Shown here: piece by piece, positions 1 through 30,851 of the stretch | Layout of the letters: the number at the start of each line of letters is the position of its first letter | How positions within the stretch are numbered: the stretch's first letter is position 1 | IMG/VR virus record: IMGVR_UViG_3300001341_000125 | Location: 1-30,851 of that record | Direction: 5' to 3' (one strand) | From: a virus | Length of the DNA stretch: 30,851 nt | The notes under the pieces: generated by a model | What the model was told of the DNA's origin: nothing | What the model saw: only the letters and a program-made list of their open reading frames with translations | The model's database searches: none | Program-made: the position numbers and the translations under genes

Positions 1-483
1 ATGACATCCAAGAAAGATGACGACGCTGCCGTCGACAGCAAGGGCCTTGAGCGTGCCGAGGGGCTTTACCAGCAGATTGCCGACCTTCTCCTCGCGGAGA
101 TCGAGGAGTTTGACAAAATTCCCTTCGGCGATCTGCCCAATATTGAGCAAAGCCGGACCAGGATCCGCATCAAGAATCTGGCGCAAAAGGTGGTATTCGA
201 GGCGATACGCATCGTCCATGACGAGGGTGCGCCAAGCGTCGCCGCTGTTGTCAAAAGCGTAAACGTCAAAACCGACGCGATCGCAATATCGCTGCACGGC
301 GCGCCGGGCCAGCGCGATCGTCATGTGCTCGCCGACGCCGCCGGGCGCGAGGTCACGCTCGTTATCACTGACGCTGCGAAGTATTTCGACGGGCCGGACG
401 ATGACGGCGAGGACGAAACGTCGACTAACGAAACGGATCCAGGCAGCGGAGATCCGACAAGCGATGGCGAGGCGGGCTCATGA
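1..483 (+). CDS. Hypothetical phage protein, acidic C-terminal tail
   Basis: An open frame of 160 residues begins with ATG at the first base of the window, so the real start may lie further left. The first ~110 residues alternate predicted helix and strand, with many charged residues. From about residue 128 the protein is an Asp/Glu/Ser/Thr/Gly-rich disordered tail. I recognise no domain. Its stop overlaps the next start in an ATGA, so the two genes are translationally coupled. By position, in a string of small genes before a replication initiator, it is probably an early protein. A role in DNA metabolism would be guesswork. Confidence 0.7.
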   Translation: MTSKKDDDAAVDSKGLERAEGLYQQIADLLLAEIEEFDKIPFGDLPNIEQSRTRIRIKNLAQKVVFEAIRIVHDEGAPSVAAVVKSVNVKTDAIAISLHGAPGQRDRHVLADAAGREVTLVITDAAKYFDGPDDDGEDETSTNETDPGSGDPTSDGEAGS

Positions 484-842
484 CAGAGAGACGTTTTCGC
501 AATTGGGAAATCGAGGAAGCGACGAACATGCTTCGAGCCCTCGCGCGCCAAATTGAGCGCGGCAAATTGATTAAGACAATATCGGGTTTTGCCGGCCCGC
601 TGGGGTTCGCGGGCGAGGGCGGCCGCATTCTCTATGCGGATGATCTCGGTATCGCGGACAGTCAGGTTCTGGCGCAGGCGCTGCACAACGCTGAGGCGGC
701 AAATGACCGCCGCGCGAAAGATATCGAACAGTGTATCCGCCAGGCCTACGGGTTGGAGCGCGAAGATATTGAGCGTTTGGTCCAGCCGCTCCTCAATGAT
801 GACGTCGGCGACGATGTTGTAGATGCGGAGTCGGGGGAATGA
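480..842 (+). CDS. Hypothetical phage protein
   Basis: This 120-residue protein starts at the ATG of an ATGA overlap with the gene before it. It is rich in Ala, Arg, Glu and Asp and looks mainly helical, with a Gly-rich middle (about residues 35-50) and an acidic end. There is no transmembrane segment, signal peptide or Cys motif, and I recognise no family. Its stop codon is followed immediately by the ATG of the next gene, which fits a co-translated early gene string. Coding status rests on length, overlap coupling and consistent codon use. Confidence 0.7.
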   Translation: MTERRFRNWEIEEATNMLRALARQIERGKLIKTISGFAGPLGFAGEGGRILYADDLGIADSQVLAQALHNAEAANDRRAKDIEQCIRQAYGLEREDIERLVQPLLNDDVGDDVVDAESGE

Positions 843-1043
843 ATGCCGTATTCGCAACCAGGCGAGCTTGAGCGCCGCGAGGCGAGAGTAAAAAAGCACG
901 CGCGATACCGTAATGTAATTGGGTGGCTAGGCTTGCGGCGCATCGATCGCGATCCCGCCGACATTTGCCCGAAATGCGACAAAGCAACATTTAATCCGGA
1001 TACCGACGAAATGGGCGGGCGCTGCGGAAATATGCGGCTGTGA
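843..1043 (+). CDS. Small protein with half a zinc ribbon, possibly frameshifted
   Basis: This 66-residue product starts directly after the preceding stop. Residues 1-40 are basic and helical. A CPKC knuckle lies near residue 42, and a lone Cys comes just before the early stop. A zinc ribbon normally needs a second Cys pair, and this frame ends nine residues after the region where it should be. The +1 frame downstream carries Cys-Gly-Cys at 1033-1041 and stays open to the TGA at 1102-1104. The gene may therefore be truncated by a frameshift, be read through by a programmed +1 shift, or simply be a short protein. The function is unknown. Confidence 0.55.
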   Translation: MPYSQPGELERREARVKKHARYRNVIGWLGLRRIDRDPADICPKCDKATFNPDTDEMGGRCGNMRL

Positions 1044-1144
1044 TGTCGATATGATCGGGCTTGTGATGGTTTCGCGCAAACGGGGCCGCCTCGATCGCGC
1101 TTGAATTTTTGGAACAGCGTTTGGGACTTTAGGAAAGTGGTTGC

Positions 1145-2206
1145 GTGATGCGTACTGGACCGCGTTATTGTGTTGTGCCGGCGGCGGCTCTTGACGACCC
1201 GCGACTGGCGGACATCGACTACAAGACGCTTCTCGTTCTTGGTTTCTATGCGGATAAGCACGGCTGGTGCCATCCCTATCAGCGCGACCTGTGCGAGAGA
1301 ATGGGCGTCAAGTCGCGCCAGGCTGTTTCAAAGCGAATCGGACGCCTTGTGCAGTTCGGTTATGTTGAGCGGTACGCCCAGGCGAGCAAGAAGGGCGCGC
1401 AGATAGCCAACCGATATCGGGTGCGCTTCGACCTCGAAAAGCCGCCCGAAGACAACAGTTGCGGGGGTGAAAAACCCGGCGACGAAATTTCAATGTCAGG
1501 GGATAGTGGAGGCGCGCTCTACGACGATTGGCTGTTTGGGACAAAAAATCAAAATGAGTTCGACCCCGCAACCATAACCGTCGACACCGTCGTTCAGGGT
1601 GATGCAAACGGCGATAAAACCCCCGCAACCACCCCCGCAACTGACAGTTGCGCCTCCCCGCAATCTGCTGGGGTTGCGCCCCCGCAACTCGATAGCATTG
1701 CGCCCCCGCAACTTCATACGGTTGCGCCTGCGCAACTGCAAAGCGTTGCGCCAATAAGGAATCACCCATCAAACGGCCCATCAAACGGCCCATCAAACGC
1801 AGCGCGGGCGCGCGCGCGCGAGGGCGACGGGAAAGAATTGGTTTTGGTCGGTGAGGACATCGTCCAATGGGCGTTCGACCAGTTCGTCGAGCTGGCGACC
1901 GAATTGAAACTTCCGGTTCCGAAGGCTCTCAACGCTGCACGCAAAAGCGCCATTCGCTGGCGCATCAACGAGCACGGGCCCGAGGGGTGGCGCCTGGCTT
2001 TGGAAAAAATCCGAAATTCACCGCTCTGTCGCGGCGACACCGATCTTGATTGGCGGATCGATCTCGACGGGCTGATCGATCCAAAAAAATTTCAACGGTT
2101 GATTGAGGGAAGCTATGACCGAAAACGCCGAGACCAAAAGTCACGACACGAACGATCCGAAGGGATCGCGAAAGGCTTCGAAGAATTCGCCGCCGAGCGA
2201 GAGTGA
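1145..2206 (+). CDS. Replication initiator-like protein with N-terminal winged helix
   Basis: This 353-residue protein probably binds the phage origin and recruits host replication factors, like lambda O. Residues ~14-96 form a winged helix-turn-helix: the RDLCERMGVKSRQAVSKRI stretch followed by a wing. Residues ~100-215 are low-complexity, and their DNA contains 24-bp iterons and 12-bp repeats. Residues ~225-330 are helical with Trp-rich blocks ending near FQRLIEGSYD, a pattern I associate with phage replication proteins. An AGGAAAG ribosome site at 1131-1137 lies 7 nt before GTG 1145 and 10 nt before ATG 1148, and either could be used. The 3' end overlaps the next gene by 92 nt. The domain call is from motif memory; the initiator role is inferred from domain order plus internal iterons. 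Confidence 0.7.
   Translation: MMRTGPRYCVVPAAALDDPRLADIDYKTLLVLGFYADKHGWCHPYQRDLCERMGVKSRQAVSKRIGRLVQFGYVERYAQASKKGAQIANRYRVRFDLEKPPEDNSCGGEKPGDEISMSGDSGGALYDDWLFGTKNQNEFDPATITVDTVVQGDANGDKTPATTPATDSCASPQSAGVAPPQLDSIAPPQLHTVAPAQLQSVAPIRNHPSNGPSNGPSNAARARAREGDGKELVLVGEDIVQWAFDQFVELATELKLPVPKALNAARKSAIRWRINEHGPEGWRLALEKIRNSPLCRGDTDLDWRIDLDGLIDPKKFQRLIEGSYDRKRRDQKSRHERSEGIAKGFEEFAAERE
1647..1752 (+). repeat. 24-bp iteron array, candidate phage replication origin
   Basis: Units beginning at 1673, 1697, 1721 and 1745 are exactly 24 bp apart. The first three contain a GTTGC...GCAAC inverted repeat; the fourth has only the left half. A related unit starts at 1647. Half-sites of the form CCCCCGCAAC also occur at 1620-1629 and 1632-1641, ACCCCGCAAC at 1563-1572, and the reverse form GTTGCGGGGG at 1458-1467. 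An A-rich stretch lies at 1541-1555. The repeats are in frame and encode V/I-A-P-x-Q-L repeats. Palindromic iterons inside an initiator gene are the hallmark of lambdoid origins, so I read this as the origin. Confidence 0.65.
1765..1800 (+). repeat. 12-bp tandem repeat, three copies
   Basis: CCCATCAAACGG is repeated three times head to tail, the last copy ending in C rather than G. In the gene's frame it encodes a repeated Pro-Ser-Asn-Gly. It follows directly on the 24-bp iterons and could be a second protein-binding array at the origin, or a slippage-generated linker. Confidence 0.75.
1802..1819. repeat. Alternating GC tract beside the iterons
   Basis: This is an almost pure alternating G/C run just after the 12-bp repeats, encoding an Ala-Arg repeat. 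Alternating CG is prone to Z-DNA and resists melting, so it could bound the unwinding zone of the origin. It may also be simple codon bias. Confidence 0.45.
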
Positions 2207-2849
2207 GCGAGAGATCGCACACGAGATGGATGCAACGTTAAGCGTTTGCCCTGCAGCGCAAGGGGTCGACACGACGACGTTTGCAAAAATCGCGTTTCGG
2301 GAATACGGCGCACAAGAGCCCTACGTCATTAAGGCGGCGTTCGACCGTGTACGGAAAACCGTTCGAGTGCCGCTGCGGTTCTCGCATATCGACGAGGCGT
2401 TTGCTTGGGCGGCGAAGAATGCGGAACGGCCAAAGCCGCCGCCTGAAAGAACGCTCCCAAACAAGTCGGATCTTGCGTTTGACGAAGCCCGTTTGATTGT
2501 CGCTTGGATTGACGGCAACACGGCGGTTTCGGCGCGCGCCCTGCCGCAGTTCTTTCTTGACCGCGGCCTTAAGGGGACGCTGGGACCAACAGAGCTTGCG
2601 CCTTATGTCCGCGGTTGTTCCGATGCTGGCGTTAACAAGGCGGCAAGCTGGATCGCGTGGGCGTGCGAGCTGCCAAAATCCGCGTCACGTGGAAACGAGG
2701 TGATTGGCCCGGTTCAAAACATTGTCGGGATGCTGATCAAAAACGATCCCGCTGAGATCAGGCGAATGAGCGATATTTACATGCGCGCGACTGGCAAAGA
2801 GTGGCCGGACGCATCATCGCAAACACAAAAAGAAGAGGGGCGCGCGTGA
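2115..2849 (+). CDS. Hypothetical early protein, partner of the initiator
   Basis: This is a 244-residue product. ATG 2115 is preceded by GAGGGA (2105-2110), which decides it over the upstream TTG at 2103. It overlaps the initiator gene by 92 nt in another frame. Residues 1-35 are Lys/Ser/Asn-rich and disordered, and the remainder looks helical with scattered Trp. I find no Walker motif, zinc site or HTH I can defend. Lying immediately downstream of the initiator, it holds the slot where lambda-like phages carry the helicase loader, so that is a candidate role from position only. Its stop overlaps the next start (GTGA). Confidence 0.65.
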   Translation: MTENAETKSHDTNDPKGSRKASKNSPPSESEREIAHEMDATLSVCPAAQGVDTTTFAKIAFREYGAQEPYVIKAAFDRVRKTVRVPLRFSHIDEAFAWAAKNAERPKPPPERTLPNKSDLAFDEARLIVAWIDGNTAVSARALPQFFLDRGLKGTLGPTELAPYVRGCSDAGVNKAASWIAWACELPKSASRGNEVIGPVQNIVGMLIKNDPAEIRRMSDIYMRATGKEWPDASSQTQKEEGRA

Positions 2850-3454
2850 AACGGCATAGTGTTGCGAGGGACTGGGAAACGGATCGTTTGAATGAAGTGC
2901 CGTGTACGGACACATCCGCTAAATGGCTAGCGTTGATGACACCTACGGGTAAGGAGGTCGACGCGGCCATTATTCTAGAAAGGCTGTCAGTGCGGGTATA
3001 TGCGCCGACGATCAAGAAATTTATGAGGCGCGGGCGCAGTCGCAGCAAATTCAAGATTGTCCATACGTTCAAAGCGTTTTTGCCGCGGTATATTTTCGTG
3101 GCGCTCGACGATGAGGCCGCCGTTATCCGGGCGCTTTATCGCACGAGCTATGTTCGCGGCGTGCTTGGAGTTGGCGGCAGGCCTTACCTGATCGACACGA
3201 AAAAGATTGAGGAAATCAACGACAGCCGTAACGAAACAACAGGCGCGGGCCGTTCGAACGAAAAGCCGATCGTGGCGTCTCGTGCGATAGATCCAGCAAA
3301 ACCTGTGCGCATCGATGTCGGTCCGTTCACTGGCCATTACGTCCGCGTTCGTGATCTTAACGAGCGCGAGGTAGAAGTTGCGTTGACGTTGTTCGGTCGC
3401 GAGGCGGGCTTTCAATGGTTGAGCCTTGACCATGTCTCTCAATTGCCTGTATAG
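2846..3454 (+). CDS. NusG/RfaH-like transcription elongation/antitermination factor
   Basis: This 202-residue NusG paralog should bind RNA polymerase and alter pausing or termination. Residues ~26-125 match the NGN domain: Trp27, TPTGKEVDAAIIL, a basic arm, FLPRYIFV, then RTSYVRGVLGVGG. Residues ~152-197 match a KOW domain (VRIDVGPFTGHYVRVRD and following strands). GTG 2846 is chosen because AGAGGGG (2834-2840) lies just upstream and the start overlaps the previous stop; an extension to 2801 lacks a ribosome site. The N-terminal ~25 residues and the ~30-residue linker are longer than in housekeeping NusG. It sits last in the early block, directly before a structured non-coding stretch and the late genes, which suggests late-gene antitermination. 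The family is clear; the role is inferred. Confidence 0.82.
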   Translation: MKRHSVARDWETDRLNEVPCTDTSAKWLALMTPTGKEVDAAIILERLSVRVYAPTIKKFMRRGRSRSKFKIVHTFKAFLPRYIFVALDDEAAVIRALYRTSYVRGVLGVGGRPYLIDTKKIEEINDSRNETTGAGRSNEKPIVASRAIDPAKPVRIDVGPFTGHYVRVRDLNEREVEVALTLFGREAGFQWLSLDHVSQLPV

Positions 3455-3481
3455 GCGTTCGTGACGGATCGAAGCTACGTT

Positions 3482-3670
3482 GTGGTGTAATGACGCCACG
3501 GGCTTCCCCAGGGGCGGCGCTGAGGCGCAAATCCCCGCGACGAGAGAAAAATGTCCAAAATTCTAACCGTCGCTCACGGACTCTAAAAATCTAATTAAAC
3601 GGCTTCCCTTGCTTGCAGGGGCCCGCCAGACGCCGCGCTAACTCACATCGGGTTGGCGCGGCGTTTCATT
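3482..3670 (+). promoter_or_regulatory. Structured leader between NusG-like gene and late operon
   Basis: The gap 3455-3685 has no convincing gene but can fold into four hairpins in a row: 3482-3499 (GTGGTG/CGCCAC), 3511-3536 (GGGG and GCGC paired with GCGC and CCCC, TGAG loop), 3601-3623 (CCCT/AGGG plus GGC/GCC) and 3631-3663. The last has a 12-bp stem CGCCGCGCTAAC/GTTGGCGCGGCG with one G-T pair and a 9-nt loop, followed by TTTCATT. An A/T-rich stretch at 3582-3600 could hold a -10 element. It could be a terminator/antiterminator leader, a polymerase-recognition RNA, or a late promoter region. It ends 15 nt before the next start. Confidence 0.55.
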
Positions 3671-3685
3671 GAAAGGATCTGTCCG

Positions 3686-4009
3686 TTGCCCGGCGATCTA
3701 TTCAAGAAACCATCGCTGCAAGAGCGCATCAACACGGTGAAGTCCGTTGTGCGTTTTGACGTTGTGGCGAAGGCGCTGAACCTTTGGCGGGATGGTGCAG
3801 CCGCGCCGGATTGTCCTCATTGCCAGGCAAAAGCGGAACTGCAGGCGTGTCACGACGGAAACGGTTACCATTGCGGGGCCTGTCACAGCCGCGGCGACAT
3901 GATCGATCTTGTTCAGGCCGTCAAGCAGGGGTTTACGGGCGATGCGGTGACGTGGCTTGAGCTGAACTGTGCATCATCCAAAGCCGAGCAACCCGAGCTG
4001 GATTTGTGA
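3686..4009 (+). CDS. Stand-alone CHC2-like (DnaG-type) zinc-binding protein
   Basis: This 107-residue protein carries CPHC at residues 43-46 and CGACHSRGDMIDLV from residue 63. That resembles the CHC2 zinc domain at the N-terminus of DnaG primases (Cys-x2-Cys/His, then CxxC followed by G-[ND]-x-[IV]-[DE]-[FL]). No TOPRIM or helicase domain follows. TTG 3686 is preferred because GAAAGGA at 3671-3677 sits 8 nt upstream; the longer frame from TTG 3653 starts inside the hairpin and has no ribosome site. The stop overlaps the next gene in GTGA. It might bind ssDNA or act as a primase cofactor or packaging helper. Confidence 0.7.
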   Translation: MPGDLFKKPSLQERINTVKSVVRFDVVAKALNLWRDGAAAPDCPHCQAKAELQACHDGNGYHCGACHSRGDMIDLVQAVKQGFTGDAVTWLELNCASSKAEQPELDL

Positions 4010-4869
4010 CAGTAGACGGTCGGCGGTCACAGAACTGGCGCGCATCGACGCTGTTGTGTCCAAAAGATCTGCCGCCTGCGGCGTGTGATCTTACGGTTGT
4101 TGCGGGCCCGCCGGCGGCGGGCAAGACAACCTGGGCCAACGCAAATGCAGAGCACGTCATCGATCTCGACGTCATTCTGCAACGTTTGACCGGGTTTGAG
4201 CGCCGCGGCCCATCGATCTCGTTTCTGCATGCAGCGCTTACCGAGCGCAACGATATGCTAAGAGCGTTGCAACACGAGGTCCGCGTCACTGCCTTTATCG
4301 TGACGGCCCCGGACGGCGATGAGCGGGCGCACTGGAAGCGAATGCTCGGCGCGCGACAGATCGTTGTTTGCAATCCAGGCGAACGAGTATGTCGCAACCG
4401 GATTGTTGCTGACGACGACAGGGTCGATGTCCGCCGGCGACAGATTGCAGCCCTGCGTCGTTGGTATAAAGAGTTTACGCCCTGCGATGACGACGTATCG
4501 ATCGGCGACGGCGGCGCTGAATACCAATCGCTTTACGGATCGCAGGCCTGGAAACGACGGCGCGCAGCGCATTTGAAAACCGAACCGCTTTGCCGTCGAT
4601 GTCTTGCGATTGGAATTGTCAATGACGGGACGCTGACGATGCAAGGGCAAGCACAGCCGAACCGCCGTCGTCACTTCCTCGTCGCTGATCATATCGAGCC
4701 GCACCTCGGCGACGCTTACAAGTTTTGGAACGGCGAGCTGCAAACGCTTTGCCCTGATCATCACGACAAAGCGAAGCAGGTCGAGGAGCATCGCGGCTAC
4801 TCAACAGAGACCGGTGCAGACGGTTGGCCGGTCGACGTGTCCCACCCTGGGAACAGCGCAAAGGGGTAG
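4006..4869 (+). CDS. P-loop (kinase-like) and HNH endonuclease fusion
   Basis: This 287-residue protein has two parts. Residues ~28-155 are a P-loop domain: Walker A GPPAAGKTT at 34-42, then VIDLDVIL, as in small AAA/polynucleotide-kinase-like phage proteins. Residues ~175-260 are an HNH nuclease: LYGSQAWKRRR, CRRC (196-199), ADH (227-229), Asn242, and LCPDHHDK (Cys249, His252/253), with the second Cys/His cluster completing the zinc site. HNH proteins beside terminase genes are established partners in cos cleavage and packaging (HK97 gp74 is the known example). Small terminase follows two genes downstream, so a packaging role fits. The unusual point is the fused P-loop domain. The GTG start rests on the GTGA overlap; the ribosome site is weak. 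Confidence 0.8.
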   Translation: MTVDGRRSQNWRASTLLCPKDLPPAACDLTVVAGPPAAGKTTWANANAEHVIDLDVILQRLTGFERRGPSISFLHAALTERNDMLRALQHEVRVTAFIVTAPDGDERAHWKRMLGARQIVVCNPGERVCRNRIVADDDRVDVRRRQIAALRRWYKEFTPCDDDVSIGDGGAEYQSLYGSQAWKRRRAAHLKTEPLCRRCLAIGIVNDGTLTMQGQAQPNRRRHFLVADHIEPHLGDAYKFWNGELQTLCPDHHDKAKQVEEHRGYSTETGADGWPVDVSHPGNSAKG

Positions 4870-4925
4870 GGGGGGGCGGATCCTCACAGCGCCCGTTTTC
4901 GCTATCGGCACCCCCCAGGTTTTTT
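4869..4925. other. Candidate cos/packaging site between HNH and small terminase
   Basis: Eight G (4869-4876) and six C (4911-4916) form inverted arms around a smaller AGCG/CGCT hairpin with a CCCGTTTT loop (4888-4903). Six T follow at 4920-4925. In phages with an HNH gene next to a P27-type small terminase, the cohesive-end site commonly lies in this interval, so a GC-rich element here is the best cos candidate in the window. It could instead be a terminator. The cut positions cannot be read from sequence. Confidence 0.4.
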
Positions 4926-4975
4926 ACACAAACTTCGAAATCGAATCCAAAAAGCCAAAATCAGGTCAACCAACA

Positions 4976-5164
4976 ATGACGTTTCATTTTGAGACGCCCG
5001 AATGGGTGGCCTGGTTGTTCGCGGTTTGGGTAGTGCTTCGTCTGATTGAGACCGGTTTAACCGTCCGAAAGCACTACCTCGAAAGAAAGCGATTGCGGCT
5101 GCTGAGTCGCACGGGCCGTGTCGCGCCCGAAGCCGCCGCCATGTTTGACCGCAAAAATCGATGA
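4976..5164 (+). CDS. Small single-pass membrane protein
   Basis: This 62-residue protein has one strongly hydrophobic Trp-rich segment (about residues 9-28, WVAWLFAVWVVLRLIETGL) followed by a basic cytoplasmic-type tail rich in Arg and Lys. ATG 4976 has AGGT about 9 nt upstream. A longer in-frame reading from 4814 would overlap the HNH gene and cross the putative cos region, so it is rejected. The function is unknown. It lies between the HNH and terminase genes, a place where phages often carry small accessory genes. Confidence 0.55.
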   Translation: MTFHFETPEWVAWLFAVWVVLRLIETGLTVRKHYLERKRLRLLSRTGRVAPEAAAMFDRKNR

Positions 5165-5177
5165 GAGCGAGCGTCCG

Positions 5178-5699
5178 ATGTCGAACGCAGGTCGAAAATC
5201 GAAACAGGCGGATGTCATCCCATATCGGGATAAGAACGACAAAGTCGCCGACAATGAACGCAACGAGCGCATTGCCGCGCGCCATGACCGGATGGCGCAA
5301 GAGCGCGCTGCGGCGCTAAAGCCGAAAGGGCTTCCGCACGCAGTTGCGAAGATTTGGGACATCATGGCGCCAGCGGCGTGTCACCCGACCAAAAACAGGG
5401 TCGTCGACACCATGTCAGCGCACGCCTTTGCGATGCTCTGCTACGAGGTCGAGCGGTTCCATCGCCATTCGCGCTACCTGATGCGCAAGGGCGAGACATA
5501 CGAATCCGAAACGCGAAATGGATTTCAGCTCAAAAATCGTCCGGAAGTCGGTCAGCAAAACATCGCCTGGGGCCATGTTTGGCGCGCAATGCTCGAGTTC
5601 GGGATGACCCCTAACTCCGCAAAAAACATTCTCAACGATGCACCGCCTGGATTGTTCGACGATGAAGACGAGGACAGCGAAGACGAAGACTTTAGCTGA
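5178..5699 (+). CDS. terS: Terminase small subunit, P27 family
   Basis: This 173-residue protein recognises phage DNA at the packaging site and hands it to the large subunit. The P27-type pattern is visible: a charged N-terminal region, then PHAVAKIWDIMAP, an AHAFAMLCYEVERFHRHSRY helix, a KGETYESETRNGFQLKNRPE turn, and a C-terminal EFGMTPNSAKNIL block, followed by an Asp/Glu-rich tail. ATG 5178 is chosen over the upstream 5118 start because that extension runs through the previous gene and a purine-rich GAGAGCGAG precedes 5178. It overlaps the large terminase by 62 nt. Confidence 0.85.
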   Translation: MSNAGRKSKQADVIPYRDKNDKVADNERNERIAARHDRMAQERAAALKPKGLPHAVAKIWDIMAPAACHPTKNRVVDTMSAHAFAMLCYEVERFHRHSRYLMRKGETYESETRNGFQLKNRPEVGQQNIAWGHVWRAMLEFGMTPNSAKNILNDAPPGLFDDEDEDSEDEDFS

Positions 5700-7440
5700 G
5701 ATCGACCCCGTCACTTTCTGGGCCGAACAGGTCGTTGATGAGAAAATTATTGCCGGCCCGCACGTGCGCAACGCATGTCGGCGCCACCTTCGCGACTTGG
5801 AAAGCGGCGGCGATCGCGGCCTCATTTGGAACATCAACGAGGCTCGCCGCATCATTGATTTGTTTCCGCGACACCTCTGCCTTAATGGCGGAAAATTCGA
5901 GGGCAAACCGTTCCATCTACATCCGTCGCAACAGTTTCGCGCCGGCGCTCTTTTTGGGTGGCAGGTCGAAGGCGACGACGGCATAGAGCGTCGCTTCCGG
6001 CGGTTCTATGACGAGGAGGGGAAAGGCAACGGGAAATCGCCTTTCTTGGCCGGTCTCGGCTTTGTCGGTCTTTGTTTTGAGAATCGGGCGCGCGCGGAGA
6101 TCTACGCAGCGGCCGGCAAGAAAGACCAGGCGATGGTCTTGTTCAAAGACGCAGTCGCGATGCGCGACCAGTCCCCTAATCTCACAGAGCGCGTTTCGTG
6201 CATCGGGCGCAATCCGGTCAAAGAGCTTAAGTACATCGGTAAGCGCGGCGACGAGCGATTTTTCAAGCCGCTTTCGTCTGACAACAAGCAGTCAGGTATC
6301 CGCCCCTTCATGGCGCTGAATGACGAGGTGCATGAGCATAAAAACGGAACGACGGTTGAGATGCTCGAGCGCGGCGTTGCCAAAAGTCCGATCAACTCGC
6401 TTATGGCAATGGCGACGAACGCCGGGCACGACCGGTTGTCTTATTGCTTCGAACAGCACACGCATGCAATTCGCGTCGCCGCCGGCGATATAATCGATGA
6501 TCGAACCTTCGCATTTGTTTGTTCGTTGGACCATGGCGACGACTGGATGAACGACCCCGAATGCTGGGGCAAAGCAAATCCACTACTTGGGGTCACGATC
6601 CAACGCTCGGATCTCGAGGCCGCCGTCGCTCAGGCGAAAGCGATCGCCGGCATGCGCAACAACATTGCGCGCCTTCACTTCTGTGAATGGACCGAAGCGC
6701 ACACCGTATGGATTGAACGCAGCGAGATTGAGGCATGCGAGGATCCTGACTTTGATCTCGCTGAGTTTGAAGGGCGCAAATATTGGGAAGGCCTGGACCT
6801 TTCAATGACGCGGGACATGACCGGGCGGGCGCGGTTGTTCGAAGATGGTAAGACTGCAGACGGAAAGCAGTGTTACGCCCTTTGGGTTCACGGCTACATG
6901 CCCGGCGACACACTCCAGAAACGAGCAATCGAGGATCAAGCGCCATACACGCAATGGGTCGATGAGGGATTCATAACACCGACGCCTGGCGTAAAGGTAA
7001 ACTATCAAACTGTCGCCAATGACATCATCGGCGATGCGCGAAGCGGCAATATGGAGTCGCTCGCATTCGATACGTACCTCGCGCAGTTCTTCGTCGATGA
7101 GCTCGACGAGGCCGGGGCTGACCTTCCTTTGATCGAACATCCGCAAGGATGGAATCATCGGAAAGGGTCGCCGCTGTTCATGCCGGACTCGATAACGATC
7201 TTTGAGCAGCTCGTTATGGAACGGCGGATACGCTTTCACGTAAACCCTGCGTTTCGCGCTGCGATGATGGCGGTCGTCTTTAAGTGGTCGCCAATCGGGT
7301 TGCGGAAGTTTGAAAAGTCGACGGCGCAAGCGCGCATCGACTTGGCGATCGCAGCCGCCCAGGCGGTCGGTAACGCGACGGCAAACCATGAAAGTCCGAA
7401 AGTTATGACCTTCCCAGAAGATTACGAGCTGCACGCATGA
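5638..7440 (+). CDS. terL: Terminase large subunit (ATPase/nuclease)
   Basis: This is the packaging motor: it translocates DNA into the prohead using ATP and cuts the concatemer. In 600 residues the P-loop variant is EEGKGNGKS (126-134), equivalent to the RKNGKS-type Walker A of the YmfN/Terminase_1 group. Walker B is FMALNDEVHEH (acidic pair at 229-230). The nuclease domain starts at GLDLSMTRDMTG (Asp387), with later acidic residues in LAFDTYL and ARIDLAIAAAQA. ATG 5638 and ATG 5662 are both possible, and neither has a good ribosome site, so translation is probably coupled to the small subunit. The stop overlaps the portal start (ATGA). Confidence 0.93.
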   Translation: MHRLDCSTMKTRTAKTKTLAEIDPVTFWAEQVVDEKIIAGPHVRNACRRHLRDLESGGDRGLIWNINEARRIIDLFPRHLCLNGGKFEGKPFHLHPSQQFRAGALFGWQVEGDDGIERRFRRFYDEEGKGNGKSPFLAGLGFVGLCFENRARAEIYAAAGKKDQAMVLFKDAVAMRDQSPNLTERVSCIGRNPVKELKYIGKRGDERFFKPLSSDNKQSGIRPFMALNDEVHEHKNGTTVEMLERGVAKSPINSLMAMATNAGHDRLSYCFEQHTHAIRVAAGDIIDDRTFAFVCSLDHGDDWMNDPECWGKANPLLGVTIQRSDLEAAVAQAKAIAGMRNNIARLHFCEWTEAHTVWIERSEIEACEDPDFDLAEFEGRKYWEGLDLSMTRDMTGRARLFEDGKTADGKQCYALWVHGYMPGDTLQKRAIEDQAPYTQWVDEGFITPTPGVKVNYQTVANDIIGDARSGNMESLAFDTYLAQFFVDELDEAGADLPLIEHPQGWNHRKGSPLFMPDSITIFEQLVMERRIRFHVNPAFRAAMMAVVFKWSPIGLRKFEKSTAQARIDLAIAAAQAVGNATANHESPKVMTFPEDYELHA

Positions 7441-8726
7441 TTGGTGAAATTTTTGGCCGACTTTTCGCCTCAGAGGGCAACCGGCGGGATCCGCTCGATA
7501 ACTTTTGGTACGATCAAATCATCGTCGCGGCGAACGAACAGTTCACGCCCGACGAAGCAATGCAGCTCTCTGCCGTTCAGGACAGCCTTGCGGCGCTTTC
7601 AGATCCGGTCGGGACGTTGCCATTGCATATCTTTGAGCGCGACGCAGACGGCGGTCGGAAACGCAATGACAACCACGCGGTTTCGCGAGTGCTTACGGGT
7701 CAGGCAAACCGAATTAATAGCGCGTGCGAGTTCCGAAGTTTCATGCAACAGGATCTCGGGTGGAACAAAAACGCGCTTGCCGAAATCATTCTCGATGAAC
7801 GCGGTGAGATCGAACAGCTAAAACCGATCGCTTGGCGACGGGTCATTGATGTGCAGAGCGACATCGATGGATCCGTTCTTTACCGCTTCACCGACAAAAG
7901 GGGGATGACCCGAGTTCTGCGCAATGATGAAGTGTTGCACTTGCGCGCGGCCCCGTTCGACGATGACTGCATTTGCGGAAAGCCGGTGTACAAAACGGGG
8001 CGAGCGACGCTGGGGCTCGCGTTGGCCGTTCATCGTTACGGTCGGACTTTCTTCGCAAACTCTGGCAAATCGGGCGGGACGATTGAGTTCCCCGGCGAGT
8101 TCAAGGACACCGAACAGAGAAACAAGTTCCTTTCCGCATGGAAGCGAGGTCGAACGGGGCCGAACGCTCACTCTGATCGCGTCATCGAGCATGGCGGCAA
8201 GTACACTGTGCATACCGTCAACAACGATGAGGCGCAGTTTCGTGAAACGAAAAATGATGCCTCCAATGCGGTCGGCCGTTTATGGCGCATGCCGCCACAC
8301 ATCATTGGAAACTTAGAGCGCGCAACAAATTCAAATATCGAAGCGCAGTCTATCGAGTTTGTTCAGCATACGTTGTTGCCGTGGTTGATTGTTTGGGAAC
8401 AGGCGATCGGCCGTGATCTTTTGTTCGACGATCCGTTCTTGTTCGCTGAGTTTGATGTTGGCGGTCTTCTACGCGGTGACCTTAAGTCACGGTATGAGGC
8501 CTACGCCAAGGCGCGCCAGTGGGGATGGATGACGGTGAACGAAATTCGCCGCCGCGAGAACCTGGACCCGGTCGATGGCGGAGACGTTCTCTTAACACCG
8601 ATGAACATGACGGACGATCCAAGCGGTGCGCCACCGAAGGACGCCGCGACAACTGAACCGAAAACCGATGCGCGCGCCGAAGTGCTCGAGGTGTTGCGCG
8701 AGAGCGAGGAGAAAAAGGCGGCATGA
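7437..8726 (+). CDS. Portal protein, HK97 family
   Basis: This 429-residue protein forms the dodecameric ring at the capsid vertex that DNA passes through and to which connectors attach. It has the HK97-portal pattern: DPVGTLPLHIFERDADG near residue 57, LTGQANRINSACEFRSFMQQ, an EVLHLRA strand, then WRMPPHIIGNLERATNSNIE (about 281-300) and QSIEFVQHTLLPWL. The C-terminus is a Glu/Lys/Ala-rich tail. Length is typical. It overlaps terL by ATGA and the protease by ATGA, so terminase, portal and protease form one coupled unit. Confidence 0.93.
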   Translation: MIGEIFGRLFASEGNRRDPLDNFWYDQIIVAANEQFTPDEAMQLSAVQDSLAALSDPVGTLPLHIFERDADGGRKRNDNHAVSRVLTGQANRINSACEFRSFMQQDLGWNKNALAEIILDERGEIEQLKPIAWRRVIDVQSDIDGSVLYRFTDKRGMTRVLRNDEVLHLRAAPFDDDCICGKPVYKTGRATLGLALAVHRYGRTFFANSGKSGGTIEFPGEFKDTEQRNKFLSAWKRGRTGPNAHSDRVIEHGGKYTVHTVNNDEAQFRETKNDASNAVGRLWRMPPHIIGNLERATNSNIEAQSIEFVQHTLLPWLIVWEQAIGRDLLFDDPFLFAEFDVGGLLRGDLKSRYEAYAKARQWGWMTVNEIRRRENLDPVDGGDVLLTPMNMTDDPSGAPPKDAATTEPKTDARAEVLEVLRESEEKKAA

Positions 8727-9556
8727 ACCGGGAATTATTTGAACAGTTGTTAGCGAACCGTCTGGCGTCGTTCGATGAAAGTCGGATCCTCCCATTTCTT
8801 ACAGAAGAATCGGTTAGGAAAGCGGCCGCCGCCGGCACCGCAACGACCCGTGCGGGAGTTGCAGTAATTCCCGTGCGAGGAATTCTAACGCTACACGGAA
8901 TCGAGACGTTCTTTGGGACTTTCGGCGGTCGCACCACAGTGTTGCGCCGTCGCCTCACCGAAGCGCTTACCGACGATAGCGTCGGCGCCATTGTCCTCGA
9001 TTTCGACTCGCCCGGCGGCACTGTCGACGGTATTCCCGAACTTGCTGCAGATATCCGCTCGGCCCGCGGCAAGAAACCGATGATCGCCGTTGCCAATACG
9101 TTGCTAGCCAGTGCGGCATATTGGTTAGCCTCGCAGTGCGATGAGATCGTTGCTTGCCCGTCATCAGAGGTTGGATCGATCGGCGTGATCGCGCAGCATA
9201 TGTCATTCGCCCAGGCGTTGGAGAACGAGGGCATTGAACTGAATGTGTTCCGTTCGGCGCCGTTCAAGGCTGAGGGCAATCCGCTCGAAAAGCTCACGCC
9301 GGAGGCCGGCGAGAACATCCAGGCAATGGTGCAGAAAATTCACAAGATGTTCGTTGCGGACGTTGCGAAGGGTCGGGGCGTGAAGGGTGCGGACGTTGAC
9401 GCGAATTTTGGTCAGGGCCGCGTTATGCTGGCAAAGGATGCGGTTGCTGCCGGGTTGGCGGACCGTGTTCAAACAATCGAACAGGTTGTCGGCGGCCTTG
9501 TGAAAGGTCGGTCATCACGAGCGCGTCGCCGGCGTTCAAGCCTCGCGTTCCGCTAA
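8723..9556 (+). CDS. Head maturation protease, S49 (SppA/protease C-like) family
   Basis: This 277-residue Ser-Lys protease cleaves scaffold and capsid N-termini during head maturation. Visible elements are VIPVRGILT (49-56), LDFDSPGGTVDG (92-103), the nucleophile block NTLLASAAYWLA with Ser130, GSIGVIAQHM (151-160), and the probable catalytic Lys182 in APFKAEGNP. The last ~20 residues are very basic. The start overlaps the portal stop (ATGA). The order portal-S49 protease-capsid is typical of phages using this protease rather than the HK97 gp4 (U35) type. Confidence 0.9.
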   Translation: MNRELFEQLLANRLASFDESRILPFLTEESVRKAAAAGTATTRAGVAVIPVRGILTLHGIETFFGTFGGRTTVLRRRLTEALTDDSVGAIVLDFDSPGGTVDGIPELAADIRSARGKKPMIAVANTLLASAAYWLASQCDEIVACPSSEVGSIGVIAQHMSFAQALENEGIELNVFRSAPFKAEGNPLEKLTPEAGENIQAMVQKIHKMFVADVAKGRGVKGADVDANFGQGRVMLAKDAVAAGLADRVQTIEQVVGGLVKGRSSRARRRRSSLAFR

Positions 9557-9582
9557 CAAAGCACCGTCAGTACAGGAATCGC

Positions 9583-9630
9583 CGCACGCAGCGCTCATCG
9601 GGGTCGCTGCGGCGCCTCGCGATTATTTTA
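9583..9630 (+). terminator. Hairpin before the capsid gene, possible attenuator
   Basis: CGCAGCG (9587-9593) pairs with CGCTGCG (9605-9611). The stem extends by three more pairs across a bulged A, and ATTATTTTA follows after a short GC spacer. It is a weak intrinsic terminator or an mRNA end-stabilising hairpin between protease and capsid genes, where transcript levels commonly change. Confidence 0.4.
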
Positions 9631-9657
9631 CCCCGTTGAAACGAAAGGACCATGCAA

Positions 9658-10989
9658 ATGGACATCAAGAAACTGCGCAAGGCGCTCGCAGACAAAAAAG
9701 CGGCAGGACTGAAAGCGCTTGAGGAGCTCAACAAGCTGCAAACGAAAGAGACGCTTACCGAAGAAGAAGAATCACGCCTCGCCGCGCTTGAGGCCGAAAT
9801 CGACGCACTTGAAAAAGAGGTTGAGACGGCTGCCGCGGATCTCGAAGCGGCTGAGAAAAAGCTGAAGCGTCAAAAACTCTTTGCGCCAGCGGCGTCGGCT
9901 GCGGCGCTGGTCGCTGCGGCGCCATACGGTTCGTCTGTTGCGGCGACGCCTAACCCTGCGGAAACCCATGACTTTGCAAATATCGCGGAGTTTGCCCGCG
10001 CCGTTCATGCGGCTGATACCGGGGGGCTGGCGGATGAGCGTCTCAGTTTCCGGGCTGATACGCCGCAAAACCCGCATCAGGAACGGGGCGGGACGTCGGG
10101 TGAAGGCCACCTCGTTCCACCGGCTTTCAGTGCGGCGATCTGGGAATTGGTATTTGACGAGCTCGACCTGTTGACGATGGCGGATTCAGAACCGACCGAG
10201 TCAAATCACGTCAAGCTCGTGAAAGATGAGACGACGCCCTGGGGCGCCACCGGGATCAAGGCCGGCTACCGAAAAGAGCTCGCGCAAATGATGGCGACGA
10301 AACAAGACACCGACGCAATCGGCGTTGATGTACATAATTTGTTTGCGTTCGTCGAAGCGACAGACGAGCTCTTGGCGGATGCGCCGCGTCTCGCTGCGCG
10401 CCTTACGCGCCGCGCCGCACAGGCTATCCGATGGCGTGCGTCTGAATCGATGATGCGCGGTACGGGTGTTGGCGAATTGGAGGGCTTCCTCAATTCCGAT
10501 GCACTTGTCACCGTCGCGAAAGAAAGCGGTCAGGCGGCCGCGACCTTCAATGCGAACAACGCCGCCAAGATGTTTTCGCGGATGCTCGGCAATTCGATTG
10601 GTCGCGCAAGCTGGATGATCAACTCGGACGTATTGCCTCAACTACTTACAATGACGCTTGGCGATCAGCCGATTTGGACGCCGCCCGCCAGCGGATTTGT
10701 AAATGCTCCGGGTGGTTTCTTGCTTGGTCGGCCGGTTATTCCGACCGAACATGCGGACACGCTTGGCACAGTTGGCGACGTTCAATTCGTCGATATGCTC
10801 GGTTACTACCATACGCTGCGGCAAGCGATTGAGTTTGCGCAATCGATGCATCTTTACTTCGATCGCGGCGCCCAGGCGTTCCGTTGGACGTTCCGCCATG
10901 GCGGCCGTCCTTATCTCTCAGCGCCGGTGCAGCCGCATAAAGGCAGCGCCACGAAATCGCACTTCGTCGTTCTCGCGACGCGCTCGTAA
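9658..10989 (+). CDS. Major capsid protein, HK97 fold, with N-terminal delta domain
   Basis: This 443-residue protein is the main shell subunit. Residues 1-80 are a Lys/Glu/Ala heptad-like coiled coil typical of the fused scaffolding (delta) domain, followed by an Ala/Pro linker where the protease would cut. The rest is HK97-like: GTSGEGHLVPPAFSAAIWE, a helix around ATDELLADAPRLAARLTRRA, then SWMINSDVLPQL, LLGRPVIPTEHADTLG and DMLGYYHTLRQAIEFAQS. AAAGGA at 9644-9649 lies 8 nt before ATG 9658 but only 2 nt before ATG 9652, which decides the start. Confidence 0.92.
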   Translation: MDIKKLRKALADKKAAGLKALEELNKLQTKETLTEEEESRLAALEAEIDALEKEVETAAADLEAAEKKLKRQKLFAPAASAAALVAAAPYGSSVAATPNPAETHDFANIAEFARAVHAADTGGLADERLSFRADTPQNPHQERGGTSGEGHLVPPAFSAAIWELVFDELDLLTMADSEPTESNHVKLVKDETTPWGATGIKAGYRKELAQMMATKQDTDAIGVDVHNLFAFVEATDELLADAPRLAARLTRRAAQAIRWRASESMMRGTGVGELEGFLNSDALVTVAKESGQAAATFNANNAAKMFSRMLGNSIGRASWMINSDVLPQLLTMTLGDQPIWTPPASGFVNAPGGFLLGRPVIPTEHADTLGTVGDVQFVDMLGYYHTLRQAIEFAQSMHLYFDRGAQAFRWTFRHGGRPYLSAPVQPHKGSATKSHFVVLATRS

Positions 10990-10997
10990 CCGCGGCT

Positions 10998-11053
10998 CGG
11001 CCTCACGGCCGGACGTCACCTGGTCCCGCTTAGTGCGGGGCCGCTTTATTTTT
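10998..11053 (+). terminator. Intrinsic terminator after the capsid gene
   Basis: A small CGGCC/GGCCG hairpin (10998-11011) is followed by an 8-bp GC stem GGTCCCGC/GCGGGGCC (11022-11029 with 11035-11042, one G-T pair, TTAGT loop) and then GCTTTATTTTT. This has the form of a rho-independent terminator. It lies inside the structural operon, so it likely gives partial termination that favours capsid mRNA. Confidence 0.7.
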
Positions 11054-11072
11054 GGAATATGGAGACAATGAA

Positions 11073-11552
11073 ATGAACACGAACCTTCGACCTTCCGAAG
11101 TCGCATCAATCGTCGGCGTTTTAGACCCGGAGTCCATTGCGGCGGGTACCGTTGAGACGCCCTGGATCGATGCGAAAAATGCATCCTGGTTTATGGCGAT
11201 TATTCAAACAGGCGTTTTGGGCGCGGCTTCGCCGGCGGCGACCATCGATGCGAAAATCGAACAGGCGCAGGATGGGAGTGGCACCGGTGCAAAAGACGTC
11301 ACCGGCAAAGCGATCACGCAGCTTGTCAAAGCAACCGGTGATGACAAACAAGCCATCATCCAGATCAACCAGGATGATCTCGACAAAGAGGTGATCGGAT
11401 CGAGCCCGGTCGCTGCATTCACGCACTTCCGACTCTCTCTGACCGTGGCAAATCAGGCGAGCCTCGCGTCCGCCCTCGTCATGGCTTTTGGCCCGAAAGA
11501 GTATCCGGCGTCTGATTTCGACCTTGCGTCTGTCGCTGAAATCGTCGGCTAA
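11073..11552 (+). CDS. Probable capsid decoration/auxiliary head protein
   Basis: This is a 159-residue, Ala/Asp/Ile-rich, beta-type protein without Cys or membrane segments. A GGAG at 11061-11064 is 8 nt before ATG 11073; the ATG at 11068 meets a stop at once. The layout of an Ile/Val strand, WFMAIIQTG, then AKIEQAQDGSG and LTVANQASLASALVMAFGP, resembles the small proteins that often follow the capsid gene in alphaproteobacterial phages and are thought to bind the capsid surface or act as head-completion factors. The assignment is by position and general shape. It begins just after a terminator and ends 14 nt before the connector gene. Confidence 0.6.
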   Translation: MNTNLRPSEVASIVGVLDPESIAAGTVETPWIDAKNASWFMAIIQTGVLGAASPAATIDAKIEQAQDGSGTGAKDVTGKAITQLVKATGDDKQAIIQINQDDLDKEVIGSSPVAAFTHFRLSLTVANQASLASALVMAFGPKEYPASDFDLASVAEIVG

Positions 11553-11566
11553 AACAGGAAAGTTCA

Positions 11567-12133
11567 ATGAGTCTTCGGATTGTAACGCAGCCCGCGAGCG
11601 AGCCCGTCACGCTTGAAGAGGCGAAGGCGCATTTAAACGTCACGCATGCTGACGAAGACTCATTGATCACTACGCTGATCGAAGCCGCCCGCGGCCGCGT
11701 TGAAGCGTTGTTGCAGCGGGCGATCATGTCGCAGACCTGGGAAATTGCTGTTGATTGCTTTCCGAGCTGGTTTTCGCTGCCGCTGGGAAAGGTCACGGCG
11801 CTTGACAGTTTCACTTATGTCGACGCCGCGGGGGCGACGCAAACGGTTGCATCAAGCGTTTACGAAAGTGACTTTGATGATCAACCCGCACGTGTTCGCC
11901 TCGCGGACGGTCAGAATTGGCCTGACGAGGGCGATGTCATTAACGCCGTTCGGTTGCGATACACCGTCGGTGAGGGCGACGCGGCGGATGTCCCCGCAGC
12001 AATTAAGCAAGGCATATTGTTGGTAGTGGGCTCGCTATACCGCGACAGAGAGAGCCAAGTGGCAAACATCACCCTCAACGAAAACCCGACCCTCAAAGCG
12101 TTGTTGTTTCCGCATATCGTGCATGGGACGTAG
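11567..12133 (+). CDS. Head-tail connector (HK97 gp6-like / phiE125 gp8-like)
   Basis: This 188-residue adaptor attaches beneath the portal. The family signature is at the start: PVTLEEAKAHLNVTHADED, then LITTLIEAARGRVEALLQRA, followed by a beta domain (SQTWEIAVDCFP) and a C-terminal helix in VPAAIKQGILLVVGSLYRDRE. AGGAAAG precedes the ATG at good distance. Family length is usually 100-200 residues, so this is full size. It is followed after 3 nt by the head-closure gene, the usual order. Confidence 0.85.
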   Translation: MSLRIVTQPASEPVTLEEAKAHLNVTHADEDSLITTLIEAARGRVEALLQRAIMSQTWEIAVDCFPSWFSLPLGKVTALDSFTYVDAAGATQTVASSVYESDFDDQPARVRLADGQNWPDEGDVINAVRLRYTVGEGDAADVPAAIKQGILLVVGSLYRDRESQVANITLNENPTLKALLFPHIVHGT

Positions 12134-12136
12134 GCG

Positions 12137-12493
12137 ATGACCGTTCCGGCTGGACGATTTAAGGATCGTATCACGTTCCAACGGCGGGCGACCGCATCCG
12201 GACTTTACCAGGCGGACGGCCAGTCTTGGTCGGATGTTGCAACGGATGTTGCCGCGTGGATCAAACCACTCTCAGGTAAAGAGGAGCTCATCGCTGAACG
12301 ATTGCAGGGCGTTCACGCCGCTGTAATAACCGTGCGTGATGAGGCTGCGCTCGCGAGCATTTCGACTGCTTGGCGCATCCTGGATACGAGAACGTCCGAC
12401 GTTTTCGATATCAAACATATCGCGAAGAATGATTTTCATGATCGTTTTCTGACGATCACATGCGAAGCCGGCGCCGGCGACGATGCGGGCTAA
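12137..12493 (+). CDS. Head-closure/head-tail joining protein (gp16/HK97 gp7-like)
   Basis: At 118 residues this has the size and beta-rich pattern of Phage_H_T_join proteins: a start with GRFKDRITFQRRA, a W-S-D-V-A strand (QSWSDVATDVAAWI), a GKEELIAERLQGV segment and a late W-R-I-L-D strand. It plugs or extends the connector so that DNA stays in the head and the tail can dock. In related phages the tail-completion gene follows directly. Here the next gene overlaps by 11 nt and begins an inserted sugar cassette instead. Confidence 0.82.
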   Translation: MTVPAGRFKDRITFQRRATASGLYQADGQSWSDVATDVAAWIKPLSGKEELIAERLQGVHAAVITVRDEAALASISTAWRILDTRTSDVFDIKHIAKNDFHDRFLTITCEAGAGDDAG

Positions 12494-13145
12494 TGGTTCA
12501 ACGCGTCATCATCCCCAGCCAGTGGGCGCGGCAACGGCGTGGCTTCCGGATCTTAAAGGGTGTTGTGTCGTTGTCGTGGCTGGCGGGCCAAGCGTCCGTT
12601 CCGCGCGATTGAAAGACTATTGGCACAAGGCGGTATTCGTCACCGTGAACAATGCGGCGTTTCTCGCGCCGTTCGCGGTGATGGCCTATGGCTGCGACGC
12701 ACGATGGTGGCGGTACGTCGACTTGTTGCCGGAATTCAACGGTGTTCGCGTTTCCCAGGACGAGGAATTTCGAACAGGCAACACTGGGGTTCGATACATC
12801 AAAAGCGTTCGGCGTGAGCGGTTTGAAGATCAATTTCAGCACGACAAGTCGCGAATAATCTGGGCGGGCAACGGCGGGACGCAAGTGTTGAACCTGATCG
12901 CCCATGCAGGTCCGCCGGCGAAGATCTGTCTAGTCGGCTACGATATGCATCTTAGGTCTGGCAAAAACTGGCACCGTGATCATCCTTGGCGGATACCCGC
13001 TCTGGCCGCGAACGTGGAGCGTCACCGCCGCGTGACGGATGCGATCGCGAAAGATCTGCAGGGCTTGGGGATTGACGTTGTCAATTGCTCGCCTGGCTCG
13101 GCACTTACGAGCTATCGCTTTTCGACTCTCAAGCAGGAATTGTAA
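12483..13145 (+). CDS. GGPS-motif (DUF115/MAF-like) putative glycosyltransferase, copy A
   Basis: This 220-residue protein has a Rossmann-like start with AGGPSVR (33-39), then VNNAAF, MAYGCDARWW (67-76), SQDE (91-94), AGNGGTQVLNLIAHAG (128-143), CLVGYDMHL, a WHRDHP block (163-168) and NCSPGSALTS (201-210). The GGPS plus N-A and CD-WW pattern resembles DUF115/motility-accessory-factor type proteins linked to sugar transfer onto proteins or surface glycans. A second copy lies at 14284-14943. ATG 12483 overlaps the previous gene, and GTG 12522 is an alternative start. The family link is from motif memory; substrate is unknown. It opens a four-gene cassette. Confidence 0.65.
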   Translation: MRANGSTRHHPQPVGAATAWLPDLKGCCVVVVAGGPSVRSARLKDYWHKAVFVTVNNAAFLAPFAVMAYGCDARWWRYVDLLPEFNGVRVSQDEEFRTGNTGVRYIKSVRRERFEDQFQHDKSRIIWAGNGGTQVLNLIAHAGPPAKICLVGYDMHLRSGKNWHRDHPWRIPALAANVERHRRVTDAIAKDLQGLGIDVVNCSPGSALTSYRFSTLKQEL

Positions 13146-13148
13146 GTT

Positions 13149-13676
13149 TTGACGTTCGTTCACGAGAAAGCACATGTCGACGATAGCGTCGTGCTCGGCG
13201 AAGGGACACGCGTCTGGCAATTTGCATCAATCACGCGCGGCACGGTTATGGGCCGCAACTGTTCTGTGTCGCCGGGCGCTATGCTGGACGGTTCGGAGTA
13301 CGGTGACAACGTGATCATTTCCGCCGGTGTTGCCGCCGGCGCGGGGTTTCTAGTCGCTGACGACGTTTTCATTGGACCCAATGTAACGCTTTGCAATGAC
13401 CTTTGGCCGTATGCGGATAAAGATGGTTACGACGACGACGCGCTGCGGGACCGCAACAACAATTTCGCGGTTATCGTTCACAAAGGTGCAGCGATTGGCG
13501 CGGGTGCAATCATCTTACCAGGCGTCGTGATTGGTCAGCGCGCGGTCATCGGTGCGGGGTGCGTCGTCGGGCGATCCGTCAATGACGATGTTGTCTTTAA
13601 TGGGCGAACGTCCGGTCGCGTTCCGCCGGACTGGAAAGAAAAACGAATGCGGTTCTGCGCAAGGTTTCGTCCATGA
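13149..13676 (+). CDS. Left-handed beta-helix acyltransferase (sugar O/N-acetyltransferase)
   Basis: This 175-residue protein is built of hexapeptide repeats ([LIV]-G-x4) in two blocks (about residues 7-82 and 110-145). They are interrupted by the loop DLWPYADKDGYDDDALRDRN. The IGPNVTLCNDLWP motif (75-87) and HKGAAIGAGAIILPGVVIG (111-129) are typical of the WbpD/WlbB/WxcM-type acetyltransferases that use acetyl-CoA to acylate amino or hydroxyl groups of nucleotide sugars. TTG 13149 is the likely start, 3 nt after the preceding gene, with AGGA about 11 nt upstream. The stop overlaps the next ATG. It probably modifies the sugar handled by its neighbours. Confidence 0.82.
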   Translation: MTFVHEKAHVDDSVVLGEGTRVWQFASITRGTVMGRNCSVSPGAMLDGSEYGDNVIISAGVAAGAGFLVADDVFIGPNVTLCNDLWPYADKDGYDDDALRDRNNNFAVIVHKGAAIGAGAIILPGVVIGQRAVIGAGCVVGRSVNDDVVFNGRTSGRVPPDWKEKRMRFCARFRP

Positions 13677-14287
13677 TTACCGTCGCAACGTTGTTATGGG
13701 ATGCGAACGACCAATCGTTCCCGTTCTCGCGGATGTACGATGAGGCGTGGGTTGAAAAGCTCTATAACGGCGTTGCCCGCAATCTGTCTGCACCGTTCAA
13801 GTTTGTTTGTTACTCCGAGCGCCCGCGCTCGTTTCATGCGCCGATCGATGTTCGGCAGATGCAAAATCAAACACCAGGCTATGGCGATTGCATTCAACCA
13901 TACGAGTTGAATGCGCCGATGATTTTGATGGGCCTCGACACGGTTATCACGGGGAACATCGACCATTTGGCGGATTACTGCATGAGGGCGTCGCTAATCG
14001 CGTTGCCGCGAGATCCGTACAAGCCGCAGCAAGCGTGCAACGGCGTTGCGCTAGTGCCCGGCGGTAATGGATGCGTCTGGTCAAACTGGGCTGGTGAAAA
14101 CGATATGGATTGGATGCGCGCGCATCCGCACGCCTTCATTGACGATCTCTTTCCTGGACATGTGGTCAGCTACAAGGGTGAAGCGGAAGCGGCAGGCCTA
14201 CGCGACGCCCGGATCGTTTACTTCCACGGATTGAAAAAACCGCATGAGCTTCCGCATGTGGCATGGATCTCGGAACACTGGAAATGA
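13673..14287 (+). CDS. Putative GT-A glycosyltransferase
   Basis: This is a 204-residue protein. Residues 25-60 (AWVEKLYNGVARNL, FKFVCYSERP) match the start of GT8-like enzymes. MGLDTVITGNIDHLADY (86-102) fits the metal/nucleotide-sugar site in which the usual DxD is reduced to LDT. NGVALVPGG (123-131) and the late VYFHGLKKPHELPH (182-195), with conserved His and basic residues, complete the pattern. It starts and ends in ATGA overlaps, so it is tightly coupled to the acyltransferase before it and the GGPS protein after it. It probably transfers a hexose-type sugar; donor and acceptor are unknown. Confidence 0.72.
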   Translation: MITVATLLWDANDQSFPFSRMYDEAWVEKLYNGVARNLSAPFKFVCYSERPRSFHAPIDVRQMQNQTPGYGDCIQPYELNAPMILMGLDTVITGNIDHLADYCMRASLIALPRDPYKPQQACNGVALVPGGNGCVWSNWAGENDMDWMRAHPHAFIDDLFPGHVVSYKGEAEAAGLRDARIVYFHGLKKPHELPHVAWISEHWK

Positions 14288-14943
14288 CCGCCTGCAGCGC
14301 AGCGCCTGTAGGTGCGGTTTCATCGCTTCCAGATTGGGGCCGTGTTGTAATTGTCGGTGGCGGGCCAAGCGTGCGTGCCCAGGTCGAACAATGGAATCCG
14401 TGGTCCGCGCAATCATGGTCTGTGATCGCCATCAACGAGGCATGGCGACTGTTGCCTGTTGAACGCATCGACATGCTTTACGCCTGTGATGTTGAATGGT
14501 GGCGCGTGAATGATGGCGCGCAATTTTTGAAAGCAGCATGCTGCATCAAGGCGTCACAAGACGAACGCGCATGTAAACAATGGCCTGATATCGATCGGGT
14601 CTGGATGCAAGATCCGCAGCGGTTTGTTTTTGGAGAGAAGGGCGAAATCGGCGGCGGCGGCAATAGCGGCTTTCAAGCGCTCAACCTGGCTGTCAGCATG
14701 GGTGCGACCGAAATCGCGCTCGTCGGTTTCGACTACACGATTGACAGGGGAACGCACTGGCATGGCGATCACGTCGCACCGCTTTGGAATCCCTTTCGCG
14801 ACACGTGTCGCAAATGGGTCGAGGACATGACGAAGGCCGCGCCCCAAATTGCCGCCGCCGGCGTGACTGTCTGGAATTGCTCGCCAGAGTCAGCGCTGAC
14901 TTGTTTTGAAAAGCGAGACCTTTCGATTGTTGCAACCGATTGA
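14284..14943 (+). CDS. GGPS-motif (DUF115/MAF-like) putative glycosyltransferase, copy B
   Basis: This 219-residue paralog of the protein at 12483 shares ordered blocks with it: GGPSVR (26-31), IN-A (50-53), YACDVEWW (66-73), SQDE (91-94), GNSGFQALNLAVSMG (126-140), LVGFD (146-150), THWHGDH (157-163) and WNCSPESALT (197-206). The spacing is mostly preserved, so the pair arose by duplication or from a common source. ATG 14284 is preferred for its ATGA overlap; ATG 14263 would add seven residues. It closes the sugar cassette. The conserved Asp after YAC and the HWHGDH block are the likeliest catalytic or ligand residues. Confidence 0.65.
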   Translation: MTACSAAPVGAVSSLPDWGRVVIVGGGPSVRAQVEQWNPWSAQSWSVIAINEAWRLLPVERIDMLYACDVEWWRVNDGAQFLKAACCIKASQDERACKQWPDIDRVWMQDPQRFVFGEKGEIGGGGNSGFQALNLAVSMGATEIALVGFDYTIDRGTHWHGDHVAPLWNPFRDTCRKWVEDMTKAAPQIAAAGVTVWNCSPESALTCFEKRDLSIVATD

Positions 14944-14964
14944 GTCCTTTGTGGAGGCCACGCC

Positions 14965-15261
14965 ATGCGAGTGCGATTTTTAGACGACTTCAATTTCATA
15001 CCGCCGGAAAACCGACAAACATCGGTTCTTTATAGGGCCGGGCGAACATATTCCGGCGTCCGCAAGATCGCGGTCACAATGGCAAAAGAAAAGGGCGTCT
15101 CATTGAAGGTGCTCGGATCTCAGCAAACGGACGACGAAAGGCAAGGCAATGGTGTCGCTGAAAGTCAGGGTCAAGAGACAGGATCGGCTGCGGAAACAAA
15201 TTCAGACGATCCCGCAGACGGTCAAGAAAAGGCTGGCAAAGGCAATCGACGACAACGCTGA
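14965..15261 (+). CDS. Small phage protein with acidic low-complexity tail
   Basis: The product is 98 residues long. GGAGG (14952-14956) lies 8 nt before ATG 14965. The first ~55 residues (VRFLDDFNFIPPEN, a short linker, then VLYRAGRTYSGVRKIAVTMA) resemble the 60-70 residue proteins often found among phage connector genes. The C-terminal ~40 residues are Gln/Glu/Asp/Gly-rich and disordered, and their DNA doubles as the start of the next gene (113 nt overlap in another frame). This gene would normally be adjacent to the head-closure gene, so the sugar cassette separates it from the head genes. The role is unknown. Confidence 0.6.
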   Translation: MRVRFLDDFNFIPPENRQTSVLYRAGRTYSGVRKIAVTMAKEKGVSLKVLGSQQTDDERQGNGVAESQGQETGSAAETNSDDPADGQEKAGKGNRRQR

Positions 15262-15532
15262 CGAGTTTGTTCGCGACGCAAAGCGTGACGTGGGCGTGCG
15301 GTCCGGGCGACTTCGCGACAGTATCGTCAAAGACGAGGTCGAGGGGACCGAGGGCCTGGCGGTTGAGGTCGAAACCGGCGTTTTTTATTCGCGCTTTGAG
15401 GAGTTCGGAACGGTCAACCGCCCGGCCAATCCATTTTTCTTCGTAAACTTCCGCGCGTTGACCCCGAAGTTCAAGCGCCGCATGGGCCGCGCTATGCGCG
15501 AAGGTATCAAAGAAAGTTTGTCGAAAACATGA
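15149..15532 (+). CDS. Tail completion protein, HK97 gp10-like
   Basis: This 127-residue protein matches the HK97-gp10 family: a very basic N-terminus, AKAIDDNADEFVRDAKRDV, then the signature VRSGRLRDSIV (50-60), a FYSRFEEFGTVNRPANPFFF segment (the F-E-F-G and P-x-P-F motif), and a basic end. It helps join and complete the tail at the head-proximal side. AAGGCAAGG precedes ATG 15149. It overlaps the upstream gene by 113 nt and the next by an ATGA. Confidence 0.88.
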   Translation: MVSLKVRVKRQDRLRKQIQTIPQTVKKRLAKAIDDNADEFVRDAKRDVGVRSGRLRDSIVKDEVEGTEGLAVEVETGVFYSRFEEFGTVNRPANPFFFVNFRALTPKFKRRMGRAMREGIKESLSKT

Positions 15533-15945
15533 GTGTTGATCAGTCCGCAGTCCAGGACGGTTTAGGCGCCGCCATAGAGACCGCTGCGGGCGCGTCGCCA
15601 GCGACCGAGCTCGCAAATCTGACGCGCGTAATGGGCGCGACCGACCGCGATGCGACTTACCCCTATGTGACTATCGGAGAATGCGAAGTGAACGCCGGCG
15701 GCACCGATTGCGCCGATACCGCTACGTTGATTTTTCCGATGCACATCTGGACCAAAGAAAAAGGCTTTACGCAGTGCAAGAAAATTGATGCCGCGCTGAT
15801 TGATCTCTTTGACGACACGCCATTTGCGGTAACCGGTCACACAGTTACAGGATGCTTTCACCGACGATCGCGATTCATGCGCGATCCGCAGCGCGGCATT
15901 CGTCATGGAATTACTGAACTGTTGATCCAGGTTGAAAAAACCTGA
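15529..15945 (+). CDS. Tail terminator-like protein (DUF3168)
   Basis: This 138-residue protein has the DUF3168 layout: an N-terminal helix ending in LTRVMGA, then ATYPYVTIGE, a beta strand ADTATLIFPMHIWTKEKG, a helix CKKIDAALIDLFDDTPF, and final strands ending in LLIQVEKT. Such proteins cap the tail tube at its head-proximal end. ATGA overlap with the gp10-like gene. A 225-nt non-coding stretch follows. Confidence 0.8.
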   Translation: MSVDQSAVQDGLGAAIETAAGASPATELANLTRVMGATDRDATYPYVTIGECEVNAGGTDCADTATLIFPMHIWTKEKGFTQCKKIDAALIDLFDDTPFAVTGHTVTGCFHRRSRFMRDPQRGIRHGITELLIQVEKT

Positions 15946-16170
15946 CACAGCACAAGCCGTCTTAGAGCCAATTCACGACTAGCTGCAGCACCGTTCCGGC
16001 GCGCGCAGTCGCCCCACTGATCCATCTCCAACATCGCAGAGCACGCGTCCATCGCGTGGCGTTTCGCATTTCTTGCGACGCGCCTGCGATGAGCCGGCGT
16101 GCGCCCTGACACGCGTCGGAATGACGTGTGCGGACGAAATCAATCCCGCCATAACAAAGGAGATTACATC
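15946..16170. other. Non-coding stretch before the tail-tube gene
   Basis: No frame here is convincing: the longer readings lack ribosome sites. It contains CACGCG/CGCGTG (6-bp stem, TCCAT loop, about 16040-16056) and further GC-rich imperfect repeats near 16076-16132, then an AAAGGAG ribosome site at 16156-16162. It may hold an internal promoter or an mRNA-processing structure for the abundant tail-tube message. I see no strong -35/-10 pair. Confidence 0.5.
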
Positions 16171-16614
16171 ATGGCGCCACCTACCACCTTCGTCGGCGCG
16201 AAGGTTCTCATCAAAGTCGGCGACGGTGCGTCGCCGGAAGTATTTGCGCATCCGTGCTTGATTAATTCTACGCGGTCTGTGGAAGGCGCGGCGACGACTG
16301 TCGACAGCGTTATTCCGGATTGCAACGATCAATCACTGCCGGCCTGGATAACGCGGGACAAGGACAGTCTTTCCTACACCGTCAGTGGCGAAGGGGTCGT
16401 TCACGCGGACGATATTGAGTCCTACGTCAATTGGCTCAAGCAGACAGCGCCTAAAAACTGTCAGATTGAGATCAATAACGGCGGAACCGGGCAAACGTTA
16501 TCGGGGTCGTTCCACCTTACCGCGTTTAGTGTCAACGCTGAGCGTGAAAACCGGGCAACCGTTTCGATCACGCTGCTTTCGACCGGCGAAGTAACGAACG
16601 CTGCAAACTCGTAA
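16171..16614 (+). CDS. Major tail (tube) protein
   Basis: This 147-residue beta-rich protein has the Phage_tail_2/TP901-1-like layout: TTFVGAKVLIKVGDG, then INSTRSVEGAATTVDS, a middle YTVSGEGVVHADDIESY, an INNGGTGQTLSGSFHLTAF strand pair and a final strand ATVSITLLSTGEV. It polymerises into the tail tube. AAAGGAG at 16156-16162 sits 8 nt before ATG 16171, which excludes the upstream GTG-type extension from 16099. It is followed by the tail chaperone genes and tape measure, the canonical order. Confidence 0.87.
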   Translation: MAPPTTFVGAKVLIKVGDGASPEVFAHPCLINSTRSVEGAATTVDSVIPDCNDQSLPAWITRDKDSLSYTVSGEGVVHADDIESYVNWLKQTAPKNCQIEINNGGTGQTLSGSFHLTAFSVNAERENRATVSITLLSTGEVTNAANS

Positions 16615-17042
16615 TGAGTCGGCGAGGAACCGTAGAGCTCCAATTCGCGGACGGGACGCACTTGTTCCGTCTGCGGATCGGCGAGCTTATTGAGCTACAG
16701 GAAAAATGCGACGCGGGCCCGGCCCATATTTTGATGCGGCTGTCGTCGCAGGCGTGGCATGTCAATGACGTAAAGGAAACGCTGCGGCTTGGACTCATTG
16801 GCGGCGGCAAAACCGCAGCGCAAGCGCACGCCCTTATTCAACGATATGTCGTCGGCCCGACCGACGACCCGGTGCCCTTGGCGCCGCTTGTCTTAACGGC
16901 GGAGCTCGTATTGTCCGCGGCGCTTTACGGCGTGGAGGATGAAAACGCCCCAAAGTCGGATCCGGCGACGGACGAGATCCCCTCGAGCGAGGAAAGCTCC
17001 GATGGGGAGACTGGTACGGCGCCGGCGCCGCCATCGGCATGA
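16614..17042 (+). CDS. Tail assembly chaperone, GTA gp10-like (TAC_11), upstream frame
   Basis: This 142-residue protein begins at the ATG of a TAATG overlap. RRGTVELQFADGTHLFRLRI, IGELIELQEKCDAG, and an LRLGLIGGGKTAAQAHALI helix match the GTA-gp10/TAC_11 tail chaperone family, which helps wrap tape measure during tail assembly. The C-terminal ~35 residues after the slippery site are disordered (Asp, Ser, Pro, Ala), as expected for the unshifted end of a lambda G-type protein. Its last codons overlap the next small frame, and a CCCAAAG heptamer at 16949-16955 would let part of the ribosomes shift into it. Confidence 0.85.
   Translation: MSRRGTVELQFADGTHLFRLRIGELIELQEKCDAGPAHILMRLSSQAWHVNDVKETLRLGLIGGGKTAAQAHALIQRYVVGPTDDPVPLAPLVLTAELVLSAALYGVEDENAPKSDPATDEIPSSEESSDGETGTAPAPPSA
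16949..16955 (+). promoter_or_regulatory. Programmed -1 frameshift site CCCAAAG
   Basis: The heptamer is in the correct phase (C CCA AAG, where GCC CCA AAG are zero-frame codons at 16947-16955). The -1 frame has a TGA nine nt before it (16940-16942), then stays open to 17194. A CCTCG/CGAGG hairpin lies about 25 nt downstream. The product would be 114 zero-frame residues plus 79 from the -1 frame, about 193 in all. Confidence 0.7.
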
Positions 17043-17194
17043 CCCCCGATGCGGTCGACGGCTGTTCGCTTTGGCAATTTGGACACGCTGTCGACGGCGT
17101 CATCACCGCAAAGAATGGCGGGCAAGCGCCCGTTTCACCGCCGACGTTTGAAGAATTCGATCAGGCGGTCCTCGAAGATTTGATGAGGTCTTAA
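17039..17194 (+). CDS. Small tail chaperone domain (T-like), also reached by -1 frameshift
   Basis: This 51-residue frame starts at an ATGA overlap. It contains MTPDAVDGCSLWQFGHAV and an FEEFDQAVLEDL end, a pattern I know from small genes after GTA-gp10-like chaperones. Reading the same -1 frame upstream to the slippery site adds RWGDWYGAGAAIG, which continues the fold sensibly. That suggests the main product is the frameshifted fusion, as for lambda G-T, while the ATG may also be used alone. It binds tape measure in the lambda model. Tape measure follows 4 nt downstream. Confidence 0.72.
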   Translation: MTPDAVDGCSLWQFGHAVDGVITAKNGGQAPVSPPTFEEFDQAVLEDLMRS

Positions 17195-17198
17195 AGCC

Positions 17199-19730
17199 AT
17201 GGTGCAGGAAACCGAAGTTCTGGTCACGGAACTGCGCGCGGACATCAAAAAATATGAGGCGGCGCTTCGCAAACAGGTGAACGCAACGAATAAGGCGGCG
17301 CGAGATACAGAGCGTCGATTCAACCGCCTTAGCAAAAAAGTGGAACGCGACAGCAACAACATCGCGCGCAGCATCAGTCGCGGTTTTTCTGGCGCGCAAA
17401 AAGCGGCGATCGGTCTGTTCGGCGTTTTGAGCGTCGGATCCGGCCTTCGGCTTCTGGATAGCGTGTCACGCCAGTCGATCAGCGCCGGCGACGACCTGGC
17501 GAAAATGGCGGCGGCGGTTGATATTTCAGTTGAGAGATTGGACGCATTGCGTTTCGCGGCACAACGGTCCGGGGGCACGATTTCCGGTCTCGACACTGGC
17601 ATTCTAAAGTTCACAAAATCAATCGGTGAAGCGCGCGCGAATACCGGCGCGCTTTTTACGCTTTTGGATCGCATCGATCCCGGCGTGCTGAACGAGTTGC
17701 AAAATGCGTCGAGCACCGAACAAGCGCTCGACATTTTGTTTGAGCGGCTGAAAAACAGCGAGGATGCATTCGAAAGGAACGCGATCGCATCCGCAGCGTT
17801 TGGACGAACCGCTGGTAAGGCCTTCGCAAAGCTATCACTGGAAGTCGATGGCTTGCTTTCCGACTTTCAAAAACTCGGTGGCGGGATCGGCACTGAGCTC
17901 GCGAAGGAAGCGGAGGAAGCCGAGGACCGCCTAACGGATCTAGATGTTGTTCTGAAAAACCGTCTCAATGTTACTGTCCTTGAAAATATCGAAGGCTTCA
18001 TACAGTTCAAAACACTGATGAACGATATTGCGACGGGCGCGGTCGGTTTCGCCGCGAATGTCGGCAACGCGGCGAACGCGCTAGATCGTTTCTTTGATCG
18101 GCTGCCCGGCGCGACCATCCGCGATGAGTCGCAGGTCGATGATTTGCTCGTGCGTCGCGAGCGACTATTGATGAAAATCGATGAACAGCTCGCGCGTATC
18201 GGTGAAGCGCGTCAGCGGATCGAAGACAGCACAGGCCTCGGTTCAAATTTCTTAGATTCGATCGACGAAAGCGGCATTGAAAAACGCCGCAATACCCTGC
18301 GCGAACTTTCATTAGAGTTGCTCAAAGTCAACAAGGCGATTGATGAGGGGCGCCGCCGCGACGCGCGCGCTGCGGTCGCTCAAGCTGATGCGTCTGGCGG
18401 GGCGCCTGTCGGCGGCGGTTTTGTAGATCCGCGACGGCTTGAGGAAACCGAAAAGCTGATCGCGGACATCGAAAGCGCTTGGCGCGACGCGTTCGAAACA
18501 GAGGCGGAAGGTATTGAGCGGACCAGGCGTGAGCGCATTGAAGCGCTACAAGAAAGTGTGGCGGGCGAGCAAGAGCGCGCACGAGCGATCAAGCAAATCA
18601 ATGAAACCGCCGATGAACAACTCCGCATCATTCGCGAAAATCAAGCGCAAGAGGAACGAGACTTTGTTGATGCGTTGGTCGATCAACGTGATCGTGCAAC
18701 AGGCCGAATTATTGCGGCAACGGTCCGCGAGTTTGATGCACGCGAACGACAGATCAACGAAGAAATCCAAAACGAAGAACGCCGCAATACCGCTCTGCAG
18801 GCCCTCGTCGAGGAGCGCGCAGCGTTTGAAGCTTTTGAGCGCGCTAACCTTCCTGGATCTGGATTGACGGATTTTGAGGAACAGATCCGGGAGATCGCGA
18901 CTTTCGAAGCCGAAAAAATGGCGGTGATCAAAGACGCATTTGACGCACAGTTGATCACACTGGCGGAATTCGAGGCGCGGCGTCGGAACATCATTGAGGA
19001 GAGCGAATCCGAAATCACAGCGTTCCGAAAGGCAATGTTAGCGACACAATTGTCGGACGCGTCGGGAACATTCGGTGCGCTTGCCGGTATCGTCAAAGAC
19101 TTCGCCGGCGAGACGTCGTCAACGTATCAGGCCTTGTTTGCGGTGCAAAAGGCCTTTGCGGTGTCGTCTGCCATCGTGTCGACGTCGAATGCGGTGACGA
19201 AGGCGCTTGAAAGCGCGCCGCCGCCGATCAATTTCGTCAACGCTGCATTAGTCGCTGCGGCTGGCGCCGCCGAGGTGGCGACAATCGCGAGCCAGGGCTT
19301 CCGTCAGGGTGGACGCATTGTCGGTCCAGGCGGGCCAACGGACGATGCTATTCCGGCCTTGGTTGATGGTCGACGCCCGATTGCTGTTTCCAATGGCGAA
19401 TTTATCGTCAATGCGGAAGCAACAAGTCGGAACCTGGCGCTGTTAAAGGCAATCAATGCGGGTCGCGGCTTTCAGGGCGGCGGGCTCGCCGGCTTGGGCG
19501 CACCGCAAATCGCACCGCCGCGGTTGAATGCGGCCGCTCCAATGCGCCCCCCAATTGTCAACGTTCCTGAAACATCGGTTCCCGTCACAGTGAATAATTT
19601 TATTGATCCGGTGCAGGTCGTTAACGCGGCGCTTTCCACGCGGTCAGGCCAAAAAGCGGTTCTGAACGTAATCCAGCGCAATCGATCGACGGTGAACGCC
19701 GATTTGGGGGCGGGCGGCCGTGTCTCTTGA
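17199..19730 (+). CDS. Tape measure protein
   Basis: This 843-residue protein sets tail length and is ejected during DNA entry. Residues 1-60 are a basic coiled coil. There are Ala/Gly-rich hydrophobic stretches around 65-85 and again near 640-710 (including IVSTSNAVTKALESAPPPI and NAALVAAAGAAEVATIA), with long Glu/Arg coiled coils between about 405 and 600. The C-terminal VVNAALSTRSGQKAVLNVIQ and the GGRIVGPGGPTDDAIPALVD segment are common in tape measures. It is the largest tail-core gene. Lambda H has 853 residues for a ~135-nm tail, so a similar length is expected. It overlaps the next gene by 11 nt. Confidence 0.92.
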   Translation: MVQETEVLVTELRADIKKYEAALRKQVNATNKAARDTERRFNRLSKKVERDSNNIARSISRGFSGAQKAAIGLFGVLSVGSGLRLLDSVSRQSISAGDDLAKMAAAVDISVERLDALRFAAQRSGGTISGLDTGILKFTKSIGEARANTGALFTLLDRIDPGVLNELQNASSTEQALDILFERLKNSEDAFERNAIASAAFGRTAGKAFAKLSLEVDGLLSDFQKLGGGIGTELAKEAEEAEDRLTDLDVVLKNRLNVTVLENIEGFIQFKTLMNDIATGAVGFAANVGNAANALDRFFDRLPGATIRDESQVDDLLVRRERLLMKIDEQLARIGEARQRIEDSTGLGSNFLDSIDESGIEKRRNTLRELSLELLKVNKAIDEGRRRDARAAVAQADASGGAPVGGGFVDPRRLEETEKLIADIESAWRDAFETEAEGIERTRRERIEALQESVAGEQERARAIKQINETADEQLRIIRENQAQEERDFVDALVDQRDRATGRIIAATVREFDARERQINEEIQNEERRNTALQALVEERAAFEAFERANLPGSGLTDFEEQIREIATFEAEKMAVIKDAFDAQLITLAEFEARRRNIIEESESEITAFRKAMLATQLSDASGTFGALAGIVKDFAGETSSTYQALFAVQKAFAVSSAIVSTSNAVTKALESAPPPINFVNAALVAAAGAAEVATIASQGFRQGGRIVGPGGPTDDAIPALVDGRRPIAVSNGEFIVNAEATSRNLALLKAINAGRGFQGGGLAGLGAPQIAPPRLNAAAPMRPPIVNVPETSVPVTVNNFIDPVQVVNAALSTRSGQKAVLNVIQRNRSTVNADLGAGGRVS

Positions 19731-20913
19731 AACGAATGCGATTCTTTTCGACCATCCGATTTATCCGTATGCGCCTTTCACAGTCGCCCTCGATTACCTG
19801 ACGCAGATCGTTCGGTCCGAAAACGGATTTGAACAACGTCGCGCGCGTCGCGAGCGTCCCCGAAAGACGTTGACGTTGCCGGTGCGCGCCGGCGGCGCTT
19901 GCTATCGGTCGCTGTTGCGTGAGTTGCATATCAATCAACGTGCGCCCTTCGCGGTTCCGGATCTTTCGCGGCGCATTGCATCGATCTCGACAATGCCGGC
20001 GGCGTCAACGCAGATCACCGTTGCGTCGGTTCCCGTCTGGCTCGCCGGATCGGAAACGGTGATCCTGATTGACAAGTCGAGGGTCGAAACGCGAACGGTC
20101 AGTAGCATCGGGTCCGGCGGCGTTATTACGTTCAACGAGGTCAATTCGACTGAATGGCCGATCGGTACAAAAATCGCGCCGGCGCTGTCTTGTCGGTTTA
20201 ACCAAAGCGCTCAGGCGCGTCGCTCGCGTAACGACTTTGCCGAGCTCACAAGTCTAACGTTTGATGTTGTTCCGATGTTTGAGCGATATGACGAGCCGGC
20301 TGCGGCTTCGTCGACATTCAACTCGCGAGAATTGTTCATCACGCCGCCGCGTGACGTGCAGCCGGTCAGCGTCCGACATCTCGGCGAGCTGGAGACAATC
20401 GATTTTGGGGCTGGCGCCGTCGCCTTTCGCGAGCCGGTCGACTTCAACACGCTGAGCGATAGCTTTGTCTATGAGGGCTGCAGCCAGTCTGCGTCGGCGG
20501 AATTGGTCGACCTCTTTGTTCGCAACCGCGGCCGGCGCACATCGTTTTATGCGCCGACATTCAGCTATGATCTATTGCCGGTGGGATCGTCGTCGGGAAC
20601 AACACTGACCGTCGCGACTGCGGACGTTGCCGCCAAATATGGCGGGTCGCCCGCGCAGAACGTTTTCAAAAACATCGCGGTTCAATATGCGGACGGCACC
20701 TGGCAAGCAATTGCTGTCAGTTCCTTCGCCGAAAATGGATCGAACACAGACCTAACGCTCGGCACAGCGTTGTCGTCATCGGTGTCACCGTCGACAGTCC
20801 GCCGGATTTCTTGGCTATTACGCCGGCGCTTTGCGTCGGACCGCCTGCAGTTTGATTGGTTTAACGATCGGGCGACGGTTACGTTGCCACTGCAGTCTTT
20901 GGAGGATGTTTGA
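19720..20913 (+). CDS. Minor tail protein, distal-tail-like
   Basis: This 397-residue beta-rich protein starts with GTG overlapping the tape-measure end. It contains the block NGFEQRRARRERPRKTL (36-52), resembling the start of DUF2460/distal tail proteins of the GTA type. The middle region has Thr/Ser-rich strands, and the end is WLLRRRFASDRLQFDWFNDR. The position between tape measure and the DUF2163 hub matches GTA gene order, where this slot forms the ring below the tube. Similarity is moderate and the length is greater than the 200-residue GTA version because of an inserted middle domain. Stop/start overlap TGATG with the next gene. Confidence 0.7.
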   Translation: MSLETNAILFDHPIYPYAPFTVALDYLTQIVRSENGFEQRRARRERPRKTLTLPVRAGGACYRSLLRELHINQRAPFAVPDLSRRIASISTMPAASTQITVASVPVWLAGSETVILIDKSRVETRTVSSIGSGGVITFNEVNSTEWPIGTKIAPALSCRFNQSAQARRSRNDFAELTSLTFDVVPMFERYDEPAAASSTFNSRELFITPPRDVQPVSVRHLGELETIDFGAGAVAFREPVDFNTLSDSFVYEGCSQSASAELVDLFVRNRGRRTSFYAPTFSYDLLPVGSSSGTTLTVATADVAAKYGGSPAQNVFKNIAVQYADGTWQAIAVSSFAENGSNTDLTLGTALSSSVSPSTVRRISWLLRRRFASDRLQFDWFNDRATVTLPLQSLEDV

Positions 20914-21785
20914 TGACCTTCGAAACGGCGGAAGAAAGCAACGAAGGCGGCGCGCCGGTAGAGCTCTACAAGTTTGTGTACGGCGGCGTTGCGGGATCGT
21001 CACCGCCGCCGTCGCAATATCTATTCAATAATGCCGATGAGAACATCACGGATACGGCGGAAGCGTTGACCTATACTCCGCTAGCGATCTCACGCGATAA
21101 CATCCGCTCTAACGGCACACTTGATCACGCGACCATCACCTTGCAAGTGCCGGAAGCGACTGACCTCGCCGATCTATTTCTTGTATTCCCGCCGCCGCAA
21201 CCGGTCACGCTGCAGATCAGACAGGGGCATATAGGCGAAACGGATTATCCGGTCGCCTGGACGGGCCGTATCGTCGGCGCAAAGCGCGTCGGCGGTGTCT
21301 GCGAATTGTCCGCGCAAGGTGTTGCGACAGCGCTTGCGCGCGCAGGCCTGCGCCGGCGCTACTCTTTGTATTGTCCTTACGTTCTTTATGACCCGGACAC
21401 CTGCAAAGCGTCGGAAGCGGCCGTTACGCTGACAGGGATTTCATTGACGTCGTTCACCGGCCAGACGCTGACTGTTCCGTCAGGCTGGAACGGATCTGTC
21501 GCGGTTACAAAATACAACGGCGGCCGCGTCAAATGGACGAACGAGACAACAGGCCTTGTCGAAACTCGTCGCATTTTGTCCGCGACGACGACGTCGATTC
21601 TGATCGCCGGTCTGATCCGCGGCTTAACTGCAGGTGTTTCGCCGGGGCCGTTGACGGTCATTCCCGGTTGCAATCGTCGCGGCGAGGACCAGGACTGCCA
21701 GGTCATTCACAACAACATCAACAATTTCGGCGGGTTCGAATATCTGCCGCAAGACAATCCGCACGCGAAAAACAACTTCTATTGA
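20913..21785 (+). CDS. Tail hub protein, DUF2163/BR0599 family
   Basis: This is a 290-residue product. GGAGGA at 20901-20906 lies 6 nt before ATG 20913, which decides it over TTG 20910. The family signature is clear at the end: PGCNRRGEDQDCQ, then NINNFGGFEYLPQDNPH, plus an earlier CPYVLYDPDTCKA. The four cysteines around these motifs likely bind a metal or form the iron-sulfur cluster reported for related tail-tip proteins (that detail is from family knowledge). It forms the baseplate hub joining the distal tail ring to the large tail-tip protein, as in gene transfer agents. Confidence 0.85.
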   Translation: MTFETAEESNEGGAPVELYKFVYGGVAGSSPPPSQYLFNNADENITDTAEALTYTPLAISRDNIRSNGTLDHATITLQVPEATDLADLFLVFPPPQPVTLQIRQGHIGETDYPVAWTGRIVGAKRVGGVCELSAQGVATALARAGLRRRYSLYCPYVLYDPDTCKASEAAVTLTGISLTSFTGQTLTVPSGWNGSVAVTKYNGGRVKWTNETTGLVETRRILSATTTSILIAGLIRGLTAGVSPGPLTVIPGCNRRGEDQDCQVIHNNINNFGGFEYLPQDNPHAKNNFY

Positions 21786-21794
21786 GGGTGTACC

Positions 21795-22028
21795 ATGGCC
21801 ATTTTTGCAATCCTCGCGGCCGTCGCGGCCGTCGCGACGGCTGTCGTGTCATTCGTTTTGCGACCGAAGGCAAAACGTCAGCAACCGGATGAATTCGCAG
21901 AACTGACATCGCCAACATCCGGCGAGGGCCGGCACATTCCGGTCATAATGGGCCGCGCCAAAAGTCAAGCGCCGAACGTGCTCGCATACATGGACAAGAA
22001 CACGACGGTTGGCGAGGTGAACGCCTGA
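21795..22028 (+). CDS. Small tail-tip protein with N-terminal hydrophobic segment
   Basis: This 77-residue protein starts at ATG 21795 behind GAGGGTG. Residues 2-22 are a hydrophobic Ala/Val helix (FAILAAVAAVATAVVSFVL) followed by RPKAK. The rest reads PTSGEGRHIPVIMGRAKSQA, resembling the start of large phage tail-tip/host-specificity proteins, where an IPV-V-G-x-x-x-x-x-PN motif precedes the body of the protein. The remainder of that family pattern is found in the gene at 22257. This may therefore be the detached N-terminus of the tail-tip protein. It ends in TGATG overlap with the next gene. Confidence 0.68.
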   Translation: MAIFAILAAVAAVATAVVSFVLRPKAKRQQPDEFAELTSPTSGEGRHIPVIMGRAKSQAPNVLAYMDKNTTVGEVNA

Positions 22029-22264
22029 TGCGGGTTTCGCCCGTCTATCGGAAACAGATTGAAGGCCTGACGATCACAATGACCGACGTCGTTGTGGCGG
22101 GTCATTGTGCATCTGGCGCGCGGCGTTGGTTTCACGCGCACGGGCTTGATTTTCACGCTTTTATGAATGCCGGGATCAACGCAGTCGAGTTCGTCGAGGC
22201 CGGCGACGATCTTGCGCGGCAGGTTGTCGATCGAAAACTAGAGAGAGCCGCGCACCATGGGTAA
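22028..22264 (+). CDS. Small conserved tail-region protein
   Basis: This 78-residue product is soluble and alpha-helical. The stretch AGHCASGARRWFHAHGLDFH (about 24-43), followed by AFMNAGINAVEF and GDDLARQVV, resembles a small protein family I have seen next to tail genes of rhizobial phages, of unknown function. It overlaps both neighbours (TGATG before, 8 nt after), so it is certainly part of the tail operon. It lies between the two halves of what may be a split tail-tip protein. Confidence 0.62.
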   Translation: MRVSPVYRKQIEGLTITMTDVVVAGHCASGARRWFHAHGLDFHAFMNAGINAVEFVEAGDDLARQVVDRKLERAAHHG

Positions 22265-25022
22265 ATCATCCGCGCGTCAGGAAGTCGCTGAGTATCGGAT
22301 GTCAATCCAGTATGGGATTTGTCAGAACGAAGTCGACGCGATTTATCTGGTTGAGGGGGACGAAAAAACAATTTGGTCGGGGCGCGCTGAGAGTAACCAG
22401 GCCCTGATCATTGATAATGTCGATTTGTTCGGCGGGATCAAAAAAGAAGGCGGCGTACAGGGCGTCATCTTTGTGCGCCTCGGCGGCGCGAGTCAAATTC
22501 TGACGGACTTCGAGGCCGGCAAGTTCGGTCGCACGCCGGCGACAATGTCAGCGTTTCGCGGCGTTTGTACGCTGTTTTTTACTGAGGCTGAAAATAACGT
22601 TGGCGTCAGCGGTTTCTACTGGCGCGCCAATCAACCATTTCTGCCGGAAATTGCAGTCGGCGTCGAATACTATCCGACAAGTCTGCAGGCGGACTATGCG
22701 AAAGTGCCGCGGTTTGGAACGTCGTCTTACCCGACTGAAACGCGCGACTTAATCGCGGACGGCAGTCTTGACGGGTCCGGCCGTCGCGGCGCTTCGGTTT
22801 CAATCTCCGACGCCATCAATAACGGCTATGGCCTGATTGTTCATGCGGATCCATCAGAGAGCATAAATCTAAAACTGGATCTTGACGGAACCTATACCGC
22901 ATGGGGGCCATGGGGGCCGCTGACGCCTGCGAATGAAGGATCTTCGGGCGCCGTAACAAACCTGACAGTCATTCCAGACGACAGCGAGGCCGACGCTTTC
23001 GTCGTGAATGGGAACGGTGTCTTTGCCGGCGCTGCGGCTGCCGCCGCCGCATGGGTTGATCAAGTTCTGACTGGCTATTCGAAGTATCAGCTAGTCATCA
23101 TCGACACGCCGCTTGGTGACAATACGGGCGGGCTTTCGATCATTGTCGATGGTGACGAACAAATATTCGACGCCAATCCGGCGCATATGATTTATGAGGC
23201 GCTGACAAACAAAGTATGGGGCGCTGGCCTTCCATCAACGAACATCGATGTTGCAAACTTTCAAGCCGTATCGCTGACGTTGTTTCAAGAACGACTCGGG
23301 CTGACCGTCAAATGGATCCTTGAAACCTCTATTGAGCAATTCATCAACGAGATCCTTGATCACATTGAGGGCTTGCTTTTTGTCGATCCGACGACAGGGC
23401 TTTTGACGCTTAAGTTGATCCGCGATGACTACACGATCGGTAGCCTCAGAACGGTTGATGAAAACAGTGCACGGCTAATCGCGTTTGAGCGCCCAGTGAC
23501 GGGCGAGCTCGTGAACGAAATTTCGGTGACCTGGACGGATCCGGAAACGGAAAGCGACGGCACGACCCCGCCGATCTATGACGAAGCGCTGATTGCGGAA
23601 CAAGGTTCGGTGGTTTCGGACAGCCGCAATTATTACGCGGTGCGCTCGCGTCAACTGGCGATCAAGCTCGGCTATCGAGAACTATTGGCGGCAGCGTCGC
23701 CGCTCGCTGTCGTCGAACTCGAGCTAGATCGAAAGCATTGGGATATCACGGACGGCGAAGTCATCAACTTTTCGTGGTCAGAGTACGGCGTATCGCAATT
23801 GCTCTTGCGCGTGACCGATTTGGACCGTGGATCGCCCGATGACGCGCCGATCCGCGTCACTCTTGTCGAGGATGTGTTTGGTCAGGATAAAGCCGTTTTT
23901 GAAACGCCGGGCTCAACGAAGCACGTCGTCACTGATGAGGAACCGGAAAACGTTGATTTCTGGAACATCATTACACTGCCGTACTACTTCGTCGCTAACC
24001 TGATTGACGGTTCGATCGCATCGGCAACTGCATATCCGGAAGTGTTCTCAGGCCTGCTAGCGGCTGATGATGGCGCTGACACGTTCTCATATGAACTGTT
24101 ACGCGAACAGACGAACAGTCTCGGCAATCCTGAATTTCAAAGCGTTCAAGACAATTCGATTGTGTCCTATGGAACGCTTGCGGTTGCCTTGGCGCAGGAA
24201 GCAACGTCGACGATTGCCGTCGCGCCGTCATTGACGTCAGGGTCCGGCCTCAAAAACGGATCGTTCTTGATCATCGGGACCGATGACGACGTTCAGGAAA
24301 TTGCGGTTGTCAGCGTCGCCAATCCGGGCGGGTCTGGCGACGACTACACGATCCTGCGCGGCATGCTTGACACAACGCCGAAGGCTTGGCCGATCGGGAC
24401 ACCGTTTTTCATTGTCAATGACACTGACATTTTTGCGGATCCGACTGTCGGATCGGCCGTGGCGACGGTGAAATATAAAGCGAGGACGATCACGTCGCTT
24501 GGCAAACTTGCGGAAGCGTCAGCGACGGAACTGTCGGACACTCTAAATGCGCGGCCTTGGTTGCCGTTACGCCCGGCGAATGTGCAGGTTAACGGCGTCG
24601 GGTTCGGTACGGTCGAAGCGACGCCGGCGTCGTCGCCGTCAACGGTGACGGTGACATGGGCGACGCGCAACCGTCTCACTGAAGACAGCGTTCTGCAGGC
24701 ATGGACGAACGGCGACGTTACCGAAGAAACCGATCAGACGGTGACGGTGCAAATTCTGCGCGAAGACGACCGCACCGTCTTAGCGACGAATGATGATGTT
24801 ACGTCGCCTTACCTTGTCGACAGCGGCGACTATAGCGGCGAAGACAGCATTATCGTTCGCGTTTCAGCGAAGCGAACGCTTGCCGGGTCGGGATCGCCGC
24901 CGACCGTTTTGGAAAGTCTGCAAGCGCACGAAATCACGGTCATCGTTGGCAACGTGCTGCAGGTCCAGTCTGGCGACACTGTCCGTCTACAGAGCGGTGA
25001 AGCAATCGAACTGAACAGTTAA
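22257..25022 (+). CDS. Large tail-tip/baseplate protein (GTA gp15 / host-specificity-like)
   Basis: This 921-residue protein is the central tail-tip protein contacting the cell surface. The start has VAEYRMSIQYGICQNEVDAI and VEGDEKTIWSG, as in large phage tail-tip proteins. Residues ~275-330 include NPAHMIYEALTNKVWG. Residues ~470-530 hold a phage-tail_3-like body: YYAVRSRQLAIKLGYRELLA, then ELELDRKHWDITDGEVINFS. Residues ~775-900 form a fibronectin-III-like beta domain (TVTVTWATRNRLTEDS), and the end is QSGDTVRLQSGEAIELNS. It overlaps the preceding small gene by 8 nt. It lacks the IPV-type N-terminus, which sits in the 77-residue protein at 21795. Receptor specificity probably resides in the C-terminus and the following genes. 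Confidence 0.8.
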   Translation: MGKSSARQEVAEYRMSIQYGICQNEVDAIYLVEGDEKTIWSGRAESNQALIIDNVDLFGGIKKEGGVQGVIFVRLGGASQILTDFEAGKFGRTPATMSAFRGVCTLFFTEAENNVGVSGFYWRANQPFLPEIAVGVEYYPTSLQADYAKVPRFGTSSYPTETRDLIADGSLDGSGRRGASVSISDAINNGYGLIVHADPSESINLKLDLDGTYTAWGPWGPLTPANEGSSGAVTNLTVIPDDSEADAFVVNGNGVFAGAAAAAAAWVDQVLTGYSKYQLVIIDTPLGDNTGGLSIIVDGDEQIFDANPAHMIYEALTNKVWGAGLPSTNIDVANFQAVSLTLFQERLGLTVKWILETSIEQFINEILDHIEGLLFVDPTTGLLTLKLIRDDYTIGSLRTVDENSARLIAFERPVTGELVNEISVTWTDPETESDGTTPPIYDEALIAEQGSVVSDSRNYYAVRSRQLAIKLGYRELLAAASPLAVVELELDRKHWDITDGEVINFSWSEYGVSQLLLRVTDLDRGSPDDAPIRVTLVEDVFGQDKAVFETPGSTKHVVTDEEPENVDFWNIITLPYYFVANLIDGSIASATAYPEVFSGLLAADDGADTFSYELLREQTNSLGNPEFQSVQDNSIVSYGTLAVALAQEATSTIAVAPSLTSGSGLKNGSFLIIGTDDDVQEIAVVSVANPGGSGDDYTILRGMLDTTPKAWPIGTPFFIVNDTDIFADPTVGSAVATVKYKARTITSLGKLAEASATELSDTLNARPWLPLRPANVQVNGVGFGTVEATPASSPSTVTVTWATRNRLTEDSVLQAWTNGDVTEETDQTVTVQILREDDRTVLATNDDVTSPYLVDSGDYSGEDSIIVRVSAKRTLAGSGSPPTVLESLQAHEITVIVGNVLQVQSGDTVRLQSGEAIELNS

Positions 25023-25032
25023 AGGAACGATC

Positions 25033-26430
25033 ATGGCGAAAATTCAGGAAGTGACGCCGCTGGCGGACGTCTATCAGAAAGCGACGGACTTTCTTGTCGG
25101 CGCTCGGCGCACAAACCCCGGTGCGTCGCCGGCGACTTACGGCGACATTCTGATCGACGGCGACAGTCTTGAAAAAGGCCTGCCGGCGTCGGGGCGTTCG
25201 ACGCCGAGTTTGAACGCCCGGTCGCTGACATCAAACAGCGGCACAATGGATTGGTCGACGAGTACAAACGTCAATAGCCTTTTTGACGAAGCCATGGCGT
25301 CGGCCGGTCCAATTGACTTCTGGAGCGCCGCGAATAGCCGTTATGAAATTCCCGCCGGCGTTGATTATGTGATGGTCGGGGTTTCGTTACGCGGCAGTGA
25401 TCTTGATCTTGTAAGGCTTCATCATTTCGACAATGCGTCTCCGCAGACCGAAGAAATTTATACCATCGGTCAGGACGGCGACGCGACGACCGCCATCAGT
25501 CACGGCTATGGGGCGGTGATTATCGCTGCGGTTCAAGAAGGCGATTATTTTGAACTAATGGTTCGATCTAAGGACACGTCGGGAACAATTCTTAACGACG
25601 CACAGTTCTGGATTATCGACCTCACGGGTCTGTTGCCGCCGACAGCCGGCGACGGTGTTAGCGCGAAAGCCCTGTTCAGTCGAACGACAACATTCGCTAT
25701 GGACGGCGACACGGTCATTGAATTCGGGACGACCGTTTACAATGAAACCGGGATCACGGAAAGCAGCGGTGAATTTACAATCCCGGCGAGCCTGAACGGT
25801 AAGCGCATCAAGATCACCGCGTTTTCGCGCCCTGACAGCAATTTCGCAGCGTCATCAAATCAGTTCCTTGCGATCGAAAAGGACGTCGGCGGTTCGCCCG
25901 TCTCATGGTCGTCGACATATGACGGCGTCGGGCTGACGCACAGCGCGCAGGATGATGCGACGCCGGGGATCAAGGCGCAGACGGCATGGATAACCGTTGC
26001 AACTGGCGACAAGTTTCGCGTTCGCGAACAGTCCGATGACGTCTCTTACAATCTGTCGGCGTCGGTTTGGGTCTCGTTTGAAGTTGAGGCCGACCGATCA
26101 GCGTTTACGATCCGCGAAGCGACAACGGCGTCGGACACGCTTTCCCTTCAAGACGCGAACAACGCTGTTCTGGCGAACTACACGGGATCACCGGCCGGCC
26201 AGACCATCAACATTCCGTTGAACTCGTCAGTCGCGTTCCCGATCGGGACCGTGATCAACATCACGGCTAAGACGTCTCAGACGGTGACGATCGATGCGGC
26301 GACAGGCGTGACCATGAACGGCGTTAGCGGCGGTTCTGGCGACTTGTCCGGTCAGTATGAAGGCGTCTCGCTGATGATGGTTGCCGCTGACGAATGGATT
26401 GCGCAGGGCTCAATCGGGACGATTTCATAA
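25033..26430 (+). CDS. Tail fibre/appendage protein with jelly-roll-like modules
   Basis: This 465-residue protein starts with ATG behind AAAGGAA. The N-terminal ~60 residues likely dock to the tail tip. Two beta-rich modules follow: about 100-205 (RYEIPAGVDYVMVGVSLRGS) and about 225-360 (EFTIPASLNGKRIKITAFSR), the pattern of C1q/TNF-like jelly rolls. The last ~100 residues (STVAFPIGT-type turn at SSVAFPIGTVINITAKTS, then TIDAATGVTMNGVSGG) form a C-terminal cap seen in many phage fibres. No catalytic residues are visible. It is likely a receptor-binding or glycan-binding appendage. Stop/start TAATG with the next gene. Confidence 0.72.
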   Translation: MAKIQEVTPLADVYQKATDFLVGARRTNPGASPATYGDILIDGDSLEKGLPASGRSTPSLNARSLTSNSGTMDWSTSTNVNSLFDEAMASAGPIDFWSAANSRYEIPAGVDYVMVGVSLRGSDLDLVRLHHFDNASPQTEEIYTIGQDGDATTAISHGYGAVIIAAVQEGDYFELMVRSKDTSGTILNDAQFWIIDLTGLLPPTAGDGVSAKALFSRTTTFAMDGDTVIEFGTTVYNETGITESSGEFTIPASLNGKRIKITAFSRPDSNFAASSNQFLAIEKDVGGSPVSWSSTYDGVGLTHSAQDDATPGIKAQTAWITVATGDKFRVREQSDDVSYNLSASVWVSFEVEADRSAFTIREATTASDTLSLQDANNAVLANYTGSPAGQTINIPLNSSVAFPIGTVINITAKTSQTVTIDAATGVTMNGVSGGSGDLSGQYEGVSLMMVAADEWIAQGSIGTIS

Positions 26431-27914
26431 TGCAACAGGCTGCAAGCGTTGCTCTTTTGCATCGACACGGGGCCTTGTCAGGTCTCGGCAATGTCGATCC
26501 GCTTTGGGATAAAGTGCAACTTTATATCGATGCGGAAAGCGGAACGATCGGCAACGCCGATGCTGAAGACATTTCGGGCTATAAGCGCGAAATAACCTAT
26601 GGCGCTGGCGTCACGGTTGAAGACACGTCAGGGCTTGGCGTCGGCTTCAATAAGGGCATTCAGTTTTCGACCGGCGAAGACATTTTCGTCTATGGCTTCA
26701 ACGGCGGTCTGTGGCCTGAAGACGGCGAAGCGTTTCTTGCGGAATACACATTCTATACGACGACGACGCCGGCGTCGGCGAACGTCGAAATGGGAATGTA
26801 CAACACGTCAAAGTCGGATCGGTCATGGCAATGCCGTGACGACGGGTCTGGCAAAATGGTCGTCGACCTTTCGACCAACGGAACCGGATCGACGCATCAA
26901 ATGAATGACGGCGGTTCTGGCGACGCCGACTTTTCGCAAAACACGCTGCATGAAGCGGCGTTCGGTCATGACGGGTCCGGCAACTGGTACGCATGGCTTG
27001 ACGGCGTGCGGTATGACACGGGCGCGGAAACCAACGTTCGCAAGGCGTTTGACGAATTTCGAATGCGCGTCGAAAGCGGTTATTTGTTCCGGGCGCGGAT
27101 CACGAAAGGGACAGGCGCGCTTCGTTATGGAACGTCGGACTATACGGCGTTTGGCGTCTGGATGAAGACGGGCGTTTTCCCGGCGGCGAGCGACTTCAAT
27201 TCGAACGTCATTTTCCTGTTCAACGGCGACGGGACCGAAGACGGTCAGGACGCTATCGATCATTCGAATGTCGGGCGGACGATCAGCTATTCCGACGCTG
27301 CGGTTGTTCTGAAAGCCGCAAAGGCAATTCCGGGGCTGTGGGCGAACGCAGGCCTGCGCGGTCTGGAACTGCCGCAGGGCGGCGGGAATATCAACGTTCC
27401 CGATGCGAACGATTTGTCGCCGGGCGTCACCGGCGCGATGACGATCTTTGTGCGGTTCAAATATGACGCCGTCGTTAATGGCGGAACGTCGAACATCATT
27501 CTGAAATGGTTTCACGCCAGCACAAATGAACGCGAATATGCGTTTCAGATCAGGGACGATCAGGGCGGGGGCGCGCGGGCGCCGTTTCAGACATGGTCGA
27601 CGGACGGAACAAGTTCGGCCGGGTCCAGCAAGGCCGGTTCAAACTACACGCTTGTCGTCGGGCGCTGGTATGAACTCGCATTCGTGTTCCGGTCAGGGGA
27701 AATCGCCACAAAACTGAACGGCTCTGAAGTGCTGTCGGACAGCGAGACGATTTCCAACATGAACAATGAGGGCGCGCCACTAACGTTCGGCGGTTTCACG
27801 TCGTCGGGTTCGCCGAATGACGATCTTGTCATTCAGGAAATCAGGATCGAAACGGGCGACGTCACCGGGTCTGGCGACTATGCGCCGAGCGATCGACCTT
27901 GGGCGACGAGCTGA
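26430..27914 (+). CDS. Tail adhesin with two LamG/concanavalin A-like domains
   Basis: This 494-residue product starts at ATG 26430 (TAATG overlap) rather than at the upstream reading from 26394. Residues ~25-240 form one LamG-like domain (VQLYIDAESGT, GSGNWYAWLDGVRYDTGAE). Residues ~265-485 form a second (FLFNGDGTEDGQDAIDHS, AMTIFVRFKYDA, TLVVGRWYELAFVFRSGEIA, ATKLNGSEVL). Each ends in a strand-rich Gly/Ser stretch. Such folds bind carbohydrates, so this is probably a polysaccharide-recognising adhesin at the tail tip. No signal peptide is present, as expected for a virion part. An endolysin follows 11 nt downstream. Confidence 0.72.
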   Translation: MQQAASVALLHRHGALSGLGNVDPLWDKVQLYIDAESGTIGNADAEDISGYKREITYGAGVTVEDTSGLGVGFNKGIQFSTGEDIFVYGFNGGLWPEDGEAFLAEYTFYTTTTPASANVEMGMYNTSKSDRSWQCRDDGSGKMVVDLSTNGTGSTHQMNDGGSGDADFSQNTLHEAAFGHDGSGNWYAWLDGVRYDTGAETNVRKAFDEFRMRVESGYLFRARITKGTGALRYGTSDYTAFGVWMKTGVFPAASDFNSNVIFLFNGDGTEDGQDAIDHSNVGRTISYSDAAVVLKAAKAIPGLWANAGLRGLELPQGGGNINVPDANDLSPGVTGAMTIFVRFKYDAVVNGGTSNIILKWFHASTNEREYAFQIRDDQGGGARAPFQTWSTDGTSSAGSSKAGSNYTLVVGRWYELAFVFRSGEIATKLNGSEVLSDSETISNMNNEGAPLTFGGFTSSGSPNDDLVIQEIRIETGDVTGSGDYAPSDRPWATS

Positions 27915-27925
27915 CAGAGGCAGTC

Positions 27926-28507
27926 ATGAAAACATCACCGAAGGGTCGCGACTTCATCAAGCGCTTTGAGGGTTTCGAGCCTGACGCGTACCAGGACATC
28001 GCCGGCGTTTGGACGATCGGTTACGGGCATACAAGCGCGGAGTTTGCGTTCCCTGGCGCCGTTGTATCAAAGGCCCTCGCCGAGCAACTGCTTAAGCGAG
28101 ATCTTGCGCCGCTCGATGAGTTTTTGAGCTCTTTGTTCGATGATCGCCTCATGCAGTACGAGCATGACGCCTGCGCCAGCTTTCTATTTAACGTTGGTCA
28201 AAATGCATTTCGCGCCGACATTAACCCGAACACGTCACAGCGCGCGTTGTTGGTTTCCGAAGCGCTGGAGACCGCAGGGGATCGATGCTTGGCGGACCGT
28301 TCGATTGTCACACGCCCGCTCGCGGATGCATTTTTGTGGTGGGACAAAGCAACCGTCAACGGTCTGAAAACCCGCGTCCCCGGACTGACGCGTCGGCGCA
28401 TCGAGGAGGCGGAACTCCTCCTCTATGCCGATTACGAACTTGTCGACGATGGCGTCGTGAATGCGCCGAGTCTGAAAGAGCTGATGCACGACATCGTCGC
28501 GGCATGA
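27926..28507 (+). CDS. Endolysin, GH24 lysozyme (T4/R-type muramidase)
   Basis: This 193-residue muramidase cleaves the peptidoglycan sugar backbone. The catalytic triad spacing of the family is exact: Glu15 in KRFEGF, Asp24 in AYQDIAG, Thr30 in VWTIGYGH (E-x8-D-x5-T). The later CASFLFNVGQNAF and LPG-like TRVPGLTRRRIEEAELL segments match GH24. There is no signal or SAR anchor, so export needs a holin. A purine-rich CAGAGG precedes ATG 27926; the longer frame from 27899 begins inside the previous gene. It begins the lysis module. Confidence 0.92.
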   Translation: MKTSPKGRDFIKRFEGFEPDAYQDIAGVWTIGYGHTSAEFAFPGAVVSKALAEQLLKRDLAPLDEFLSSLFDDRLMQYEHDACASFLFNVGQNAFRADINPNTSQRALLVSEALETAGDRCLADRSIVTRPLADAFLWWDKATVNGLKTRVPGLTRRRIEEAELLLYADYELVDDGVVNAPSLKELMHDIVAA

Positions 28508-28530
28508 TTTATCAGTAACCGGAGTTTCCA

Positions 28531-28950
28531 ATGATTTCTCGACTGTTGACCGCCGAGGCTGTTCTCGGCGTGCAAGCGATCTCGGCCGGTGCGGCCGCGG
28601 GCGTTGCGCAAGTGGCAATTGATGGCGCGCATGTCTCGCCTTGGGTGATTTACGCCGCCGTTCTCGGGGCAGTCGCCGGCGGCATGATTACGGCGCGCGA
28701 TGCGTTCGATCGTGACAATCAACGCCCTGTAGCGATCATTGCGCTGTTCGCCGGTGTTTCGACTTTCCTTGGGGCGACATGCGGAATTTTCATGTCGGAA
28801 TTTTTCGCATCGGTCGTTGAATGGCTTAGCGGTCGCTCTCTCGCGGGCGCGCAAGCATTTGGTGCTGTCTTTATTGCGGTGACGGCCGAGCAATTCGTCG
28901 GAGGGGTTTTGAAGTCCTTTCTCAACCGTATCGGAGGCGGCAATGCTTGA
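28531..28950 (+). CDS. Holin-like membrane protein, about four transmembrane segments
   Basis: A GGAG at 28521-28524 serves ATG 28531. The 139-residue product has hydrophobic stretches at about 10-30, 36-55, 66-92 and 106-128, with few charges between and a basic end. The first loops are short. Directly after an endolysin lacking a signal peptide, a multi-pass small membrane protein is best read as a holin that times lysis by permeabilising the inner membrane. I cannot name a holin family. The next gene overlaps by 8 nt. Confidence 0.6.
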   Translation: MISRLLTAEAVLGVQAISAGAAAGVAQVAIDGAHVSPWVIYAAVLGAVAGGMITARDAFDRDNQRPVAIIALFAGVSTFLGATCGIFMSEFFASVVEWLSGRSLAGAQAFGAVFIAVTAEQFVGGVLKSFLNRIGGGNA

Positions 28951-29275
28951 CGCTATCAACTTCATTCTTGTTCTCGCTGCGCTTTGCGCAAGCGTCGGTT
29001 TAATTCTGCAAATTGCGGCGTGTCAGAGGCCGTTTCGCCATGTCTGGGAGCGATATCTTGGTCTCCTCGCGACGGCGTTTTTTGCTTTCGTTTCGTTGAA
29101 CACGCTGACGCAAATCGCTGCGGATCAATATTCGGTGACACCGCAGACGATCGCGAACTGGATCGCTGCGTTGATCTTACTCTCGTTGCTTTGGGCGGTT
29201 CTCGGCCGATTTGAAAAGTACGTCGATACGGTCGGCCGTAAGTCGTCCATCTTTACTGATTTCCAGAAGAAATAA
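28943..29275 (+). CDS. Second small membrane protein of the lysis module
   Basis: This is a 110-residue protein with three likely membrane segments: about 6-26 (FILVLAALCASVGLILQIAA), 40-60 (YLGLLATAFFAFVSLNTL) and 72-88 (NWIAALILLSLLWAVLG), followed by a charged Lys-rich tail. A GGAGG sits about 5 nt before the ATG, inside the previous gene, so the two are coupled. Candidate roles are antiholin or accessory holin. The family is unrecognised. Two hairpins follow within 100 nt of the stop. Confidence 0.58.
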   Translation: MLDAINFILVLAALCASVGLILQIAACQRPFRHVWERYLGLLATAFFAFVSLNTLTQIAADQYSVTPQTIANWIAALILLSLLWAVLGRFEKYVDTVGRKSSIFTDFQKK

Positions 29276-29290
29276 GTTTCACGGATCCAT

Positions 29291-29321
29291 CGGGCGGGTT
29301 TTTGTTTTTCTTTACCGCCCG
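29291..29321 (+). terminator. Perfect 7-bp hairpin with a pyrimidine-rich loop
   Basis: CGGGCGG (29291-29297) pairs with CCGCCCG (29315-29321) around a 17-nt loop that is almost all T. On the plus strand the T-tract is in the loop, not after the stem, so it is not a standard intrinsic terminator. It could be half of a tandem terminator with the next hairpin, or a protein/RNA-binding element. Confidence 0.45.
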
Positions 29322-29335
29322 CGGACTGAATTTTT

Positions 29336-29370
29336 GCCGTCGCCGTCCAGGATCCGGGCGGCGGCTTTTT
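29336..29370 (+). terminator. Intrinsic terminator inside the lysis module
   Basis: GCCGTCGCC (29336-29344) pairs with GGCGGCGGC (29357-29365, one G-T pair) and is followed by TTTTT. This is a regular rho-independent terminator, 20 nt before the ATG of the next gene. It implies that downstream genes are transcribed at a lower level or from a separate or antiterminated transcript. Confidence 0.72.
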
Positions 29371-29389
29371 CATGTATGGAGGGACGAAA

Positions 29390-29629
29390 ATGTCCAAAGT
29401 AGTAGGCGCGCTCGCTAAGAGCTTTTATGCGGTCGGCGAGGGTATCATCGACGACACGATCGAAGACAACGCCTATGCCGCTGGCAAACTTGCTGCAGAA
29501 AAGGCCGCGTCAAGCGAAACTGATTGGGACGATGAGGCCCTCGAAAAATCTGCAATCGCCGGCGCCGCATACGCCCGCGGCGTTCGCGAAACGCAAGCGC
29601 AACTGCGCGGCCAACCGGCGAGCGCTTAA
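29390..29629 (+). CDS. Hypothetical small acidic protein
   Basis: The 79-residue product starts at ATG 29390 with GGAGGGA at 29378-29384, an excellent ribosome site right after the terminator. It is helical and Ala-rich with many acidic residues (EGIIDDTIEDNAYAAGKLAA, SETDWDDEALEKSA). There is no membrane segment or Cys, and I recognise no family. Its stop overlaps the next ATG (TAATG), tying it to the spanin-like genes. Confidence 0.62.
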   Translation: MSKVVGALAKSFYAVGEGIIDDTIEDNAYAAGKLAAEKAASSETDWDDEALEKSAIAGAAYARGVRETQAQLRGQPASA

Positions 29630-29820
29630 TGCCGTGGGGCGTTGTCGCCTCGCTGATCATTAAAATCGTCAAATGGCATCTCACGAGAAAAGACCAGGGG
29701 CGCATTCAGCTCCTGGTCGCTCATTCCCGTGACATTGAAAAGGCGTCTGAGGATGAAATTAAGCGAGCAAATGAAGCCCGTCGCACTGTTGATGGCGACG
29801 ATGATGCTGGCTGGATGTAG
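29629..29820 (+). CDS. Putative inner-membrane spanin (Rz-like)
   Basis: This 63-residue product has an N-terminal hydrophobic anchor (PWGVVASLIIKIVKWHL) followed by a highly charged helix (RDIEKASEDEIKRANEARR), ending in acidic residues. The lipoprotein gene at 29771 starts inside it in another frame, the arrangement of Rz/Rz1 spanin pairs that fuse inner and outer membranes at the end of lysis. The protein is short for a type that must span the periplasm (Rz has ~150 residues), so the assignment is by architecture and position. TAATG start overlap with the previous gene. Confidence 0.5.
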   Translation: MPWGVVASLIIKIVKWHLTRKDQGRIQLLVAHSRDIEKASEDEIKRANEARRTVDGDDDAGWM

Positions 29821-30055
29821 CAGCGTTCAAGGATTTGCGCAGTCGGTTGGACTGTGCCCGGATCCTGAACTTGTTATTGCGCCATCCACCTATTGTCAGT
29901 ACGAGCCCATCGAGGCTCGCCTGGCGGATCCGGCCGCTGTGCCGGGCACGCCCGAATTTGAAGCATTTAAAGTGCGCGTCCGCGCGGCGCTCGGTGACGA
30001 AAACACCGAACGTCTCCGCGGTAACAACGCCGTTTATCAGGAACTTTGCCAGTGA
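29771..30055 (+). CDS. Putative outer-membrane spanin lipoprotein (Rz1-like)
   Basis: This 94-residue protein opens with a short signal peptide and a lipobox ending MMLAGC (Cys16), the site for lipidation by signal peptidase II. The mature part starts CSSVQGFAQSVGLCPDPE and holds three further cysteines and proline-rich text. ATG 29771 has AAGCGAG 4 nt upstream; ATG 29753 would add six residues. It overlaps the inner spanin-like gene by 50 nt in another frame. It sits last in the lysis set and overlaps the next gene in GTGA. A plain phage lipoprotein is the alternative. Confidence 0.62.
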   Translation: MKPVALLMATMMLAGCSSVQGFAQSVGLCPDPELVIAPSTYCQYEPIEARLADPAAVPGTPEFEAFKVRVRAALGDENTERLRGNNAVYQELCQ

Positions 30056-30393
30056 GCGCGCACGAGCCCGTTCGCCTGGTCGACCTGCGCCCGTCATGGA
30101 TTGGCGCCGGCGGGCCTGGCATATTCGATAAAAGCGGCGCTGAGGTTGAGGCGCGGCACGGCGTCGGTGTGACATTCGATTGTCCGTGCGGCAAATGCGG
30201 TTGCCGCGCCTCGGTGTTCTTTGAAAACCCGCTGGATGGTCGACCGTACCCTGATCATAAGGGGCCGCATTGGTCACGAGCCGGCACGAATTTCGCCGAC
30301 CTTACGGTTCGACCTTCAATTCTGCAGCGAAAAGATTACGGCGGTTGCGGCTGGCACGGTTATCTAACCAACGGTCGATTTTCCGAGGTTTGA
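30052..30393 (+). CDS. Cys/His-rich DUF6527-like protein
   Basis: This 113-residue product starts with GTG in a GTGA overlap and AGGA about 9 nt upstream. CPCGKCGC (about 44-51), FFENPLDGRPYP and the end pattern W-x-R-x-G-x-x-F-x-x-LT-x-PSI followed by GGCGWHGYLTNG match small phage proteins often mislabelled ammonia monooxygenase and grouped as DUF6527. The Cys and His suggest a zinc-binding fold. The function is unknown. Its TGA (30391-30393) abuts the stop of the minus-strand gene with no spacer, so it is the last late-strand gene. Confidence 0.72.
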   Translation: MSAHEPVRLVDLRPSWIGAGGPGIFDKSGAEVEARHGVGVTFDCPCGKCGCRASVFFENPLDGRPYPDHKGPHWSRAGTNFADLTVRPSILQRKDYGGCGWHGYLTNGRFSEV

Positions 30394-30723
30394 CTAGCGG
30401 CTGACGATTTGCGCAAGCGGAATGTTTTCGCTTGTGTCGCCGCAATCGTTGCACACGACCTTTGCGGCCATGAGCTCGCCCGAATCCGCTTTCGCGACAT
30501 CGACCGCGAAATCCTCGCCGTCGCATGCGGGGCATTTAAAGCCGTTGCTTGTTTCGTGTCTGCGCCAGGCGGCTTCCGCAGCCGGCCATTCGCCGGCCTC
30601 GCGAAGTTTCATTTCGATGTCGTTATCCGGGTTGCGACCTTTGAGAAATTGCTTTTCTCGCCAGGCGCGTTGTTCCGGCTGAAGTAGATAGAGCCAATCG
30701 GGTTTCGGGATCTCAAGTTCCAT
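30394..30723 (-). CDS. Minus-strand zinc-ribbon protein
   Basis: The product is 109 residues. The N-terminus is Trp/Glu/Arg-rich. CPAC (64-67) and CNDC (91-94), about 23 residues apart, make a zinc ribbon, and the middle is acidic. Read on the minus strand, GAGGAAAG precedes the ATG by 5 nt. The start overlaps the stop of another minus-strand frame (TAATG), so these form a separate operon running left, converging on the late genes. It might be a DNA- or protein-binding regulator. No family is recognised. Confidence 0.72.
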   Translation of the reverse strand: MELEIPKPDWLYLLQPEQRAWREKQFLKGRNPDNDIEMKLREAGEWPAAEAAWRRHETSNGFKCPACDGEDFAVDVAKADSGELMAAKVVCNDCGDTSENIPLAQIVSR

Positions 30724-30851
30724 TACACTTTCCTCGACGCAGCGTGGTCGGTTACAGATTCCGGCATGTCGATCGGGTCGATGTCCGAAAAGATGCGGGC
30801 GGCGGCGCTCGCCAATAGTTTGATTTCCGAATCGCCGACGCCGGGCAACAT
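30723..30851 (-). CDS. Small minus-strand frame at the window edge (partial?)
   Basis: A frame of 42 residues begins with ATG at the extreme right base on the minus strand and ends TAATG, overlapping the zinc-ribbon gene. The text (GVGDSEIKLLASAAARIF and DIDPIDMPESVTDHAASRKV) is helical and acidic, without a domain I recognise. The ATG may be internal, with the true start beyond the window. The overlap coupling supports coding. Confidence 0.5.
   Translation of the reverse strand: MLPGVGDSEIKLLASAAARIFSDIDPIDMPESVTDHAASRKV

Follow-up and report, generated by a model that had tools for sequence, protein, structure and literature searches.

A NusG paralog beside a folded leader: a candidate switch for late-gene antitermination in phages

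In phage lambda, the Q gene precedes the late operon, whose leader terminator must be read through, and the put RNAs of phage HK022 and the EAR element bind RNA polymerase directly. How late genes are switched on in most alphaproteobacterial phages has, to our knowledge, not been worked out. Among specialised NusG paralogs, LoaP provides an experimental precedent in which a leader RNA hairpin and an intrinsic terminator are combined with read-through of further terminators in the operon (PMC12691694). In the passages of PMC7819879 that concern them, RfaH is described as weak against intrinsic terminators, and UpxY as a NusG paralog encoded beside its own operon, acting on the 5′ leaders of Bacteroides capsule operons. 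As for phages, PMC12429752 lists a "transcription antiterminator" gene in all phiLM21-like prophages and, for phiLM21, places it in the same region as an HNH endonuclease; nowhere does that paper use the word NusG, and its relevant passages mention neither a leader RNA nor a terminator. The passages on rfaH-like genes in PMC7819879, a review of the NusG family, and in PMC7593976, on the evolution of RfaH, mention such genes on prophages but describe no phage late-gene group. A text search of the open-access literature found no description of the rhizobial leader reported below.

The NusG paralog and the folded leader of the window

The window analysed here is the full 30,851 bases of a virus contig, IMG/VR record IMGVR_UViG_3300001341_000125, whose genes lie mainly on the + strand. 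A replication protein, an ORF and a NusG paralog are followed by a gap of 231 nt, after which come zinc-ribbon, AAA-HNH, small and large terminase subunit and structural genes:

1145–2206, + strand: replication-initiation type protein with a helix-turn-helix (Pfam HTH_36, E 1.9e-6)
2103–2849, + strand: ORF of unassigned function, lying between the replication and NusG genes (ORF list)
2846–3454, + strand: divergent NusG paralog with NGN and KOW domains, 202 aa (PF02357, phrog_6386, AlphaFold2, fold matches)
3671–3677, + strand: ribosome binding site GAAAGGA of the first late gene (sequence)
3686–4009, + strand: first gene past the leader, zinc-ribbon DnaG-type, start TTG at 3686 (sequence)
4006–4869, + strand: AAA_33 P-loop domain fused to an HNH endonuclease (Pfam, PHROG)
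5118–5699, + strand: terminase small subunit (Terminase_4, E 3.4e-10)
5638–7440, + strand: terminase large subunit, TerL (TerL domains in Pfam; phrog_9, E 4.7e-116)

The replication protein matches replication initiation and DnaD-like families in PHROG and, weakly (E 6e-6), the replication protein of Sinorhizobium phage phi3LM21; genes of this class precede the NusG gene throughout the rhizobial phage family described below. The Pfam search assigned no family to the ORF at 2103–2849, whose stop codon overlaps the GTG start of the NusG gene, and the match of the zinc-ribbon gene to Zn_ribbon_DnaG is weak (E 2e-4, below the Pfam cut-off). Two further features of the map are recorded as side observations. 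At 4006–4869, a kinase-like P-loop domain (AAA_33) is joined to HNH near the small terminase gene. Four ORFs among the structural genes (12483–14943) look by eye like sugar or acyl transfer enzymes, with 12483–13145 and 14263–14943 resembling each other, and are possibly a set for virion or host-surface modification.

The original prediction of a NusG-like protein with NGN and KOW domains was borne out. The product of 2846–3454 matches the Pfam NusG family PF02357 above the family cut-off (E 1.2e-10) and phrog_6386 with an E of 1.9e-17. Its AlphaFold2 model (mean pLDDT 81) shows an NGN fold and a C-terminal beta barrel, and solved NusG and RfaH chains match this model with a Z of about 11 over 100–110 residues. 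The sequence-model match to KOW is weak and below the cut-off, but the strands of the KOW barrel are modelled between residues 154 and 199, in a block with pLDDT mostly of 79–92, and the C-terminal part aligns over the conserved GPF motif. This is a true NGN-KOW protein of the NusG superfamily. Since phrog_6386 also matches housekeeping NusG (343 of 385 genomes), it was rejected as a marker of the phage proteins.

The protein fits none of the named NusG subfamilies that were compared: it scored 28.5 bits with the housekeeping NusG model TIGR00922 (cut-off 135.7), 28.6 with the RfaH model TIGR01955 (cut-off 144.5), 28.4 with the LoaP model NF033641 (cut-off 125) and 32.5 with the UpxY model (cut-off 100), the last being its best NCBIfam match. 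In the tree, it falls outside the chromosomal NusG clade and, on a very long branch, beside four RfaH-like paralogs (support 98/89) and apart from the rhizobial phage proteins; a single clade of the window protein and the phage proteins was not rejected (p 0.42). Furthermore, no ops-like site with up to two mismatches was found in 3455–3690, and such sites showed no excess across the window.

The gap downstream of the NusG gene is strongly folded. The predicted folding energy of 3455–3690 is −101.3 kcal/mol, compared with −79.8 ± 4.5 kcal/mol for shuffled sequences (z −4.78), and none of 200 shuffles was as good. Five hairpins are possible in this leader:

3471–3506, + strand: hairpin A, −16.3 kcal/mol
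3511–3536, + strand: hairpin B, two short helices separated by an asymmetric internal loop, −12.3 kcal/mol
3537–3573, + strand: hairpin C, weak, −10.4 kcal/mol
3600–3625, + strand: hairpin D, −10.3 kcal/mol
3628–3666, + strand: hairpin E, terminator-like, stem of 16–17 bp and tail TTTCATT, −30 kcal/mol

The gap can form hairpins as had been proposed, but five of them are possible instead of four, and the last has a longer stem than the 12 bp attributed to it. Hairpin E is the most stable 42-nt fold of the whole window on both strands (−30 kcal/mol), and no dinucleotide shuffle of the gap was as stable (0 of 300). The T-rich end ascribed to it is present but modest, as TTTCATT is short and two or three of its T residues lie inside the stem, which makes the strength of this terminator uncertain. 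Its placement directly before the late operon held: 19 nt, including the GAAAGGA site, separate its end at 3666 from the TTG start at 3686, a distance that leaves no room for a promoter. A search of the window leader against Rfam gave nothing at gathering level, with three sub-threshold matches (E 0.34–0.99) that are at chance level.

Terminator-like hairpins had also been predicted inside the late operon, and two were recovered by the hairpin scan, both between late genes and each shortly before a start codon:

11021–11043, + strand: terminator-like hairpin directly after the capsid gene, tail CTTTATTTTT
29339–29365, + strand: terminator-like hairpin with tail TTTTT, close to where the late operon ends

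Under stricter criteria, the window holds six terminator-like sites on the + strand and one on the − strand. Separately, a GC-rich hairpin followed by TTTTT was seen at 17633–17652, on the coding strand inside a long tape-measure-type gene, and is a possible further obstacle to late transcription.

A conserved cassette in rhizobial phages

Comparison with annotated phage proteins gave a single relative of the window NusG, from Sinorhizobium phage phi3LM21 (25%), and the phi3LM21 protein in turn retrieved five more, from PPF1, phi2LM21, vB_MseS-P1, Rivra and the "Nostoc" phage Nsp-JY10. In these six phages, the NusG gene is preceded by an HTH-type or replication protein (unnamed in Nsp-JY10) and followed by a largely non-coding gap, with terminase genes next wherever the fetched stretch continues. 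Alignment of the six gaps, which had played no part in a retrieval based on NusG protein similarity alone, revealed a conserved stretch; in five of these phages, a terminator comes after it (e.g., GGCGGCC-GAAA-GGTCGCC-TTTTT). A 26-nt motif taken from this conserved leader was then searched on its own in both strands of 257 Gb of sequence, where arithmetic predicts about 0.03 chance matches, and was found in at least 120 viral contigs and in 35 genomic stretches, mostly of Rhizobiales, which are apparently prophages.

The gene context of these motifs is strikingly uniform. A NusG-like ORF ends 91–182 nt upstream of the motif in all 137 loci with at least 500 bp of upstream sequence, a figure that counts related phages rather than 137 independent events. 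Likewise, an HTH replication protein lies upstream in 114 of 114 loci with 1.5 kb available on that side, and all 60 loci with 4.5 kb available downstream have TerL there. The common cassette, present in more than 100 phages other than the window, consists of an HTH replication protein, a NusG paralog and a structured leader RNA, in most cases with an intrinsic terminator behind it, and then late genes including TerL. The NusG proteins themselves are diverse, forming 43 clusters at about 60% similarity.

The leader of this family is a structured RNA of ~165 nt that carries compensatory changes. Pairing in the motif hairpin is kept in 93.8% of cells across 94 distinct elements, with 97 double-change cells compared with 31 in shuffles, which do not preserve relatedness, and at most 30 in slid controls. 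RNAalifold, applied to 43 full leaders of one subgroup, predicted a multi-arm structure closed by GCUGA/UCAGC, covarying to UCCGA/UCGGA. For the whole leader, with the motif hairpin's inner helix included in the count, 98 double-change cells were found, against 29 in shuffles of the same kind and at most 18 in slid controls, the latter being lenient here since the structure was taken from the alignment on which it was tested. No Rfam family matched this leader. The covariance model R1 found one copy in nine of ten prophage-bearing whole genomes and two in the tenth; across 385 alphaproteobacterial genomes, leaving the known carrier aside, it gave 19 weak matches, none with an adjacent NusG gene.

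A GC-rich hairpin with a T-run occurs within 110 nt past the motif in 80 of 93 leaders, compared with 8 of 465 mononucleotide-shuffled stretches. These terminators comprise 51 different stem-loops, and the end of the stem typically lies 14–17 nt from the next start codon, which leaves no room for a promoter, so that the late genes need read-through. Moreover, the gene that follows varies between phages while leader and terminator stay constant, indicating that the terminator belongs to the leader. It is not indispensable, as the remaining 13 of the 93 leaders (L012, L020, L035, L069, L117, L139 and others) keep the RNA with no intrinsic terminator by the criteria applied; in these phages, the target may be Rho-dependent or distal termination.

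Several individual records deserve mention. In the genome that carries locus L169 (G010), the leader RNA occurs twice, on separate contigs, and there are probably two prophages with the same system. Nsp-JY10, although recorded from Nostoc, has the NusG cassette and leader RNA of the rhizobial phages, and may in fact infect a rhizobium that lives alongside the cyanobacterium. Finally, NusG-like matches also came from five gut records named "Bacteriophage sp.", of which at least two look bacterial: read by eye, the ORFs of MT836236.1 and MT838431.1 show NusG among what look like genes for ribosomal proteins and polymerase, or else a capsule-type locus with a UpxY-like gene, and both are probably bacterial contigs.

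A proposed late switch and its alternatives

The window follows the gene order of the cassette (HTH replication protein, NusG, leader, then HNH, TerS and TerL), with one extra ORF and the zinc-ribbon gene in addition. Hairpin E occupies the position of the family terminators, with a spacing of 19 nt instead of the typical 14–17 and a short U-tract. The leader sequence itself is different. Model R1 found nothing in the window leader (its best window match, at 8 bits and E 0.34, lies outside it), the 26-nt motif is absent from the window, and so is the 5′ block of the rhizobial leader. An 11-nt identity (CGCTCACGGAC) between the window leader and locus L065, seen by eye, was put down to chance. 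IMG/VR was searched with five window proteins (NusG, TerL, portal, capsid and AAA-HNH), and the 385 alphaproteobacterial genomes with NusG and TerL; locus L234 aside, no close relative with a NusG gene beside late genes was retrieved, and none close enough for a covariation test of the window hairpins was found in these collections. The window is either a very diverged cousin whose leader was replaced or an independent case in which a NusG paralog was recruited to this position, and is best read as a second, analogous or very diverged version of the rhizobial system.

We consider it probable that these loci perform late antitermination dependent on a NusG paralog, in a manner similar to LoaP in its logic and to Q in its position. 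In this scheme, the last gene of the replication operon would supply the phage with a NusG paralog of its own. Transcription leaving this operon would enter the folded leader and halt at hairpin E, ahead of the late genes, until enough paralog had accumulated to be recruited to RNA polymerase through the leader, either in its RNA form or through the corresponding non-template DNA. Remaining on the polymerase through its NGN domain, the paralog would then carry it past hairpin E and past the terminators at 11021 and 29339, so that the late genes would come on only once the paralog had been made. A NusG paralog with a leader of the LoaP kind would thereby take the role that Q has in lambda, and the leader of the window, unrelated in sequence to that of the family, would serve the same purpose. 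For the rhizobial phages, the comparative sequence case is strong, the predicted late switch being supported by gene order, the covarying leader RNA and the terminator before the first late gene (80 of 93). For the window, the case is good, by analogy and from its own fold, and unproven. The antitermination switch originally predicted is partly supported, in other phages by comparative evidence and in the window by layout, fold strength and terminator position, the family RNA being missing from the window leader.

Three other readings compete with this one. It is unlikely that the hairpins of the window simply serve for partial termination or processing, with the NusG paralog as a chance neighbour. 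The window leader indeed shares no sequence with the family leader, and terminators downstream of capsid genes, such as that at 11021, are a common way to set protein ratios; nevertheless, both the gene order and the spacing from terminator to start codon resemble those of the family, and the strongest hairpin of the genome sits exactly in this leader. A self-sufficient RNA, in which the leader itself would act as the antiterminator on RNA polymerase in the manner of HK022 put or EAR while the paralog helps or serves otherwise, would agree with the multiple arms and strong conservation of the rhizobial leader and with its size, which exceeds that of the single hairpin required by LoaP. An RNA acting alone, however, would not need the NusG gene that adjoins every leader with enough flanking sequence (137/137), and we regard this possibility as quite improbable.

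The location of the late promoter bears on the remaining alternative, in which hairpin E would end early transcripts, a late promoter would lie within the leader as does lambda pR′, and the paralog would act globally, for example against Rho. Between positions 1 and 16000, a scan for a sigma-70-type promoter consensus gave fewer matches than shuffled sequences; such a consensus may miss alphaproteobacterial promoters. Yet the terminator comes after the conserved RNA and abuts the ribosome binding site (modal distance to the start codon 14–17 nt, 19 nt in the window), so that even a promoter upstream of it would still require read-through, and we judge this alternative very unlikely.

Comparison with known antitermination systems

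If antitermination by the NusG paralog is correct, a phage NusG paralog with its own leader RNA would add a third mode of late antitermination to those based on Q-type proteins and on put-type RNAs. LoaP-like control would extend to phages, and the rhizobial leader would define a new family of structured RNAs whose partner protein is obvious. A broader statement, that in alphaproteobacterial tailed phages Q-type control has given way to a NusG paralog recognising a hitherto undescribed structured leader RNA of ~165 nt, and that the window, with an unrelated leader and a separately derived paralog, marks a second origin of this solution, is put forward only tentatively.

The closest parallel is LoaP on the dfn and mln leaders of Bacillus velezensis, where a specialised NusG paralog is likewise combined with a structured leader RNA and then an intrinsic terminator, and where the operons contain further internal terminators, as does the late operon of the window (PMC12691694). 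LoaP targets antibiotic operons, whereas the targets here would be phage late genes; its leader is one UNCG hairpin, that of the rhizobial phages a multi-arm RNA of ~165 nt, and that of the window different again. RfaH is a NusG paralog too, and the nearest tree neighbours of the window protein are RfaH-like, but RfaH uses ops, which has no counterpart in the window leader. The placement of the paralog beside its operon is similar for UpxY, in capsule operons rather than phages. No Q homologue came up in the general annotation of the window. With lambda Q and its pR′/tR′ region, the window shares a regulatory gene placed before the late operon and a leader terminator that needs read-through, although Q itself, unlike the window protein, is not a NusG homologue.
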